Positions 1-64,000 of a stretch of 64,000 nt of DNA are shown here, in pieces (the first letter of the stretch is position 1; each line of letters opens with the position of its first letter). The notes under the pieces are model-generated. The model was given only the letters and a program-made list of their open reading frames with translations, ran no database searches and was not told the origin of the DNA. Origin of the DNA: an uncultured Pseudomonadota bacterium (GTDB lineage Bacteria > Myxococcota_A > UBA796 > GCA-2862545); contig CAJXTB010000011.1 in NCBI GenBank assembly GCA_913061235.1, positions 124,001-188,000 on the forward strand. The letters are read 5' to 3'. The translations under genes were made by a program, and so were the position numbers.

Positions 1-1087
1 TAATCGTGAGGATGAACGTGACCATCCGACCGACCTGCTGTTGCTGGTCTGCGGGGCAGGGGGCAGTGACGGTGCTCAGCTCGGTTCCGGTGACAACCTC
101 TTCGCCGCGGGTCCATGTCCAGTTCAGCTCGACTTCCAGAGTGCCGCAGGCAGCGCTTGGCATGGCAGCACAGACCTGTGAGGTACTGGAGAAGTAGTCG
201 GTGAAGTCAGCGAACACGCCCTCAACCTGCGACGGCTCATCAACGCGAACGTGCCGGCCACCGGTGACGGAGGCGAGCTCCGCGAGTGCTGCGTGGTCGG
301 GTTCGTCGCCCAAGCCCACGGTGTAGATGGGCGTGGTGACACCCATGACGCGCAGGTTGTACAGGTCTGTCAGGCGCGTATCCAGGCCGTCTCCTGGGTA
401 GCGGTCCTTGTCGTAGTCCTGCTGTTCGGCGGAGTTGTTCTCGCGGCCATCCGTGAAGGCGACGATGCCGAGGGGCTCTTGGGCCGAGCAGAAGGTGTCT
501 AGGTCCGGCCAGATGCCAGCGACCTGACGGTCTTGAACTGCGCCGCCGAGGGTCTCGTTGCCCATGCGCACGCCGTCATACAGAGCGGTCCATCCGTTGG
601 TGCTCGCCAGACCATCAATGGCTGCGGTGAGCGCGGCAGCGTCATCTGTGACGGGGGACAGGACTTCCGAGTTGGTACTGACGCGAACCAGCGACGCTTG
701 GCCGCCTTGGCCAAGAACGCCGTCAACCATGGTCTGGGCGCCGGCTTGTACCGAGGGCACGTAGCCGGACTCAGAGCCCGAGTTGTCCAAGACTAGAGCA
801 ACGTCTCCGTTGGCGGCTTCCGTACAGCGAGCGGTCACGGTGCCTTGGGGAAGGTCTGCCCAGTCGGCGCCCGGTCGGCGGTAGCGGATGGCGGCTTCGA
901 TGCTGCCTTCATCACACGGAATGGCGGCGCTGCCGTCTGTCGCCAGAAGGTGGAAGGAGAGGAATGACCCCTGCTGCGCGGAGACTCCGACACGCACACG
1001 CTGCGGCTGAAGGGTTTCTTGAGGTGCCTCAATTTCTGTGGCACATCCAGCAACAACCAAGGCTCACAGGCCTACAAAGCGAGTCAT
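1..1087 (-). CDS. VWA-domain lipoprotein, partial, with in-frame TGA in the signal peptide
   Basis: The reading frame runs off the left edge. From ATG at 1087, preceded by a GGGGGAAG ribosome site, it reads MTRFVGL, then TGA (1066-1064), then ALVVAGCATEIE, a lipobox with Cys as lipid site. Downstream the frame is open to the edge and encodes a von Willebrand factor A domain with all MIDAS elements: DNSGS, a Thr in STNGWTAL, and FTDGREN. Such domains bind a divalent metal and mediate protein contacts at the cell surface. The stop cuts the signal peptide after seven codons; a TTG at 1060 could restart but leaves too little signal sequence. It is either a recent pseudogene, a base error, or read through. 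A second Cys-rich region follows the VWA fold near the edge. Confidence 0.75.
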
Positions 1088-1238
1088 GTTTCTTCCCCCG
1101 AAGATGCTCTGGACCTAATGGTTCCCGACACTAATCGCCACCGAAACCCCGATGGTAGCGGTGTGTAGGACTCGCGTAGGATTACGATATGAGGGTGTCG
1201 ATGTATGAGGTGGGTGTACGAATCAAACGGAGGCTTCA

Positions 1239-2714
1239 ATGCCGCGGCTCATACTTCCAGCGCTATTGTTGTTTATCGGATGTGACACAGATGTCGGCAT
1301 CACCAACTTGCCGGATGTTCAGGCCGAGGCGCCGGTGGCCGTGTTGTCCGTGACGCCAACCTCTCTCCACTTCGACAGTCCACAGATTGGCAGCAGCCAA
1401 GACGTTGTGGTGGCCAATATCGGTGGCGACGACTTGCTCATCGAGAACATCGAGGTGTTCTTAGCCGAAGACCGATTCATCGTCTCCGATGCGCCGCTTC
1501 GGGTTGTGGAACCCGGTCAATCAACCACCATCACGGTGTCTTGGGTCGGAACGGACTCTGCTGACGCCTCGGGGCTCATTGTCGTCCACACAGATGCCCC
1601 AGAGGCGGGCTCGATTGAAGTAAGCGTCACTGTCGCGGCCCCAGATGTCGTGGGCTGCGACCCGCTCGGCACTCCCTTCGGTGGCGGAGACGGAACATCC
1701 GCTGAGCCTTGGCGTCTGTGTTCTGTTGACCAGTTCGACGCCATACGAACCGCTCCAGAGGCCGCGTTCCGTCTGTACAGCGACATTGATCTGTCTGCCG
1801 CGTCGCTCGCTCCAATCCCTGTGTTTAGCGGTGTTCTTGACGGTGCCAACTACACGCTTTCTGACTGGTCGCACACTGACCCGGCTGGGCAGCTGGCCCT
1901 CATTCGCCGGCTGGAGGGAGGCCATGTTCATGATCTGAACATCCTCCGTCCCGTGCTGAACGCTGGGCAGGGGGAAGCGGTTCTGGCGCTTGCGGTCATA
2001 GACGGGGCGGTTGTCGAGCGGATTCGTGTGACGGACGCGTCGGTGACAGGCACCGATGGTTTCATCTCTGGGGTCGTAGGAACGGTGGGTGCAGGTGCCA
2101 CACTGTCTGACGTGGTCTTCGACGGGAACATCGTCAGCCATGGGGAGATTGGATTTGTTGCGGGTGTGGTCAATACATGCCGCGGACTGTGCGAGAAGCT
2201 GGTTAGTTTTGGCGATATCGACGCCGGAGTCTCGTGGAAGGTTGGCGGAATCGCTCAGCATGTTTCCGGCGGCCGCCTGTCTGGCTGCGCCTCGCACATG
2301 AACATCACTGCCGGCTCCCGTCTCGGTGGCGTGGCGTCCATCCAGTCAGGTGGCATCATTGAGGACTGCTACAGTGACGGCGTGCTCACTGGAGTTCACT
2401 GGGTCGGCGGCATTGTTGGGGAGACGTATGGAGGCTCTGGACCCATCGTTCGTCGCTCATTCTCGGCCAGCCCCATGACGGCGAGCACAACGCACAGCGG
2501 CATTGGCACAAGTGGTGTGGTCTCTTGGGACCCGGAGCCGGTGACCGTCGTCGATTCCTTCTGGGATACCGATGTCACGGGAACCCTCCATTCGGCAGGG
2601 GGTACCCGCATGACAACGAGTGAGCTTCAAGACCCCAGCAATCCTGCGTTCATCGCCTGGACGGGACCTTGGGTCTTGGTAGACGGCCAATACCCGTCAC
2701 TCGCGTTCGAGTAG
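1239..2714 (+). CDS. Lipoprotein with ASH-like Ig domain and GLUG-type repeats
   Basis: A 491-residue lipoprotein: signal peptide ending FIGC at about residue 15, then an Ig-like domain of the ASH/HYDIN style (residues about 35-130, core VTPTSLHFDSPQIGSS), then a GLUG-repeat region opening with GGGDGTSAEPWRLCSVDQF and closing with FWDTDVTGT, TTSELQDP and VDGQYPSLAF, blocks typical of GLUG-containing adhesins. Repeats of this type form a right-handed beta-helix used in surface adhesion or binding. Start chosen by ACGGAGG upstream. It is divergent from the VWA lipoprotein with about 150 bp between, which must hold both promoters. Ligand unknown. Confidence 0.8.
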   Translation: MPRLILPALLLFIGCDTDVGITNLPDVQAEAPVAVLSVTPTSLHFDSPQIGSSQDVVVANIGGDDLLIENIEVFLAEDRFIVSDAPLRVVEPGQSTTITVSWVGTDSADASGLIVVHTDAPEAGSIEVSVTVAAPDVVGCDPLGTPFGGGDGTSAEPWRLCSVDQFDAIRTAPEAAFRLYSDIDLSAASLAPIPVFSGVLDGANYTLSDWSHTDPAGQLALIRRLEGGHVHDLNILRPVLNAGQGEAVLALAVIDGAVVERIRVTDASVTGTDGFISGVVGTVGAGATLSDVVFDGNIVSHGEIGFVAGVVNTCRGLCEKLVSFGDIDAGVSWKVGGIAQHVSGGRLSGCASHMNITAGSRLGGVASIQSGGIIEDCYSDGVLTGVHWVGGIVGETYGGSGPIVRRSFSASPMTASTTHSGIGTSGVVSWDPEPVTVVDSFWDTDVTGTLHSAGGTRMTTSELQDPSNPAFIAWTGPWVLVDGQYPSLAFE

Positions 2715-2911
2715 GGCGCCGCCGGGTACACCGTGTGGTTCCACCGCCGCCGTCGAGCAGGACCCGGTTGGGACCGTCGTTGGTTCGGGAGACCTGGAGG
2801 CCCTCGTCCCAGGTGTCCGACCTAGCGCTTGGGTAGGACGTCGCGGTATGCTTGCTCGTCGGCTTGGTGCGGCCGAACGGTTCCAGCGACTACCGAGTAC
2901 CCGGGGGGACC

Positions 2912-3418
2912 ATGCGCTGGATGATGCTGCTAGTCGTGTTGAGTGCGTGCCGAACGAAACCTACGCTGCCGCCGTACTCATTGGTTGGAGACTGTACTCA
3001 GGCGGAGCTGAGCGCGGTCAGCGTCTATGCGGGGGAGACGACGGAGCTGGGGGCCGGCGTATTGGCAGTGGACCCGCCTAGAGACCTTCCCGTCGGACGC
3101 ATCACAGACCCGGTCGCCTATCAGGCGATTCAGGACTTTGTAGGTCAGCCCTTGGCAGCGGTAGACTTTAGCCAGAGTGCCGTGTTGTTTGCGACGGCGT
3201 GGGCACCGGAGACGTGCGGCTTTAGCGACAGCAGCGTCACCGTCTTCGACCGCGACGGCAAGCCCGTCCTGCTCGCCTCTGCAATCGACCCGACTGGAAC
3301 GTGTACAGCGAACTGTCCTGACGGCCAGGTGTTCTGGGCTGCGGTCACGGTGCCGGTGACCCAACAAGGCTCGGCGTGCGGCCTGGTGGTTCAGTCGTGC
3401 GTGGTGACGGAAGAGTAG
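2912..3418 (+). CDS. Small lipoprotein of unknown function
   Basis: A 168-residue protein starting MRWMMLLVVLSACRTK, a signal peptide with lipobox LSAC. A GGGGGGA ribosome site lies just ahead of ATG 2912; an upstream in-frame start at 2852 lacks one and would add a non-signal extension. The mature part has five further cysteines (DCTQ, ETCGF, GTCTANC, SACG, QSCVV), suggesting disulfides in the periplasm or outside. No family recognised. Its stop lies 2 bp from the convergent UbiB-like gene. Confidence 0.7.
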   Translation: MRWMMLLVVLSACRTKPTLPPYSLVGDCTQAELSAVSVYAGETTELGAGVLAVDPPRDLPVGRITDPVAYQAIQDFVGQPLAAVDFSQSAVLFATAWAPETCGFSDSSVTVFDRDGKPVLLASAIDPTGTCTANCPDGQVFWAAVTVPVTQQGSACGLVVQSCVVTEE

Positions 3419-3420
3419 CG

Positions 3421-4734
3421 CTACTCTTCGAGTGTGCCGTCAGCACGGGCCACTGCGCGTCCGAAGGACTTGAGAAGCATGGGCTTGAAGTCTGTCTCAA
3501 CGTCTAGGGACCGGGCCAAGGTGTACAGGCCGCCGAGTGTTCGGTGCAGGAAGACCATGGAGGAGGACCCTCCGATTTCGTTGAACTTCCACAGCTCTCT
3601 GCCCACCGCACTGGCGTCTTCGACAACGGTGTCTTTCGGCCCGCCGAGCAGCAGCGGTCCACTCTGGAACGGAGTCACAATGGCTTGACAGAATTCCCAG
3701 ATGAGCTCGCCGGCACGGGGATTATCCCCCTTCCACGCGCCAATGTCTCGGCACGCCTGAAGGCAGGCTTCGCGGTCACCATTGAAGGCGCTGAGTGCAA
3801 CGCTTGAGTAGGTTCCAATGAAGAACTCATCAAAGCGTTTCACGCATCCAAAGTCGATCATACCAATGCGACCGTCTGGCTCGAACAGGTAGTTGCCCGG
3901 GTGGGGGTCGGCGTGAAGCAGTCGGTGCTCGAATGCCATCTCCAAGAAGAGCTCGGCTAGGGTCAAACCGACTTTCTGCTTGGTCTCAGGAGACGCGGTC
4001 TTAGCGAATTCGCTCAGCGATACGCCTGGTAGATGGTCCATGGTCAACACGCGCTCGGTGCTGTACTTGGGGTGGGTCTTGGGAATACGCACCCGAGGGT
4101 CGTTGCCATAGACGCGCTGGAAGTCGGCAATGTTCGCCGCTTCCTGAAAGTAGTCGAGCTCTTCGCGTAGGCGTGCCTCAATCTCTTTGTACAGGCCGTT
4201 GATTTCGTTCTTGGGCCGACCGAACAGGCGTCCGGACTGCAAAATGGCCTTCAGGGCCATCAGGTCGGCGTCCAGCCCATCAAGAACGCCGTCGTGCAGC
4301 ACTTTCACGACCACTGCCGTGCCGTCTGGCAAGGTGGCGGCATGGGCTTGGGCCAAGCTGGCGGTACCAATTGGAATCCGGTCGAAGGACGAAAACAGCG
4401 TGTCGAGCGGGCTGTCCAGCTCGGCTTCTACGACCTCTTTGATTCGCTCGAACGGAATGGGGGCAGCATCCTTGTGCAGCTTGGCCAGCGGAGCCAAGAT
4501 TTCGTCCGGTAGGTCCATGTGCTGCGCGGCCATCGCGAGCTGCTGTCCGGCCTTCATTGCCGCACCCTTCAGGGTTCCGAGCGTCTCGGCGATGTCCGTA
4601 GCGGTCTTCACACGAACCTTGTCGCGGGCGGACTCGGCGCGCCCCATGACGCCGTTGACGCGCTCTTGGACCCAGCGTGCACCGACCTTCCCGCCGAGGG
4701 TGCCAAGCTTGGCCATTCGTGAGAAGCGCGACAT
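3421..4734 (-). CDS. ABC1/UbiB (AarF)-family atypical kinase
   Basis: A 437-residue protein of the ABC1/ADCK/UbiB family, atypical protein-kinase-fold ATPases linked to ubiquinone or other isoprenoid lipid metabolism. Seen: KxGQ motif as KAGQ (61-64), the Ala-rich replacement of the P-loop as PIGTASLAQ (121-129), ATP Lys in VVVKVL (K144), catalytic loop HADPHPGN (274-281) and DFG at 294-296. No C-terminal membrane helices are evident, unlike E. coli UbiB, so it is closer to soluble ABC1 proteins. ATG 4734 follows GGGAG; an upstream in-frame start at 4827 has no support. Substrate not deducible; no quinone genes nearby. Confidence 0.9.
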   Translation of the reverse strand: MSRFSRMAKLGTLGGKVGARWVQERVNGVMGRAESARDKVRVKTATDIAETLGTLKGAAMKAGQQLAMAAQHMDLPDEILAPLAKLHKDAAPIPFERIKEVVEAELDSPLDTLFSSFDRIPIGTASLAQAHAATLPDGTAVVVKVLHDGVLDGLDADLMALKAILQSGRLFGRPKNEINGLYKEIEARLREELDYFQEAANIADFQRVYGNDPRVRIPKTHPKYSTERVLTMDHLPGVSLSEFAKTASPETKQKVGLTLAELFLEMAFEHRLLHADPHPGNYLFEPDGRIGMIDFGCVKRFDEFFIGTYSSVALSAFNGDREACLQACRDIGAWKGDNPRAGELIWEFCQAIVTPFQSGPLLLGGPKDTVVEDASAVGRELWKFNEIGGSSSMVFLHRTLGGLYTLARSLDVETDFKPMLLKSFGRAVARADGTLEE

Positions 4735-4920
4735 TGCAGACTCCCGGAGGGGTTTGTGTGTGGGGAACTCCCCAATAGCGGGTAACCTTGAGTCGCCAAC
4801 CCGCGGGGCTGCCGCAACCACGTGCACGGGGGATGCGACGCATCGTGACCGTTTGGAGCGGCGCGCTGACGTGCGAGTACACCCGGTGTACCGTGCAACC
4901 CCGCTCGAATCGGAGACCGA

Positions 4921-7395
4921 ATGCGCCCCATCGTCCTGCTCGCACTTCTCGCCGCCTGTAATGGAGATGCTCTCGACCCCTCACAAGACGCTGACGGGGA
5001 CGGCTTCTCAGCAGATCAGGGTGACTGTGACGACGGCAACACAGGCATCTTTCCAGGCGCAACGGAACGCTGTGATGGGATCGACTCAGACTGCGACGGC
5101 GAAGACGGTGGCGACGACCTGGCGGGTAGCGCAACCTTCTACGAAGACACAGACAGCGACGGCTATGGCGTACAGAGCACGGCGGTGCAGGCTTGTGAGG
5201 CGCCAGCCGGTGTGTGGTCGGAGCTGCCGGGAGACTGCGCGCCAGAGGATGCCATGAGCAACCCGGGTGCCGAAGAAGTGTGCGACGGGGTCGACAATGA
5301 CTGCTCGGGCGAGGCGGATGACGGTCTGCCAGACGTGTTTGCAGACGTGGATGGCGACGGCTTTGGCGACCCCAGCGCTGCGCTCACCGGGTGTGAGACG
5401 GGGGCCAACCGAGTCGCGAACGACGATGACTGCGACGACAGCAACGCCGACGTGACCCCAGAGACCATCTGGTACTTCGACACCGACGAAGACGGCTTTG
5501 GCATTGATGAGGTGACCGCGGTCAGCTGTACATCCCCCGGTGGCGACTACGCCTTGGAGGGCGGGGACTGCCGGCCCGATGATGCGGACGGCTACCCGGG
5601 CGCCGAAGAGATCTGCGACAACGGTCAGCAGGCCCAGAACATCGATGACAACTGCAATGGAGAGGTCGACGAGGGCTGCGAGGCGCTCGTCAGCTGCGAC
5701 ACCATCACTGTAGACACTACGTGGAGTGGTGACATGGTTGTGCCCTGCGACATCGTCGTCGAAGGAACACCCATGCCAACGCTGACCATCGCCGACGGCA
5801 CAACGGTGCGCTTTGGAGCGGGTCGGTCGCTCATCATCGGTAGCCTCGACTTGGGTCGCTTGGTCGTTGAAGGCGGTGCACAAGGGGTGACCTTGAGCTC
5901 GGATGTTGCCGTACCCACAGCCGGAGATTGGGCCGGCTTGGTCCTGGACAACGCGCCGGGTTCCACGCTGACCGGTCTCACCATTGAGTACGCCGGCGCA
6001 GATGGAGCGGGGCTTGTCCTCGGCAGCGACGACGCGGTCTTGACCGACCTCACGCTGGCTGACATCCAGGGCATTGGCATTCAGGTCGACGGCGAGAGCC
6101 CCACGATTACCGGGCTGACCGCGACCGATATCTCCGAGACCGTGGTCGACTGCTCTTTGGGCGCCGATATCTCGATTACCAACGCCACTATTTCGGACGT
6201 TGGCTCACCCATGGTCACCCATCTCGACTGTGCGGACGCCTACCGCGGAACGCTCGACTTCTCGGCCATGGTGGACCCCTACGTGATGGTCTCTGGCTTG
6301 GTCATCAGCGAGTCCGCCACATGGTCGAACCTCGGTTTGCCGTACCGATTGACCCAAGGTGCGAACGTCGCCGGCTCGGAAGAGATGGTGGTGTGGACGA
6401 TTGAGCCCGGAGTGGAGGTTCAGGTCGACGACGGCGAGCGCATCAGCATTGGAGCGGCAGGAGACGGCCAGCTGGTGGCAGTCGGCACACAGGCGCAACC
6501 CATCGTCTTTACGTCATCCGCAGCTGTCCCCGCGGCAGGCGATTGGACTGGGCTGGTGGTCCAACAAGACCAGGCTACGACCACTCTCACCCATGTGGAG
6601 ATTCGCAACACAGGGTCGAGCAACGTGTTTGATGCTGGGCTGTACATCAGTGGTGATGAGGCGTCGGTTGTGGCGGACAACTTGCTCATGGTGGGTGGAG
6701 CTGGCGACGGCATCACCGTGTGGAACGGAACGTTAGAGCTCTCCAACTCAGTGGTCTCGACAATGGCCGGAGACGGGCTGGTTGTCGACGCTTTCGGTGA
6801 CCTGACCTCCGTCAGTAGTTCCGAGTTTTCCAACAATGGGGGTGCTGCGCGCTTTGCGAATAGCGACGCCGTTACCCGCATGGCGTCTACGGTTGCGTTT
6901 GTCGATAACAATGATGAGCGGGTGCGAATCCCCGACATGACGCTCAAGCGCGACTCGGTCTGGGTGGACTTCGGCGTGCCCTACCTCATCGAGAACAGCC
7001 TTACAGTGGCCTCGGAATCGGGCACGGACCTCTCGCTCGCTAGCGGACAGCTGGAGTTTGCCGCCGGCGCCCAGCTTCAGATTGGCTTTGCTGGTGGACA
7101 GACCGGTTCAATGACGGCCTCTGGTGTCGAGTTCCGTGGCGAGGGTCCTAGCCCCGGCGCCGGCTTCTGGAATGGCATCTCGGTGCGGGGCGATGTCTCG
7201 ATTACCAACAGCACCATTCGTCATGCTGGAAACGCACCCAGCTCTCCTGTGGACCTGTTTAGTGGGGCGAGTATTGTGTCCGACAACGCCTTCGAGAGCA
7301 TCCTAGGGGACCCTGTGACCTGTTGGATAGGCAGCGGCCCAAACACCGTCACCGGCAATACAGTGGACAGCGTGCCGTATTTCGGCTGCCCGTAG
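4921..7395 (+). CDS. MopE-repeat lipoprotein with parallel beta-helix region
   Basis: An 824-residue lipoprotein (MRPIVLLALLAAC, lipobox LAAC). Residues about 20-250 carry five or six MopE-type units, each with DxDGDGxG, GDCDD and CDGxDxDCxG elements that are probable Ca-binding loops. The rest, about 255-824, is rich in Gly, Thr, Val and Asn with repeated units such as TLTGLTIEYAG and LTHVEIRNTG, typical of pectate-lyase-like right-handed beta-helices. No catalytic residues of polysaccharide lyases could be identified. It is probably a surface-anchored binding or structural protein. GGAGA precedes the start. It ends 1 bp from the convergent glycosyltransferase gene. Confidence 0.85.
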   Translation: MRPIVLLALLAACNGDALDPSQDADGDGFSADQGDCDDGNTGIFPGATERCDGIDSDCDGEDGGDDLAGSATFYEDTDSDGYGVQSTAVQACEAPAGVWSELPGDCAPEDAMSNPGAEEVCDGVDNDCSGEADDGLPDVFADVDGDGFGDPSAALTGCETGANRVANDDDCDDSNADVTPETIWYFDTDEDGFGIDEVTAVSCTSPGGDYALEGGDCRPDDADGYPGAEEICDNGQQAQNIDDNCNGEVDEGCEALVSCDTITVDTTWSGDMVVPCDIVVEGTPMPTLTIADGTTVRFGAGRSLIIGSLDLGRLVVEGGAQGVTLSSDVAVPTAGDWAGLVLDNAPGSTLTGLTIEYAGADGAGLVLGSDDAVLTDLTLADIQGIGIQVDGESPTITGLTATDISETVVDCSLGADISITNATISDVGSPMVTHLDCADAYRGTLDFSAMVDPYVMVSGLVISESATWSNLGLPYRLTQGANVAGSEEMVVWTIEPGVEVQVDDGERISIGAAGDGQLVAVGTQAQPIVFTSSAAVPAAGDWTGLVVQQDQATTTLTHVEIRNTGSSNVFDAGLYISGDEASVVADNLLMVGGAGDGITVWNGTLELSNSVVSTMAGDGLVVDAFGDLTSVSSSEFSNNGGAARFANSDAVTRMASTVAFVDNNDERVRIPDMTLKRDSVWVDFGVPYLIENSLTVASESGTDLSLASGQLEFAAGAQLQIGFAGGQTGSMTASGVEFRGEGPSPGAGFWNGISVRGDVSITNSTIRHAGNAPSSPVDLFSGASIVSDNAFESILGDPVTCWIGSGPNTVTGNTVDSVPYFGCP

Positions 7396-7396
7396 A

Positions 7397-9001
7397 CTAG
7401 GGTTGCCGCCGGACAAACATACGCAGGCCGCCAGCTATCGGCTCCACTTCGTCCCAGCGCGACTGGAAAGATGGGCTGGCTACCGCGTCGGTGTACTTCC
7501 AATAGTTGGCAAACACCGTGCGGTCGGACTCTTCGTCTGAGAACACGCGGCGTGACAACACAACGGCGTCCACCAGACCGTACTCGCTGTCCAAGGTCAG
7601 CAGGTCGTCCGGTTCTTGGGGCAGTCGAATCGTACGCATTCCAGCGTGAATAGCCACTTTCGATGACACATCGCTGACGACGACGGTACCTGCGGGGAGG
7701 CGTGTTGCAAGGGTGGCGATGGGTTCGGCGCGAACCGGCTTGATGCGGCGGTAGCGGCTCGGAAGGGGGCCCTCGCGAATCTCTGGGGCGAAGGTTCCCG
7801 CAGCGAGCAGCGAGACGATGAGACCGGTTCTCCAGGGCGTGAGCGTAGGAATGTTCCGATGAACCCAGCGTACGGCTGCCGCAGTACCCGCGAGCAGCAG
7901 CAGGTAGGGCAAGCTGCGCAGCGGGTCGTAGAAGCGTGAGCTGTGGAAGGCGAAGCTGACGGCGATGAAGCTCCCCACCGTGATGCCCACGCTCAATGCG
8001 ACGAGTGGAGCGTTCTTGCGCACAGTGACGAGCGCTCCAATGCCCGCGGCAATGAGAGCGAACCCTGGAATCTCTGCGAAGAGCGTGTGCAGCTTTCGCA
8101 CAGAGAACGCGCGAGACAGTTGCTGGTCGACGACCTTGTGCCAAATCTCGTCACCCCACTCAGCGACAACACCCGCTGTGGTGGGTGGGGCATGAAGCAG
8201 CATGTCGATGTCGTGTGGGGCCGCTTTGAGGGCCAGGTTTCGCGATGTTGAGAAGGAGAAGAAGGGGTCGTGGGTCAGCCACGCCATGTGCAGCATCCAT
8301 GGAGCCAGCGTCAGTCCTGCGGTCAGCGCGGCGATGCCTACAGCGCGCCAGTCACGAAGTCGCGCGCCTGTGATTAGCAACACGAGCGGCAGCAGCACGG
8401 CGAGCTGGGTGCGTGTGAGCCAAGCGAGTCCGCACACTACGCCCGCCACGGCTGCATCTCTCCGAGTCATGCCGGATGGCCGGGCACACAGGCCCACAAT
8501 GAGCAGAATCCACAGCGCGCCTGCGCCTTCGGTGAGCCCGAGGAAGGCGCTGCCAACCTGGGTGGGATCGAGGGCAAAGAGGAGCGTGCCCAACGCGGCT
8601 AGAGCCAGTGGGGCGAACTGGCGGGCGGCGAATGCGAAGGCCCCCACGCTTGCCGCGTAGGTGAGGCCGGACTGCCACAGGGCAGCAGACCGTGCATCGC
8701 CCGTGAACAGTCCTGTGAGCCCGTTGAGCGCTGTAGGCAGAGGGTAGCGATGCAGGTTTGGCCACGGGCCGTCAAGGAGGCCACGCTCGGCCAGGAACGG
8801 CACGTGGCGTGGGAAGATCTGCAGTGTACTGAAGCCGTCGCCGTTGGCGAGCTGAGCGCCCATCTGAGCGTAGTCAAAGGCGTCGTTGCTGTAGACGTAG
8901 GCAGGGGACGCGAGCATCCACCACATCGCCAGAGCACTGGTCCCAGCAACTGCGCAAAGGACCGCGGTGCTGCGGACTGGGGGAGGCTGGACGTCGCTCA
9001 T
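7397..9001 (-). CDS. GT39-like (PMT/ArnT fold) membrane glycosyltransferase
   Basis: A 534-residue integral membrane protein with many hydrophobic helices and the layout of GT-C glycosyltransferases of the PMT/ArnT type, which move sugars from polyprenyl-phosphate carriers to proteins or lipids on the periplasmic side. The first outer loop holds SNDAFDYAQM, matching the acidic catalytic loop of the fold, followed by GDGFS. The start at 9001 gives a proper N-terminal helix after MSDVQPPPVRS. It is last in a minus-strand run, 16 bp after the SH3-like gene, downstream of a Thr/Ser/Asp-rich lipoprotein that would be a plausible acceptor (inference). Confidence 0.75.
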   Translation of the reverse strand: MSDVQPPPVRSTAVLCAVAGTSALAMWWMLASPAYVYSNDAFDYAQMGAQLANGDGFSTLQIFPRHVPFLAERGLLDGPWPNLHRYPLPTALNGLTGLFTGDARSAALWQSGLTYAASVGAFAFAARQFAPLALAALGTLLFALDPTQVGSAFLGLTEGAGALWILLIVGLCARPSGMTRRDAAVAGVVCGLAWLTRTQLAVLLPLVLLITGARLRDWRAVGIAALTAGLTLAPWMLHMAWLTHDPFFSFSTSRNLALKAAPHDIDMLLHAPPTTAGVVAEWGDEIWHKVVDQQLSRAFSVRKLHTLFAEIPGFALIAAGIGALVTVRKNAPLVALSVGITVGSFIAVSFAFHSSRFYDPLRSLPYLLLLAGTAAAVRWVHRNIPTLTPWRTGLIVSLLAAGTFAPEIREGPLPSRYRRIKPVRAEPIATLATRLPAGTVVVSDVSSKVAIHAGMRTIRLPQEPDDLLTLDSEYGLVDAVVLSRRVFSDEESDRTVFANYWKYTDAVASPSFQSRWDEVEPIAGGLRMFVRRQP

Positions 9002-9017
9002 GGGCGCCCCGACGGCA

Positions 9018-9611
9018 TCACCACTGCGGCCCTTCGTCAAAGTGTGGCGGGGCTTCGTCCTCTGACGGCGCAAAGCTCTCGTCGACCGGGACGTCGTCCC
9101 AGACCGGCATTCCTGCGGGCACAGCCCCATCCGCGTACATATCGACAGGTTCGTCGTCGTCGTTCTGATGACGTCCACCACCCGCTCCACGAGGCAGTGC
9201 GGACGTGGCCTGGGGTGGGGAGTCGATGACCGTGATCTGGCGGCCATCGAGCCACAAAGGGTCTTCTTGGTCGTCTAAGCGAACCCCAACTCGGTGACCG
9301 GGGCCGGACTTGTTGGCGCCCACCCAAAAGATGGTGCCTTCGCCGGTGTCGCCGCGGTTCGTCCACTTGACGCGTGCGCCCTTGTTCGGCGGAGGGCCGG
9401 CTTCGGGCTCCGAGGCATCGGAACCGGTCACTTCCTCAACAACGCTCTCCGAGACCCACAAGGTCTCGCCGTCATCGGCTCTGACGCCTAGACGCTGGCT
9501 GTCTTCGTTGTACTTGTCCGGTCCGGTCCAGAATACTGTTCCGACCGAACCAACACCGTTGCGACCACCTGTCACCTTGACCCGAGAGCCCTTGCCAATC
9601 TTGCTAGCCAC
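9018..9611 (-). CDS. Protein with two SH3/KOW-like repeats, unknown function
   Basis: A 197-residue protein starting at GTG 9611, six bases after a perfect GGAGG. Two tandem units of about 45-50 residues are visible: KGSRVKVTGGRNGVGSVGTV then KGARVKWTNRGDTGEGTIFW, each continuing with a conserved RxGVRxDD and LW element. The pattern of a glycine turn followed by FWxG and GVR-DD resembles small SH3-like barrels of the CAP-Gly/KOW kind, but no family is claimed. The tail is acidic, Pro-rich and probably disordered. No signal peptide. It sits between the PPC-repeat lipoprotein (34 bp upstream) and the glycosyltransferase (16 bp downstream), so co-transcription is likely. Confidence 0.65.
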   Translation of the reverse strand: MASKIGKGSRVKVTGGRNGVGSVGTVFWTGPDKYNEDSQRLGVRADDGETLWVSESVVEEVTGSDASEPEAGPPPNKGARVKWTNRGDTGEGTIFWVGANKSGPGHRVGVRLDDQEDPLWLDGRQITVIDSPPQATSALPRGAGGGRHQNDDDEPVDMYADGAVPAGMPVWDDVPVDESFAPSEDEAPPHFDEGPQW

Positions 9612-9645
9612 AGCCTGCCTCCATCTGGACACGCCGTTTAACGAG

Positions 9646-12600
9646 TCAGTTGCATTCGAGGAGGAAGTTGATGTCGTAGGCGTCGTCTTGACCGGGGTCG
9701 GCGCTGACCGCGACGAAGTATTGGGCGTCGTTGTCGTCGATAAAGTCGTTAGAACCGGCGCCAATGTTGACGTAGCCACCAACGCTGTTTCCGAACTCGT
9801 TCACGATTCGGCCGCGAACGGCGCCATTCCCTCGGGGCTGCACTTCCACAATGCCTGCACAGCCGTCAGGAACCGGCGGTAGGCGGAACCAGTCGTCCGT
9901 TCCACAGGCTGACAGGTCGGCGGCGATGTTCCAGGTGACGGCGACACTTCGCGATGCGGTGTCATTGGGCGCAAAGATGTCGTCGGTCGGGCAAGCGGGA
10001 GCTTCGCACTGCTGGCTCACGGTCTGCTGATAGGACGAGCCCCGTCCGCCGCTGACGGTCCATGTGGCGCTAGAGCCCATCATGCGCAGTGGATTGACAG
10101 ACTCTACCTGGTGAATGACCGTGCCGTCGTCCTTCACGAAAGCGAGGTCGAGTGCTTCTGGAGCACGGACGTCCACAACTGTCGGGCACACCTGTGAGAA
10201 CTGCGTGTGCCAGTAGTCCACGTCATCGTCGCAGGCTGAGCCGGCTTGGCTGGCACCGAGTGCGGGCTTGCGATTGCTGTAGGTCCCGTTGGGTTCGTTG
10301 AGGTCGTTTGCACACGGGTAGGCGTCACAGTCGAACAGGCCGGCTGTGATGTCGTAGCGGTTGTGGTCGAGGTTGGACTCGATCGCTACGTCTGCGATGC
10401 CGTCGGGGGTGGTGGAGCGGGGTGAGTACACCAAGACCTGGCCGCCGTCTCCAAAGACGAGGGAGCCGCGTGAGCTCCCGTCAACCGACATGTTGAAGCC
10501 GATATTCTCGCTGCCGTAGGGATGACTGACCTGCACGCCGAGCTTGCAGCCGCCTACGAAGTCGAAGTTGTACCAGTCGAGGTCGCCGTCGCACAGGCTG
10601 GCCGTTTCGTAGACGGGATTGGGACCCGCGCCTAGGTAGATGCCGTTCTCGACGGTGTCGTTTCCGTCGCCGTCTTCGAATTCGTCTGGCAGGCACTCGC
10701 CGGTGTCTGCAGGCCCGCAGTTAGCGGTGACGGTGAGGCCGTAGTCGACTTGGTCCAACAAGGTGTCTGCCGTGACCGTGATGCTGAACACACCAAAGGA
10801 CTCTTGCGCGCTGGTCACTCCCAGACTGTTCGAGCCGCTGGTGCGACCAATGAGGACGTCCTGTGGATTGCGCAGTTCAAGGATGAGGTCGTCTTCACCG
10901 GAGGCGGTGTTGACGGAGACAACGCAGGTCTCGTCGGGCTGGCCGACGTCGATTTGGAACTGGTCAACGTCCGTTTGGTCGCAGATCCGCCCGCCACCAT
11001 CAAAAGGAACCGCTAGCTGGGCATAGTCTTGGTCATTCGGCTCATAGTCGTCATCTTCACAGACTGGTGTGATTGGACAGTCTTCGCCTACATTGAGGGT
11101 GTAGGGGGCGGTGCTTCCCTGGTAGCCGTACACTTCGATCCAGTGGGTACTCTGTGTAGCCACAACAGTGATTTGTTCGTTGGAGCTGCTGGACCCGGAG
11201 CTGCCGACTGTCGTCGAGGTGGATGCGCCCCACAATTTGAGGTCCAGGTCATCGCCGGAGACGCCCGACTGGTCGGTGAACAATAGGTCGATGGTCAGCT
11301 CACAGCCGGGGGCGGTGGTGAACGTGAACCAGTCTTCGTCGCCGTCGGCGCAGATCTGGCCTTGGATGCCGTCGACCGGAAGAACACTCAGAACGGTCGC
11401 GTTGGCCCGGTCATCGTTGCCGCTGGTGCCTTCGTATGAGTCAGGACAGCCTGGCTCGACCGGGTCCTCACAGACAACGTCGTAGGCAAATGTGTAGTCG
11501 ACATCAAAGTTGCCGGCGCGGTCGCGAATTTCTACGAAGACGCTGTCATTGTCGAGGTCTTCGCTCAACGAAGCGAAGCCATCCGAGCCCACAGTGTAGG
11601 TAGCGGGTGTGTCGGTGGTGCTCTGGTAGACGTAGATGCCGAGGTCCATGCCGGACTGCCACGTGTTGTTCAGCGACATGGCCAGACGGCACTGCTGACC
11701 GGGGGTGCGGTCCACATCAATCTCGTAGAAGTCGGCGCTGTCGTCCGCACAGATTGTGGCACTCGTGTTCGTGTTCTCGAGCACGGTGGTGTTTGCGGTG
11801 TTGATGGTGTCGTTGTCTTCGAAGCCGTCATCTTCGCAGACGGGTGTGACGCCGGTACAGTCTTCGGCGACGATGAACGTGTACGGGGATTCCGTGGTCT
11901 GGTAGCCATACACCCGAACGAACATGGAGCCGTCACCGGTGACGGCGAGGTCGTTGGCGAACTCGTCGTTGTTAGACGTCGTTCCGCTGAACACTTGAGC
12001 ACCGCTGGAGTTGAGGATTCGCATCTCGAGGTCGTTGATGGGAGTCTGCACGTAGGTGTGCTGCACGGTCACGTCTACGGTGCAGCCTGGCGTGCTGTTG
12101 ATCTGGAACCAGTCGTCATCATCTTCGCAGATCTGTCGGTTGAGGGAGACCGGGAAGTTGGAGAGGACGGTGGCATCGGCCTGTACATCATCGTCGGAGG
12201 AGCTGCGGTCGACCACGTCATCCACACAAGTGGGCGGATTGGTGTCGGGGTCTGTGTCCGGATCGGTATCGGGGTCTGTGTCCGGATCGGTGTCCGGGTC
12301 AATCTCGCAGTCGAGGCTCGCGACCAACAGGTAGTCGTTGCTCGAGCCTTGGTAGCCACTGACCAACACAGCGAACAAGCCACCGTCGCCAACGAAGGTC
12401 AGGCTCTCATCGCTGGTCTGTGTTTCGCTGGCAGCGACCTCGGTATTGCCGTCAAACAGGTACAGATCGAGGTCGCCATCGCTGTGGTCGAAGCCCAAGG
12501 TAAGGGTGGCTTCACAGTCGTCTGGGATGGTGAGGCGCATGACGTCGATGTCGCCGGGGCAGATGGTGCCTGAGATGCGGCTGCCGTCCGTGATGGGCGT

Positions 12601-12816
12601 GCCGCTTGCAAGGTCGTCGTCCTGCTCATTGCTGTCGTCCACACACTCAACATCGGTACCTGGGTCTGTACCGTCTGTTCCGTCGTCGTCTGTGTCGACA
12701 TCTTCCGTGTCGACGTCTTCGCTGTCTGAGTCGCCGTCGATGTAGTCTTCGAAAGGTTGCGGCAGGTAAGGCCAACAACCGGCGAGTAGGACGAAGAGGA
12801 AGGGGGCGGCGCGCAT
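9646..12816 (-). CDS. Lipoprotein with eight PPC-like domains
   Basis: A 1056-residue lipoprotein: signal peptide with lipobox LAGC, acidic linker, then eight repeats of about 110-130 residues. Each opens with a Cys-Asp-rich block (such as CEDDGFEDNDT), then ICxxDxDWF, a beta-sandwich with DLDLxL and a GYQ(T/G)xxxPYT strand. This is the pattern of bacterial prepeptidase-C-terminal (PPC) domains, non-catalytic modules that bind surfaces or aid secretion. No peptidase domain is present. Repeats 1 and 2 are separated by a (Asp-Pro-Asp-Thr)n linker. GGAG precedes the start. It is a paralogue of the gene at 12979-13920: signal peptides and linker starts match almost residue by residue. Confidence 0.8.
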   Translation of the reverse strand: MRAAPFLFVLLAGCWPYLPQPFEDYIDGDSDSEDVDTEDVDTDDDGTDGTDPGTDVECVDDSNEQDDDLASGTPITDGSRISGTICPGDIDVMRLTIPDDCEATLTLGFDHSDGDLDLYLFDGNTEVAASETQTSDESLTFVGDGGLFAVLVSGYQGSSNDYLLVASLDCEIDPDTDPDTDPDTDPDTDPDTNPPTCVDDVVDRSSSDDDVQADATVLSNFPVSLNRQICEDDDDWFQINSTPGCTVDVTVQHTYVQTPINDLEMRILNSSGAQVFSGTTSNNDEFANDLAVTGDGSMFVRVYGYQTTESPYTFIVAEDCTGVTPVCEDDGFEDNDTINTANTTVLENTNTSATICADDSADFYEIDVDRTPGQQCRLAMSLNNTWQSGMDLGIYVYQSTTDTPATYTVGSDGFASLSEDLDNDSVFVEIRDRAGNFDVDYTFAYDVVCEDPVEPGCPDSYEGTSGNDDRANATVLSVLPVDGIQGQICADGDEDWFTFTTAPGCELTIDLLFTDQSGVSGDDLDLKLWGASTSTTVGSSGSSSSNEQITVVATQSTHWIEVYGYQGSTAPYTLNVGEDCPITPVCEDDDYEPNDQDYAQLAVPFDGGGRICDQTDVDQFQIDVGQPDETCVVSVNTASGEDDLILELRNPQDVLIGRTSGSNSLGVTSAQESFGVFSITVTADTLLDQVDYGLTVTANCGPADTGECLPDEFEDGDGNDTVENGIYLGAGPNPVYETASLCDGDLDWYNFDFVGGCKLGVQVSHPYGSENIGFNMSVDGSSRGSLVFGDGGQVLVYSPRSTTPDGIADVAIESNLDHNRYDITAGLFDCDAYPCANDLNEPNGTYSNRKPALGASQAGSACDDDVDYWHTQFSQVCPTVVDVRAPEALDLAFVKDDGTVIHQVESVNPLRMMGSSATWTVSGGRGSSYQQTVSQQCEAPACPTDDIFAPNDTASRSVAVTWNIAADLSACGTDDWFRLPPVPDGCAGIVEVQPRGNGAVRGRIVNEFGNSVGGYVNIGAGSNDFIDDNDAQYFVAVSADPGQDDAYDINFLLECN
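12241..12300 (-). repeat. Short tandem repeat encoding (Asp-Pro-Asp-Thr)n
   Basis: Near-perfect 12-24 bp repeats (plus-strand core ggtgtccggatc/ggtatcggggtc) encode a DPDT linker between two PPC-like domains. The repeat number is likely to vary by slippage in multiples of three bases, changing linker length without breaking the frame. Similar Asp-Thr-Asp-Pro linkers occur in the lipoproteins at 12979-13920, 29671-30723 and 53659-54174. Confidence 0.75.
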
Positions 12817-12978
12817 TTTAGCTCCAGCAGAGTGGTCGGCACTATGGACTCAGAAGCAAGCCGTCGACCCCCGTTGTGGGCTCTTTGATGGGCTTTGAGG
12901 TGCTGTGACGAGGCCGTGCTGACCGTCGTCAACCTGCGTACAGCCGCAATGCTCTTCCCAAAAACGGGATTTCATCAG

Positions 12979-13920
12979 CTATTCAGGGCAAGTCTCTTCG
13001 ACGACGAGAGTGTAGGGAGACTCGGTGGTCTGGTAGCCGTAGACACGGATCCAGCTGCGTTGCGCCACGTGGAAATCGCTGATGACCTCGTCATCCGTCG
13101 AGGACTCTGCAAGGGCCAGGACGTTGTTGCCTATGCCTACAATCTGAACATCAACATCGTTGAGGGGGGCGGCGACGTACTCGTGCTCGACCAGGACGTT
13201 GATTCTGCAGTTGAGGGCTGTGTCCAGCTCGTACCAGTCGTCGTCGCCTTCACAGATCTGGCCGTCAATGACCATTGGGAAGCTGCTGATCACGGTAGCG
13301 GAGGTTCGTGTGTCGTCGTTTCCGTTGGTGTCGATGCTGTCATCCACGCACTCACCAATGTCGACGTCGCAGTCCACATCTAGGTTGAGCGTGTAGTCAG
13401 CACTGTCATCTTGGTTGCCTTCCACAATCACGACGTACTCCCCACCATTGGCAAGAAACGTGATCTCCTCAAAGCTGGTGTTGTCCCGGTCACTCCAACC
13501 GACTTGGTCTTCGCCGCTAAACAGGAACAGGTCGAGGTTGCCTTGCTCTTCGTCGAAGGCCAGCTCAAGTGTGGCCTCGCACTCAGCGGGAATGGTGAGG
13601 CGCATGAAGTCGGGGTCGTTGGGACAGAGGGTACCGGAGCGAGAGCTGTTGTTTTGCAGCGCTGTGGCTTGGCCGAAGGTGTCGTCATCCTCACGGCTGT
13701 CGTCAATGCACGTGCCGTTCGGTTCGGTGTCCTCGTCAAGGTCGGTGTCTCTGTCAGGCTCGGTGTCTCCGTCGGGATCCGTGTCGCGGTCGCGGTCGTC
13801 GTCAGGTGTTGTGTCCTCGTCGGTGACGTCGGAGCCTTCGTTGGTGTACTCGTCGAAGGACTGCGGCAAGAAGGGCCAGCAGCCAGCAAGGAAGACCAGC
13901 AAGAAGGGTGCGGTTCGCAT
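12979..13920 (-). CDS. Lipoprotein with two PPC-like domains
   Basis: A 313-residue lipoprotein, a shorter paralogue of the 1056-residue protein just downstream on the same strand. The N terminus MRTAPFLLVFLAGCWPFLPQ parallels that of its neighbour; an acidic Asp-Thr linker follows, then two PPC-like beta-sandwich units opening CIDDSREDDDTFGQA and CVDDSIDTNGNDDTRTS, each with GYQT- or GNQD-type strands. It probably arose by tandem duplication, with later gain of units in the long copy or loss in this one. GGAG precedes the start. 162 bp separate the two genes, so they may be transcribed independently. Confidence 0.8.
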   Translation of the reverse strand: MRTAPFLLVFLAGCWPFLPQSFDEYTNEGSDVTDEDTTPDDDRDRDTDPDGDTEPDRDTDLDEDTEPNGTCIDDSREDDDTFGQATALQNNSSRSGTLCPNDPDFMRLTIPAECEATLELAFDEEQGNLDLFLFSGEDQVGWSDRDNTSFEEITFLANGGEYVVIVEGNQDDSADYTLNLDVDCDVDIGECVDDSIDTNGNDDTRTSATVISSFPMVIDGQICEGDDDWYELDTALNCRINVLVEHEYVAAPLNDVDVQIVGIGNNVLALAESSTDDEVISDFHVAQRSWIRVYGYQTTESPYTLVVEETCPE

Positions 13921-14033
13921 GTGAACTCCGGTGAGGGACGGTATGGCTATGAAGCCATTTCGACGCCTGCACCTGCTTCACGGCCCGTTTGAGGTCGCTT
14001 GATACCGTTTGATGAGGCCCACTCGAGAGCGCA

Positions 14034-16358
14034 TCAATCGACGGTTGCGTCTACCCAGTCCACATGGTCGCCACGCAGCCCGTCTTCGCCCTGTAGGACC
14101 TTGATCTCAAGCACGGTCGCGTCTGTAATGTCGATCTCAAAGGGAACGGCTTCGGTGCTTCGGTCAAGAGGGCCTGACTCGAAGATGCGGGCGCCGTCCA
14201 CCCAGATCTCTGCAACGGCTGTTCCGCGTCGGGCTGCGCTATTGCGACCGACCTTACCCCTGAATGTGGTGTATTCGCCGTCCAGCGCGTACTCAATGCG
14301 ACTGTCAGCATGCATGCCAAGGCCGGTCTCAAAAGGCTCGCCATCAATGACGAGGGGCCGGTAGCTGACGCTGGTGCCCCAGCGAGACTTCTTCTCGCCG
14401 TGGTCCACATCGACTGGAACAAGGTCTTGCAGCAGCGTGCGGCCGGTATCCGCCAAGGTGCCGGCAACGAACCCTTCATAGTCGGCAAACAAGGCCAGCT
14501 GGCGCACATACCAGTGGTCTAGATGCGCTACGTAGGCTTCGACAAGCTCTTCGTGCTCGCCTGAGATGTCGCTGTGTTCGGTGGGGTCTTCGTCGATGTT
14601 GTACAGCTGGGTGATGCCGGTCTGTACCTGGTGAATCACCTTGTACGGCCCGTCTCGGAGGCCCAAGTACAAGAACGAGTAATCGGTGAAGAAGCGCGCC
14701 ATGTGCCGCTCGCCGTCGAGCAGCGAGTGCCCCTGCCAGCGCTCGGGTGTGGGCAGCGCGAGCAGGTCCATGAGCGACGGTGCCATGGCGGTGTGGTCGG
14801 CAAAGGCAGACACGCGTTGCTGCTGTGGGAACAGGCGTGGGTTGGACCACAGTGCCGGAATGTGCACGTTCTCTTCATAGATGGACGTGCTGTGGATGCG
14901 GTTCCCGTGGTGCTGTCCGAACGCTTCGCCGTGGTCACCAATGATGACGAAGAGGGTGTTGTCGAGCAGGCCTCGCTCTTCCACGGCGTCGTACAGGTCG
15001 CCTAGATTGCGGTCGGCGTAAGCCAAGGCGGACAGGTACTTTTCTTGGCTGGTCCCATCTCCGTACGTCGGGGTCTCGCCATCCGGCAAGCTGTACGGGT
15101 AGTGCGGGAAAATGGGCATGTACATCAGGAAGAACTTCTCCTGCCCAACGTCGTCCAGGAACCGTGTCATCTGGGCGACGGACGCCTCTTCTTCAATGCC
15201 CCAGCTGTCGGTGTACATGCTGTCGTCTTGTGGAAGCGACTTCATGTCCCACAAGCTCTCGAATCCGCGGCCCTCTAGGAAGTCAATCTTGCGGGTGTAG
15301 GTGAATTTTCCCGAGTGTACGAGCGACGAACGGTAGCCGTTGAGCTTCAGGACTTCTGGGAAGGAGTGGCACGGAAGCTGTGGCCGAATGTAGGTCTCAG
15401 CGGTGGGACGCGGGTACGGATAGGTCGAGCAAAAGTTAGCAAAGAGCGACTTCATGCTGGCCGGTGTGACCGTGTAGTAGTCATCGAAGACCACAGCGTT
15501 CTGTGCGATTCGGCTGATGTTTGGCGTGGGGTCGTCCGTGGCACCGTACAGACCGAGGTACTCGGCAGAGGTGGACTCCATGACCACCCAGATGATGTTC
15601 ATGTCTTCGGCGGCACCGCGCAGCCCTTCCAGGTCGGGACCGCGCGCGTCAGGGTCGAGCATGGAGCCACGAGGGATGGGCTGGCTGACGCGGGCGTCAT
15701 CTCCAAGGGTCTGAACGGTGGTCTGTGGCTCGGGAATGCCGAGTAGGGCGAGCTCCCACACCGCATTACGGTTGAGGCCGCGGGGGTCGATATGGTCCAG
15801 ACCCAGACTGCCGAGAATGAGGGTGTAGCCCAAGACAAGCGCAAGAATGCCGGAGCCCACGCGGGGGCTTTTGGTGATGGCCCAGGGCACCAATAAGGTC
15901 AGTGCGATGGCCGCGACGAGCGGCCAGGTGTTGGCGAAGGTGACGAGCCCAGCGGCAGACTCTCCGAGGTCACCCACGCCTCCGGCCATGCCCATCATGC
16001 CGCGGTTGAGTGGGGTGGAGAACGACCGGAAGAACGGTACGTTGACGCCCAGATACACAGCGAAGAACACGGCAATACCGGTAAATGCGCGCTGAGCGGC
16101 CACATGGCGCTTGTTGGCGATTGTGACCAGCGTTGCAGCGAGCAGTCCAAAGATCACCGCAACAAGGCCGTCGCGAAGCAGCCAGCCGGTCAGGCGCGGG
16201 CCGGGAATCAGCGCCTCAACACCATGCCGCTCGGTCGCCAAGAGAATCTTGATGAACGCGCTAGCGGCGAAGACCGAGGCGGTGGTGTACGCGAAAGCCG
16301 CCCAGAACGGGGGTCGGACGGCTTTGGCTTCGGTCTTCGGTGTGGCGCTATCCGTCAT
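14034..16358 (-). CDS. LTA-synthase/sulfatase-fold membrane enzyme with C-terminal NPCBM domain
   Basis: A 774-residue protein: about five transmembrane helices (residues 20-190), an alkaline-phosphatase-superfamily domain (about 250-640) and a C-terminal NPCBM carbohydrate-binding module (about 660-774, core GLGMHADSRIEYAL). Catalytic-fold marks are VVMESTSAEYLGLYG (metal-binding Glu261), a Thr/Ser nucleophile region YYTVTPASMKS (295-304) and FVIIGDHGEAFG. The nucleophile is Thr or Ser rather than Cys, so it resembles LtaS or phosphoethanolamine/phosphoglycerol transferases more than formylglycine sulfatases. Fusion to NPCBM suggests a polysaccharide target in the envelope. Its ATG overlaps the TGA of the upstream gene (ATGA at 16358-16355), so translation is probably coupled. 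Confidence 0.85.
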   Translation of the reverse strand: MTDSATPKTEAKAVRPPFWAAFAYTTASVFAASAFIKILLATERHGVEALIPGPRLTGWLLRDGLVAVIFGLLAATLVTIANKRHVAAQRAFTGIAVFFAVYLGVNVPFFRSFSTPLNRGMMGMAGGVGDLGESAAGLVTFANTWPLVAAIALTLLVPWAITKSPRVGSGILALVLGYTLILGSLGLDHIDPRGLNRNAVWELALLGIPEPQTTVQTLGDDARVSQPIPRGSMLDPDARGPDLEGLRGAAEDMNIIWVVMESTSAEYLGLYGATDDPTPNISRIAQNAVVFDDYYTVTPASMKSLFANFCSTYPYPRPTAETYIRPQLPCHSFPEVLKLNGYRSSLVHSGKFTYTRKIDFLEGRGFESLWDMKSLPQDDSMYTDSWGIEEEASVAQMTRFLDDVGQEKFFLMYMPIFPHYPYSLPDGETPTYGDGTSQEKYLSALAYADRNLGDLYDAVEERGLLDNTLFVIIGDHGEAFGQHHGNRIHSTSIYEENVHIPALWSNPRLFPQQQRVSAFADHTAMAPSLMDLLALPTPERWQGHSLLDGERHMARFFTDYSFLYLGLRDGPYKVIHQVQTGITQLYNIDEDPTEHSDISGEHEELVEAYVAHLDHWYVRQLALFADYEGFVAGTLADTGRTLLQDLVPVDVDHGEKKSRWGTSVSYRPLVIDGEPFETGLGMHADSRIEYALDGEYTTFRGKVGRNSAARRGTAVAEIWVDGARIFESGPLDRSTEAVPFEIDITDATVLEIKVLQGEDGLRGDHVDWVDATVD

Positions 16359-19300
16359 GGTTCCAGGGTGACGAAGGGGACGGTGACGACCACGGGCGGA
16401 CTGTCGCCAGTGGGGAATGTCAGGCGCACTGCATCACCCGTTGCACCGGTGATGCGCAAGGAGTGCTTGCCGGCGGTCAGCGTCTGTGTGTGGCTGCCGA
16501 GTACGTTGCCTGCGCCTAGAGTCTCGATGAGCACGTCATCGTAGTTCATGCTGACGTCGTAGGTGACCTCTTGAGGTCCGTTCGACACGGGGGTTCCCGC
16601 GCGGAACTCGAAGGCAGGCCTTGGAAGTGTGCCTTGTGAGACAGGGACAAAGGGCGCGCCGTTTGGCGAGCGCACGGTGAAGACCGCATCTCGGCGGTCT
16701 TCCAGAGGAACGTCCACTTCGATGAGCTGCCCACCTGCTGGAACGTCGACCGTGCCGTGGTAGACGAGCCCGCCCATGTGCCAGACTTCCCACACCCACG
16801 TCTCATCTGTTGGGCGTGCATTGATGGTGTTGCTGACGTGCCAGACGTGTTCGACGGGGTCGGCGGTCGCTCGCATACGACCACGCGTTGCGGCGGTAGC
16901 GAAGTTCTGCGTCTGTGGTCCCGGAGCCATGCGCATGCGGCCTCCAACCACAGACGTTGCCTGATGTCTGTTGGGGCCGTTGAGCAACCAGTTCATGCCC
17001 AGGTCCGCCGTGACATCACCCAACGCTTGGTAGTGCACGAACAACTCGACAATGTCTCCTTTCCGAACACCCACGGGAATGCCGCTGGGCACACACGGAG
17101 CAAAGACGGTGGGCATGTAGCGTTCTTCGGACATCGACTCGCCAAACCACGAGCAGGTCTCTGTGAACACCTCGCCGTCTTCTTTGGGAAGGTTGATGTT
17201 GAGCCACTTTTGGCCCGCGCCACCGCCATCAATGAGGATGGTGCCTTCGACCTGCTCGCCAAGGTCTTGGACGGCAATGGCCAAGCCGTATGCGGTCGCG
17301 AGTACCGTCATCTCGGCGTGCTCCATTCCGTTGGCCAAGACTCCGACCATGAGCGTTGGGCCGTTCGCGGGCTGGTCCCACTGGTCCTCGTCGAGCACGC
17401 CATCCACCGTGGGACGAATCCCGGGTAGAACGGCGAGGTCTTCGGGCAGAACGTAGTCGGGAGGCGGCCAGTTCAGATTGTCGAACGCCAGCATCTCAAC
17501 CGCGATGTCTCCGGCGGAGAAGGTGTGCGTGGGCTTGAACTTCTTGCCGCGCTGTAGCCGCAGCGCTTCGGTTGCGGCGGCTTGACGGATGAGTGCCAGG
17601 GCGTCTTCGGTCATGCGGCCGTCGTCGATGGGACCGGTGTTGTCAATGCCGAGAATGGGCGCTGCGGCACCGTGCAAGATGGCCCGTGCGCGCGAGACGT
17701 CTGCTCCCTCGGCTTCGGCAGCGTCCGCAGCCAGCTCCAGAGTGTGCAGCACGCGGACATCCACAACGCCCTCTCCGTACGCGTTGACCAGAGTGCCCGG
17801 CCAGACAGTGTCTCCGCTGGGCGCCAAGAAGGCGCGCAGGAAGTCTTGGCGTGAGCCAACGTCAGAGAACGCGTCTCCGACGGCGTCGTTCCAGTGCCAC
17901 GACAGGTAGCCGTCGGGGCGCAGGGCCCATCCGCCGAACGGGGCGTGGCGACCGGGCATCATGTTGTACGCCCAGCCTTCCGCGCCTTGGGAGCGGAAGT
18001 TGTCGGACCGTCCGGCGCGGGGGTGGGGGCGCAGGGTGTGCATGGCGATGTCAAAGTCGCCAGCGTACGGCCAATCGACCGGGTTCTCCGTGGCTCCGAC
18101 AAGCCGGACGGTGGGCTGCGCACGACGGAAGGCAGCGGAGATGCGGCGTGCGAGACGTACGTATTGACGGCCTCGGCTACCGCCCTCATCGTAGAAGTAC
18201 AGAGCGACGTCGTTGTCTACGCCAGCCTGGGCCATCATGTCGATGTGCTCCAGATTGAGGGTCTGCCGCTCTTTGTACCCACCCATGTTTGTGACGGCAA
18301 AGAAGGGGTCTACCCAGATCATTTCCTTACCGCCGGCCTCGCGCCACAGGGCTGCAGCGGCGGGCATTGCGCCGGGCTGGTACTCGGTGGTGGTCGCTCC
18401 GACGTAGGGGTACCAGGTCGACGACAGGCGCAGGGCCATGGCGTCCATGCCTCGCTCGCGCATCAGCCGGACGTCTTCGGCAAAGATGTCCATCGCGGCT
18501 TGGCTTTCTTGTCCGTGAATCTGGCCAACAACGGGCCGAAGATCGACGAAGTACCCCATAGGGAAGGGGTTGTCAGCCACGGCGAGTCGGGAGACGTTGA
18601 CCACGAGTGGAATGTCCATCGTCTCGTCGCCACGCTCGACATGCAGGGTTCCTGTGTAGGTCTTCGGCTTGGCATCGTCGGGAACAATGATGGTCAGTCC
18701 GAGTCCGACCGGAGCGCCTTGTTCGCCGTTGAGCGTGTGTTCCGTGGGTCGCACAAAGGCGGGACGTGGACGACGCTTGATCTCGATGTCTCCGCGATGG
18801 TCCAGCCAGTGGACTTCGCCGGTCTCGACCTCAATGCCGTCTAGACCGTCAATGCGGAACTCAACGGGGTCGTCGCTGCCGAACAGCCACACGACCTGTC
18901 CCGTGCGGTTCCCGCGGTACGCGTCCACCTCGAAGACCGGGTCAGTGACGCCTTCTTCGACGGTCGGATGCTCACGCCAGTGGGTGAACTGCACCGACAT
19001 GGGGCCTTCGCCAATGGCCGGCGCATCCCACACGGCAGCTTGTGGCCAAGTCTGCTCAAGGTAGTGGATACGACGGGCGGCATCCGCGCTCTCAATGAGC
19101 ACTTCCGCCTCAATCGCTTCGGCCTTGGACGCGATGACGAGCGCTTGAAGACCGGTGCGGAAGACTTCGATGTCCACGCCGTCTTCGTCCATGGTGAACT
19201 CGAAGGGGATCCACTCCTGCTGCACGCGGTGTTGGCGGTCCCACTCGGTCAGTCCCTCACCAAATTGAGGGAAGGGGTTGGCCACGTTCCACTTGGAGGA

Positions 19301-19675
19301 GAGGTACTCTGGACCGCCGGGAACGTCGAAGCTAGCGACGTCTTGGCCGTCGATGCGAATGCCATGCGTCACGCCAATAGGGTAGACGGCGTCGTAGTAA
19401 AGAGAGCCGTTTGGGGCGCCAATGTAGGCGTACCCAATGTAGTCTCCTGGCGGTTGGCTGACGTGCAGTACGCCACCTTGAAGCCAGTCATTGACGAGAG
19501 GATCGGGGGCACCGTAGACCAGTCCGCGGCGTGCGGGAGTGGTCCACGTGACGCCGGGAGCTGTGGTGGTCTGTGGGTGCAGTCCAACGAAGCCTTCGAA
19601 CACTGGTGTACCGATTGGACCGGCATCCAGCGCGAGTGGGGCAGCGTGGGCGGTCAGGGCGAGCCACAACAACAT
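16355..19675 (-). CDS. Large secreted GH123/DUF4091-like glycoside hydrolase candidate
   Basis: An 1106-residue exported protein (signal peptide MLLWLALTAHAA). N-terminal beta-rich region, then an Ig-like segment (GLTIIVPDDAKPKTYTGTL), then a TIM-barrel-like region starting FPMGYFVDLRP with ALYFYDEGG, GWAYNMMPGRHAPFGGW and DGYLSWHWNDA. These blocks resemble DUF4091/GH123 proteins, in which an Asp-Glu pair after a beta-strand catalyses N-acetylhexosaminide cleavage; assignment by pattern only. The C-terminal 350 residues look like further beta-sandwich binding modules. GAGGAG precedes the start. The stop overlaps the start of the LTA-synthase-like gene, implying a joint role in processing a surface glycan. 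Confidence 0.65.
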   Translation of the reverse strand: MLLWLALTAHAAPLALDAGPIGTPVFEGFVGLHPQTTTAPGVTWTTPARRGLVYGAPDPLVNDWLQGGVLHVSQPPGDYIGYAYIGAPNGSLYYDAVYPIGVTHGIRIDGQDVASFDVPGGPEYLSSKWNVANPFPQFGEGLTEWDRQHRVQQEWIPFEFTMDEDGVDIEVFRTGLQALVIASKAEAIEAEVLIESADAARRIHYLEQTWPQAAVWDAPAIGEGPMSVQFTHWREHPTVEEGVTDPVFEVDAYRGNRTGQVVWLFGSDDPVEFRIDGLDGIEVETGEVHWLDHRGDIEIKRRPRPAFVRPTEHTLNGEQGAPVGLGLTIIVPDDAKPKTYTGTLHVERGDETMDIPLVVNVSRLAVADNPFPMGYFVDLRPVVGQIHGQESQAAMDIFAEDVRLMRERGMDAMALRLSSTWYPYVGATTTEYQPGAMPAAAALWREAGGKEMIWVDPFFAVTNMGGYKERQTLNLEHIDMMAQAGVDNDVALYFYDEGGSRGRQYVRLARRISAAFRRAQPTVRLVGATENPVDWPYAGDFDIAMHTLRPHPRAGRSDNFRSQGAEGWAYNMMPGRHAPFGGWALRPDGYLSWHWNDAVGDAFSDVGSRQDFLRAFLAPSGDTVWPGTLVNAYGEGVVDVRVLHTLELAADAAEAEGADVSRARAILHGAAAPILGIDNTGPIDDGRMTEDALALIRQAAATEALRLQRGKKFKPTHTFSAGDIAVEMLAFDNLNWPPPDYVLPEDLAVLPGIRPTVDGVLDEDQWDQPANGPTLMVGVLANGMEHAEMTVLATAYGLAIAVQDLGEQVEGTILIDGGGAGQKWLNINLPKEDGEVFTETCSWFGESMSEERYMPTVFAPCVPSGIPVGVRKGDIVELFVHYQALGDVTADLGMNWLLNGPNRHQATSVVGGRMRMAPGPQTQNFATAATRGRMRATADPVEHVWHVSNTINARPTDETWVWEVWHMGGLVYHGTVDVPAGGQLIEVDVPLEDRRDAVFTVRSPNGAPFVPVSQGTLPRPAFEFRAGTPVSNGPQEVTYDVSMNYDDVLIETLGAGNVLGSHTQTLTAGKHSLRITGATGDAVRLTFPTGDSPPVVVTVPFVTLEP

Positions 19676-19776
19676 GAACGTCTCCTCGGCTTGAGAGCCT
19701 ACGGCATTTGGGCGTTAGAGACGTTGGTCGGCCGAATCCATCAATGCTTTTTCGAACCGCGCTTAGGGACTGGCCT

Positions 19777-20529
19777 TTACTTAAGGCGGGCACCGAAGCG
19801 CTTGGCGATTGCCAACGAGAAGCCAATGGCCTTCTGAACGTCGCCATCCATGAGCTTGAAGAAGGCGCCGAAGGGGCCAACCTTAGCGATCGTTCCACTC
19901 TTCTGGGTCTCGACTAGGGCCGTTGTGGCGTCTGTTGCCGTGCTGAGCGGGCCTTCGAGAGCGCCGGCAGCGAGCAGTGCATCAAACTCTGGCGAGTCGA
20001 GCACGGCAGTCAGCTTGCCGAGCTTGGAGGCGATTGCTGGGATGTTCGAGCCAGCCAGCTCATTGTGCATGGCCAGACCGAACTCCAAGCCGAACTCAAT
20101 GAGCTCTGGATTGGCGACAGCCTTGTTGAGCAGGGCGACGGTCTCTGCCGACAGCGCGGCGTTTGCAAAGTCGACGGTGTCATCGTCTAGCAAGCGCTCG
20201 GCGAGTCCCATGGCGTTGGGGGACGCAGCACGTTGCAGCAGGGCCAAGCCACGCACGCCAGTCCCGATGGGGTCGATGCCGTTTTCGGCGGCACCATGAA
20301 GGGTGCTGTTGGCCACACTTCCAGCGGCGTCCACGAAGGTCGGTGCGCGCTCTTTGAAGTTGCCGAGGCCATTCATGAGCCAATGCAGGGTCTGCATCTC
20401 ACCTTCAGAAAGGGCCTGGTTAGCGGCATTCGCGCTCACCTGGGTGGGAGCCGCGTCTAGCTTGGCTTCCAAGCGGTCTAGGCGCTCGTTGAGGCCTGTA
20501 ATGGCTGCCAGTACTGCGTCGTCGCTCAT
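19777..20529 (-). CDS. DUF1641 family protein
   Basis: A 250-residue soluble, mostly helical protein. A short coiled coil (LNERLDRLEAKLD) starts it, and the end matches the DUF1641 signature, with FGAFFKLMDGDVQKAIGF followed by a Gly-containing basic tail. DUF1641 proteins often accompany FAD/NAD-linked oxidoreductases such as sulfide:quinone reductase, but none is present here. ATG 20529 follows GGAGG and overlaps the stop of the upstream lipoprotein gene (ATGA), so the two are probably translationally coupled. Role unknown. Confidence 0.8.
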   Translation of the reverse strand: MSDDAVLAAITGLNERLDRLEAKLDAAPTQVSANAANQALSEGEMQTLHWLMNGLGNFKERAPTFVDAAGSVANSTLHGAAENGIDPIGTGVRGLALLQRAASPNAMGLAERLLDDDTVDFANAALSAETVALLNKAVANPELIEFGLEFGLAMHNELAGSNIPAIASKLGKLTAVLDSPEFDALLAAGALEGPLSTATDATTALVETQKSGTIAKVGPFGAFFKLMDGDVQKAIGFSLAIAKRFGARLK

Positions 20530-21251
20530 GGTCGTCCTCCGAGGTCGCTGCCTAACCCGTCCGCTGAGCGAACGGCGACGTCCAACGTGTCTGGCCCGGT
20601 CTCTCCGATAAACCGTGCATGAAGGTCCTGGGCGACCAACCTCCCGGCGGTTGCGTCGAACGTGGTTCGCCCTCGGATGTCGAGCACTTGGCGCCCAGCG
20701 AGAGACACGGATGTGTCGGTGTCGATGATTGCGGTGAGCGTGCCCTGCCGACGGGTCAGAGACACCAATGTGGCGGTGCTTTGTAGGCGTTCGCCGTGTC
20801 CACTGGGCATGAGGTCTAGGAATGGGCGGGCGATCTGAGCGGCATCCCACTCATCGCCCATCTGAACCGGCCTACGGGGAAGCGCACACCAGATGGCACG
20901 CTCGGTCAGGGCAATCGCGAAGTCATCCGTGTCGCTGCGAAGGCGGCCGTCGGGGCGCACGAGGACGTACGTCTCGGTGATGTCGTCGTTGAACCCGGTC
21001 AGAGCGGACTCGACCTCGCCCACCTGCTCCACCACGAACGTCCAGGTGCCAAGACTGCTGTCTTCGGCTGTCTGCAGGGTCACGTCGTAGGCAAACACGT
21101 CCCCGACGTTCATGGACCACTGCAAGGTGGTGGCGTCTGAGGCGGTTGTGGACGGGCGGTCATTGGTGGACGCACGCGGGCACCCTGCAAGGACGACCAG
21201 CAGTCCTAGCCACAAGCGCCGAGTTGGTAAATGGTGGGCGGTACCGAACAT
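20526..21251 (-). CDS. Lipoprotein of unknown function
   Basis: A 241-residue lipoprotein, N terminus MFGTAHHLPTRRLWLGLLVV and lipobox VLAGC. The mature part begins with a Ser/Thr-rich linker and then a beta-rich domain with WSMNVGDVFAYDVTLQ and a late GRTTFDATAGRLVAQDL, the pattern of proteins that quantify as paired beta-sheets (DUF6263-like); this is tentative. It is divergent from the helicase gene, with only 49 bp between starts. The ribosome site is weak, and an in-frame ATG further upstream cannot be excluded. Stop overlaps the DUF1641 start. Confidence 0.65.
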   Translation of the reverse strand: MFGTAHHLPTRRLWLGLLVVLAGCPRASTNDRPSTTASDATTLQWSMNVGDVFAYDVTLQTAEDSSLGTWTFVVEQVGEVESALTGFNDDITETYVLVRPDGRLRSDTDDFAIALTERAIWCALPRRPVQMGDEWDAAQIARPFLDLMPSGHGERLQSTATLVSLTRRQGTLTAIIDTDTSVSLAGRQVLDIRGRTTFDATAGRLVAQDLHARFIGETGPDTLDVAVRSADGLGSDLGGRP

Positions 21252-21300
21252 GCCGCGCCCATACCGCAGCGTGTGCACCAGTGCGCTACAGCGGCCTCTC

Positions 21301-23721
21301 ATGACGCTTCGCTTCATCGATTCCGAACAGACCATCGCCTTGTCCGTGGGCGACGTTGTGGCGTTGGGAGCGCGCGGTGGGCACTTGTCGATGGGGCTCG
21401 CTGGGCGCAGCTCCACACGGCTGCGCATGGGGCAAGAAGTTCACACGGACTACGCGGGCGACCGGCAACGGGTGGATGCGTCGTACCAAAGTGAAGTGGG
21501 CCTGCGTCGGCAGCTTGTGGTGGATGGGTGGACGGTGACCCTTCATGGCCGCGTGGATGGGCGGGTTGTGGAGGACAGCCGCGACGTCATTGAAGAGGTG
21601 AAGTCCACGGTTCTCGGGGCTGACGCGCTGCTCGCGACCACTGTGGACGACTGGCCCGACTACCGCCGGCAGCTCGAGACCTACCTTTGGTTGGCGGATT
21701 CGGGCTCGTCCTTGCCGCCGATTGGGCGCCTTGTCCTGATCAGCGTCTTGGATGGCAGCAAGCATGTGCTCGGTGTGGCGTATGACGCAAACACCGTAGA
21801 TAGCGACGTCCGCGCGGTGCTGGAGCGTGTGGTCCACGACCGTATTCGACGTCTGGCGTGGCTGTCGTCCCGTAGAGACTCGCCCGTGCCGCTCCCGTAC
21901 GACGAGTGGCGAGTCGGACAAGACGAGATTGCGACCCAGACGCTGCAAGCTCTGGAGCGCGGGGAGCCGATGTTGGTTCAGGCGCCGACGGGGCTGGGTA
22001 AGACCGGACCTGTGCTGTGGGCCGCGCTGACCTTTGCCCGTAAGCACGACAAGCAGGTGTTCTGGGCTACCGCACGTACAACCCACCAGGCGGTCGCCCA
22101 GGACTCGATTCGACGCCTGCGTCGCGCGGGTTTCTCGGTTCGTGCCATTACGCTGAGAGCCCGTGAAAAGGCTTGCCTCAACGACATTGTTGCGTGTACG
22201 CCAGAGCGCTGTCCGTTTGCCAAGGACTACTACGACAAGGCACAAGGTCAGGTACTGCAAGCCGCGCGATGCGTACCCGACCCTGCGCCCGAGTCGATGC
22301 GTGACGTCGCTGAAACCCACGGTGTGTGTCCGGTCGAGCTGGCGTTGGACGCGTCTGAGGAAGTGGACCTGGTCATTGGCGACATGAACTACGCGCTGGA
22401 GCCTGGGGTTCGCCTGGCGCGGCACTTCGAGGGAGCGAGCCTTAAGGATTGGGTGGTGGTCATTGATGAGGCCCATCAGCTCGTAGAACGTGCACGAGGC
22501 TGGGGAAGTCCGCGAGTGACGGTCGAGCAGGCGCATGCGGCGTCCGTGCGGCTGAACGAGCTGGAGTCCTCCGAGGCTGAACCGTTCATGGCGATTGTTG
22601 AGCAGGTCGTCGAGGGCATCTACCAGTCCGAGTACTTGGTAGACGGCCGCTGCCGTGATGGTGTGGGTGTCGCCGATCTTCCGCGACGTATGTGGTCGGA
22701 CTTGGCCGAACAGATCGACAGCTTGGCCCTGGACTACGCGCGTATCGAGGCCGTGCGCGTTGCAAGCGGAAAGGAACCGGCGTCTCACCCGGATGCGTGG
22801 ACCGAGTTTGCCCGGTCGGTTCTTCGCTTTGCAGATGCGCTGGTGTCTGCGGAGGAGGAGACGGCTGAGCTGGTCGGATTTGGTGCGGAGCGCTTCGTGG
22901 GACTCGCCTGCTTGGACCCGTCGAAGACCCTGGGGCCTCGATTGGCCGCTCTCGGTGGACTGGTCGGATGCAGCGCGACCCTGTCACCAACGGCCTACTA
23001 CACCACCGTTCTAGGCCTGCCTGAAAACACCCAGTCGATGGATGTTGACGGTGTCTTTCCCGCCGAGAACAAGTCGGTCGTTGTGGCCTCTCGCGTGTCC
23101 ACCACCTACCGGGACCGTGTGCAGCACGCGCCTGCGACCGCCGCACTCTTGTCTCGCTGTATTGAAGCGACGCCCGGCAATGTGGCGGTCTACTTCCCGT
23201 CGTTTGCCATGCTCGGAGACCTGGTTCCCCGGCTTGAGCTCAGCAAGACCGACGAGCTGGTGGTTCAGGAACGGGGTGGTGATGATGCTGCACGGGCGGC
23301 GATGCTGGCACGACTAGCGGCTGGAGGGCCTCGGGTGGTGCTTGCTGGTGTGCTCGGCGGCGTGTTCGCGGAAGGGGTGGACTTACCCCCAGGAAGCCTA
23401 GACTTGGTGTGTATCGTCGGTCCTGGGCTGCCTCCGGTTGGGCTCGTGCGCGACTTGCTGCGCGACCATCACGAGCGTGTGCACGGGGACGGATTCCGCT
23501 ACGCATCGCTGATTCCGGGTCTCACTCGAGTGGTTCAGGCGGCCGGAAGACTGCACCGTCGACCGGAGGACCGTGGGGTGATTGTCTTGGTTGGCCGGAG
23601 GTTCCGTTGGCGAGACATTCGGGAGCTGTTGCCGAGTAGCTGGGAGCCGGAGCTGGCTATGGAACCGTCGGATGCGATTGCTGCGTTCTTTCACCCGTCG
23701 AGTAAGGTTGCGGCCCCCTGA
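21301..23721 (+). CDS. PD-(D/E)XK nuclease fused to XPD/DinG-type helicase
   Basis: An 806-residue protein. Residues about 60-135 show a RecB/Cas4-type nuclease signature: GRVDG (Asp86), EVK (Glu99-Lys101) and QLETY (Gln124, Tyr128). From about 200 an SF2 helicase of the Rad3/XPD family follows: Walker A APTGLGKT (228-235), DEAH (389-392), and between them Cys292, 299, 304 and 343 (plus 324), the place of the XPD/DinG Fe-S cluster, then a C-terminal helicase domain with GCSATLSPT and RLHRRPEDRG. Predicted 5'-3' DNA unwinding with nuclease cleavage, in repair or defence. E. coli DinG lacks the nuclease; other DinG proteins carry a DEDD exonuclease instead. The chosen ATG has only a weak ribosome site. 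Confidence 0.85.
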   Translation: MTLRFIDSEQTIALSVGDVVALGARGGHLSMGLAGRSSTRLRMGQEVHTDYAGDRQRVDASYQSEVGLRRQLVVDGWTVTLHGRVDGRVVEDSRDVIEEVKSTVLGADALLATTVDDWPDYRRQLETYLWLADSGSSLPPIGRLVLISVLDGSKHVLGVAYDANTVDSDVRAVLERVVHDRIRRLAWLSSRRDSPVPLPYDEWRVGQDEIATQTLQALERGEPMLVQAPTGLGKTGPVLWAALTFARKHDKQVFWATARTTHQAVAQDSIRRLRRAGFSVRAITLRAREKACLNDIVACTPERCPFAKDYYDKAQGQVLQAARCVPDPAPESMRDVAETHGVCPVELALDASEEVDLVIGDMNYALEPGVRLARHFEGASLKDWVVVIDEAHQLVERARGWGSPRVTVEQAHAASVRLNELESSEAEPFMAIVEQVVEGIYQSEYLVDGRCRDGVGVADLPRRMWSDLAEQIDSLALDYARIEAVRVASGKEPASHPDAWTEFARSVLRFADALVSAEEETAELVGFGAERFVGLACLDPSKTLGPRLAALGGLVGCSATLSPTAYYTTVLGLPENTQSMDVDGVFPAENKSVVVASRVSTTYRDRVQHAPATAALLSRCIEATPGNVAVYFPSFAMLGDLVPRLELSKTDELVVQERGGDDAARAAMLARLAAGGPRVVLAGVLGGVFAEGVDLPPGSLDLVCIVGPGLPPVGLVRDLLRDHHERVHGDGFRYASLIPGLTRVVQAAGRLHRRPEDRGVIVLVGRRFRWRDIRELLPSSWEPELAMEPSDAIAAFFHPSSKVAAP

Positions 23722-23819
23722 TCCGACGGACGTTACTGTCCCCTCGCTGGAGTGCGCATGGTGCTGTGTCCCCGTACCTATCAATGTCTTGATGCGTGTC
23801 GCATCGAGCTGAGGTGCGC

Positions 23820-25253
23820 GTGAACCGTTTCTCGATAGCGGACACCGATAGGCTGGCTGAGCGGCGTCGTCCGTTCGACCGGCTCGAGTCGCGCATTGTC
23901 CGAAAGTGGCTCGCGAAACCGGAGATGGCCACGCGGGAACAGGTCGAGCAGCTGCGCTATGTGCTGTCCTTCGCCAAGCTGACGCAGGTCCGAAACAGGG
24001 ATGGTGTGGACGTGTACGTGGGCGGAATCAACGCTCTACATGCCCTGCACATGCAAGAAGTGATTGAACAGCGCATGGCCGACGGTGGCGTCAAGAGCGT
24101 GCTCAAGAGCCTCGATGAGCTGGTGATTCGGACCGCACGGGCGCGTCGTGCTGCACTCGACCATCTACCCTTGGACCGTGACTCCCTGGAAGAAGAGGTC
24201 ACTACGCGTGTCCTCGCTGTCGCCAGCGGAGGCGGCGGTGGTTCTGGCTATGTCTACCCGGGCGTGTACGAATCGCTGGAGCGCAACGGCATGCAGCCGT
24301 CGCTGATGACGGGCACGTCGATTGGCTCGCTCATGGCCATGTTCCGCTGCCGCTTTGCCCGGTATGACCCGGCACCCATGATTGCTGCCGCGCGCAGCCT
24401 GGCGTGGACCAAGGTGTTCCGCGTCATGGAGGCCAACAGCCGCTACGGCCTGCCGGCAACTCTGCGGCTGTACCTTCAGCATGCCCTCGGTCACTTGTTC
24501 CGTCATCCGGAAGGCCGAGCCCTGCGCTTGAGTGACCTGGGCATTCCACTGTATGTGGTCGCTACCGGAATCACCGTTGACGCGCTCAAGCATGATGTCG
24601 ACTACTACGAGAACTTCATCAACCGCGACTTGAAGCGAAGCAGCGGCTTCAGTGTGCGCAGCATCGTCAAGACCGTCGGCATTCTGCGCGAGTTCCTCTC
24701 CCAGCGGGACGCCCTGCGAACCGTCGCACTTGGCCGTGCCGAGGGGACCGAAGACTTTGATGTGTTGGACGCCGCAGGCTTCTCAGCCGCTATCCCCGGC
24801 GTCATTCACTACGACGTTGTTCGGGATGACCCTCGCATGCACCGCATCCTGGACAACCTGTACGCGGACTTTGGAATCAGCCGACTCGGAGAGGGCGGCA
24901 TGGTGAGCAATGTGCCGTCGCGAATCGCGTGGGAGTCGGTGGTCTCGGGGGATGTCGGCCGTCGAAACGTGCTGGTGTTGGCGCTGGACTGCTTTGCACC
25001 CAATCGTCGAAGCCTGGCCTGGCTGCCACTACAGCAGCTCGTACGCAGCGCCAATGTGGACAAGGAACGGGCGTTTGCGGACTGCTACCTGACCTTCAAG
25101 CGCGTCCCGTCCCCGGTCAACTTGGTGCCCACCTTGAAGGGCGTGTTCCAAGCCATGCGCTGGGGACGCGAGTCCGTTGCGCCGGAACTTCCGTACCTCA
25201 AGGAAATGATGCGGCCCATTGCGGTCATTCCAGAGCTCGCAAGACAGAAGTAG
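23820..25253 (+). CDS. Patatin-like phospholipase
   Basis: A 477-residue protein with a patatin acyl-hydrolase core: oxyanion hole ASGGGGGSGYVYPGV (residues 135-149), nucleophile GTSIGS (Ser167) and the block SAAIPGVI (322-329). The usual catalytic Asp-Gly-Gly/Ala is here Glu-Gly-Gly (358-360, GEGGMVSNVP), so the dyad Asp may be replaced by Glu. Such enzymes release fatty acids from lipids. A helical N-terminal region of about 130 residues is extra. GTG 23820 is preferred because GAGG lies five bases ahead; an upstream GTG at 23796 has no ribosome site. It ends 5 bp from cysQ (convergent). Confidence 0.85.
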   Translation: MNRFSIADTDRLAERRRPFDRLESRIVRKWLAKPEMATREQVEQLRYVLSFAKLTQVRNRDGVDVYVGGINALHALHMQEVIEQRMADGGVKSVLKSLDELVIRTARARRAALDHLPLDRDSLEEEVTTRVLAVASGGGGGSGYVYPGVYESLERNGMQPSLMTGTSIGSLMAMFRCRFARYDPAPMIAAARSLAWTKVFRVMEANSRYGLPATLRLYLQHALGHLFRHPEGRALRLSDLGIPLYVVATGITVDALKHDVDYYENFINRDLKRSSGFSVRSIVKTVGILREFLSQRDALRTVALGRAEGTEDFDVLDAAGFSAAIPGVIHYDVVRDDPRMHRILDNLYADFGISRLGEGGMVSNVPSRIAWESVVSGDVGRRNVLVLALDCFAPNRRSLAWLPLQQLVRSANVDKERAFADCYLTFKRVPSPVNLVPTLKGVFQAMRWGRESVAPELPYLKEMMRPIAVIPELARQK

Positions 25254-25258
25254 GCGGT

Positions 25259-26044
25259 CTAGCCTTCCATCTTGTCCATCAGATCTAGGATGGCGTCGTG
25301 AATGTCCCCATTGGTGCCGCACACGCCAATGTGTAGCGGGTCGGCGTTGTCGAATGCGTAGGCTTGCCGTTTGCCATTGCTCGCACGACCGCCTGCTGCA
25401 CTGATGCAGGCGACGCCTCCGGCCAGGTCCCAGGCGTTGCGTGGCTTGGGCGTAAATGACGCCTCTGCCTTTCCAGCAGCCACCAGGCCGAACTTGTAGG
25501 CGACAGAGCCCATTGGGGTCAGGTTCGCGCGGCCAGCAAGGTCATCAAACCAGCCTTTCTTGTACTCCGAGCGGCTGACCAGCAGGGTCGCGCCTTCGAT
25601 GTTTCCGTGGTCGGAGACGGTGGTCGGCTCTCCATTGTAGGAGAAGCCTTCGCCTACGACCCCCGCGAAGAGCTCGCCAGTCGCCGGGTTTAGCAACACA
25701 CCGAGGGTTGCGACGCCGTCGATGACCAGCCCAATCGAGACCACGAACTCGGGAATCTTGAGGGTGAACTCCCGTGTGCCATCGAGCGGGTCCACAATCC
25801 ACACGCGGGACTTGTTCTCGCGGCTTCCGTCGTCTTCTACTTCTTCGGACAGGTAGCCGTCATCGGGGAATTCACTTCGGATGACCTCGGCAATGACGCG
25901 GTCAGCGGCCAAGTCTGCTTCGGTGAGTGGACCCTTGTCGCCTGCCTTGAACCGCACCTCAAAGTCGTCTCGGTTGTAGACTTCCAAGATGGCTTGGCTC
26001 GCCTTCTTGGCGGCTTCAATGGCGACGCTAAGTTCGTGCTGCAT
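25259..26044 (-). CDS. cysQ: 3'(2'),5'-bisphosphate nucleotidase/inositol-monophosphatase family (CysQ)
   Basis: A 261-residue member of the Mg-dependent, Li-sensitive phosphatase family. Metal ligands are visible: TEAD (41-44), SEE (66-68), DPLDGT (85-90) and AWDLAGG (204-210). The EFTLK after DGTR is typical of the CysQ branch, which turns phosphoadenosine phosphate into AMP and recycles it after sulfate assimilation; related enzymes use inositol phosphates. GGAGG precedes the ATG. No cysteine-synthesis genes adjoin it. Confidence 0.88.
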   Translation of the reverse strand: MQHELSVAIEAAKKASQAILEVYNRDDFEVRFKAGDKGPLTEADLAADRVIAEVIRSEFPDDGYLSEEVEDDGSRENKSRVWIVDPLDGTREFTLKIPEFVVSIGLVIDGVATLGVLLNPATGELFAGVVGEGFSYNGEPTTVSDHGNIEGATLLVSRSEYKKGWFDDLAGRANLTPMGSVAYKFGLVAAGKAEASFTPKPRNAWDLAGGVACISAAGGRASNGKRQAYAFDNADPLHIGVCGTNGDIHDAILDLMDKMEG

Positions 26045-26111
26045 GGGACCTCCGGACGGCCCGGGTAACGCATTGTAGAGTGGGTTCGCGATTCAGGTCT
26101 TGGAGGTCAGC

Positions 26112-26462
26112 ATGGCGAGGGCAACGTGTCACTGTGAGAACGTCGTTGTACGAATCGATGCCCTGGCCGAGCGGGTCACTCGCTGCAACTGCTCCATCTG
26201 CCGCCGGTATGCGCCGCTTTGGGGCTACCACACCGAGACCACCGTGACGGTGCAGGTGGGAGACGCTGGCCTGCGGACCTACTGCTGGGGCGATGAGATG
26301 GTGAACTTCCACCACTGCGGGCGCTGCGGCTGTGTGACGCACTACACGCGTGGACCAAAGGGGGAGGGGGACCGGTTGGCCGTGAACTACCGCCTGTTCG
26401 ACAATGCGACGGTGGACAGCCTGCCCGTTCGAGAGTTTGACGGTGAGAACATGGGCGCGTAG
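26112..26462 (+). CDS. GFA/CENP-V family zinc protein
   Basis: A 116-residue protein of the GFA (glutathione-dependent formaldehyde-activating)-like fold, with Zn-binding cysteines in CHCENV, CNCSICRR and HHCGRCGC. Members bind two zinc ions; most have no proven enzymatic activity. The start is set by GGAGG five bases before ATG 26112. It is divergent from cysQ (67 bp) and ends at the stop of the next, convergent gene. Confidence 0.88.
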   Translation: MARATCHCENVVVRIDALAERVTRCNCSICRRYAPLWGYHTETTVTVQVGDAGLRTYCWGDEMVNFHHCGRCGCVTHYTRGPKGEGDRLAVNYRLFDNATVDSLPVREFDGENMGA

Positions 26463-27830
26463 CTACTGAAGCTCTGCCGCACGCAAGGACATGTACAGCT
26501 CTACAGTCCCGTTATTGTCGGTGTCTGCGAGGGATGTCCACCGCCCGACCCGCTCAAAGGCGTGGCGGCCTTCGACCACATGGTCGGCGCCGTCGATCAG
26601 GGCGGTAGGCCAGTCTTGGCCATTCCACACCAACAGGCGTCCGGCTGTGAGGTCGTCCCCGACGGTGGAGTCCGACGCCCCTACAATGAGCTCATCCAGA
26701 CCGTCCGCGTCCAAGTCTCCAGTGGTTAGGTGTCGCCCAAAGTGACGGGTGTCACTGTCTAGTGACGACAGGGTGGTGTTCGGCCTTCGTCGCCCAGTCG
26801 TGAACAGGGGCGTTGGGTTGTACAGCAACACCTGGCCCGCACCGTTGTTTGCGCCGGCGGCACCGACCGCTAGCCACACGTCGTCCACTGTTCGAAGGGA
26901 GCGAAGCTGGCCTCCAAACCACCCATTGCTGCTGCTACCGAGCACGATTCCACTGGCGGTGGCGGTCCCGTCACGCAGGGTCTGGCCGCTTATCCATTGA
27001 ATGTAGCCGTCGCCTGATGCCCCGAGGGGAGCCCCAACCACCACGTCGTTGACGCCGTCGTCGTCTACGTCCAAGGTGCACAGGATGCTACTTCCTAGAC
27101 GGTCTCCTCCGCTCACACCGGTGAGCAGCAGCCCTACGGCAGCGATAGGGACAGACCCGTCCGCAAGGTTGGTCAATGACGATGACGGAACCCACCAGAC
27201 CCCACCTTGTAGGGGAGAGTTAGCGGTCAAGGTTGGTGCGCTGATGAGCAGCTCGGACAGACCGTCGCCGTCCGTGTCTGCGCACAGCTCAATGGAGGTT
27301 CCGGTCCGGTCGCCAGGCGTTGCTCCGGTGAGACGCAAGGCATCCTCTTGGGGAACTACACCTGTCTGCGGTAAGTCTCGGTAGATACTGACAGTGCCAG
27401 CCGACAATCCTGCTTCCGGCGCCCCCACCACAACCCACTCGTCGGTCTGGACGACTGTTGTGCCAAAGCTTACGTCTAGACTGGACAACACCAGGCCCTG
27501 GGCAACGTCCGCAAGGGTCTGATTGCCAAACGGTGGCGCGATTGCGACCACACGTTGGGCGTCGGGTTGAGCGACAAGAGTCCGGCCGTTGTGTGCTGAG
27601 ACGCGCCAACCCACTCCAAGAGAGACCGCCCCGCGAATGCTGCTCGTGGCGTCTGTGAGCGGGTCCGGCGACGCTGGCCAGCGGTTCGGCACATGTCCAA
27701 CCAACAGCGTGGTCGGCCACGTCGACTCGCAGGTAGGGCCGTCACACGTATCCGTGCATCCCGATGCAGACAGAGCCAGGGCTATCGCAAGCGGAAGTAC
27801 ACGTGGAGTAGTGGTGGGAGAGCGAGTCAA
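26463..27830 (-). CDS. Lipoprotein with FG-GAP (integrin-like) repeats
   Basis: About 455 residues. No ATG fits; a TTG at 27830 begins a good signal peptide (core VLPLAIALALSASGC, lipobox SASGC). The body is an FG-GAP beta-propeller: repeats such as GDRTGTSIELCADTDGDGL, GDRLGSSILCTLDVDDDGV and HFGRHLTTGDLDADGLDEL, each followed by a VGAP or ISAP strand and carrying a Ca-binding DxDxDG loop. Propellers of this type bind ligands at the surface. It is divergent from the MopE lipoprotein at 27874, 43 bp away. The start codon is uncertain; the frame is not. Confidence 0.8.
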   Translation of the reverse strand: MTRSPTTTPRVLPLAIALALSASGCTDTCDGPTCESTWPTTLLVGHVPNRWPASPDPLTDATSSIRGAVSLGVGWRVSAHNGRTLVAQPDAQRVVAIAPPFGNQTLADVAQGLVLSSLDVSFGTTVVQTDEWVVVGAPEAGLSAGTVSIYRDLPQTGVVPQEDALRLTGATPGDRTGTSIELCADTDGDGLSELLISAPTLTANSPLQGGVWWVPSSSLTNLADGSVPIAAVGLLLTGVSGGDRLGSSILCTLDVDDDGVNDVVVGAPLGASGDGYIQWISGQTLRDGTATASGIVLGSSSNGWFGGQLRSLRTVDDVWLAVGAAGANNGAGQVLLYNPTPLFTTGRRRPNTTLSSLDSDTRHFGRHLTTGDLDADGLDELIVGASDSTVGDDLTAGRLLVWNGQDWPTALIDGADHVVEGRHAFERVGRWTSLADTDNNGTVELYMSLRAAELQ

Positions 27831-27873
27831 CCTGTGTGCCGTCCGGTAGAGTGGGCGCCAAGGTGAGGAACGT

Positions 27874-29658
27874 ATGCGAGTGCTGCCGTTTGGTCTATGC
27901 GTGTTGGTGTTGAGTATGGTGGGCTGTGTAGACCCAGACGTTGGCCGAGACCGTGACGGAGACGGCTTTCGTACGTCAGAATTGGACGGTGATGACTGCG
28001 ATGATGCGAACCCGAACATCAACCCTGCCGCCAGCGAAGCTTGTGGCAACGGGGTGGACGACAACTGCGACGGCGTCATCGACGACGTCGGCGTGGGACA
28101 GGTTGACTGGTACGTAGACAACGACGGTGACGGCTTTCCATCAGACACCGTCTTTCAGAGTTGTTCCCCACCCGCAGGGACCTTTGCCGACCTGACGCGT
28201 GGCGTTGACTGTGACGACAACAACAACACCATCAATCCCGGTGCAGACGAGATCTACTACGACGGAGTCGATCAAGACTGCGCAGGGGGAGACGACAATG
28301 ATTCCGATGGCGACGGGCATCCAGCGGTAGCGCAGGGTGGAGACGACTGCGACGACGCGGATGCGTTGGTGAGCCCCTCAGCGGAAGAGGTCTGCAACAA
28401 CGGCGTGGATGACGACTGTGATGGTGGACCTGGGCCTTGTGAGTATCGGGGTGAGGTTGTGGTGGAGGATGTGGCGGAGGTGGTTCTTCCGTACTTCGGC
28501 CGCGAGTCATGGTGGGTTGATCTGACCGAAGACGGAGTCCTCGATTTCGTGTTGCTGACCTTGGGGAGTGATTCCTTCGACCCTGATCGGTTGCGGGTGT
28601 TCGATGGGGCCACCCTCACGTCGAATTCTCTGCCGCTTGCTACTTACGTTTTTGATGCCGGAGGCGGCACCGCCCATGCGAATATCGACGGCGACTTCAA
28701 TGACGATGGTGTCCCGGATTTGGTGCTTTGGAACGAAGATGGAGCCTACGTTTATGAGAGCCCACATCTTGGTGGAAGCTTCACGTCGAATTTCGCCAAC
28801 CATCGGCTGACTCACGACACTGTCCGGCTCACCCATGTAGCTGCGATGACCGACATGTCGGAGGAGGCGAGTGACCACTTAGCTCTGTTTGGACGGACTT
28901 CGGGCTTCAATGCTGCGGGTCTCTTGTGGACCCTGCAGCTGGTGGCTTCTGATTACGATTTGGCGGACGAGAGTAGCGTTACTACAGAGGTTGTGGTGGG
29001 GGGACCATCGTCAATGCCAGGTGATGGCCGCGAAACGTACATGGTTGAGGGGAGTGTGTTTCCCATCGGCAACACTGTTGCGGCCTACTACAACCTTGTT
29101 GGGCTCGTCCCTCCCGTCGTGCGCCGTTTGGCAACGTCGGTTGTGGACCTCGAACCTATTCTGTTTGGGGTATCGAAAACTCAATCATCAACCTGGGATT
29201 CCGTACCCCATACGTTCATCTTTCCGGTCGGGTGGATTCAGTCGCGTGACGACTCCTTCCTGTCCGGAGGCATACGTATTGACGCTTCTGTTGGCGTCAG
29301 TTCGTTTGGTGATGTCACCCAAGTTGACCCGTTGGATGAGCAAATGGTCAGCGACGACAACGCCCCGAGTATCACCCGATTCGGACACACGCTGTGTGAT
29401 GTGAACGGTGATGGTGCGCATGATATGGTTGTCGGCACCGGAGTTATACCGAGAACCGGAGTTGCGGTGCAAGACACTCGCACTGAGCTGTTCTACTCGG
29501 TCGAGACCATGATTGGAGCCCAGTTACCGGACGCCTCGTTCGGCTCTACAACGCAAGATCAGTTGGTACCGTGCGGTTGTAGTATGGAAGTTCAATGGGT
29601 GTGCATGAGCACGGAGAATCCTCCCCGTACGAACCTATTACCGATGATCGCCCGCTGA
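27874..29658 (+). CDS. MopE-repeat lipoprotein with FG-GAP-like C-terminal part
   Basis: A 594-residue lipoprotein (lipobox MVGC). Residues about 20-190 hold four MopE-type metal-binding units with DxDGDGF, GDDCDDANP and CGNGVDDNCDG elements. The remaining 400 residues contain single FG-GAP/VCBS-like loops (DGDFNDDGVPDLVLW, LCDVNGDGAHDMVVGTG), so a beta-propeller is likely. It ends in a Cys pair, PCGCS. The second half has slightly lower GC in places than its neighbours. GAGGAA precedes the start. Related in design to the lipoprotein at 4921. Confidence 0.85.
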   Translation: MRVLPFGLCVLVLSMVGCVDPDVGRDRDGDGFRTSELDGDDCDDANPNINPAASEACGNGVDDNCDGVIDDVGVGQVDWYVDNDGDGFPSDTVFQSCSPPAGTFADLTRGVDCDDNNNTINPGADEIYYDGVDQDCAGGDDNDSDGDGHPAVAQGGDDCDDADALVSPSAEEVCNNGVDDDCDGGPGPCEYRGEVVVEDVAEVVLPYFGRESWWVDLTEDGVLDFVLLTLGSDSFDPDRLRVFDGATLTSNSLPLATYVFDAGGGTAHANIDGDFNDDGVPDLVLWNEDGAYVYESPHLGGSFTSNFANHRLTHDTVRLTHVAAMTDMSEEASDHLALFGRTSGFNAAGLLWTLQLVASDYDLADESSVTTEVVVGGPSSMPGDGRETYMVEGSVFPIGNTVAAYYNLVGLVPPVVRRLATSVVDLEPILFGVSKTQSSTWDSVPHTFIFPVGWIQSRDDSFLSGGIRIDASVGVSSFGDVTQVDPLDEQMVSDDNAPSITRFGHTLCDVNGDGAHDMVVGTGVIPRTGVAVQDTRTELFYSVETMIGAQLPDASFGSTTQDQLVPCGCSMEVQWVCMSTENPPRTNLLPMIAR

Positions 29659-29670
29659 TCGGAGGGAGGC

Positions 29671-30723
29671 CTACAGACCCGAGAACGACGTCAGCTTGCG
29701 GGTAACGATGAGGTCTTCGTCCGAGGGTGCACCGCCTGAGCCACCCTGCTGGGCGGTCGTATCGAACGCCTTCTCTTCGACGATGCCGATGCCGTCCACG
29801 TACCAAATCTGTCGAGTCGTTGTGGTGTCGGAGCTTCCGCCGAACCCGAAGAGGTCGCCGAAGATGTCTCCGATGCCGGGGATTCCACCCGCTCCGGCCG
29901 CTCCGCCGCCGGCTTCCGACCAGAGCTCTGTGCGGATGTCGATGATCTGGTATGCGAACCAAGTGGTCCCGTTGACCTCTCGGTTTCCGGCTCCGATGAC
30001 GGTGAGCTCGCCCTGAACGGTGATGCATTGCGCATCATTCTCGGGAAGTCCGGGTTCGGTCATGCAGTTGGGTAGGCCGCCGCCACCGCCGAAGATGTCG
30101 AAGATGGCGCTTAGGTCGTCGCTTTCCTTGGTAATCATGATCTCGTATTCGTAGTCGATCAGAGCGCCGCTCTCGAGCTGGGCGACGGTGGGCAAGTAGA
30201 TGGCGCCCTCGTCTAGTGCGCGTGTGGCATTCAGGGATGATGGCAAGAAAATGCCGGTGCCCGGTAGGATTTCAATCTCAGCGGTACCTGACACGTCTTC
30301 ACCGAACCACAAGGCTTCGCCGTTGTTGCAGTTCCGGTAGCTGGTCAGGTCGATTGGGTTGGTGCCGCCGGTAGGCGTAATGGTGCTGTTGACGATGTAC
30401 GCAGGGTCACCGTTGGGTGCTGTTCCCAGTCCGCCGGGAGTCTGAACTTCCGTACCAACCGTGCCTTCGTAGTTGGTCTCGTATGTGCGCGACCAGCCCG
30501 TCTTGTCGAGTGGGTCCGCTGCGTGGCAGTCGCTGGCGGTACCGGTAGTGCCCGGGTCTGTGTCGGGCTCGGTGTCCACATCATCTGTGTCCGTGTCGGG
30601 GTCCGTTCCGTCCACTTCACTGGTGTCCGGATCCGTTCCAAAGTCGATGTCTAGGCGACTAGAACCATCGTCTGGACAGCCTGTGAGAACAAGAACAACA
30701 GTCAACAACGATACGGTACGCAT
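29671..30723 (-). CDS. Lipoprotein with acidic linker, unknown function
   Basis: A 350-residue lipoprotein (MRTVSLLTVVLVLTGC, lipobox LTGC) with an Asp-Thr/Asp-Pro linker of about 50 residues and then a beta-rich domain that includes Gly-rich loops (FGGGGGLPN, GGGAAGAGGIPGIGD). No family recognised. TTGGAG precedes ATG 30723. It is convergent with the MopE lipoprotein and divergent from hutI. Confidence 0.7.
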   Translation of the reverse strand: MRTVSLLTVVLVLTGCPDDGSSRLDIDFGTDPDTSEVDGTDPDTDTDDVDTEPDTDPGTTGTASDCHAADPLDKTGWSRTYETNYEGTVGTEVQTPGGLGTAPNGDPAYIVNSTITPTGGTNPIDLTSYRNCNNGEALWFGEDVSGTAEIEILPGTGIFLPSSLNATRALDEGAIYLPTVAQLESGALIDYEYEIMITKESDDLSAIFDIFGGGGGLPNCMTEPGLPENDAQCITVQGELTVIGAGNREVNGTTWFAYQIIDIRTELWSEAGGGAAGAGGIPGIGDIFGDLFGFGGSSDTTTTRQIWYVDGIGIVEEKAFDTTAQQGGSGGAPSDEDLIVTRKLTSFSGL

Positions 30724-30821
30724 ACAAACTCCAAGGTGTGCCGGCCCCAAGAATGGCGACACACGGGCTACAAAGCCGGCGCAGGGTATCATGCGCCTTT
30801 CGCGACCTGCAAGGAGAGTCT

Positions 30822-32030
30822 GTGTCTGCTGACCTCGTGATTACCGAGATTGACGCCCTTTACACAATGGACCACGACTCGGAGGTTGGAGAACAGCGAG
30901 GTGCGGCTGTTGCTATCGTCGATGGTCTAATCAGTTGGTTAGGCCCGGCGAAGGACGCACCGACCGGGACTACGGTGGAGTCGGCGCGCGGATGCGCAGT
31001 CCTTCCTGGGCTGATTGACTGCCACACCCATGCTGCCTGGGCCGGAAGTCGGGCCGTGGAGTGGGAGCAACGATTGGCTGGGGCCAACTACTCGGAGATC
31101 CTTGAAGCGGGCGGTGGCATCTTGTCGACGGTCCGCGCCTCACGCGAGGTGGGCCTTGATGAGCTGACAGCGCTCACGGCGGCCCGGCTCACCCGGATGC
31201 GGGCCCGAGGAGTGACCACGGCAGAGGTCAAGAGCGGCTACGGACTCAACCCCGACGACGAGCTCAAGCAACTGCGGGCAGCGCATGAAGCGGGCAAGCT
31301 GGCGGATGTGGATGTTCTTGGAACGTTCTTGGGAGCGCACACGGTCCCCGCCGAGTGGCGACATGACCGAGCGCGCTACATTCAGCAGGTGATTCACGAA
31401 CAACTGCCTAAGGTCGCCCCTCTGGCCCGGTTCATTGATGTGTACGTGGACCGAGGCGCCTTCACGGTCGAAGAGGGACGCGCCATTCTGGCGGCGGGTG
31501 CCGAGCTCGGGCTGTATCCACGCATTCATGCCGAACAGGTCACCTATACAGGGGCGGCAGCAATGGCGGCTGAGCTGGGGGCGTCGTCTGCCGACCACCT
31601 GGAGCAAATCGATGACGCCGGCATTGCGGCCATGGCTGCGTCAGGCACCGTGGCGGTGTTGCTTCCCGGTGCCATGCTGACCTTGCGCGACCCAAGTCCG
31701 CCGGTTGCCGCCTTGCGGGCCGCTGGCGTGACACTGGCCATTGCGTCGGACCTGAACCCTGGAACGAGTACGGTCTACGACCTGTGGGCGTGCGCAACGC
31801 TGGCCTGTTGGCAGATGCAAACCACCGTCGCTGAGGCGCTGCGTGGCATCACTGTCAATGCAGCTCGCGCCTTGCGGTTGGACGACCGTGGCGTGGTTCG
31901 GGTCGGCATGCGAGCCGACCTCATTGTCGTTGAGCCGGCACCTGGAGAACCGGTGACCGCAGGCGGCTTAGTACAGCACTTGGGCGGAAACACTATCCGC
32001 CACGTCATCCGCGGCGGACGACTCAGCTGA
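30822..32030 (+). CDS. hutI: Imidazolonepropionase
   Basis: A 402-residue amidohydrolase that opens 4-imidazolone-5-propionate to N-formimino-L-glutamate in histidine breakdown. Metal ligands HTH (68-70), KSGYGL (137-142), GAHTVP (171-176), HAEQ (236-239) and Asp310 in ASDLNPGTS fit HutI rather than other amidohydrolases. The start is GTG 30822 with AAGGAG six bases ahead; a longer frame begins upstream without a ribosome site. The other hut genes are not in the window. Its last 8 bp overlap the convergent tatA gene. Confidence 0.93.
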   Translation: MSADLVITEIDALYTMDHDSEVGEQRGAAVAIVDGLISWLGPAKDAPTGTTVESARGCAVLPGLIDCHTHAAWAGSRAVEWEQRLAGANYSEILEAGGGILSTVRASREVGLDELTALTAARLTRMRARGVTTAEVKSGYGLNPDDELKQLRAAHEAGKLADVDVLGTFLGAHTVPAEWRHDRARYIQQVIHEQLPKVAPLARFIDVYVDRGAFTVEEGRAILAAGAELGLYPRIHAEQVTYTGAAAMAAELGASSADHLEQIDDAGIAAMAASGTVAVLLPGAMLTLRDPSPPVAALRAAGVTLAIASDLNPGTSTVYDLWACATLACWQMQTTVAEALRGITVNAARALRLDDRGVVRVGMRADLIVVEPAPGEPVTAGGLVQHLGGNTIRHVIRGGRLS

Positions 32031-32268
32031 CGCGGTTTTTGACTTCTTCGGCGTCTTGAATTGCGTCACTCGACAGAGACTTGGTGCTCTGGTCGGGGGA
32101 GTCGATGTCAGAGATGCCCTGTTGACCTTCGCGGAAGCTCTTCAAGCCTTCGCCCAAGCTGCGGAACACAGACGGCAGCTTTCCTGCTCCGAAGATGACG
32201 AGCACGAGAAGAAGGATGAGCAAGAGCTCTGGGACGCCGGGAGCGCCGATTGCGACCGGGATGAGCAT
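32023..32268 (-). CDS. tatA: Sec-independent translocase TatA/E
   Basis: An 81-residue protein with the TatA plan: N-terminal transmembrane helix (LLLILLLVLVIFGAGKLP), the FGxxKLP hinge, an amphipathic helix (SVFRSLGEGLKSFREG) and a polar tail. It forms the pore of the twin-arginine export system for folded proteins. A GGAG lies ahead of the ATG. tatB and tatC are not nearby. mtnA lies just upstream on the same strand (25 bp), so co-transcription is possible. Confidence 0.92.
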   Translation of the reverse strand: MLIPVAIGAPGVPELLLILLLVLVIFGAGKLPSVFRSLGEGLKSFREGQQGISDIDSPDQSTKSLSSDAIQDAEEVKNRVS

Positions 32269-32293
32269 GGGAGACTCCGATTGATGAGTCCAC

Positions 32294-33265
32294 CTATCGT
32301 GGGGCGTTGCCCGTGGCCATTTCAGGGAAGGGGACCTGCCACACGCCGTGCTCGGTGACCCAGCCGGTGATCAGGTCGGCGGGTGTCACGTCGAAGGCTG
32401 GATTGTGGACCGGAACGTTCGCCGCCCAAACCACACCCTTGTGGCCCAGGACCTCGCTAGCGTCGCGTTCTTCGATGGGAATCTCGGCACCGGTTGGGCA
32501 CTCACGGTCCAAGGTCGACGTGGGCATACCTACGTAGACGGGGATCCCGTAGTGCTTGGCTAGGATGGCGAGCTGGAGCGTACCAATCTTGTTGGCGACG
32601 TCTCCATTCGCGGCCACTCGGTCGCATCCCACAATCACCGCGTCGACAACACCGCGAGCCATCAGACTACCGGCGACGCTGTCAGCGACAAGCGTACAGT
32701 CAATTCCGTCTTCGAGTAGCTCATAGGCGGTCAATCGTGCACCTTGCAAGTACGGGCGGGTCTCGCCTACCCACACATGGGTGGGGCCGCGAAGTGCTGC
32801 GGAGCGGGCGATGCCGAGAGCGGTTCCCCAGCCGCCAGTCGCCAAGGTTCCGGTATTGCAGTGGTGGTACAGGTTCGTTGCGCCGTTCAGCGCGTCGGCG
32901 CCGAACTCGCCCATTCGCTTGTTGATGGCAATGTCGTCGTCATGAATGGCGCGTGCTTCGGTTTCCCACTGTTCGGTGGGCGTGGCCAGCATGCGCTCGA
33001 CGCCCCAGCGTAGGTTGACTGCAGTAGGTCTGGACTCAAGCAGAATCTGCGCCGCCCGTTGCAGGTCTTCACCGCTTCGCAACGCCAATACCATGCCGTA
33101 GGCAGCGGTGATCCCAATGGCTGGCGCACCGCGAACAACCATGTCGCGGATGGCGTTGGCTGTGTCTGTTGCGTTCGTACAGTCGACCCACTCCACGACG
33201 GTGGGGAGTACGCGTTGGTCGAGCAAGGACAAGCCTTGGGCATCGAACCGGATGTGTTCAAGCAT
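32294..33265 (-). CDS. mtnA: S-methyl-5-thioribose-1-phosphate isomerase
   Basis: A 323-residue protein of the eIF2B-like MtnA family, which turns methylthioribose-1-phosphate into methylthioribulose-1-phosphate in methionine salvage. Seen: RGAPAIGITAAYG (46-58), HHCNTGTLAT with catalytic Cys136, VGETRPYLQGARLTAYEL (166-183) and GCDRVAANGDVANKIGT with Asp215. Slightly shorter than the usual 340-370. A hairpin stands 20 bp before the start. Confidence 0.93.
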   Translation of the reverse strand: MLEHIRFDAQGLSLLDQRVLPTVVEWVDCTNATDTANAIRDMVVRGAPAIGITAAYGMVLALRSGEDLQRAAQILLESRPTAVNLRWGVERMLATPTEQWETEARAIHDDDIAINKRMGEFGADALNGATNLYHHCNTGTLATGGWGTALGIARSAALRGPTHVWVGETRPYLQGARLTAYELLEDGIDCTLVADSVAGSLMARGVVDAVIVGCDRVAANGDVANKIGTLQLAILAKHYGIPVYVGMPTSTLDRECPTGAEIPIEERDASEVLGHKGVVWAANVPVHNPAFDVTPADLITGWVTEHGVWQVPFPEMATGNAPR

Positions 33266-33285
33266 GATGCCCTCGTTCAGCAGGT

Positions 33286-33326
33286 GACCCCAAAATCAGG
33301 GAATAAGCCCCTGATTGGTCGGGGTC
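33286..33326. promoter_or_regulatory. Hairpin in the mtnA leader
   Basis: An inverted repeat: GACCCC (33286-33291) pairs with GGGGTC (33321-33326), and inside it TCAGGG pairs with CCCTGA around a loop of about seven bases. It lies 20 bp upstream of mtnA on the minus strand and lacks a T-run on either side, so it is more likely a leader structure than a terminator. It does not match a SAM riboswitch I know. Confidence 0.45.
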
Positions 33327-33555
33327 CCGGAGAACCCCCCCCGCGCAACGGCCCACCGCGAAGATGGAGGAGACGCAAGAGCTTTGCCAGTGATACGCCG
33401 GCGAAGGGGGCTGCTCGGGACACCCGAAGGTGTCACACGCTGCATACTATCCATGATCAGTGGGGTGTCTGGCAAGAAACTTGTCACCCCTCGTTTGATC
33501 TGCTGGCTGGGCAGAGAAAAAACTACCGGTTGGCGATCGCACTGTTATGCTTTGG

Positions 33556-33700
33556 GGGTAGCGAGCAAGTCTTGCGTAGACCTTCACTCCCGCCCCCGTG
33601 TGTGGATGCCTTCGGGCGACCATATGAGGAGCATGGTGGGCGGGAGCATGGGTCCGCGGGCTGCATCACTGGTCCAGGAACGAGCACAGCGTTGTCGCTG
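33556..33700 (+). ncRNA. Candidate structured small RNA
   Basis: No coding frame here is convincing, but nested complementary segments form one long structure: AGCGA and CAA (33560-33568) with TTG and TCGCT near 33694-33699; GCG/GACC (33574-33582) with GGTC/CGC (33651-33657); CTCCCGCCC (33587-33595) with GGGCGGGAG (33638-33646); and an apical hairpin GTGTGG/CCATAT capped by GCC-TTCG-GGC. A TATGCT at 33546-33551 could be a -10 box, with no clear -35. The closing stem, large asymmetric bubble and long terminal arm recall 6S RNA in outline, but sequence identity is not shown. The strand is inferred from the -10 box. Confidence 0.4.
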
Positions 33701-33795
33701 CGTCGGTCGCCGCCAGAAGGCGTGCTCCCTCCTTGCTCCTAGCTGTGCTCGCCCCTGACCTCAGCGCTGCGCCCGCGGACTTCGTCCTTGTTGGT
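33697..33795. repeat. Intergenic repeat, copy 1
   Basis: About 97 bp repeated almost exactly at 33831-33930, starting ctgcgtcggtcgccgccaga and running to tgttggt, with only a few mismatches and one 1-bp indel. It contains several short inverted segments and overlaps the end of the candidate RNA. No coding role is seen. Confidence 0.8.
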
Positions 33796-33830
33796 TGGCG
33801 TTGGTTTGGTTTGTGGGGAATCGTTCGAGG

Positions 33831-33930
33831 CCTGCGTCGGTCGCCGCCAGAAGGCGTGCTCCCTCCTTGCTCCTAGCTGTGCCCGCCCCTGACCTCAGCG
33901 CTGCAGCCCGCGGACTGCGTCCGTGTTGGT
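33831..33930. repeat. Intergenic repeat, copy 2
   Basis: Direct repeat of 33697-33795, about 40 bp after the end of copy 1. Same orientation. Differences are single bases such as t/c and one inserted a. Confidence 0.8.
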
Positions 33931-33969
33931 CTGTGAGAACTGGAATTCACGGTTGTGTGGTGACGTTGC

Positions 33970-34015
33970 TTCGTCAGTCGCCGCCAGAAGGCGTGCTCCT
34001 TCCTTGCGCCTTGCC
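33970..34015. repeat. Intergenic repeat, truncated copy 3
   Basis: Shares the first 35-40 bp of copies 1 and 2 (gtcgccgccagaaggcgtgc), then diverges into ccttgcgccttgcc, the same string found in the repeats after dnaK at 63189-63246. It therefore links the two loci as one dispersed family. Confidence 0.65.
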
Positions 34016-34115
34016 CTCCACGCTGGCGCCGTAGGGCGTCTGCTCTGACCTCTGACCTCTGACTTCTGACCTCCAGAACCACCGAGTTCCACGCCCAAAT
34101 CATGCCCCCTGAAAC
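34016..34115. other. Gene-free stretch before pal terminator
   Basis: The 907 bp between mtnA and pal hold no gene I can support. This last part has a short tandem 'tctgacctc/tctgacttc' run (about 34041-34072) and nothing else recognisable. Confidence 0.5.
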
Positions 34116-34153
34116 GAAAACCGGCGCCTCAGACTAGGTCTGAAGCGCCGGTC
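34116..34153 (-). terminator. Rho-independent terminator of pal
   Basis: On the minus strand the stem GACCGGCGCTTCAGAC pairs with GTCTGAGGCGCCGGT around a 3-4 base loop and is followed by TTTTCGTTT. It lies about 20 bp after the pal stop codon. Confidence 0.9.
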
Positions 34154-34172
34154 TTGACTCACAGGCGGCTGG

Positions 34173-34709
34173 CTATTCTGGGACGGAGCCGGCGACGCCT
34201 GCCTGGGGAACGATGACGCGGAACTCGGCGCGGCGGTTTGCCGAGAATGCGGACTCGGTGTGGCCCATGACGGCTGGGCGCTCTTCGCCAAAGGAGACGG
34301 TGCTCAGCTGGCTGGCGGCGACGCTCTGAGCTTGCAGGTAGCGGCTGACCGAAGTGGCGCGGCGTTGGCCGAGTGCCAGGTTGTAGTCAGTGGTGCCTTG
34401 CTCGTCAGCGTGGCCCTGGATTTCAACGACCAGAGTTGGGAAGCGGGTCAGGATGCCGGCGTTGGCCATGAGAGCGGCCTTGGAGTCTTCGTTCAGCTCG
34501 TCGCTGTTCAGCTCGAAGTTGACGCGGGCGAAGTTGGCGGTGAGCTGGGTAGCTGCGTCCATGCGCTCGGCTTGGGTCGGTGCCGGACGAACGGTCGCCA
34601 TGGTGTTTGTGGAGTCGATGTCCAGGTCTCCGGCCACCACGGGTGCTTTTTTCTTGCAGCCGGTCAGGACGAGGGAAGAGACGAGAACGAGAGTTGCAAT
34701 GCGATTCAT
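34173..34709 (-). CDS. pal: Peptidoglycan-associated lipoprotein Pal
   Basis: A 178-residue lipoprotein (MNRIATLVLVSSLVLTGC, lipobox LTGC) with an OmpA-like peptidoglycan-binding domain: VNFELNSDELNEDSKAAL, VEIQGHADEQGTTDYNLALG, QRRATSVSRYL and a final NRRAEFRVIV. The Asp and Arg that hold diaminopimelate are in these blocks. It tethers the outer membrane to the cell wall as part of Tol-Pal, although no tol genes adjoin it. A GAGG lies before ATG 34709. A sigma-54-like promoter and a clear terminator flank it. Confidence 0.9.
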   Translation of the reverse strand: MNRIATLVLVSSLVLTGCKKKAPVVAGDLDIDSTNTMATVRPAPTQAERMDAATQLTANFARVNFELNSDELNEDSKAALMANAGILTRFPTLVVEIQGHADEQGTTDYNLALGQRRATSVSRYLQAQSVAASQLSTVSFGEERPAVMGHTESAFSANRRAEFRVIVPQAGVAGSVPE

Positions 34710-34763
34710 GATGACCTCTAGGCCTCTTGGGCCGATGTCGGATGATCCGAACGAGCGGCATTT

Positions 34764-34779
34764 AGCATGAAGCGTGCCA
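34764..34779 (-). promoter_or_regulatory. Sigma-54-like -24/-12 promoter upstream of pal
   Basis: On the minus strand the bases read TGGCACGCTTCATGCT, matching the -24 TGGCAC and the -12 GC at the correct spacing (consensus TGGCACN5TTGCW, one mismatch). It lies 55 bp before the pal start. No enhancer site could be identified. Confidence 0.4.
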
Positions 34780-35050
34780 AGTTCTTTCACTCATTCTAGG
34801 ATTACTGAAAACGTTGTTGCAATCAATCTTACGGAAGACCCTTACTCGGGTGCTGCATAGGCAGAGGTGGGACATTTTGCCCCGGTTGGGGAACTTTGCC
34901 CCACCCAGATTGGGGCATGCCTACCCAATGCTGAGGCTGAACCCCATTCGCAGGTCGTTCCAGCCATGCATCGGTGACCCTAGGCCTCTGGGAAGTCGAG
35001 CAAGCCGAATCCAGGTTGGTCGGATGGGTACAAGCAACCATCTCGACCCG

Positions 35051-35164
35051 GTGAACGATGACTTGGATTTCGGCGCGACGATTCTGCCACCAAGCGCTCT
35101 CCGAGTGGCCCATGGCGGCCGAACGTTCTTCGCCGAAGGATAGGGTGCGTGGCAAGGTGGAGAG
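35051..35164 (-). pseudogene. Decayed C-terminal fragment of a second pal/OmpA-like gene
   Basis: On the minus strand, in one frame, the segment LSFGEERSAAMGHSESA continues into QNRRAEIQVIV, closely matching the C-terminal end of the intact pal (VSFGEERPAVMGHTESAF and NRRAEFRVIV). The rest of the domain, a signal peptide and a start are missing; the flanks (34780-35050 and 35165-35258) show no similarity to Pal. The surrounding 153-codon open frame is not considered a gene. It is a relic of a tandem pal duplication. Confidence 0.7.
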
Positions 35165-35258
35165 TGGGTGGCGTTGAGCCGTGGTCATGCACCAACGAGC
35201 GTGGTCAATGCGCGATTGACCCCCGCTAACCAACCACTTCCTGAGTTCGTTCCGTAGC

Positions 35259-36899
35259 TTACTGAGCTGCTGGGTCAGGGGCGGTCTCAACGGGTTGCTT
35301 TTGACGGTTCAACCACGGACCTGCGGCCAGAGACACGCCGAGCCCAATCAGGCACAGCCATGTGAACCAGTCGCCAAAGCGCTTGTATGGTGTGTCGAAG
35401 GCCTTCAGCGGCACGTTCACGACGGACTCGTCGGCAACAAATGGCGCGACTTCGTGGATGATGTCGCCGTTGGGAAGCACCACCATGGACACGCCCGTGA
35501 AGGCAGTCCGAACAAGCGGGATCCCCAGCTCCATTGCGCGACCCGTCGCCAGCATTGCGTGAAGCTGCGGGCCCGGCTCGCTGAACCATGCGTCGTTTGT
35601 GGGATTGAGCATCAGGTTGGCACCGGCGTACTGGCGCCCGAGGTACGGGATGATGGCTTCGTAGCAAATCGGAGTTGCGAGCGTCGCAAACTCTGATGAG
35701 ATGGTATTGACCTCGGTTCCCGCCCGGAAGTCGCCTGGACCCTTGATCCATGTGCGCAAGATGGGGAAGGTGCTGGCGAGGGGGAGATATTCGCCGAACG
35801 GCAGGGGGACGACCTTGTCATATCGCCCACGAATCTCACCATCTCGACCGAATAGGTACACCGAGTTGTAGCTCTCACCCCAGTAGTTGCCGGGCTCTCG
35901 ACCAATCAGCTCGTGCTCTTTGGGGTCGCGCTCGCGGTGAGCCGCCCACTCTTCATCGGTGACGGGGTAGTCCCGTCGAATGGTGGTTCCGCCGCCGAGC
36001 AACAGCTCGAATCCGCCATTGATGGCCAGTTGACTCAGGATGGTGTTGGTACGTCCTTCGTGAACGTTGCGCGGGCTGCTGCCCTCCGACCAGACCACGA
36101 GGTCAATGCCGCCTGGGTTGGCTTCGGTCAGACGTTGGGTTGCTTCGATCCAGTCCCGAATCATGGCTGCTCGGGACTCGGTGAAGCGATGGAGCATGGT
36201 CTTGTCGGTCTGCACCATGCCGACTCGGACCACGTCTGCTTGCTCGAGTTGGTACGAAATGGAGCCGTAGCGCCAGGCGCCGAAGCCCAGTGTGAGCACT
36301 ACGGCGGCAGCCGCACTTCCGAGCCACGGGTAGGGTGGGGGCTTGCCTTCTGCGCGCCTAAACGCGGTCTCCGCCAGCGTTGCATTGACGAAGAACAGCA
36401 GGAACGTGATGCCTGCAATGCCGGTGACTGAGCCGAGCTGCCACACCCAATCGGTGCGGTACTGGCTGACTCCGTGGTTGTACGGAAACAGGAACAACAG
36501 CATCTGGGCGTATTCGAGCACGACCTGAAGGGCTGGAATCGCGAGCATCCAGCCTGCCCCGAGGCGTCGGCGTAGCGGGTGCACGCTCGTCCACAAGATG
36601 AGCCAAGGCAGACCAAAGACCATCGAGAAGAGCAGTGTTGCAATCCAGGCCAAGGCTGGGTTGAGGTTGCTGAACGTCATGATGGTCGTGGCGAGCCAGC
36701 GGAAGATAATGAGCGTGCTGATCGTGCCATAGGTAAAGGCCAACCAGCGGTTGCTACGGGGCGTGTCCGCCCGCATCACCCACATCATGGGAGCCAGAGC
36801 AACCCAGTGCAGCCAGTGCAGGTTGACCGGTGGCGCAATGACCGACAGGCTCGCTGCAGCGAGGACTGTGATGACAATTCGGATGAGCAACTGGGGCAT
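35259..36899 (-). CDS. lnt: Apolipoprotein N-acyltransferase
   Basis: A 546-residue inner-membrane enzyme that adds the third acyl chain to lipoproteins. The N-terminal half has about six to seven membrane helices, then a nitrilase-type periplasmic domain with the catalytic triad Glu272 (VVWSEGSS), Lys362 (YDKVVPLPFGEYLP) and Cys412 (TPICYEAII), followed by NPTNDAWF and a final helix. Length fits the family. GAGG lies before the ATG. It is divergent from ppk2, 121 bp away. It will act on the many lipoproteins encoded around it. Confidence 0.93.
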   Translation of the reverse strand: MPQLLIRIVITVLAAASLSVIAPPVNLHWLHWVALAPMMWVMRADTPRSNRWLAFTYGTISTLIIFRWLATTIMTFSNLNPALAWIATLLFSMVFGLPWLILWTSVHPLRRRLGAGWMLAIPALQVVLEYAQMLLFLFPYNHGVSQYRTDWVWQLGSVTGIAGITFLLFFVNATLAETAFRRAEGKPPPYPWLGSAAAAVVLTLGFGAWRYGSISYQLEQADVVRVGMVQTDKTMLHRFTESRAAMIRDWIEATQRLTEANPGGIDLVVWSEGSSPRNVHEGRTNTILSQLAINGGFELLLGGGTTIRRDYPVTDEEWAAHRERDPKEHELIGREPGNYWGESYNSVYLFGRDGEIRGRYDKVVPLPFGEYLPLASTFPILRTWIKGPGDFRAGTEVNTISSEFATLATPICYEAIIPYLGRQYAGANLMLNPTNDAWFSEPGPQLHAMLATGRAMELGIPLVRTAFTGVSMVVLPNGDIIHEVAPFVADESVVNVPLKAFDTPYKRFGDWFTWLCLIGLGVSLAAGPWLNRQKQPVETAPDPAAQ

Positions 36900-37020
36900 T
36901 CAAACCTCGTAGCGGCGGACACTATCGCATCGGGGGGTACGCACGTCGTCTGAAAACGGCTGGCCACCGGTCGAAGCGCTGGGTCTCTGGCATACTGCGG
37001 GCCTACCGCTGGAGTTACCT

Positions 37021-37896
37021 GTGTCGATTGTCCCTGAGAGTCCGTACTTGGTCCCGTTCGATGGTTCGTTTGAGCTTGCCAAAGCCAGCAGCGACCCGCC
37101 CGATGATGCGGCAGGGAAGAAGGCGAATAAGGACAAGCTCAAGGCGCTTCAGGCGGAGATGCGCGAGCTGCAGCAAAAGCTGTATGCGTCCGACGGCTAC
37201 TCCCTCTTGCTTGTGTTTCAGGCCATGGATGCGGCGGGCAAAGACGGGACCATTCGCGCGGTCATGAGCGGCGTGAACCCCGCTGGGTGCCAGGTTCACT
37301 CGTTTAAGCAGCCGAGTGCTGAGGAGCTGGACCACGACTTCCTGTGGCGCTCAGCGACCCGTCTGCCCGAGCGTGGACGCATTGGAATCTTCAATCGTAG
37401 CTACTACGAAGAGGTTCTCGTTGTCCGTGTTCATCCAGAGTATCTGGAGGGTCAGCGTATCCCAGATATGCCCGTCGACCTACTGCAGCTCTGGTATGAG
37501 CGGTACCGAGCGATTCGGGACCATGAACGTCATCTCCGTCGTAACGGAACCGTGGTTCTCAAGTTCTGGTTGAACGTGGGCAAAGACGAGCAAAAAGACC
37601 GGTTCCTTTCCCGCATTGATGAGCCGTCGAAGAACTGGAAATTCAGCAGCGGCGACGTCAAGGAACGCGGCCACTGGGATGACTACATGGAGGCTTACGA
37701 GCACTTGCTGAACGCCACGAGCCGTGAGGAGGCGCCGTGGTACGCCATTCCAGCGAACTCAAAGGCGTACATGCGCGTACAGGTGGCGCAGGTGATTGTT
37801 GATGCACTCAAGGCCATGAACTTGGAGTACCCGACTCTCGGCGACAAAGAACAGGCCCGACTGGATGAGATGCGGGACCTGCTCATCAACGAGTAA
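37021..37896 (+). CDS. ppk2: Polyphosphate kinase 2 family protein
   Basis: A 291-residue PPK2-family enzyme that transfers phosphate between polyphosphate and nucleotides. Seen: Walker A AMDAAGKDG (68-76), Walker B-like GRIGIFNRSYYEEVLVVRVH (119-138), lid Arg-rich ATRLPERGR, KFWLNVGKDEQKDR and WKFSSGD. The sequence is of the one-domain, class I or III type; which nucleotide is used cannot be told by eye. The start is GTG 37021 with a GGAG ahead. Confidence 0.92.
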   Translation: MSIVPESPYLVPFDGSFELAKASSDPPDDAAGKKANKDKLKALQAEMRELQQKLYASDGYSLLLVFQAMDAAGKDGTIRAVMSGVNPAGCQVHSFKQPSAEELDHDFLWRSATRLPERGRIGIFNRSYYEEVLVVRVHPEYLEGQRIPDMPVDLLQLWYERYRAIRDHERHLRRNGTVVLKFWLNVGKDEQKDRFLSRIDEPSKNWKFSSGDVKERGHWDDYMEAYEHLLNATSREEAPWYAIPANSKAYMRVQVAQVIVDALKAMNLEYPTLGDKEQARLDEMRDLLINE

Positions 37897-38008
37897 GTCA
37901 AGCGCCACAATCAGTTGATCAAGTGGCCGCGAACGGATTTGTGGAGTGGCTGTAAACACGCTCCCAAGCCGGGCCTGCAGCCACTGTGACTTCAGTAGTG
38001 CATACTTC

Positions 38009-38037
38009 TTGACATTCCCCCTTGTTTCGGGTTTTCT
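38009..38037 (+). promoter_or_regulatory. Possible promoter of the PKD protein gene
   Basis: A consensus -35 TTGACA (38009-38014) is followed after 17 bp by TTTTCT (38032-38037), a weak -10. It is 33 bp upstream of the start codon. Support is mainly the perfect -35. Confidence 0.35.
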
Positions 38038-38069
38038 GTACGTTGTCAGACATCGTTCGGGGGAACACA

Positions 38070-41000
38070 ATGACCATTTTTATCGCGCGGCGAGCCGCAT
38101 GGGCTAGCGCTGGCCTACTACTTGTTGCATCCACAGCCGCCGTAGGCGCTGACCGTACTCGGACAGAGAGCTGGAACGGAAGCACGAGTATCGATGGCCA
38201 AGGCTACACGACCGTCGGGACCATCAACATCTCGGCTGGCGAAGTCGGTACAGGTGCCGTTGTGTATTCGGGCTCAATGAGCACACGCTGGCTGAAGACG
38301 GATGGCAGCTGTGGCTCGCCATCTTCGGGCAACTCGTACCACAACGAGACTGGCATTCGGGTAGTTGGACCCGGTGCTACGGTAGAGATGGTCCGTCCAG
38401 GAACCTACTCGGGCGCCGCGAACATTGGTACGGTGACCACAAGCTACGGGTGGACCAATACGAACACCCATGGCGGCACACCATCTAGCGGTACGTTCCG
38501 CCCGAGCTCGGGTGTGTTGCGTGATGCCTTGTTCGGTCGATCTGCAGTGGGGAACTGGACGTTTCAGGGCCGGGACACCGCCGGGGCTGACCCGCTGTGC
38601 TTGTACAACTACACCCTGACCTTGAGCACCACGCTTCCGCCAATTCCTCGGCCTGGTAGCGGCTATACGGTCAACGAAGGCTCGGGTGTGCTTCTCAATG
38701 GCACCGCCTCATCCGACGACGGCTCGATTTCGTTGTACCAGTGGGATTGCGGCCCTGGCGGCTACGCGAGCGGCTCAACGCGCACGTGTACCTACCCCGA
38801 CCAAGGAACCCAGACCGCCACGCTTCTTGTCCGTGACAACCGTGGCATTGAGCGTACGGCCAACGTGTCTGTCTCGGTGCTCAACGTGGCGCCGACCATC
38901 ACCGGCGTGACCGTTCCGAGCTCGGTGAACGAAGGCGTTACCGCGTCTATGAGCGGCACTGCAACCGACCCCGGAGCGGACACCATCAGCTACGCTTGGG
39001 CGTTTGGCGATGGTGCGAGCGCCACGGGAGCCAACACCAGTCATGCGTACGCAGACAATGGTTCTCGAACCGTCACCTTCACCGTGCGTGATGAAGACGG
39101 TGGCGTGCGAACTACGACTCGCTCCGTGAGCGTAGTGAATGTGGCTCCCAGCTTGGTGTCCATCAACACCGGCACCCCCTCGGAAGGACTGTCTGCATCC
39201 ATGAGTGCCGTGGGAAGCGACGTTGCGGCAGACACAGTGTCCTACGCCTGGGCCTTTGGCGATGGAATGAGCGGTACTGGGGCGACCGTTGCTCACACTT
39301 ATGCAGACGAAGGCGTCTACGATTTGGTGCTGACCCTGTCTGACGAAGACGGCGGTGAGACCGAGGTTACGCGCAGCGTCACTGTCGCCGACATCGCACC
39401 CTCCATCAACGCAATCAATGTGACGCCGGCCAACGAGGGCGCGTCCACCGGCTTCGTAGCTTCGGTCCAACAGGCCGCGTCGGATACGGTCACTTACACC
39501 TGGAACTTTGGTGACGGCAGTCCATCGGTGAGCGGTATCGATCTGGCATCACCGTCCCACAGTTACGCCTCTCAAGGTGACTTTACCGCCACGCTCACAG
39601 TCGTGGATGACGATGGTTCGTCCGACGTCAGCGAAGTGACCGTGTCCATCGGCAATGGTCCGCCTGTCATTGCAGAGTTCTTTGCGCCCGACTCGACTGA
39701 GGGAAGCGAAGCTGGTCTGTCTGCTGCGGCGACCGACCCTGGGAACGACCCGTTGACGTACCAATGGGACTTTGGCGATGGCTCAGATGCTGTCTCCGGT
39801 GTGGACCTGACCGAGCCAGGGCACGTCTACCTGGACAATGGCGTGTACACCGTCACTCTGACCGTCACGGATGACGCGGGTGCCTCGGTCACAGCTACTC
39901 GAGAGTCCACCGTTCTCAATGTAGACCCGTCGATTGCTCCACTCGACCCTGCGTCGGGGCTTGAAGGGCAGCAGGTCAATCTTGCGGCCTCTGCGACAGA
40001 CCCCGGAGCAGACGAGCTCACGTACCGCTGGGAGTTCGGAGACGGCTCCTTGCCGCTTGAGGGAGACGCGCTCTCCGCGGTGTCCCACACCTACGCCGAC
40101 AATGGCGAATACACGCTTGTGCTCACGGTCACGGATGATGACGGCGGCAGCACCCAGGCGAACACACAGGTGGTGGTGGACAACGTCAATCCAGCCATCG
40201 CTTCCATTGGGCCTACGACTGCCAGTGAGGGCATGGCGGTTGATCTGACGGTCGTCGCGAGCGACGTGCCCGCTGACCCGCTTACCTACACCTGGGACTT
40301 CGGTGATGCGTCGCCACCGGTCAATGGCGGAGCGACCGTTGGGCACACCTGGGCCAATGATGGCGTGTACACCGTGACCGTCACCGCAAGGGATGACGAC
40401 GGAGGCAGCACTACGAGCACGGTGGACGTCACCGTTGGCAACCAAGAGCCGGTCATTGGTTCGGTCACAGGCGGTTCCACTGCTGAGGGGCAGTCGTTTA
40501 CGGTCTCTGCTGAGGTCACCGATGCGGGAGCGGACACCCTGATCTACACCTGGAACTTCGGAGATGGCTCGCCGACTCTGGTCGGTGCAGACCTCGCCTC
40601 TGTGGACCATGTGTGGCCAGACAATGGCGAGTATGTGCTCAGCCTTGAGGTGAGCGACGGCCAAGCAACGGTCTCGGGCCAAGACAATGTGGTGGTCTCG
40701 AACGTAGACCCACTCATTGACGGCGTAGACGTGGATGCCGGTGCAGAGGGGCAGGCGACGACATTCACCGCCACGGCTTCGGACGTGCCTGCGGACACGC
40801 TGACCTACACCTGGGACTTCGGTGACGGCTCCCAACCGGTATCTGTCGAGGGAGACTCTGTAGTTGAGCACATCTTCTCGGGTAGCGGAGACTTCGAAGT
40901 GACCCTCGTCGTCACAGATGATGATGGTGGAAGCAGCTCCACGACCGTTGACGTCACCATCGCTAACGGTGCTCCAACAATCGCGATGCTCGTCGCACCC

Positions 41001-43592
41001 AATGGAGACGAAGGCGCCGAGCTGGTGCTTAGCGCTCTTGCGTTGGACGGTAGCGACGACACGCTGACCTATGAGTGGGACTTCGGTGATGGCAGTGACG
41101 TCATCAGCGACGTTGACCTTGTTGAGGTCACCCACACCTACGCAGACAACGATGTCTACACGGTCACCTTGACCGTGAGCGATGCTGACGGTGAGTCGGT
41201 CAGCGAGATGGTTGAGGTCACCATTGCCAACGTGGCCCCGGAGATCACCTCGCTCACCGGCGACTTGTCGCTCGACGAGGCCTCTGTGGGAGATTGGGCC
41301 GCACTTGCGACCGACCCCGGTGCTGACACACTGACCTACTCTTGGAGTTTGGGAGATGGCTCCGACCCACAAGAAGGGGTGGACCTGACGGACATCTCTG
41401 CGGCGTACGCAGATGATGAGACCTACACCTTGACCCTGACCGTCTCGGATGAAGACGGAGGCTCGACAGAGGCTTCGTTGACCGTAGTTGTGGACGCAGT
41501 GGCTCCTGTCATCGAGAGCTTGGCCGACTTGCCAGTCATCGACGAAGGCTCGCCTATCGCCTTGTCTGGGTCTGCCTCCGAGGTCACGGGTGCGACACTC
41601 GAGTGGGTGTGGACCTTTGGCGACGGCTCGTTCGCACAGCAAGGACCGGACCTGAACTCCGTCGACCACACCTACGGAGACGAAGGTACCTACGTCGTCA
41701 GCGTCACGGTGACGGACGACGATGACCTGACGGATTCCACCGGAATTGAGATTGTGGTGGTCAATGTGGCGCCTAGTCTCGACGGCAACACGCCTGTCGT
41801 GGCTGCTTTTGAAGGGCAGGACATCGACTTCCAGCCCACGGTGCTCGAACCCGGTGACGACGTTCTGACGTGGGTACTTCTCGACGGACCTGAAGGCGCG
41901 ACCGTCGACCCCGAAACGGGCTTGGTGTCCTGGACGCCAACCTACGAACAGTCGCTCGAAGGCTCGGCTGACTTCTCCATTGGCGTGGACGATGGCGACG
42001 GCGGGTCGGACCAGCTCGACTGGACTGTCACGGTGTTCTTCGCGGACACAGACGAAGATGGCCTGGCCGATGAGTGGGAAATCGAAAACGGCTTCGACCC
42101 GGACGACCCCAGCGATGGCTTGCTCGACCCCGACGAAGACGGGCGCTCCAACGTACTGGAGTTCCAGACCGACACGGACCCGAATGTCTACAACGGACCG
42201 GGCATGCCGGAGCCAGTGTCGCCGCGTGACGGAGAGACAGCGCCGGACAGTCGTCCGAACCTCAGCTGGACGGACGCTGAGCATCCACTCGGTGAAGTCG
42301 TCATCTACGAAGCAGAGGTGTACGCAGATGCACTGCTGACCGACCTCATCACTGTGGTGACGTCACAAGAAGACGCTCTCCAGGGGCGTGTCAGCGACGT
42401 GCTCCCAGAGAACTCGGTCGTGTTCTGGCGAGTGCGCGGAGCCGACGCGTATGTGTCTGGTGATTGGTCCTTTGTCACCGACTTCTTCGTAGATGGTGCC
42501 TCCGAACCACCTCCCACACCTGAACCGACATTCCCGATTGATGGCGAGTGGCTCACCACGCGGCCAGCGACCTTCCAGTGGAATGAGTCGGTCGACCCTG
42601 ACCGTGATGTGGTGGTGTACGACGTTGAGGTGTTCGACCTCGATGACGCGCTTGTGGCCAGCGTTGTGGGTGTCGAGGACTTGACCTGGCAGAGCGACGT
42701 CGCTCTCGGTGAGGACACCGAGTACACGTGGTCGGTTCGTGCCATCGATGACGACGGAGAGATGAGCGAGTGGTCGCTGCCGGAGCCGTTCTTCTACAGC
42801 ACATCGGACCTGGCACCCGAGGGATTGGCGTGGACCTACCCCGTCGATTTTGCGCAGGTCACCACCGCGTCGCCCACGCTGACCCTTTCCCAGGCCACGG
42901 ACCCTGAGCGCACGGAGGTCATGACGACCATCGAGCTCGACACGGTACCCACCTACGATTCAGGGAGTGGCTGGGCGACTGTGCTGCCGAACTCTGAAGG
43001 TGCAGAACTGACTTGGGACCTGGCTGCTGACGGAATCGAGATTCCGGAACGCACGCTGATCTACGCACGCGCCCAAGCGGTGGATGAGAGTGACATTGCC
43101 TCGCCGTGGGTTGAGACCACCCTTCGGCTGGGTGGCGCAGATGTGGCCCCGACTGTGCCCGAGCTTGTGTCGCCCGCCGCTGAGACAATATTCGAGGCCG
43201 CCGAGACGGTGACCTTCGTGCTCGGCAACAGCACCGACGCAGACGGCGATGCCATCACCTATACGCTTGTTGTGGCGTCCGATGCGGAGCTGACCGACCT
43301 GTTGGTCTCCGAGCCGGACCTCGCAGAGACGCCAGAGGGGACCGTGAGCGTTGACGTCGACGTCAGCTCGCTACCGCTGGGTGCACTGTACTGGAGTGCT
43401 GAAGCCACGGATTCGACTGGGCTGTCGTCCGGATTTGCCGTGTCGCAAGCGTTGGTTCTGTCGGACTCTTCTGCCGAGTTTACCGGTGGCGCCTGTGGGT
43501 GTAGCGCCGCGCCATCGGGGTCAGCCGCGTGGCTGCTGGCTCCACTGGCACTGCTCGGTCTACGCCGTCGTCGTCAGCAGGTTCTGAAGTAG
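38070..43592 (+). CDS. Giant PKD-domain surface protein with MYXO-CTERM-like tail
   Basis: An 1840-residue exported protein. Signal peptide to about residue 30; an N-terminal beta-sandwich (WNGSTSIDGQG... GNWTFQGRDTAG) of proprotein-convertase-P-domain style; twelve PKD domains, most with W-x-FGDG and xVTVxN linkers; a He_PIG/cadherin-like Ig domain (PETGLVSWTPTY); a Ca-binding thrombospondin-type-3-like segment (DTDEDGLADEWE, DPDEDGRSNV); three or four fibronectin-like domains; and a C-terminal GACGCSAAPSGSA, hydrophobic helix and RRRR. That tail matches the MYXO-CTERM sorting signal of myxobacterial surface proteins. Probable adhesin or matrix protein. GGGGGA lies before ATG 38070. Confidence 0.9.
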   Translation: MTIFIARRAAWASAGLLLVASTAAVGADRTRTESWNGSTSIDGQGYTTVGTINISAGEVGTGAVVYSGSMSTRWLKTDGSCGSPSSGNSYHNETGIRVVGPGATVEMVRPGTYSGAANIGTVTTSYGWTNTNTHGGTPSSGTFRPSSGVLRDALFGRSAVGNWTFQGRDTAGADPLCLYNYTLTLSTTLPPIPRPGSGYTVNEGSGVLLNGTASSDDGSISLYQWDCGPGGYASGSTRTCTYPDQGTQTATLLVRDNRGIERTANVSVSVLNVAPTITGVTVPSSVNEGVTASMSGTATDPGADTISYAWAFGDGASATGANTSHAYADNGSRTVTFTVRDEDGGVRTTTRSVSVVNVAPSLVSINTGTPSEGLSASMSAVGSDVAADTVSYAWAFGDGMSGTGATVAHTYADEGVYDLVLTLSDEDGGETEVTRSVTVADIAPSINAINVTPANEGASTGFVASVQQAASDTVTYTWNFGDGSPSVSGIDLASPSHSYASQGDFTATLTVVDDDGSSDVSEVTVSIGNGPPVIAEFFAPDSTEGSEAGLSAAATDPGNDPLTYQWDFGDGSDAVSGVDLTEPGHVYLDNGVYTVTLTVTDDAGASVTATRESTVLNVDPSIAPLDPASGLEGQQVNLAASATDPGADELTYRWEFGDGSLPLEGDALSAVSHTYADNGEYTLVLTVTDDDGGSTQANTQVVVDNVNPAIASIGPTTASEGMAVDLTVVASDVPADPLTYTWDFGDASPPVNGGATVGHTWANDGVYTVTVTARDDDGGSTTSTVDVTVGNQEPVIGSVTGGSTAEGQSFTVSAEVTDAGADTLIYTWNFGDGSPTLVGADLASVDHVWPDNGEYVLSLEVSDGQATVSGQDNVVVSNVDPLIDGVDVDAGAEGQATTFTATASDVPADTLTYTWDFGDGSQPVSVEGDSVVEHIFSGSGDFEVTLVVTDDDGGSSSTTVDVTIANGAPTIAMLVAPNGDEGAELVLSALALDGSDDTLTYEWDFGDGSDVISDVDLVEVTHTYADNDVYTVTLTVSDADGESVSEMVEVTIANVAPEITSLTGDLSLDEASVGDWAALATDPGADTLTYSWSLGDGSDPQEGVDLTDISAAYADDETYTLTLTVSDEDGGSTEASLTVVVDAVAPVIESLADLPVIDEGSPIALSGSASEVTGATLEWVWTFGDGSFAQQGPDLNSVDHTYGDEGTYVVSVTVTDDDDLTDSTGIEIVVVNVAPSLDGNTPVVAAFEGQDIDFQPTVLEPGDDVLTWVLLDGPEGATVDPETGLVSWTPTYEQSLEGSADFSIGVDDGDGGSDQLDWTVTVFFADTDEDGLADEWEIENGFDPDDPSDGLLDPDEDGRSNVLEFQTDTDPNVYNGPGMPEPVSPRDGETAPDSRPNLSWTDAEHPLGEVVIYEAEVYADALLTDLITVVTSQEDALQGRVSDVLPENSVVFWRVRGADAYVSGDWSFVTDFFVDGASEPPPTPEPTFPIDGEWLTTRPATFQWNESVDPDRDVVVYDVEVFDLDDALVASVVGVEDLTWQSDVALGEDTEYTWSVRAIDDDGEMSEWSLPEPFFYSTSDLAPEGLAWTYPVDFAQVTTASPTLTLSQATDPERTEVMTTIELDTVPTYDSGSGWATVLPNSEGAELTWDLAADGIEIPERTLIYARAQAVDESDIASPWVETTLRLGGADVAPTVPELVSPAAETIFEAAETVTFVLGNSTDADGDAITYTLVVASDAELTDLLVSEPDLAETPEGTVSVDVDVSSLPLGALYWSAEATDSTGLSSGFAVSQALVLSDSSAEFTGGACGCSAAPSGSAAWLLAPLALLGLRRRRQQVLK

Positions 43593-43601
43593 GCCAACGA
43601 C

Positions 43602-43633
43602 AATGCCCGCGACACTTGCGTGACGCGGGCATT
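43602..43633. terminator. Bidirectional hairpin terminator
   Basis: AATGCCCGCG (43602-43611) pairs with CGCGGGCATT (43624-43633) around a 12-base loop, extended by CCAA/TTGG with a bulge. It lies between the convergent PKD and tail-tube genes and could serve both, though it lacks a long T-run. Confidence 0.7.
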
Positions 43634-43676
43634 GGAGGGAGACGACGCGAGCGCCGTCTCCAAGATGCGAGTGGCC

Positions 43677-44123
43677 TTATTCGACCATGATGCAGCGCTC
43701 ACAAGAGAGCGTGATCTTCTCGGTTGCGCCGTTCGAACCGGTAGCGTCGAGCTCAGGAAGTTCCCAAGCAGACGGGTACGCGGAGAGGAGGTCGTACTTA
43801 CGAACAACTTCCGTTCCGTTGTGGCGGAGGAAGGTGATGGAGACGGTCTTGCGGCTGATGTTGCCAGCAATGATTTCTTCCCACCAGTTGTGGAGCTCGT
43901 CACGGCCCGAGTAGATGCGCTCGAGGGTGATGTCTTCCCACTCGGTGCGGCCTGGAGCCTTGCGAATGTACATGTCTGTACCGTTGGCCCAGTTGATGGT
44001 CTCCACTTTTGCCTTAATCGCTGAGCACTTCGTGAAGCCCTCAAGGTCATGGGTCATGCCCGCAACCTTGACGATAAAGTTGAAGGAACCAATGAAATCA
44101 TTAGTTGGAGTATTGAATGGCAT
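43677..44123 (-). CDS. Phage-like contractile tail tube protein (gp19/TIGR02241 type), orphan
   Basis: A 148-residue protein matching the tail-tube family of T4 gp19 and extracellular contractile injection systems: an early strand FIVKVAGMTHDLEGFTKCSA, the loop GTDMYIRKAPGRTEWEDITL, LHNWWEEIIAGNISRKTVSI, and a late LPELDATGSNGATEKITLSC. Rings of such proteins form the inner tube of contractile tails and VI secretion. No sheath, baseplate, spike or ATPase gene lies within the window on either side. GAGG precedes the ATG. Either it is an isolated component acting with a distant cluster or a domesticated relic; the intact frame and ribosome site argue it is expressed. Confidence 0.75.
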   Translation of the reverse strand: MPFNTPTNDFIGSFNFIVKVAGMTHDLEGFTKCSAIKAKVETINWANGTDMYIRKAPGRTEWEDITLERIYSGRDELHNWWEEIIAGNISRKTVSITFLRHNGTEVVRKYDLLSAYPSAWELPELDATGSNGATEKITLSCERCIMVE

Positions 44124-44498
44124 AACTCACCTCTTTGGCGATGTGGTGGATGACATGTCCAGCCTACCTGGACACCTCAGTCTCAAAATCTATCTCTCGA
44201 ATGCATGGACAGGTGTCTGTCGGATGCAACGAGCATTTACCTTAGGACCCGTTTGTTCTATCGGCAAGATGTCGTACGAAGGAATATTCATTGTTCCAGC
44301 AATGTAGGCAACAAGCACCACTGCGGCAGCAACGGTCTAGCGGTGTGCCCCGGGTGTTTGATCCTCTCGTTCTTCAGTTCGGCGCAACGGCACGTGTGTG
44401 CCGCCTAAGAAGTGGAGAGAACAAGCGAAGCGCGATGGAACCCCGCTGGATCCAACGTGAGCAGTTGTGCTAGCTTCACCCTGGTAAAAGGAGCTTGT
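44124..44498. other. Intergenic region without recognisable genes
   Basis: 375 bp between the divergent tail-tube and small membrane-protein genes. It must carry both promoters, but no clear -35/-10 pair, tRNA or repeat is seen. GC is somewhat lower than in neighbouring genes around 44170-44330. Confidence 0.5.
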
Positions 44499-44909
44499 AT
44501 GCTGCGGAACATTGGTGCTGTTGTGCTGGGGCTCATTGTGGGCATGGCCGTAAACATGGCCCTGATCATGGTCTCTTGGGCGCTCTTCCCGATGCCCGAC
44601 GGCATGGACATGAACGTGCCTGCAGAGATGAACGCGTACGTGGCCACGCTGCCCGTCACAGCCTTTTTCATCATCATCGCAGCCCACCTGGGGCAGTCCT
44701 TTGTGGGGGGCTGGGTCGCGGCTCGGGTTGGGGCATCGCACCCCGTTGTACTCGCCATGATCATTGGTGTGTTGGCGCTCATGGGCGGCGTGGCGAACAT
44801 GATGATGATCGAGCATCCGCCTTGGATGTACGTGGAAGTGCCGCTGTACCTGGTCGTTGCTTTTGCGGCTGGAAAGCTGGTAGAGCGTAGCCGTGTGGAA
44901 CACGCATGA
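44499..44909 (+). CDS. Small four-helix membrane protein
   Basis: A 136-residue protein with four predicted membrane helices (about 5-28, 48-70, 80-102, 108-128), conserved in pattern with small uncharacterised membrane proteins: MLRNIGAVVLGLIVGMAVNM at the start and GGVANMMMI before the last helix. AAAAGGAG lies six bases ahead of ATG 44499, fixing the start against a longer frame from 44412. Function unknown; no operon partner. Confidence 0.75.
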   Translation: MLRNIGAVVLGLIVGMAVNMALIMVSWALFPMPDGMDMNVPAEMNAYVATLPVTAFFIIIAAHLGQSFVGGWVAARVGASHPVVLAMIIGVLALMGGVANMMMIEHPPWMYVEVPLYLVVAFAAGKLVERSRVEHA

Positions 44910-44971
44910 CGGTGGATGGGTGTCCGGCGCTTGCGATGACAGCCGCGATGGCAACGATACAGTAGCGAACG

Positions 44972-45691
44972 CTACAATTTCGCCAAGGCGTCGTGAATCG
45001 CTGACTCAAGTCCTTCTGGCGTTGGGTGACGCGCTACCGTGACGTGAATCTTTAATAATGATGCGATGACCTCTGTTCTGGCGGCGCTGACGGTAACCAA
45101 ACAGTGATCCTTCAACCATGCACTGTGTACGTTGAAGAACGGCATTGGCGAGAACTCGAAGGGCAAGACCACCAAGTCCGCTCCGTCTGGCCTGTTCGAC
45201 GCGTCACTAGCAACGAGCTCGTGGTCCCAGACTTTATGGTACGTCGCATTGCAACCACGCATGTTCAGCGGATGCGTCCACCGTCGCCGTCGGAGGGGGT
45301 CGTCTCCCATGAAGACCATGCGCTTTCCGTGCACAGCAGCGTCACTGACGATGCGACTGGCGTCTCCGTTGGCAGACCGTTGATGGGGCATGGTAGCCAG
45401 GGCTTCAGCCGTCCAAACCAAGTGGTCGACGCTGACGTTGTGGGTTGTGAGAGCGTGCTGTGTCGGCGGGTCTAGTGCAGCCACGCGACAGTTCGGATGC
45501 AAGAACCGGAGCCCATGAACGGCGCTGACCGGATCTAGAAATACCGCAACGTCAACGTCCGCCGGAACGTCCGCGGATATCGGGATGGTGCGGTGGGTCT
45601 GCCACTCCAGTACACGATGGCCCTGCTGTCGCAGTCGCAGGCCGAGGTCGTTGTTCGAGGACTCAGTGGTTGCAAGCAGTATTGTCTTCAT
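44972..45691 (-). CDS. HemD-fold (uroporphyrinogen-III synthase-like) protein
   Basis: A 239-residue protein with the two-lobed outline of uroporphyrinogen-III synthase: TESSNNDLGLRLRQQGHRVL at the start, VAVFLDPVSAVHGLRFL, then VAALDPPTQHAL where HemD has its GxxTA loop, and a late VTVARHPTPEGLESAI like the HemD end VVAxxPTxxGL. Similarity is by eye and distant. HemD closes hydroxymethylbilane with ring-D inversion in tetrapyrrole synthesis; here several conserved positions differ and no hem genes adjoin, so activity is uncertain. AGGAG lies before ATG 45691. Confidence 0.6.
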   Translation of the reverse strand: MKTILLATTESSNNDLGLRLRQQGHRVLEWQTHRTIPISADVPADVDVAVFLDPVSAVHGLRFLHPNCRVAALDPPTQHALTTHNVSVDHLVWTAEALATMPHQRSANGDASRIVSDAAVHGKRMVFMGDDPLRRRRWTHPLNMRGCNATYHKVWDHELVASDASNRPDGADLVVLPFEFSPMPFFNVHSAWLKDHCLVTVSAARTEVIASLLKIHVTVARHPTPEGLESAIHDALAKL

Positions 45692-45785
45692 GTCTGGGGC
45701 TCCTGCGTGCGTCAACCGGTTGGTAGAAGGCGCTGGTCGTGACAACAGCACGGCGGTCCGCGAATATTTAGGCTGGGATTCGTCA

Positions 45786-45828
45786 AACGAAAGAAGCCCG
45801 CGACGGAGTGAACCGACGCGGGCTTCGC
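45786..45828 (-). terminator. Terminator of groESL
   Basis: GAAGCCCGCG (45793-45802) pairs with CGCGGGCTTC (45817-45826) with an extra CGG/CCG inside the loop. On the minus strand the stem is followed by TTTCGTTT. It lies 18 bp after the groEL stop. Confidence 0.85.
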
Positions 45829-45843
45829 TACGAAAACTTCGGT

Positions 45844-47442
<1,599 letters not shown>

Positions 47443-47736
47443 CTAGTTGTCGATGATTGCGAGAATGTCGGACTCTTTGAGGATGAGATGGTCCTCACCG
47501 TCGAGCTTGATTTCGTCGCCGCTGTACTTGCCGAACAGGACGACATCGCCGGTCTGGACGGTGAGCGGCGTGACGACGTTGTTCTTGCTGATGCGGCCAT
47601 TTCCGGCAGCAATCACGGTTGCGCGCTGCGGCTTCTCTTTGGCGGACTCTGGGATGTGCAGGCCGGAAGCGGTGGTGGTCGCGCTGTCGAGGCGCTTGAC
47701 GAGGACACGGTCGTAGAGCGGGCGGAAGTTAGCCAT
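47443..47736 (-). CDS. groES: Co-chaperonin GroES
   Basis: A 97-residue Hsp10 with FRPLYDRVLVKRLDS, TASGLHIPESAKEKPQRATV and the end LILKESDILAII; the mobile loop (residues about 17-30, SATTTASGLHIPE) contacts GroEL. The start is ATG 47736 after AGGAG; a longer upstream frame is not supported. First gene of groES-groEL. No CIRCE inverted repeat was found upstream. Confidence 0.97.
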   Translation of the reverse strand: MANFRPLYDRVLVKRLDSATTTASGLHIPESAKEKPQRATVIAAGNGRISKNNVVTPLTVQTGDVVLFGKYSGDEIKLDGEDHLILKESDILAIIDN

Positions 47737-47822
47737 GACTCGACTCCTGAGGTCTTGGGGTGAATGCGTCCCGAGGACGCCTGAAGGGTCGCGGCGGCAA
47801 GAAGCCGGTCGCTGGGAGCGCA

Positions 47823-47850
47823 CGAGTATTCGCACAGGGGGGCGCGTCAA
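47823..47850 (-). promoter_or_regulatory. Possible groESL promoter
   Basis: On the minus strand TTGACG (47850-47845) is followed after 16 bp by TACTCG (47828-47823), about 85 bp before groES. The -10 is poor, and no sigma-32 or CIRCE element is evident. Confidence 0.35.
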
Positions 47851-47906
47851 GTGCCTAGGACGCAATCACACCAGACCGGGACACGTGGCGATCTGTCCGT
47901 TTTGGC

Positions 47907-48374
47907 TCACTCAGCGAAATCGGCTGTGAACACGGACGACAGTAGGAATTCAGGGACGACGGATTCGATGTATAGGAACTCAATGGTGTCTGTCGCGGTG
48001 AGCTCGGTTCGCTGCTCCAGCTCGTCGCATCCGGCTGCCTGGGCCGAGGTACCGACCTCGCCGCTGCTGTCTACGCGAATCTCAACGACTGCATCCGTTC
48101 CAAAGCTGTAGCGGCCTTGTTCGGGGGCTTCGTGGATGATGTAGCCGCTGTACGGTGCAGTCTCGCCGTTGAGCAAGATGCGCTTGCCGAACTCGTGTGT
48201 GCTGGCAATAAATAGGTTGCTACCGGTATCTGGGGCGGCTTGGACGGGGTCGGGTGTCGCTGCCTGGAGAATCTGACACAGTGCTGTGTCTGCTGCCGTC
48301 ACCTCAATGAGGTCACGTCCAGAGTCGTCATTGGTGCAGGCGCTGAGTAGGCAGATAGCGGCGATGTAGCGCAT
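47907..48374 (-). CDS. Small lipoprotein, member of a local paralogue family
   Basis: A 155-residue lipoprotein (MRYIAAICLLSAC). Mature part: LCQIL near residue 33, then GRYSFGTDAVVEIRVDSSG, a Cys block GCDELEQRTEL and a hydrophobic end FLYIESVVPEFLLSSVF. The same order appears in the lipoproteins at 53659 and 54164. The pattern G-x-Y-x-FG-x-D plus a D-x-x-G turn suggests a small beta-sandwich. GAGG precedes the ATG. Function unknown. Confidence 0.7.
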   Translation of the reverse strand: MRYIAAICLLSACTNDDSGRDLIEVTAADTALCQILQAATPDPVQAAPDTGSNLFIASTHEFGKRILLNGETAPYSGYIIHEAPEQGRYSFGTDAVVEIRVDSSGEVGTSAQAAGCDELEQRTELTATDTIEFLYIESVVPEFLLSSVFTADFAE

Positions 48375-48410
48375 GAAGGCCTCGTGAATTGGCCATTGTC
48401 ATACCCCATT

Positions 48411-50336
48411 TTACTCGGCTTGACGTCGCAGGGTCACAATGACCTGGCCGGCTTCGCCAGGAGCGTTGGCACCGTTGCCGGAACCGCCAGCACCGCCAAC
48501 GAGGTCGAACAGGTAGTCGACCATCGGGTCGTCGCTAAGGAAAGCGCCTCCGCCACCGCCTCCTCCGTCGCCCACGCCTCCGCTACCCCCACCGTAGCCA
48601 CCGCCTCCGCCGCCACCTTCGGTGTTTTCAGCACCACCTCCGCCGGCCACTTTGAACCCGCGGATTCCGGAGCCGCCTGAGCCACCGTTGCTGTGGGTGC
48701 CGTCGCGGTCCTCTGAGCCACCGCTAGCGCCGGAACGCCCGCCGCCACCCACACCATTCCAGTTCCCACCTTCGCCGCCTTGGCCGAAAGCACCGTTGAT
48801 TAGGTCGTTCCCATCTTGGCCGAAGCCACCCGCACCGCTCGTCACGCTAGGGCTGCCGCCACGTCCACCGTCGGCACCTTGTCCGCCTCCGCTGCGAACA
48901 CCCGCGCCTCCGCCTCCGCCTCCAACAACGCCCAATACGTCGCCGTCGAAGGCAATCGCAGACGCGCCGCCACCACCACCGGTCTCGCAACAGCCTTGGC
49001 CGTCACCCTCGCCACCGCCGCCGTAGGCTTTGTCGCCAATGCGGTTGGCGAGTACGCCACCAGCGCCGACGATTACGTCGAAGATGCCGGTTGTTGCTGG
49101 TGTGACGTTGAATCGCGTGCCGCCACCAGTACCGCCCAGTGCTGGGTCTCCGGCGCCGCCAATGCCTCCGCCGCCGCCAGCGGCGCGTAGCTGGACCTCA
49201 AAGCGACACCCAACATTGTCGGGCGTGACCTCGAAGCTCTGGATGTTCCCGTTTACGTCGAAGATCAGCTCTTGGGTGTTGTTGAGGCACGGGGGTGCAT
49301 CTGGATTGCACGGCACATTCGCTGGAATCGCGGGGAGAACTGCACCGCGCTCAAGCGTGCGCGTCGGACTGCAGACAACGCCGAAGACTGGCGAGTCCGC
49401 GCTGCAGGCCACTGCGCCATCCGCGAGAGTCGTGGAGGCTCGAAGCGTGATGTCTGTGCGGACGACCGCACACTGTCCAATCTGCGCATCCCGTCCGATT
49501 CGAGTGCCAGCGGACACTGTCGCCCAGGGGCCAATGTGGCTGTTGCGGCGAATGCGTACCGGGTCATCGTCTTGTCCGGTACCGCCAACGTTGGCGTAGT
49601 CCCCAATCATGGAGTCGGGCCCGATGACGACGTTGTCACCGACTTCTGCGAAGGCACCTACGGACACCTCACGCGCCATGACCACGTTGTCGCCAATGAC
49701 GGCGCCGGCATGGATGTGAACGTGTGAGCCGAGCGTGACGTCATCTCCTAGACGGGCGCCAGATTCTATGCGTGTGCCGGAGCCTAGCGTGACCCGGTCT
49801 CCGAGACGTGTTCCTGGGGCGATGTACACCTGTCGGCTGGCTGTAAGCTCTGAGCCAACGAACGTATTCTCGGGGTCTTGCCCAGGCTCTCCTTGGCCTA
49901 GCGTTGTGTGACGGCCCAGGACGCCGGAGCGAAATGCCAGGCCGTCCTCTGGCCGACTTGCCGCAGCGAGAACAGCACCGCTACCAAGGATGGCATCGGT
50001 GACTCCGCCTCCGACAACCGCGTAGTCGCCCACAGTTGCGCGTGACAAGACGATAGCGCCTGCATGCAGCTCGATACCTTGACCCAAGTTCGCGCCGGAC
50101 CAGACCACGACCGATGCGTCGGTGCATGCGTTTCCGGTGGGCAGAGGCGTTGATGAGTCTGCGTAGGTGATGCTAGTTGGGGAGTTATCAGCGGATGCCG
50201 TGAACGGGCAGAGGTCGACTGCATTGTCGATGCCATCGCCGTCACAGTCGGCATGGTCGACAGAGCATGTGCCAGCGTGTGCCATGGCCGGCACCACCAA
50301 TGCGATGGAAAACAGACCCACGGTTAGCCGTTGCAT
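48411..50336 (-). CDS. Secreted left-handed beta-helix plus glycine-rich domain protein
   Basis: A 641-residue exported protein: signal peptide MQRLTVGLFSIALVVPAMA, a short thrombospondin-3-like CDGDGIDNAVDLCP segment, then hexapeptide repeats (about 70-330; turns such as IGDNVVMAREVSVGAF and LGSGTRIESGARLGDDV) forming a left-handed beta-helix, then a glycine-rich region (about 390-640; GGGGASAIAFDGDVLGVVGG and many G-rich loops) of the Gly-rich lectin-like type seen in ALK/LTK and bacterial PF21722 proteins. Hexapeptide helices are usually cytoplasmic acyltransferases, so a secreted one without an obvious active site is odd. AGGAG precedes the ATG. Confidence 0.8.
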   Translation of the reverse strand: MQRLTVGLFSIALVVPAMAHAGTCSVDHADCDGDGIDNAVDLCPFTASADNSPTSITYADSSTPLPTGNACTDASVVVWSGANLGQGIELHAGAIVLSRATVGDYAVVGGGVTDAILGSGAVLAAASRPEDGLAFRSGVLGRHTTLGQGEPGQDPENTFVGSELTASRQVYIAPGTRLGDRVTLGSGTRIESGARLGDDVTLGSHVHIHAGAVIGDNVVMAREVSVGAFAEVGDNVVIGPDSMIGDYANVGGTGQDDDPVRIRRNSHIGPWATVSAGTRIGRDAQIGQCAVVRTDITLRASTTLADGAVACSADSPVFGVVCSPTRTLERGAVLPAIPANVPCNPDAPPCLNNTQELIFDVNGNIQSFEVTPDNVGCRFEVQLRAAGGGGGIGGAGDPALGGTGGGTRFNVTPATTGIFDVIVGAGGVLANRIGDKAYGGGGEGDGQGCCETGGGGGASAIAFDGDVLGVVGGGGGGAGVRSGGGQGADGGRGGSPSVTSGAGGFGQDGNDLINGAFGQGGEGGNWNGVGGGGRSGASGGSEDRDGTHSNGGSGGSGIRGFKVAGGGGAENTEGGGGGGGYGGGSGGVGDGGGGGGGAFLSDDPMVDYLFDLVGGAGGSGNGANAPGEAGQVIVTLRRQAE

Positions 50337-50493
50337 TCAGACTCCTGCGTTCGCCCTGGGGAGGGGGCTTTGAGTCGGTGTTGCGGCAGGCTTCTTGAGG
50401 GGTCTTGCGGATGTTGGTCAGGACCCAGCGGTCGTTTGGGGGTAGACTGCGCGCGCCGGTTCAGTACAGATCGAACGGGCTGTGGAGCCCACT

Positions 50494-51543
50494 GTGCATC
50501 GTTTCTTGCCGTTGTTGTTGTTGCCGTCGCTCGCTTTGGCCAGTCCTGTTTTGAGCCATCAGGCTCGAGTCTTGAACGCCACCGGCGCGCCCATTGAGGG
50601 GGCGTTGACTCTTCAGGTAGCGTTGTTCGATGCCGAAGATTCGGTGTCTGCCTTCTTTGATCAGGACACATCGACCGTCGCCCAAGGTGGATATGTCGCA
50701 GTCTTGCTCGGTGCGGACAGCGCCAATCCATTGTCTGCCGAGGACCTGGCAGATGGCGAGACGTGGATTCAGTACAGCATTGAAGGAGTGACCATGGGCG
50801 CGCGCCAACGCTTGGCGAGTGTGCCTCATGCTGCGGCGGCAGATGCCGTGATTGGCGGTGTTGTCGATGCATCAGCGCTGTCGGTCGGCGGCACTCTCGT
50901 CATGGACACTCCAGGTGTGTTTGCTGGCGACCTCGTTGTTGACGGCACCTTGCACAGTACTGGCATTCAGTTGCCGTACACCGTGACGATCGATGGGCGT
51001 TCTTGGTTGGATGAGACCAAAGTCGTGTTGGACGGTGCCAATCCCATCCTAAACTCCAATGGCACGTTCAATACTGGAGCTAGCTTTTCAGGTGGTGCGG
51101 TCTACATCACGGTTCCGTTGGTTGCGCCTGGTGTTCTGCCCAACGAGCGGATGAAAGTGGATGTCTCGTGGCGTCGGACCTGCCGCACAGCGGACTGCGA
51201 CACGATTACCCGCATGCAAGATGGAAACGGCGTCGGCTGGCGGGTTGCTAGCTACGACAATTCCGCTGGACAATCACCGATAGCCAATGTCGATGGCACG
51301 GAGGGCGTTGAATACGACGGCGTGGGCCAGCCCACGTTGGTGTACGTCGATTCGTTGATTGGAGGCGGGCAGGCGACGACACTGAGTCGGCGTATTCGCC
51401 AAGATGTAAGCCGAACTGACAGTTGGACGAGTACCCAGGTCGCGGACCCGTCTACAGGCCTGACGTTGTCTGTCGGCCGAGGAGACCCCGGCGAAGGCTA
51501 CACCGAGGGATTCATTGAAGTGACCATTGACCGGGCTCCGTAG
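50494..51543 (+). CDS. Secreted protein with HQ(G/A)RVLN-type N-terminal domain
   Basis: A 349-residue exported protein (MHRFLPLLLLPSLALAS). The first domain, HQARVLNATGAPIEGALTLQ through GGYVAVLLG, is a short immunoglobulin-like module also seen in the proteins at 58721 and 59717; a bridging region GARQRLASVPHAAAADAV typical of tail-fibre-like proteins follows. The last 170 residues are beta-rich and unrecognised. GTG 50494 is favoured because GGAG lies six bases ahead; GTG 50482 is the alternative. Surface location likely; ligand unknown. Confidence 0.7.
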   Translation: MHRFLPLLLLPSLALASPVLSHQARVLNATGAPIEGALTLQVALFDAEDSVSAFFDQDTSTVAQGGYVAVLLGADSANPLSAEDLADGETWIQYSIEGVTMGARQRLASVPHAAAADAVIGGVVDASALSVGGTLVMDTPGVFAGDLVVDGTLHSTGIQLPYTVTIDGRSWLDETKVVLDGANPILNSNGTFNTGASFSGGAVYITVPLVAPGVLPNERMKVDVSWRRTCRTADCDTITRMQDGNGVGWRVASYDNSAGQSPIANVDGTEGVEYDGVGQPTLVYVDSLIGGGQATTLSRRIRQDVSRTDSWTSTQVADPSTGLTLSVGRGDPGEGYTEGFIEVTIDRAP

Positions 51544-51551
51544 CCGGTCCC

Positions 51552-51585
51552 TCTACGACGTCCTCTTGTCTACGACGTCCTCTTG
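51552..51585. repeat. Perfect 17-bp tandem duplication
   Basis: The 17-mer tctacgacgtcctcttg occurs twice head to tail (51552-51568, 51569-51585). It sets the end of the Rieske gene: because 17 is not a multiple of three, the second copy shifts the frame and supplies the TAG at 51555-51553. Confidence 0.95.
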
Positions 51586-52536
51586 GGTACTAGTTGGTGT
51601 CCTGCCCTTTTTCTCTGGCGGAAAGGGGGTGCGGTTTGCTTCGCGCCAGCGGCGGTAGGCGATGATGGGACCGTCGGATGGTACCAGCATTTCTCCCATG
51701 CGAAGACGGGTCTCTACGGCCGGCTGTGACTCCACCACCGCCGTGTCTTCAGCAAAGATGAAGCGGTTGAAGAACCGGCCCATGCGGCCGACGAGCCAAG
51801 ACAGTCCGGGCACGCCCACAACGCCCTGATAGCTGCGCGTATAATACAGCATATTGTCGTCATCAACGGGGACAAAGGCGAGGAACTGCCACGCACGACC
51901 GGTTCGCAGTCGCCAGATGTTGGGACCGATGAACTCAATGAGCGCGTCGGCATCTTTGCTGGGTCCAAAGCGAATCACGTCGCCGTCGGTCTCGACAAAC
52001 TGCTCACGCGCGACGTCCTTCACGAAGCGACCGATGGTTCGCCGGTGGACGAAGGGCAGGTGGCTGTAGTCGAGCTGGTTTTCGATGGCCCGCGTGTAGT
52101 GAGTGCGCACAGGAATGGCGTCTGCGCTGCCAGCACAGGACAGGTCGCCAAAGTCGAAGAATGGGATGGGGGCGTCGGTCGCCGCTTCGGGGCCGGTCCA
52201 CACCCAGATAAAGCCGTGCTCTTCGCGCGATGGCAGGGTGTCTAGACGCATAGCCGGGCTGATGGTGCGGTCCGGGTGCGGTGGAATGAAGGTGCACGCC
52301 CCGTCGTCTGCGAATTGAAATCCGTGAAACGGGCACTCCAAGCATCCGTTGACCATACGACCCGCGGACACCTTCGCGCCTCGGTGTGGGCATGCGTCCA
52401 TCGCGACACGGACACTGCCGGCGGTGTTGCGCCAGAACACCAGGTCTTGGCCCAGACGACGAGCTCCCTGGGGACGCGAGGACTGCAGCTCCGCGCTGGT
52501 GAGTAGTGCGTACCAGCGATTCGCAATCACGTGCAT
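51553..52536 (-). CDS. Rieske non-heme iron oxygenase-like protein
   Basis: A 327-residue oxygenase alpha-subunit-like protein. Rieske 2Fe-2S ligands are CPHRG (Cys49, His51) and CPFHGF (Cys68, His71), and the mononuclear iron site is ENQLDYSHLPFVHRRTIG (Asp156, His159, His164). The compact size and sequence style resemble the vanillate-demethylase/pheophorbide-a-oxygenase branch. It needs an external reductase, none nearby. ATG 52536 follows GAGGG. The last residues come from a 17-bp duplication. It is divergent from the ChaN-like gene by 136 bp. Substrate unknown. Confidence 0.85.
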   Translation of the reverse strand: MHVIANRWYALLTSAELQSSRPQGARRLGQDLVFWRNTAGSVRVAMDACPHRGAKVSAGRMVNGCLECPFHGFQFADDGACTFIPPHPDRTISPAMRLDTLPSREEHGFIWVWTGPEAATDAPIPFFDFGDLSCAGSADAIPVRTHYTRAIENQLDYSHLPFVHRRTIGRFVKDVAREQFVETDGDVIRFGPSKDADALIEFIGPNIWRLRTGRAWQFLAFVPVDDDNMLYYTRSYQGVVGVPGLSWLVGRMGRFFNRFIFAEDTAVVESQPAVETRLRMGEMLVPSDGPIIAYRRWREANRTPFPPEKKGRTPTSTQEDVVDKRTS

Positions 52537-52672
52537 AAGACCCTCAGTGTCGGCATCGCGTTGTACCGAAGTGCCAGCTTCGTATGCGTTGCGAACGTGT
52601 TGTCCTTGTACCTCGGAGCAATGGGTGGCGCCTCGGGCGCGAATGGGCGACGGGAGATTCCGTGGAGGCCCC

Positions 52673-53545
52673 ATGCGCCGAGCTAGCTGGACTGTTTTGC
52701 CCCTTCTTCTGTGTGCGTGTGGACCGAAAGTCGTTCCCGTACCTGCGGCAGCCCCGACGATTGAGGAGGTACCGGTCGTGCAGGTCACTCCGCAACCTCT
52801 CCAAGGGCGCATCTGGCGTTCCTCTGACGGGACCTTCGTGGAAGAAGCGACGGTGGTTGAGGCGCTGCGCGGCGCTGATGTGGTCTTGCTGGGTGAGAAG
52901 CACGACAACCCGGAGCATCACCAGCTCCAGGGGCGGTTGATCTCCGCACTACAGGCCGACTCTGTTGCCTTTGAGATGCTGGATGCGGGCGATGTCTTTG
53001 ACGCGGCCACCACCGCGGACGAGCTGGCTCAAGCGGTGGCATGGGACGACAGCGGCTGGCCCGAGTTTGACCTGTATCGACCGGTTTTCGACGCCGTCTT
53101 TGCGTCGGGTGCCCGCCCGGTTGCGGCCCATCCGACGGGAGACCAGGTCAGCGCCGTCATGAGCGAGGGCATGGAGACTCTGGGAGAGGCTGCTGAGGGG
53201 CTGGCCGTAGACCGTGCTCCCGTGGACGGCCATCTCGCGAGCCTGCAGCAGGAGATTGTAGATGCCCACTGCGGATACGCCGACCCCCAGCTCACCTCGA
53301 TGATGGTCTCGGCCCAAGTGCTCAAGGATGCCTGGATGGCGCGTACTCTTGCCGAACTAGGGCCGAAGTCGGTACTCGTGGCGGGCAATGGGCATACACG
53401 GCCCGACCGCGGCGTGCCGAGCTACCTGGACGCGAGCGCCGCAGTGGTCTCCTTCCGCGAAGTACAGCCCGGCGAGCTCGACCCAGCAGCCGACGTAGAC
53501 GGTGGCGCCGACTTCATCTGGTTCACCGACCGGCTCGATAATTAA
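52673..53545 (+). CDS. ChaN/DUF399-like lipoprotein
   Basis: A 290-residue lipoprotein (lipobox LLCAC at residues 12-16). It carries the family hallmark DVVLLGEKHDNPEHHQLQ (about 65-82), then AFEMLDAG, HCGYADPQLT and VLVAGNGHTRPDRGVP. Campylobacter ChaN of this fold binds paired haems and is suggested to help iron uptake. The GEKHD and GNGHTR blocks are shared; haem binding here is an inference. GGAGG precedes the ATG. Confidence 0.85.
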   Translation: MRRASWTVLPLLLCACGPKVVPVPAAAPTIEEVPVVQVTPQPLQGRIWRSSDGTFVEEATVVEALRGADVVLLGEKHDNPEHHQLQGRLISALQADSVAFEMLDAGDVFDAATTADELAQAVAWDDSGWPEFDLYRPVFDAVFASGARPVAAHPTGDQVSAVMSEGMETLGEAAEGLAVDRAPVDGHLASLQQEIVDAHCGYADPQLTSMMVSAQVLKDAWMARTLAELGPKSVLVAGNGHTRPDRGVPSYLDASAAVVSFREVQPGELDPAADVDGGADFIWFTDRLDN

Positions 53546-53658
53546 GACCCCTGCGAGGCCTTTCGCACCCAGCTCGAGGGCATGCGGGCACCCGAGACGC
53601 CGATTGACGAGTGACCACAGCGAATACCCGCTGGCCCTCACCGGAGTGACGAACGTTG

Positions 53659-54174
53659 TCACTCCGCAGGCACATCCACGGGTTCCCCGACCATCGTAAT
53701 GAAGGGAATGCCGCCATCTAGGAGCAGCCAGTATTGCTCGGCTTCGAGAATGTACGTACTGCGAACCTGTACTTCAACGCACCCGGTGTCCCGTACGTCT
53801 TCCACAAATTCTGGCTGCCGTCCGAACAGGTCAATGACCTGAAGACGGTCATCGAGGCTTCGTCCAAATGTGAAGCCGCCTGCCTGTAGTGGCTCAAAGC
53901 CAACAAAGCCGCTGAAACCGCCCGTTGCGATAGATGCCGCGCGACCATCAAGGTCTACAATCGGTGCTTCGTCGACCGTGTTTCCAACGGTGTAGTTGCT
54001 GATGGCGCCTCTGCTCGCCCGCTCGCACAGTGTCGCATCTACGCCGGTGTCCGGGTCGCTATCCGTGCCATCGACCCCGTCAGTACCTGTGTCTCGGAAG
54101 GTGTCGTCGTCATCGTCCACGTCAACACAGGCGGCGAGAAGAACGGAGAGCATGAGCAGTCGTCTACAGGTCAT
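53659..54174 (-). CDS. Small lipoprotein with acidic linker, paralogue family
   Basis: A 171-residue lipoprotein (MTCRRLLMLSVLLAAC), acidic linker DDDDDTFRDTGTDG, then the domain shared with its upstream neighbour: LCERASRG, AGGFTFGRSLDDRLQVIDL, GCVEVQVRSTYILEAEQYWL. Its start lies inside the end of the preceding gene (11 bp overlap), with GAGGAG ahead, so the two are translationally linked. Function unknown. Confidence 0.72.
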   Translation of the reverse strand: MTCRRLLMLSVLLAACVDVDDDDDTFRDTGTDGVDGTDSDPDTGVDATLCERASRGAISNYTVGNTVDEAPIVDLDGRAASIATGGFSGFVGFEPLQAGGFTFGRSLDDRLQVIDLFGRQPEFVEDVRDTGCVEVQVRSTYILEAEQYWLLLDGGIPFITMVGEPVDVPAE

Positions 54175-54601
54175 CGTCGCTCTCCTCGGCGGTCACGAGG
54201 ACCGAAGCTGCTGTGGTGTCAAAGGACAGGTAGTAGGTGGCGGCGGTCAGGTTCCACGTTGAGCGCACAGCCAAGGTATCGCAGTCGGCGCCCAAGACTT
54301 CGTCTGCCCTCACTAGCGGCTCGCCTGCTTCATCGACGACGACGAAATCCACATCGTCCGACAGTCCGAAGACGTAGCTGCCTGCCTCATCTGGCGTGAA
54401 TGCGATGAAGGTTCCGCTGGTGAGGTCCACATCGGCCGCGCGGTCGTCCAAGGTAGATGTTGGGGCGTCCGCTGTCGTGCTTGTTGCAACAAGGTCATCA
54501 AACGGACCGCTCGCGAGGATGTCGCAGAAGGAGGTCTCAAGGTCGGTTTCAGAGGAGCCGCAGGCGGCAAGGACGAGGACGAGGACGAGAAAGCGGTACA
54601 T
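54164..54601 (-). CDS. Small lipoprotein, paralogue family
   Basis: A 145-residue lipoprotein (MYRFLVLVLVLAAC). Its pattern matches the genes at 53659 and 47907: FCDILASG, AGSYVFGLSDDVDFVVVDE, DCDTLAVRSTWNLTAATYYL. An acidic tail ends it. A GGAG stands before the ATG. It is the first gene of a two-gene unit with 53659-54174; a GH114 lipoprotein is 33 bp upstream on the same strand, so the unit may be larger. Confidence 0.72.
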   Translation of the reverse strand: MYRFLVLVLVLAACGSSETDLETSFCDILASGPFDDLVATSTTADAPTSTLDDRAADVDLTSGTFIAFTPDEAGSYVFGLSDDVDFVVVDEAGEPLVRADEVLGADCDTLAVRSTWNLTAATYYLSFDTTAASVLVTAEESDDDL

Positions 54602-54634
54602 AGAAACTCCAGAATAGACATGATTGCTGCTTGA

Positions 54635-55480
54635 TTAGGGGGTGCAGGCAAGGAACTCAGGACCGAGGTCCCAGCCCTTGACGATGGAGGAGAAGCCGGG
54701 ATTGGCGCCGCAGACGGCCTCGTTGAGCGCGGGTGCGTCGTCCCAGTTGTTGACGTATTCGACGTGCAGAACTGCCTTTCCGGCGGCAACGAACGGGTCC
54801 AGCGTGTCGCATTCGTCGTAGGACATGCACTCTTCGTTGACGGCGAAGTCGAACCAGTTGACGAGGGCAGCCACCTGCTCCACGTCGTTCTTCAGCCCAA
54901 CGGACAGGCCGCGCTTGTGGGCTTCGTCGGCAAGCCAGCGGTTGTAGGCAAGCTGCTCGGTATCGGTGATGCCGAAGCCGCTGCGGTTGTGATGGGCGGT
55001 GACGTTGTCGGGCTCTACACCGTCGCACCCACGCTCAACCGCGCGGTCGAGGCGGGCGGCCATGACGGCGCGCACTTCACTTCGGGTGTGGTCGAGCCAG
55101 CGCTCATCCGGCCAGCCATCGAGGGGGCGACCGATGGTGTCTTCGGGGAACTGCTCGGCGTCGTCTTTCCAGGGCTCGTAGGAGCCGGCCGAGAAGTAGC
55201 AGATGATGACCCGACCATCGGCGCGGAGCTGGGCGTAGTCGTCGTCTGTGATGTCGAACAGGTCGACGTCGTAGGTGGGGACCTCTGGCGTGGTGTTGAT
55301 GGCATCTGTGATCTGCCATTGCCATGGGGCCTCGGCCACTGGTGCGGTGACATCGGCTCGGACCGGCTCGCCGGCGACGTAGTCTGTACACACGCTGTCC
55401 ACGCGGACCTGGTCGGTCAGGCAGGGAGATGTGGGTTCGCAGGCGGCTAGGGTAGCGACCATCAGTAGGGCGGCTCGCAT
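54635..55480 (-). CDS. GH114/TM1410-like lipoprotein
   Basis: A 281-residue lipoprotein (lipobox LAAC) with the barrel of the GH114 family, whose characterised members cut alpha-1,4-polygalactosamine. Typical blocks are PWQWQIT, YDVDLFDIT, VIICYFSAGSYEPWKDDAEQ, GCDGVEPDN and GLKNDVEQ, with Asp and Glu at barrel strand ends as probable catalytic acids. GGAGAG precedes the ATG. Divergent from the STAND regulator (87 bp). Confidence 0.83.
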   Translation of the reverse strand: MRAALLMVATLAACEPTSPCLTDQVRVDSVCTDYVAGEPVRADVTAPVAEAPWQWQITDAINTTPEVPTYDVDLFDITDDDYAQLRADGRVIICYFSAGSYEPWKDDAEQFPEDTIGRPLDGWPDERWLDHTRSEVRAVMAARLDRAVERGCDGVEPDNVTAHHNRSGFGITDTEQLAYNRWLADEAHKRGLSVGLKNDVEQVAALVNWFDFAVNEECMSYDECDTLDPFVAAGKAVLHVEYVNNWDDAPALNEAVCGANPGFSSIVKGWDLGPEFLACTP

Positions 55481-55567
55481 TGGACTCTCCAGGTGACACC
55501 AGCAATGTGGCCTTCGGCTCCGGTCACAGCACTGCACGGTGTGCAACAGCGGCTGTTACAGAGCGCC

Positions 55568-58500
55568 ATGCTCGTCACCTTGCTTGTTGAACCGCTGGAA
55601 TCTCGCCGGGAATCACGGACGAAAGCGCTACGAGATGCTGGCTATGCGGTGGCCAGTGCCTCCGGTCCAGACGCCATTGAGGCCGGCTTGTCTCCAGACG
55701 TGGTTGTGATTTCGGCGGACGTCGATGTGGCCACACGAGATGCGGTGGTGGGTCGGGTTGGACCGGTCCCACTGGTTCGCGATGACGGAGACGTAGACGC
55801 TCTTCTGTCGTCTCTCAGACAGCTCGCTGCTGACGCGCGTCCACTGCTGGTTCTGGGCTCGGTGACGGTCGATCTGCGCACTCGCACGGTGTTTCGTGCG
55901 ACCGAGTCGGTCCAGCTGTCGGAGAAAGAGAGTGCCCTGCTCGCATGGATGGTGTCGCGGCACGGCGCGGTGGTTCCACGGTCGGAGCTGTTGGTGAAGG
56001 TGTGGGGGTACCACCCGGATTCGACATCGCGAACGGTGGACGTGACGTTGGGGCGCCTTCGCGAGAAGATTGAAGAAAAGCCGAAGAAACCTACACACTT
56101 AATGACGGTCAGGGGCGAAGGGTACCGCTTGGTGGACGTGGTCGTGAGCCCGGTCGAGACCCGAGCGGCACCGGCATTCGCCATACCGGTTCCTGACGAC
56201 TTGCTGGGACGAGACGACGCGCTTCGAGCACTGGCCGAACGGGTTCAAATTGGCCGGATAACCACGCTACTGGGCCCACCTGGCGTGGGTAAGACCACTC
56301 TGTCGCGGGCGCTTCTTCGCTCGCGGACCGGCATCTTTGTGGAGCTGGAGCAGGCCACGACGTGCAGCGGCGTTCGTGAGGCCATGGCGCAAGCGTTGGG
56401 CTTGCCTCGCAGTGAAGAAGATGGACATCGCGTGGCCGAGGCCATCGCTGCACAGGGTGTTGTGTTGGTGGTGCTGGACAACGCTGAACAGTGCGTGAAA
56501 GCCCTCGCAGAGGTCTTTGCAGAGTGGCGCGCTGCGGGTGTGGTGTGTGCGTGGGTCGTCACTACACGACTGCGACTGCGGCTGTCCGAAGAAGACGTGA
56601 TGGACGTTCAACCCTTGGCAATCGACGCGGCTGTCGCGCTCTTTGTGCGTAGAGCCCGTGCGCGGAAGTCCGACTACGCATCGTCGCCGGATGACCTGGC
56701 AATCGTCCGTGCGCTTGTTCAAGACATTGACTGTGTGCCACTGGCGGTTGAGCTGGCTGCCGCTCGGGTTCGGTTGTTCTCACCCGCGGCGCTGCGTGCG
56801 CGCATTGGGCGTTCGCTGACCGTGTTGAAGGACGACCGCCGGGACCGTTCAGAGCGTCAGCTCACGCTGTCCGCTGCTGTGGCGTGGTCATGGGACCTGC
56901 TCTCAACCGATGAACGGCACGCGTTGGCGGACCTGTCTGTCGCGGTGGGCGGCATTGCAGTCGCTGACGCTGAGCCCCTGATTGACGTCAACAGCGATGC
57001 GTTGGACGTCATTGAGTCACTCGTCGACCACTCGCTTGTGGGCATTGAGCAGGACCGCCTGCGCATGCTCGTGGCGGTGCGTGAGTTTGCGGCCCTACAG
57101 CTCGTCGCCTCTGGCCGCCGTGAGGCTGCTGTGCGTCGTCATATGGAGGTGTTCTGCGACCGAGCGTCTGTCTGGGCAGCCGAACGGGATGGGCACGATG
57201 CCTGGAAAATCGTGGATACCATTCGATGCGAGCGCGGGAATCTGGTTGCCGCTCTGCGAGTCGCGGACACGGCCGAACGCAGCGCTGCCCTCATTGAGAG
57301 CCTGCACGGGGTGTGGGAGCTGGACGGTGTCACCCCCGGTGAGCTGACGGTGGCCAGTGACTCGTTGGCCCGGTCCAAGGGGCCGGCCTGGGTCGACGGT
57401 GCCATGTCGCTCTGTCCGCTGCTGGAGCGGACCGGTCGTGTGGCGGAAGCCGTTGCGTGGATGGAACGGGTGCAGTCTCTGCCTGACACGCCAGCTCGTC
57501 GTATGCGGGTCTTGTATATGCAAGCGCGACAAGCCCAGCGTGAGTCGCGCATGGATGACGCGTTGGCGCTGTACGGGGAAGCGATGGACCAGCCGTCGGA
57601 CGACCCATCCTGCTATTCGCGTGCGTTGCTGGCTCGAGCCATCTTGTTGCGCAGTCGGGGAGACTTGGACGCCGCCATGACATTGGCCCAGGATGGCGTG
57701 GTGTGGGCCGAACAGCGGGGGATACCAACGGCTGCCCTCGGACTGCGCGGAATGATGGCTGCTGTACACCTGCTGGCTCGTCGCTACGACGAGGCGATTC
57801 ACGCAGCCTCCACCACGTTGCACGCGTACCGACGATTGAATGCCGAGGAGCCTGTCACCCAGATGTTGGGACTCAAGGGAATGGCGCTGTCCCTCTCCGG
57901 TCGTGCGGACGAGGCGCTTGTGGCCTTGAATGAGGCGGTCGAACGCGGTGCGCGATTGGGGCTACTCCACCAATACGGTCGACTGCTCGGGGCACGGGCG
58001 CGCGCTCACTGGTTTCGTGCCGACTTCGAGAGTGCTCGTGCCGATGCAGAGGCCGCAATGGTCCTTAATCGCCGGTGCAGTGACACCCTGTCGCTTGTGT
58101 TTGTGGGCATCATTCGAGCTGTCGCTGAGCGCGAACTTGGTCGTCCCAGAGCCGCTCTTGACGCGCTTCGTGAGTGTGAGCAGACCGCGCGCACCCTCAA
58201 GAGTCCACGAGGCGTGTTCCGGGCTGCGAGCCAGCGCATGCTCACGGCGTTGGTACTGGACGATACGGCGGAAGCGCTGGAGGCCGCTCATGCGGCGGTC
58301 GCTGGATGTTCACCCTCGGAGCGACCGGTCGCTTTCGCCTGGTTGGCAGTGGCCGAAATGGTCGCCGGGCAGGATGAGAAACAGGCGCTTTCTCAGGCAC
58401 TCGGTGCCGTGGACTCCGGAGCGGTCGACACCTCCATTGCAGGTCTTGTGGGCTTAGTAGCGGCGGTCTCAGAGCGTCGGGAAGGTGTTCATCGCGGGCT

Positions 58501-58627
58501 GTCCTATGAGCGCCAGTGCTTGGCTGCGGGTTGGCAGCCAGCGTGGACCAACGCACTCGATGTGGTGGAATCGGAGTCGCAGGCGCGGTTCGATGAGGCG
58601 AGGGTTGTCTCGCGGCTGTGGCTGTAG
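55568..58627 (+). CDS. Large transcriptional regulator: receiver-like, OmpR-type wHTH, NB-ARC ATPase, TPR
   Basis: A 1019-residue protein. Residues 1-90 resemble a receiver domain, but the phospho-acceptor strand reads PDVVVISADVDVAT, so phosphorylation is doubtful. 92-192 is an OmpR/PhoB winged helix (LSEKESALLAWMVS, SRTVDVTLGRLREKI, VRGEGYRLV). 210-560 is an NB-ARC/STAND ATPase with Walker A GPPGVGKT (236-243) and Walker B VLVVLDNAE (Asp304). The remainder is TPR-like helices. This layout is that of AfsR/SARP- and MalT-like regulators, which sense a signal by the TPR part. Start ATG 55568 has a weak ribosome site. Divergent from GH114, a possible target. Confidence 0.88.
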   Translation: MLVTLLVEPLESRRESRTKALRDAGYAVASASGPDAIEAGLSPDVVVISADVDVATRDAVVGRVGPVPLVRDDGDVDALLSSLRQLAADARPLLVLGSVTVDLRTRTVFRATESVQLSEKESALLAWMVSRHGAVVPRSELLVKVWGYHPDSTSRTVDVTLGRLREKIEEKPKKPTHLMTVRGEGYRLVDVVVSPVETRAAPAFAIPVPDDLLGRDDALRALAERVQIGRITTLLGPPGVGKTTLSRALLRSRTGIFVELEQATTCSGVREAMAQALGLPRSEEDGHRVAEAIAAQGVVLVVLDNAEQCVKALAEVFAEWRAAGVVCAWVVTTRLRLRLSEEDVMDVQPLAIDAAVALFVRRARARKSDYASSPDDLAIVRALVQDIDCVPLAVELAAARVRLFSPAALRARIGRSLTVLKDDRRDRSERQLTLSAAVAWSWDLLSTDERHALADLSVAVGGIAVADAEPLIDVNSDALDVIESLVDHSLVGIEQDRLRMLVAVREFAALQLVASGRREAAVRRHMEVFCDRASVWAAERDGHDAWKIVDTIRCERGNLVAALRVADTAERSAALIESLHGVWELDGVTPGELTVASDSLARSKGPAWVDGAMSLCPLLERTGRVAEAVAWMERVQSLPDTPARRMRVLYMQARQAQRESRMDDALALYGEAMDQPSDDPSCYSRALLARAILLRSRGDLDAAMTLAQDGVVWAEQRGIPTAALGLRGMMAAVHLLARRYDEAIHAASTTLHAYRRLNAEEPVTQMLGLKGMALSLSGRADEALVALNEAVERGARLGLLHQYGRLLGARARAHWFRADFESARADAEAAMVLNRRCSDTLSLVFVGIIRAVAERELGRPRAALDALRECEQTARTLKSPRGVFRAASQRMLTALVLDDTAEALEAAHAAVAGCSPSERPVAFAWLAVAEMVAGQDEKQALSQALGAVDSGAVDTSIAGLVGLVAAVSERREGVHRGLSYERQCLAAGWQPAWTNALDVVESESQARFDEARVVSRLWL

Positions 58628-58720
58628 TCCGTACTCGATGTGTCGTCCCGCTGTCCGTGGGCAACCGCGCAGGTGTGTAAACCCTAGCCAACACGCTACT
58701 TTGCGTTTCGGGGAGGACAC

Positions 58721-59701
58721 ATGCGAACAGTTCTGGCGCTCTTGGTTTTTGCGTTGGGGTCTACGGCTCAAGCGGGGGATGTCACCGTCACCCATCAGGG
58801 GCGGGTGCTCAATACATTGGGCACGCCGATCTCGGGTGAGCACGACGTCACGCTCACGCTGTACTCAGATTCGTCTCGGACCTCTGTTGTCTGGACTGAC
58901 GTGTTCGACGACACTGTCTTGACGGATGGGTACTATGCCTTGGTCTTAGGTAATGACCCGGCGAACAGGCTCACCTCAGCGATGCTCGCTGGTGTCGATG
59001 CGCACGTTGCAGTTGCTGTTGGCGCCGGTGCTGAGCTCGGTTTGTCCCCTGTGGGCAGCCTCGGTTCGGGTGCTGCCGCCATCCCCATTCAGGCCAGCTG
59101 TCAGGCGCACTTGGATGCGGGCAATACAGAGAGCGGGATGTACACCGTGGACATTGATGGGGCCGGTGCCCTGGTCCCGTTCAACGTATTCTGCGATCAG
59201 GACAGCAGCGGTGGTGGCTGGATGCGCTTTGAGTTGGTTCATCGCCTGTGGGGAAATTCCCTGGGGGAGAACTCTTCAACAGTGGCCTATGCGAGCGTCG
59301 CATCGCGCCTGTCAGGTGCGAATAACCAAGGCCCGTTGAACAACTTGACATCCTGCAGTGGAGACTCGGTGGTCACACCAAGCTGGGCGGTTGAGGGGCG
59401 CGAGTTGGCGGATAGCGAGGTCTTGAAGATCAATGAGATCACGACGACCGGTTGGACCGGTACCTACGACATCTACGACGGTGAAGGTGGCAGTGACTGG
59501 GACCAGCTCAAGGGCTGTGCCGCTGGCGTTGTGGTCATGACCGCAGACGGCGACGAGCTCGGCACGGGGCTGGACAAGGACTGGGTTGGACCCTACGCCA
59601 TTGATACCTTTTCGGCGCTGTTCACCAGTGGCTACTATGGTGGAAATGCAGATCAGAGCGGCTATAATGCCAGCCTTCCGCGATACTGGTACTTGCGGTA
59701 A
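58721..59701 (+). CDS. Secreted protein: HQGRVLN domain plus fibrinogen-like C-terminal domain
   Basis: A 326-residue exported protein (MRTVLALLVFALGSTAQA). N-terminal module HQGRVLNTLGTPISGEHDVT through YYALVLG is shared with the genes at 50494 and 59717. The C-terminal half opens SGMYTVDIDGAGALVPFNVF then CDQDSSGGGWMRFE, the opening signature of fibrinogen-related lectin domains. Such domains bind glycans in animals and some bacteria. GGGGAGG lies before the ATG. It is convergent with 59717, ends 15 bp apart. Confidence 0.78.
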   Translation: MRTVLALLVFALGSTAQAGDVTVTHQGRVLNTLGTPISGEHDVTLTLYSDSSRTSVVWTDVFDDTVLTDGYYALVLGNDPANRLTSAMLAGVDAHVAVAVGAGAELGLSPVGSLGSGAAAIPIQASCQAHLDAGNTESGMYTVDIDGAGALVPFNVFCDQDSSGGGWMRFELVHRLWGNSLGENSSTVAYASVASRLSGANNQGPLNNLTSCSGDSVVTPSWAVEGRELADSEVLKINEITTTGWTGTYDIYDGEGGSDWDQLKGCAAGVVVMTADGDELGTGLDKDWVGPYAIDTFSALFTSGYYGGNADQSGYNASLPRYWYLR

Positions 59702-59716
59702 ATCGCAGCACGGCGC

Positions 59717-60814
59717 TCACTCGTTCGGCAGTCCACACGCGACTCTGCCCGCCTCGATGACCTCAGTGTTGTTGTACAGGCACGTCGCACAGCCGCGGTT
59801 GCTGGCGCCGTTGTTGGCGTTGACCGGAATGGGGTCGAAGGTGCCGACTGGGCAGTTCGCGTTGCCAGTGATGTTGAGGCTCGGCAGGTCGCTGCCCTCG
59901 TTGACGTTGGAGTCGGCCCATGAGGTCGGCGTGGAGAGCCAGCCGACCTGAACTTCGCCGGTGGAGCAGTTGGCAGCCGGACCCGCAACGAGATTGGCGA
60001 GCCACCACGCTGAGGTGCCGCTGTTGTCGCTCGCGTAGGCCTCTAAGGCACGGATGCGAACCAAGGAAGCGGCCCGGAACGGAACGAAAGGGGAGCTACA
60101 GGCGGCGTCAATTAGGGTAGGGCCGTTGTTGGCGACGGCGCCGGTCTTGAAGGTGAGGCCGCCTCGCTCTATGTCGCAGTACACCGGGTAGCGAACACCA
60201 CCGACCTCAATGTCGTAGCGTCCGTTCGTGGTGGCAACCGCGTAGCCAGTGTTGGGTTGGGCGTACTCGGCGCAAGACGCCGCTGCCGAGCCATCCGAGT
60301 AGCTCCATTGTCCATTGGACTGGGTCAAGACCACGCCACCTGCGGCTTCAGACACTGTTCGCCATGAGCCTGCGATGCACACGCGTAGGGTGTTGAGGCT
60401 GGTGTCCCAGGCGATTTCACCATCTTCCGAGCAAGGGCCTGGAGCGGCGGCTCCCTCCACAATGACCCGGCGGGTCACGTCTGCGGCTCCAGCGTGGCCA
60501 ACGCTGACAAAGCGGGTTCGTCCAAAGGATGTCTCGCCGGAGGACAGCTCTACCTCAAGTGGAGGGGACAGGAAGAGGTCCGCCTCAAGTGTTGAGCCGG
60601 AGCCTAGAATCACGGTGAAGTATCCGCTAGCAACCGGCACACTCGCAAAGTCTTCGGTATGGACAACGCCGGACGGACCGTACAACGTGACGGTGATGGC
60701 GGTGGGGGTATTGACGGCCTCACCCGCCGCGTCGAGTAGGCGACCCTGGTACGTCAGCTCGATAGGAGCGGCGGTTGCGGTCGATGCGACCAGCAGAGAC
60801 AGGAGGGTGAACAT
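59717..60814 (-). CDS. Secreted protein: QGRLLD domain plus Cys-rich C-terminal domain
   Basis: A 365-residue exported protein (MFTLLSLLVASTATA). The first module, YQGRLLDAAGEAVNTPTAIT to GYFTVILG, is a relative of those at 50494 and 58721. The C-terminal part has GRYDIEVGGVRYPVYCDIER, like the start of fibrinogen/GON-type modules, and a Cys-rich end. Disulfide-linked and outside the cytoplasm. GGGGAT precedes ATG 60814. It converges on its relative, so the pair may have arisen by inverted duplication. Confidence 0.75.
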   Translation of the reverse strand: MFTLLSLLVASTATAAPIELTYQGRLLDAAGEAVNTPTAITVTLYGPSGVVHTEDFASVPVASGYFTVILGSGSTLEADLFLSPPLEVELSSGETSFGRTRFVSVGHAGAADVTRRVIVEGAAAPGPCSEDGEIAWDTSLNTLRVCIAGSWRTVSEAAGGVVLTQSNGQWSYSDGSAAASCAEYAQPNTGYAVATTNGRYDIEVGGVRYPVYCDIERGGLTFKTGAVANNGPTLIDAACSSPFVPFRAASLVRIRALEAYASDNSGTSAWWLANLVAGPAANCSTGEVQVGWLSTPTSWADSNVNEGSDLPSLNITGNANCPVGTFDPIPVNANNGASNRGCATCLYNNTEVIEAGRVACGLPNE

Positions 60815-61150
60815 GGGTATCCCCGAGCACTCTGATTGAACGGGCATATTCGCCTCGTCGGTCAGACGCGGCCGCGAGGATTGCAGAATCCTGGGTACTT
60901 TTCAAGTCTGGCACGTGGGGTTGAAACTGCGAGACGAGGCACCAAGCTGCGGCTGTCCTCCACGGGATGACGCTTGTGGTGACCTGTGCGCACTAGGGCA
61001 TGGGCGATTGCTGTTGAGATTCACGCGATCTCAGAACCGCCGGAAGGTTGACACCCTAAACGTGGCGTCTATGTAGCCGCCGAGCGCGGAGATGTGGCAG
61101 CTAAGCCGTCCCGCAAACGTCATGTATCACCGAACCTTCGGAGCACTCTC
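60815..61150. other. Intergenic region upstream of dnaK
   Basis: 336 bp between divergent genes. It holds the dnaK promoter below. No CIRCE element, tRNA or small gene seen. Confidence 0.6.
61048..61075 (+). promoter_or_regulatory. Probable dnaK promoter
   Basis: TTGACA (61048-61053), 16 bp, TATGTA (61070-61075): a good housekeeping-type promoter, 75 bp before the dnaK start. It is not a sigma-32-type sequence. Confidence 0.6.
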
Positions 61151-63058
61151 ATGGGCAAGATCATTGGAATCGACCTCGGCACAACCAACTCTGTCGTGGC
61201 AATCATGGAAGGCGACAAGCCGACCATCATCGTGAACGAAGAAGGCCAGCGCACCACGCCGTCCGTCGTCGCATTCGACAAAGACGGCGAGCGCCTTGTG
61301 GGCATCGTTGCCCGCCGCCAGGCCATCACCAACCCTGAGAACACCGTGTTCTCCGCCAAGCGCCTCATCGGACGCCGCTTTGACGAGTCTGGCGACATCA
61401 TCAAGCGCCTTCCGTACACGGTCACCAAGGCCGACAACGGCGACTGCCGCATCAAGATTCAGGACAAGACCTACTCGCCGCCCGAGATTGCGGCAATGGT
61501 CCTGCAGAAGCTCAAGCAGCAGGCAGAAGCGTACTTGGGACAGCCGGTCAGCGAAGCCGTCATCACCGTTCCGGCGTACTTCAATGACAGCCAGCGCCAG
61601 GCCACCAAGGACGCTGGCAAGATTGCCGGACTCGAGGTCAAGCGCATCATCAATGAGCCGACCGCCGCCGCTCTCGCCTACGGCATGAGCAAGAAGGCCG
61701 ACGAAATCATCGCGGTCTACGACTTCGGTGGTGGTACCTTCGATATCTCCATCCTTGAAGTGGGCGATGACGTTGTTGAGGTCAAGTCGACCAATGGCGA
61801 CACGATGCTCGGTGGAGACGACGTTGACGAGGCCCTCATTGACTGGCTCGTAGCCAAGTTCAAGGAAGACACCGGCATTGACGTCAGCACCCAGAAGATG
61901 GTCATTCAGCGTCTCAAGGAAGCTGCTGAGAAGGCCAAGATTGAGCTGTCGACAGCCATCAAGACTGAGATCAACCTTCCGTTCCTCACCGCAGATGCGA
62001 CGGGTCCGAAGCACCTTCAGTTGAGCCTGTCCCGCGCCGAGTTCGACCGCATGATTGAGCCAATTGTCGCTCGCACCTTGGAGCCCTGTCGCAAGGCCCT
62101 CAAGGACGCCGGTGTCTCGGCTTCTGAAGTCAACGAAATCATCCTCGTTGGCGGCTCGACCCGCATTCCGCTGGTTCAGCAGAAGGTCAAGGAACTCTTC
62201 GGTAAGGAGCCAAACCGCTCTGTGAACCCCGATGAAGTTGTTGCCGCTGGTGCAGCCATCCAAGCTGGCGTGCTCTCGGGCGATGTCACCGACATGCTGC
62301 TGCTCGACGTCACACCGCTGTCCTTGGGCATCGAGACCCTCGGCGGCGTCATGACCACGCTCATCAACCGCAACACGACCATCCCCACGTCGAAGACGGA
62401 AGTCTTCTCCACTGCGGCCGACAACCAGACCGCAGTCGACGTCTACGTGTTCCAGGGTGAGCGTCAGATGGCGCGTGACAACCGCATGATCGGTAACTTC
62501 CGCCTGGACGGAATCCCCTCCGCTCCCCGCGGCATGCCACAGGTCGAAGTGACCTTCGACATCGATGCCAACGGCATCTTGTCGGTCCGCGCCAAGGACA
62601 AGGCGACCAACAAAGAGCAGCACATCACCATCGAGGCCTCTAGCGGACTCGACCAGGCTGACATCGACCGCTTGGTCAAGGAAGGCCAGGCCCACGAAGC
62701 CGAAGACGCCGCCAAGAAGGAGCTCATCGAGGCACGCAACAACCTCGACAACTTGCTCTACCAGACGGAGAAGACCCTCGGCGAGCACGGCGACAAGCTG
62801 CCCGCAGACGAGAAGGCCGCGCTCGAAGAGACCCTGACCAAGGGCAAGGAAGCCAAGGACAGCGATGACTTGGACACGGTCAAGACCGCGTTCGACGAGC
62901 TGACTGCAGCGAGCCACAAGCTTGCCGAAGTCATGTACCAGAGCGGTGACGGTGCCGAAGCCGGTGCAGCGCCTGGCGGTGCTCCGCCGGACATGGGCAA
63001 TGCGTCCGGTAGCAACAATGATGATGGTGTTATCGACGCCGAATACGAAGACGCGTAG
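61151..63058 (+). CDS. dnaK: Chaperone DnaK (Hsp70)
   Basis: A 635-residue Hsp70. Seen: [50 protein letters not shown], the linker [14 protein letters not shown], the substrate-binding [14 protein letters not shown] and the end [11 protein letters not shown]. It binds exposed hydrophobic stretches using ATP with DnaJ and GrpE. ATG 61151 is preferred (GGAG ahead) over a longer frame. grpE and dnaJ are absent nearby; dnaK appears single and is followed by two terminators. Confidence 0.97.
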
Positions 63059-63090
63059 GGACTGTCCGGAGCACGCCGTATGCGTCGTCG

Positions 63091-63150
63091 CTGCGTCGCC
63101 CGCGTACCGTAAGTACGCTTTGGCTCCTGGCTCCTAGCCTACGACGCACT
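63091..63150. repeat. Post-dnaK repeat, copy A
   Basis: Starts ctgcgtcgcccgcgtacc and continues through gtacgctttggctcct to cgcact. Repeated at 63189-63246 with gaps, and each copy is followed by a near-identical terminator hairpin. Related in core (ctgcgtcg, ctcctagc) to the repeats at 33.7-34.0 kb. Confidence 0.75.
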
Positions 63151-63151
63151 C

Positions 63152-63183
63152 CGCCCAGCCCCTTTTGGGGGTTGGGCGTTTTG
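63152..63183 (+). terminator. dnaK terminator 1
   Basis: CGCCCAGCCCC and GGGGGTTGGGCG (G-T pairs allowed) form a long stem around a TTTT loop, followed by TTTT. Confidence 0.9.
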
Positions 63184-63188
63184 CGTTG

Positions 63189-63246
63189 CTGCGTCGCCGC
63201 GTACTGGAGTACGCTTTGGCTCCTTGCGCCTTGCCTCCTACGCACT
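63189..63246. repeat. Post-dnaK repeat, copy B
   Basis: Second copy of 63091-63150, reading ctgcgtcgccgcgtactg, gtacgctttggctccttg, cgccttgcctcctacgcact. The string ccttgcgccttgcc is shared with 33970-34015. Confidence 0.75.
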
Positions 63247-63287
63247 CTCGCCACTCCTTACGGGTGTGGCGGGTTGAGTAGGGATTC

Positions 63288-63320
63288 CGCCCAGCCCCTT
63301 TTCGGGGGTTGGGCGTTTTT
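63288..63320 (+). terminator. dnaK terminator 2
   Basis: Near-copy of terminator 1 with loop TTTTC and tail TTTTTCGTTTT. A weaker hairpin CGCCAC/GTGGCG lies between the two (about 63249-63272). Confidence 0.9.
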
Positions 63321-63458
63321 CGTTTTATGGACGGGTGCGCGGGTACGCTCTGGCTGGCGATGTACAATGGGATGTTTTGGCCGGTTCAACAGTTTGCGAC
63401 ATGCGCTGGTTGGGGTCTGGCTAGGCCATTAGTGGGCTTGCCAGCTTGGGAGCGACGA

Positions 63459-64000
63459 ATGCGCGGATGGTTGTGTAGGGTGCTTTTGCTTGCGGCAACC
63501 AGTGCTCAGGCGGACACGATTCACATCCGCAAGCGCGGGTTTGGGCATGCTTATGTGTGGGTGGATGCGCGTCCTGCTGGGCGGCTGCGCAACTCGGAGG
63601 GGCTGAGGCTTCAGGTAGATCCTGGTGTTCACGAGGTCTGGGTTTCCCAAGACAGAGAGGGGTTTCTGACGCGCTGCAGTGGTCTGGTGACGGTCGGAGG
63701 AGATGAGACCTGGGTCAGTGTCTCTGGGAATTACTGCGGCGGCCTCCAGGACGGACTGGGCACGCCTACGTTCTCCCGCGGAGCTCGTATCGACTTGGTC
63801 GACCAGGCCGAGGCGGACACCTTCCTGACCGTGGACTCGGACATTCGCGTGTACGTGAACGGGGGCCAGGTGCGCTCGTTGAACGTCCCTCCAGGGGGAC
63901 ACACGGTCATCGTGGCGCGAGACCTCGGCGGTGAGTTCATTGTGGACCAGGGCGTCGTTCAGATTCCGAGCGGCTATGCGGCGCAGTTGACCTGTACGAA
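63459..64000 (+). CDS. Secreted protein, partial at right edge
   Basis: Open from ATG 63459 (GGGAG ahead) to the edge: 180 codons. Signal peptide MRGWLCRVLLLAATSAQA, then beta-rich sequence with two PEGA-like units, VWVDARPAGRLRNSEGLRLQ and VRVYVNGGQ-like RVYVNGGQVRSLNVPPGGHT, where a short strand with a 'nGxxxg' turn precedes a VPPGxH element. PEGA-like modules are surface-exposed and non-enzymatic. The rest is missing. Confidence 0.65.
   Translation, partial: MRGWLCRVLLLAATSAQADTIHIRKRGFGHAYVWVDARPAGRLRNSEGLRLQVDPGVHEVWVSQDREGFLTRCSGLVTVGGDETWVSVSGNYCGGLQDGLGTPTFSRGARIDLVDQAEADTFLTVDSDIRVYVNGGQVRSLNVPPGGHTVIVARDLGGEFIVDQGVVQIPSGYAAQLTCT

Follow-up and report, generated by a model that had tools for sequence, protein, structure and literature searches.

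Overlapping genes for a GH123-like protein and an LtaS-like membrane enzyme with a C-terminal NPCBM in an uncultured bacterium

Two adjacent genes, here called A and B, were analyzed in a window of 64,000 nt, the whole stretch of DNA studied, from a genome designated G000 (Table 1). A preliminary description had given the two genes with their coordinates and an ATGA in which the stop codon of A overlaps the start codon of B; all of this was upheld when the reading frames and the sequence were read again, the common ATGA lying within the junction ...CTGGAACCATGACGG.... An AGGAG was seen by eye at nt 19682–19686, 8–12 bases upstream of the ATG of A, and position-specific GC content was of the coding type in both genes, though the difference was modest; a scan for promoters and terminators gave nothing exceeding chance. 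Four-base overlaps between genes are common in bacteria. That between A and B is an ordinary operon junction; the two genes are probably translated jointly, which does not show cooperation of their products.

Table 1. Features of genes A and B (positions within the window)
Feature	Position	Strand	Description
Gene A	16355..19675	-	1106 aa; predicted exported GH123-superfamily-like protein with a fused C-terminal CBM9-like domain
A residues 1-245	18941..19675	-	Signal-peptide-like, short hydrophobic N terminus with AHA-A at its end; the domain after it is conserved in the A family and assigned to no Pfam model
A residues 246-709	17549..18940	-	GH123-like beta-sandwich and catalytic region (hhalign)
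A Asp496-Glu497	18185..18190	-	Aligned by hhalign with the catalytic DE pair of GH123
A C-terminal CBM9-like region	16379..17419	-	Distinct upstream gene in four relatives; hhalign to CBM9
A/B stop/start overlap	16355..16358	-	ATGA, read in the sequence
Gene B	14034..16358	-	774 aa; membrane-anchored alkaline-phosphatase-superfamily enzyme with a C-terminal NPCBM
B residues 17-190	15789..16310	-	Membrane part; hydropathy peaks at ~56-81, 92-113, 139-162, and 167-185; weaker first segment by eye
B residues 254-533	14760..15599	-	Catalytic domain; Glu261, Asp475, His476 (metal ligands by homology), His419, His489
B Ser301	15456..15458	-	Predicted nucleophile, motif P-x-[ST]-x-K (alignment of 31 proteins)
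B residues 641-773	14040..14438	-	NPCBM (PF08305)

The catalytic domain of B matched the Pfam Sulfatase model (E 5e-47); the best PDB sequence match was 3lxq of the alkaline phosphatase superfamily, and the LtaS-type structures 2w8d, 4uop, and 4uoo were matched as well. Together with the membrane segments, these matches bear out the earlier view of B as an LtaS-like membrane enzyme of this superfamily. A structure model of moderate quality (pLDDT 63) also led Foldseek to the alkaline phosphatase superfamily, the ranking with sulfatases first being biased because two sulfatases were included in the alignment used for the model. B shares with LtaS, OpgB, EptA/MCR, and 3lxq the N-terminal membrane segments, the external catalytic domain, the Glu/Asp/His ligands, and a nucleophile other than FGly, but differs from them in having Ser301 in P-x-[ST]-x-K instead of the canonical Thr, in its C-terminal NPCBM, and in falling far under every curated equivalog cut-off: scores were 64.6 bits (partial; cut-off 970) with the NCBIfam model of LtaS, 18 bits (partial; cut-off 574) with the MdoB model PRK03776, and 9.7–13.4 bits (cut-offs 404–900) with the NCBIfam models of EptA, CptA, and MCR.

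In the alignment of 31 proteins, position 301 was Ser or Thr in all but one, with Lys303 alongside, and Glu261, Asp475, His476, and His419 were conserved in nearly all. Ser301 aligned with the Cys of sulfatases and is likely the nucleophile of B. In the Thr/Ser site that the preliminary description had placed at residues 295–304, the conserved Ser/Thr is Ser301; the candidate Thr298, which fitted an MCR-like register, was Val in the paralog of B and variable in relatives. An FGly sulfatase was rejected too, since the C/S-x-P/A-x-R motif is missing and VTPASMKSLF has neither Cys nor Arg at the motif positions.

The C-terminal domain of B matched PF08305 with 102.2 bits (gathering cut-off 23.9; E 3e-29), as expected from its earlier assignment as an NPCBM. 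Its joining to an LtaS-like enzyme, which had been noted as unfamiliar, proved rare. A search of 379 phylum genomes, with the threshold applied here, yielded the NPCBM-bearing form in G000 alone, as two paralogs, namely B and a protein encoded near a GH18-like gene on contig C25 (46%), and no published fusion of an LtaS-type protein with NPCBM was found in the collection of papers searched. Other assignable NPCBMs of the same class belong to secreted proteins, GH27-like ones (by eye) among them; those of conflict systems are fused to intracellular effectors (PMC8195603). A scan of genome contigs with the alignment of B returned mostly relatives of the NPCBM alone, in Bacteroidota and Planctomycetota, and a scan of viral contigs returned nothing.

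The nearest relatives of B were proteins of approximately 640 aa without NPCBM, from other families of the phylum. In 10 of the 13 loci inspected for them, genes for a phosphatidylserine decarboxylase and a fatty-acid desaturase were located within approximately 7 kb; two of the other loci were on short contigs, and one, in G179, truly had neither gene in approximately 7–8 kb on each side. These ten loci, which come from five or more families of the phylum, are related and do not count as ten independent events. With the same probes, 488 kb of control loci gave no match, and neither gene was seen in the sequence searched around B or around its paralog on C25. The product of phosphatidylserine decarboxylase is phosphatidylethanolamine, which serves phosphoethanolamine transferases as donor. 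The presence of the decarboxylase gene beside relatives of B therefore suggests that these relatives transfer phosphoethanolamine rather than phosphoglycerol, and the same would apply to B by extension. Among the chemistries proposed earlier for B, phosphoethanolamine was thus strengthened by the neighbors of the relatives, phosphoglycerol is still a candidate, and an FGly sulfatase fell on its motif.

Gene A by itself gave no match in Pfam, NCBIfam, or PDB sequence searches. A profile of the A family, compared by hhalign with a GH123/DUF4091 profile made from 29 PF13320 proteins of the same phylum, matched at 98.8% with an E value of 1.2e-16 over 448 columns, whereas reversed, column-shuffled, and unrelated-family control profiles gave no more than 0.3%; this agrees with the earlier reading of A as GH123-like. 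The match was robust to removal of any single member, and A alone still reached 94.9%. With the PF13320 model, A gave no match even at an E value of 10, and two of the eight members of its family were matched (best E 0.0056). Because the Pfam gathering cut-off was not reached, A is not filed here as a GH123 member; judged by profile comparison, it is a distant relative of GH123 that lies outside the curated model. The single-sequence structure model of A (pLDDT 39.6) was too poor for judging a (beta/alpha)8 barrel. An AGA-YXIM galactose-binding domain (PF21254), suggested by a motif for the N terminus of A, was matched in none of 141 phylum genomes, G000 among them.

In GH123 enzymes, the Asp of the catalytic DE pair stabilizes the acetamido group and the Glu is the acid/base (PMC11087588). 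The aligned pair was retained in A and in its relatives of G002, G005, G007, and G014 despite an overall identity of approximately 30%, while the sister genomes G003 and G015 have EE. Among the residues conserved in GH123, which in NgaLy are D95, W115, Y392, G427, W431, Y466, and R478 (PMC11087588), Tyr392, Gly427, and Trp431 could be matched by Tyr570, Gly589, and Trp593 of A, placed by spacing and motif; counterparts of Arg478 and probably Tyr466 seem absent or replaced in an alignment by eye with positions placed likewise. Compared with the beta-N-acetylgalactosaminidases of GH123/DUF4091 (NgaP, CpNga123, BvGH123, and Groups 1–4 of PMC11087588), A would be of the same fold family by profile comparison, sharing in the alignment the consecutive DE pair and the beta-sandwich ahead of the catalytic region, but it has only about 17% identity, an extra N-terminal region, a fused CBM9-like tail, and relatives in exopolysaccharide clusters.

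The C-terminal CBM9-like domain of A was absent from the preliminary description. Its family matched CBM9 (PF06452) by hhalign at 96.7% (E 3.5e-10, controls null), a match that extended over the region's N-terminal part and included the DG-x-L-x-E-x-x-W start, but no member exceeded the gathering cut-off of the Pfam model; on this comparison the tail is CBM9-like only. The last third of A matched a separate protein of approximately 400 aa, a secreted one, in G002, G005, G007, and G014, where its gene is directly upstream of the A-like gene with an overlap of 4 bp, or 1 bp in G007. In G000 the order is reversed relative to these genomes, and the CBM9-like part is fused behind A. In G003 and G015 the A-like gene does not adjoin a CBM9-like gene, a remoter copy being kept on the same contig in the former and on the contig of a Wzy-TPR gene in the latter.

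Relatives of A with 28% to 36% identity were found in six other genomes of the same taxonomic family, so that 7 of the 71 genomes of the class carry the gene, none outside that family; beyond these, the sample of 379 phylum genomes added three genomes, whose matches were only partial. The A-like and CBM9-like genes lie, in both G002 and G005, among genes for Wzz/AAA, Wzy_C, TPR-Wzy, flippase, and glycosyltransferase proteins, and on a short contig of G007 they adjoin flippase-like and polymerase-like fragments (by eye). G000 possesses its own Wzx/Wzy-type exopolysaccharide cluster on contig C6; no A-like gene was found there, the copy in the window being the only one of the genome. Thus, the CBM9-GH123 unit appears to have moved, become fused, and been placed before B. 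For the A family, the clusters of three relatives support an envelope or exopolysaccharide setting, in line with the envelope polysaccharide proposed earlier; G000's own A lies away from such a cluster.

Among the loci inspected, the A-like genes of other genomes had no B-like neighbor, and the paralog on C25 had no A-like one. The sample included no congeneric genomes, and the restriction to one genome refers to the collections searched. The suggestion that A and B form a new two-component glycan system, conserved as neighbors, therefore gained no comparative support; by the refuting condition set in the preliminary description, a pair kept in no relative, it fails in the genomes searched. 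With one genome to show it, the pair is a local combination of an unusual sort, not an established new system. It is best and most economically read as a lineage-specific operon of an exopolysaccharide-related hydrolase-like protein and a headgroup transferase that gained a lectin domain, both acting on a HexNAc-containing glycan of the envelope. The NPCBM and the CBM9-like tail suggest a glycan as substrate, and from these two tails and the translational coupling we infer that it is common to both proteins.

In full, A and B would be expressed together, and their common target would be a HexNAc-containing polysaccharide that the cell makes for its own envelope or as exopolysaccharide. A, if exported as its N terminus predicts, would use the substrate-assisted mechanism of GH123 to cleave beta-N-acetylhexosaminide bonds (GalNAc or GlcNAc), with Asp496 steering the acetamido group, Glu497 serving as acid/base, and the CBM9-like tail binding the glycan. 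B would be anchored in the inner membrane and expose its catalytic domain on the outer side, where Ser301 would attack the headgroup of a phospholipid, most likely phosphatidylethanolamine, and hand it on to an acceptor glycan bound by the NPCBM. We infer export, substrates, donor, and co-expression mostly from homology and gene order, and the explanation as a whole is put forward tentatively, as a possibility and not as the expected outcome. Points against it are that the pair occurs in one genome, that joint translation is no proof of a common substrate, that phosphatidylserine decarboxylase was unseen near B, that G003 and G015 have EE, and that counterparts of Arg478, and probably Tyr466, are apparently lost from A.

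That the adjacency is accidental, with a common transcript and no joint substrate, is somewhat unlikely. Such a reading fits the frequency of four-base overlaps, the occurrence of the pair in no other genome searched, and the differing conserved neighbors, exopolysaccharide genes for the A family and decarboxylase and desaturase genes for the B family; it sits poorly with two genes that overlap on one strand and form an intergenic-poor pair, with glycan-binding domains added to both proteins, and with a CBM9-GH123 unit that apparently left its exopolysaccharide cluster and now abuts B. Rather unlikely is a phosphoglycerol transferase of MdoB/OpgB-LtaS type, which would use phosphatidylglycerol to decorate periplasmic or envelope glycans held by the NPCBM: the matches to LtaS-type structures, the partial LtaS and MdoB scores, and the membrane segments with an external catalytic domain are consistent with it, but those scores are far below the equivalog cut-offs, the nucleophile is predicted to be Ser in P-x-S-x-K and not the Thr of LtaS, and the decarboxylase near relatives of B points to phosphatidylethanolamine.

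Predatory bacteria are common in related lineages, and A might be an exported beta-N-acetylhexosaminidase for foraging on glycans of prey or dead matter, B being an unrelated neighbor or a phosphodiesterase that clears phosphate substituents. This is unlikely: the GH18-like gene near the paralog of B and the mostly glycan-degrading GH123 hydrolases described so far (PMC11087588) agree with it, but close relatives of A lie in exopolysaccharide biosynthesis clusters and not by sugar importers or catabolic genes, and B is membrane-anchored with the architecture of a transferase. A catalytically inactive A, of GH123-like fold and with a structural or chaperone-like part in exopolysaccharide export, would explain EE in G003 and G015 and the apparent loss of the Arg478 counterpart, but is made improbable by the DE pair kept in five genomes at about 30% identity.

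The preferred reading, of a lineage-specific operon acting on an envelope glycan, may be carried further: A and its relatives would be a new branch of the GH123 superfamily that trims self-made exopolysaccharide, B would be a lectin-tethered phosphoethanolamine transferase on the same polymer, and one operon would both cut and cap an envelope glycan; in this strong form the proposal is highly speculative and probably incorrect. The relatives of A suggest a GH123-superfamily branch that is linked with the production and not the digestion of exopolysaccharide, and that the curated family models used here missed. B is probably a membrane transferase that belongs to the alkaline phosphatase superfamily and has a glycan-binding domain of its own; this would account for the choice of a polysaccharide acceptor. 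The phosphatidylserine decarboxylase and desaturase genes near its plain relatives suggest a specific donor lipid, by which the large class of proteins annotated as "sulfatase / LTA synthase-like" in this phylum becomes testable.

A CBM9-like gene and a GH123-like gene shared an overlap of 1 to 4 bp at four loci, and the pair was housed in an exopolysaccharide cluster in genomes G002, G005 and G007. As a candidate two-part glycan system, this conserved combination is stronger than A-B, the GH123-like gene A and the membrane-enzyme gene B of the window. In the A-like proteins of sister genomes G015 and G003 (L033/L034), the DE catalytic pair was replaced by EE; activity in these proteins is possibly changed or lost. 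Since the N-terminal region of A had partial matches within long frames of distant genomes, at L188 (G114:C7) and L189 (G179:C235), this unassigned domain appears to be present on other proteins as well.

The two related Asp-rich secreted proteins encoded in the window resembled each other in their lipoprotein-like N termini and contained repeated domains; neither had a match in Pfam. A second NPCBM-bearing paralog of B, encoded in the same genome, had a PspA-like gene (identified by eye) and a GH18 gene nearby.

Location of features
Feature	Position	Strand	Neighbours
Asp-rich secreted protein, first	window 9646-12816	-	
Asp-rich secreted protein, second	window 12979-13920	-	
CBM9-like + GH123-like overlapping pair	L035:7564-11114		
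CBM9-like + GH123-like overlapping pair	L032:9455-12843		
CBM9-like + GH123-like overlapping pair	L031:608-4053		
CBM9-like + GH123-like overlapping pair	L037:1599-3934		
NPCBM-bearing B paralog	L030:6883-11428		
NPCBM-less B relatives	L127-L130, L191-L195, L197		phosphatidylserine decarboxylase, fatty-acid desaturase

At 10 of 13 loci, the nearest relatives of B lacking NPCBM adjoined, or lay close to, the two lipid-enzyme genes tabulated, and this neighbourhood recurred in five or more of the phylum's families. This conserved arrangement may represent a phosphoethanolamine-transfer module.

Follow-up and report, generated by a model that had tools for sequence, protein, structure and literature searches.

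The question raised by this locus is what is encoded in a gene-poor gap of a 64,000-nucleotide stretch of bacterial DNA (the window), where a sequence-only reading had proposed a structured and undescribed small RNA. That proposal is borne out by 16 homologues, strand-specific covariation, promoter-like sites and the lack of an Rfam match. The RNA, here called RNA1, is almost certainly a real structured RNA gene, and it is a new small RNA family linked to a second new family, RNA2, that lies divergently beside it (Table 1). A gene-poor gap can thus contain two structured RNA genes that are missed by current Rfam models.

Table 1. Features of the RNA1 and RNA2 locus, in positions of the window
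Feature	Position	Strand	Basis
mtnA, S-methyl-5-thioribose-1-phosphate isomerase	32294..33265	-	TIGR00512, 387 bits; synteny
RNA2 intrinsic terminator-like hairpin (AAUCAGGG/CCCUGAUU, then UUU)	33292..33316	-	sequence and fold
RNA2, second conserved small RNA, divergent from RNA1 and directed at mtnA	33317..33436	-	covariance model R3, covariation
RNA2 promoter-like site (TTGCCA, 18 nt, GATAGT)	33446..33475	-	promoter scan
RNA1 5' domain, variable hairpin(s) and pyrimidine-rich stretch before the core	33531..33576	+	putative 5' end; weak promoter-like site
RNA1 core, a long hairpin bearing the invariant 7-nt bulge on its 3' side	33577..33654	+	covariance model R2, covariation
9-bp GC stem, 5' arm	33587..33595	+	pairs with 33638-33646; covariation
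Bulge AUGAGGA, followed by G33631 of the invariant U.G pair (together GAGGAG)	33624..33630	+	identical in 15/15; predicted unpaired
lnt, apolipoprotein N-acyltransferase	35259..36899	-	TIGR00546, 219.7 bits; synteny

Much of the fold that had been described can be read directly in the sequence. The 9-bp GC stem is present, and within it lie a second stem (33596-33601 with 33631-33636) and an apical hairpin (33602-33605 with 33620-33623, then cUUCGg with its loop at 33611-33614). The closing stem said to span about 130 nt is not confirmed, being seen in the minimum-energy fold of the window alone and missing from the consensus fold of 15 relatives. The apical UUCG-type tetraloop is likewise a feature of the window and not of the relatives, in which the apical loop differs in both length and sequence. 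A shorter closing pairing is weakly supported overall (Stouffer z of -3.25 over 15 sequences) and is absent in several genomes, including the window's own. The earlier reading made no mention of the asymmetric 7-nt bulge on the 3' side of the hairpin. Its judgment that such stems are unlikely to arise together by chance holds on other grounds than the fold: the plus strand of the flagged region folds at -82.4 kcal/mol (z = -2.38, with 2 of 200 shuffles folding equally well) and the minus strand at z = -1.50, so that folding energy alone gives a modest excess, and it is the homologues and the covariation that make RNA1 more than a chance hairpin. The 3' arm of RNA1 is G-rich, and a G-quadruplex was considered there from the sequence alone.

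Searching 93 related genomes with blastn brought up seven other members of the same family with matches below 1e-3, in which both hairpin arms are conserved and the apex is variable, and a covariance model (R1) was built from the window sequence and these seven relatives. Among 71 genomes of the class, R1 found one copy each in 15, all of them (the window's genome among them) within the 21 genomes of the window's family, and a search of 377 genomes of the phylum with model R2 returned the same 15 together with a diverged copy in G012 (E 3.4e-4), which is syntenic in that it lies between lnt and mtnA. The window's RNA1 scores 73.1 bits under R2 (E 1.2e-14), the window copy being itself part of the model alignment. 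RNA1 is carried once per genome by 16 of the 21 family members, and the genomes without a match are G001, G003, G006, G015 and G018. No copy was found in the lnt regions read in G003, G015 and G001 or in the mtnA regions of G003 and G015, nor in G018, whose assembly is 81% complete and has a weak lnt match.

Outside the family, R2 matches in G276, G294 and G267 (E 0.0018, 0.019 and 0.048) were rejected as chance, being without the bulge or the long GC arms, and the best E for RNA1 in 40 genomes of other families searched with laxer filters was 0.06. Eight weak matches in six genomes (E 0.06-0.96), the best three without the bulge or the long GC arms, were also taken to be chance, and five pattern matches in other families were missing the complementary arms. 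Under R2, 26 stretches of viral contigs with the RNA1 pattern yielded nothing convincing (best E 0.23), and the plasmids searched held no match. With no convincing match outside it, RNA1 appears to be restricted to one bacterial family, and divergent copies elsewhere may be missed because the phylum search scored 12 candidates per genome under strict filters.

The sequence-only reading had pointed to relatives as the place to look for compensatory changes, and there the core pairings are kept and such changes are present. In a structure-independent MAFFT alignment (A3), pairing holds in 96.5% of cells and two-sided changes occur in 37 cells, a total that 0 of 500 shuffles reached (shuffle mean 12.7); counting instead the pairs that show any two-sided change (8) gives a weak measure, reached by 47 of 500 shuffles. 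Sliding the pairing along A3 abolishes the signal, RNAalifold, run independently, returns the same core, and the model-fitted alignment A5, whose pair counts are fitted to the model as those of A3 are not, agrees with A3 on core covariation. In the 9-bp stem, U-A becomes A-U near the base in 7 of 15 sequences and G-C becomes A-U in 3 of 15, while the pair below the bulge changes from U-A to A-U, G-C or G-U in 7 of 15. No difference is seen among the 15 in the bulge or in the U.G pair that follows it, and the diverged copy in G012 keeps GAGGAG though the remainder of its bulge has changed. Since the U.G pair is invariant and G-U changes occur, RNA1 can be assigned to the plus strand; on the reverse strand, which we rejected, the invariant U.G would become A-C, and the model scores 13.2 bits there versus 73.1.

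Two features by which standalone bacterial small RNAs are judged, a promoter of their own and a conserved secondary structure, were both found for RNA1. A sigma-70-like site lies upstream at p up to 0.05 in 12 of 15 genomes, with a combined p of 4.6e-11 that was obtained with controls that are 105-nt windows of the same loci, partly overlapping each other. The best site has a 17-nt spacer in 13 of 15; it is non-significant in the window (p 0.069) and likewise in G016 and G010, and it is displaced in G004, further upstream than in the others. An intrinsic terminator follows RNA1 in 5 of 15 genomes, and none was found in the window. Just after RNA1 in the window, positions 33698-34041 contain a GC-rich 73-nt repeat in three tandem-like copies at spacings of 134 and 137, with one further partial copy in the genome (G000:C2:77466), and these repeats may have displaced the terminator in the window's genome. 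Within the fetched stretches, mtnA is near RNA1 in 10 of 16 loci, and other genes around it include hutI, tatA, ppk2 and groEL. A scan of genome contigs with the mtnA protein gave 80 further, distant loci, which were left out of the analysis.

The covariance-model search of Rfam that had been put forward as a check recognized no family at either threshold, with no match at the gathering threshold in the whole window and only low-scoring chance matches at E up to 10 in 33250-34200; RNA2 matched no Rfam family either. 6S RNA, whose shape RNA1 had been said to recall, has a two-sided central bubble between long stems. RNA1 is also long, hairpin-like and of similar size, but its consensus fold has a one-sided 7-nt bulge in place of such a bubble, it gave no RF00013 match, and the genome's 6S candidate lies elsewhere, so this part of the reading was abandoned. 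That candidate is the only 6S match in the genome (G000:C8:113409-113595, or L035 1501-1687), and its CCCACCUG segment agrees with that of the RF00013 model; it would escape routine annotation because its score of 42.7 bits is just under the gathering score of 46.4. The bacterial small SRP RNA (RF00169) was rejected as an identity for RNA1, there being no match at the locus and an SRP RNA of the genome at C19 (61.1 bits). A CsrB/RsmZ-type CsrA-binding RNA was rejected as well, as CsrA (PF02599) was detected in 0 of 7 genomes in which controls were detected. The best Hfq match in the window's genome reaches 23.9 bits, below the 27-bit cut-off, and is not a confident Hfq. In the available text of the literature searched, we found no description of RNA1 or RNA2.

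RNA2 was first seen as a motif in the lnt-mtnA gap of G003 and G015, and the same motif was met again ahead of RNA1, both in the window and elsewhere. RNA2 was aligned from 16 family genomes, 14 of them with RNA1 and the other two being G003 and G015. Covariation is seen in its long stem (17 two-sided cells versus 3.5; 0 of 500 shuffles), and the many U-G pairs in that stem assign it to the minus strand. All 16 aligned sequences share the UUGCGUCUCCUCCAU segment unchanged, and an anti-Shine-Dalgarno segment that is nearly invariant, GCGUCUCCUCCAU, is kept also in G001, G022 and G031. The window copy, one of the 16 model sequences, scores 84.2 bits under R3 (E 1.3e-21). A promoter-like site is found at p up to 0.05 in 13 of 16 genomes (combined p 5.5e-15 over 16), and that of the window (p 0.018) is the only site the scan reported there. 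Terminator-like hairpins follow RNA2 in several genomes, which makes an mtnA riboswitch less likely, as does the occurrence of RNA2 without mtnA following it in G005, G010, G013 and G016; the hairpin in the window, 27 nt before the mtnA start, was not listed by the strict terminator scan. RNA2 looks like an anti-Shine-Dalgarno small RNA.

Of the 16 RNA1 loci, 14 have RNA2 alongside, and the search did not find it near RNA1 in the other two, G008 and G017. Applied to 34 loci, R3 detected RNA2 also next to lnt in G001 and in G022 and G031 of family f3, at 53.8-66.7 bits; in all, two families of the order have RNA2, adjoining mtnA or lnt. There is no adjoining RNA1 in G003, G015, G001, G022 and G031. 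In viral contigs, 21 stretches with the RNA2 segment gave weak matches only under R3 (best E 0.006), and these consist mostly of the searched segment itself. Other copies of RNA2 are at L132-L141, L143, L144, L146, L169, L170, L198, L203 and L204.

The GAGGAG of RNA1 and the CUCCUC of RNA2 can form six contiguous Watson-Crick pairs, at about -10 kcal/mol, in 13 of 13 genomes tested; AUG in RNA1 matches CAU in RNA2 if one C is bulged, and both the bulge and the anti-Shine-Dalgarno segment are predicted to be open. This complementarity is suggestive of a functional pairing, and it is a lead and not proof, because such matches arise by chance in 1.9% of random 9-mers and in 8-9% of permuted bulges (p 0.02 to 0.09). 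No compensatory change ties the two RNAs together, since both motifs are invariant, and any Shine-Dalgarno-like purine run would match an anti-Shine-Dalgarno run.

The mechanism we favor, though at somewhat less than an even chance, is that RNA1 antagonizes RNA2 by pairing, with transcription, pairing and sponge function all putative. RNA1 would be a standalone small RNA whose long hairpin presents the purine-rich AUGAGGAG open in a one-sided bulge, and RNA2 would block translation starts through its exposed anti-Shine-Dalgarno-like GCGUCUCCUCCAU. GAGGAG of RNA1, extended by AUG across one bulged C, would then pair with CUCCUC(C)AU of RNA2 and draw RNA2 off its targets in the manner of a sponge. 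In the window, the non-significant RNA1 promoter and the failure to find a terminator speak against such an antagonist, as do the two RNA1 loci searched in which RNA2 was not found and the below-cut-off Hfq match. The presence of RNA2 without RNA1 in some genomes is what one would predict of an RNA1 that depends on RNA2 rather than the other way round, and it fits an antagonist that was added later to an older regulator. More tentative again is the wider proposal of a divergent two-RNA module, in which an order-level anti-Shine-Dalgarno RNA2 would be joined by a later-born, family-specific antagonist, RNA1, acting as a rigid-bulge mimic of a ribosome-binding site without CsrA and perhaps without canonical Hfq.

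The main rival to the antagonist reading is that RNA1 forms the RNA component of a ribonucleoprotein, in which some protein recognizes the bulged GC helix and is titrated or guided by it, much as Tat recognizes the bulge of TAR. Seven of the 15 core-stem pairs never vary, and C-G there never flips to G-C, as apical pairs do; base identity that is fixed in paired positions is more typical of protein recognition, and these pairs, together with the invariant 7-nt bulge and the invariant U.G pair behind it, point to recognition of the helix itself. There is no protein candidate, however. The obvious GGA-binding protein, CsrA, was detected in none of the 7 genomes searched, and the constancy of C-G is also favored by GC-rich genomes; we hold this explanation to be rather unlikely. 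Less likely still would be an action of RNA1 in trans on mRNAs or ribosomes without RNA2, either through the pyrimidine-rich stretch (UCUCCA or similar) or through the Shine-Dalgarno-like bulge. The stretch before the core is pyrimidine-rich in the 15 aligned copies, though its pairing varies, and the bulge, predicted to be open, looks like a ribosome-binding site, but the stretch itself varies (the window has CCUUCA and G016 has CCUUGCA, for example) and is predicted to be paired in several genomes.

The remaining two explanations we regard as much less probable. A cis-regulatory leader, or a regulator of lnt by 3' overlap, is brought to mind by lnt, which in 15 of 16 loci lies no more than 6 kb from RNA1; in many loci it is convergent and close by, and in G016 its end overlaps RNA1. 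The gene directly downstream nevertheless differs among the 16 loci: in many it is lnt in convergent orientation, in G020, G011 and G012 it is mtnA on the same strand, in G008 and G017 it is tal, and in the window an ompA-like gene comes first. As no consistent same-strand gene was found downstream, RNA1 is not taken to be a cis-acting leader or riboswitch, and a role of this kind is very unlikely. Almost negligible is a chance hairpin or a coding sequence in a GC-rich gap. An energy z of only -2.4 and two unconserved reading frames crossing RNA1 would agree with it, but homologues, covariation and syntenic position stand against it, and a coding sequence was rejected since the core length of 73-99 nt varies by non-multiples of three.

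Elements of the proposed antagonism have counterparts in the available text of reports on other bacteria. In Caulobacter, the CrfA sponge masks the anti-Shine-Dalgarno motif of the SisA-D small RNAs and inactivates them, an Hfq-mediated process shown by experiment (PMC12559287). RNA1 would similarly mask the anti-Shine-Dalgarno segment of RNA2, but this case is predicted only, the RNAs are unrelated in the searches made, and there is no confident Hfq. Rhizobial alpha-r14 or "cuckoo" small RNAs keep an ultraconserved anti-Shine-Dalgarno motif unpaired while their stems vary (PMC10746234); RNA2 too has a conserved anti-Shine-Dalgarno segment, a single one inside a long closing stem, in contrast to three hairpins each with CCUCCUCCC in alpha-r14. 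Campylobacter CJnc190 is antagonized by CJnc180, and the two are overlapping antisense transcripts with extensive complementarity (PMC8687705). There, as in the proposal for RNA1, one of two small RNAs at a locus antagonizes the other, whereas RNA1 and RNA2 are encoded without overlap and have only about 6-9 pairs in common. Like RNA1, which is probably also myxobacterial, Myxococcus Pxr is a lineage-restricted small RNA with several stems; it differs in that it lies beside a two-component system and is reported in Cystobacterineae only (PMC5684412, PMC11928866).

Small RNAs are poorly cataloged outside a few model groups, and the bacteria considered here, which to judge from the MYXO-CTERM domain closing one window protein are probably Myxococcota, have no detectable CsrA, the window's genome also lacking a confident Hfq. 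If the antagonist reading were true, the locus would offer a testable case of a small RNA antagonist arising beside its target.

Two further genes were noted in the window. An OmpA-domain lipoprotein gene (34173-34790, minus strand) lies between RNA1 and lnt and was not found there in the other 15 RNA1 loci, and a plus-strand gene at 38022-43592 encodes a repeat protein of 1856 aa with a MYXO-CTERM sorting domain at its end.
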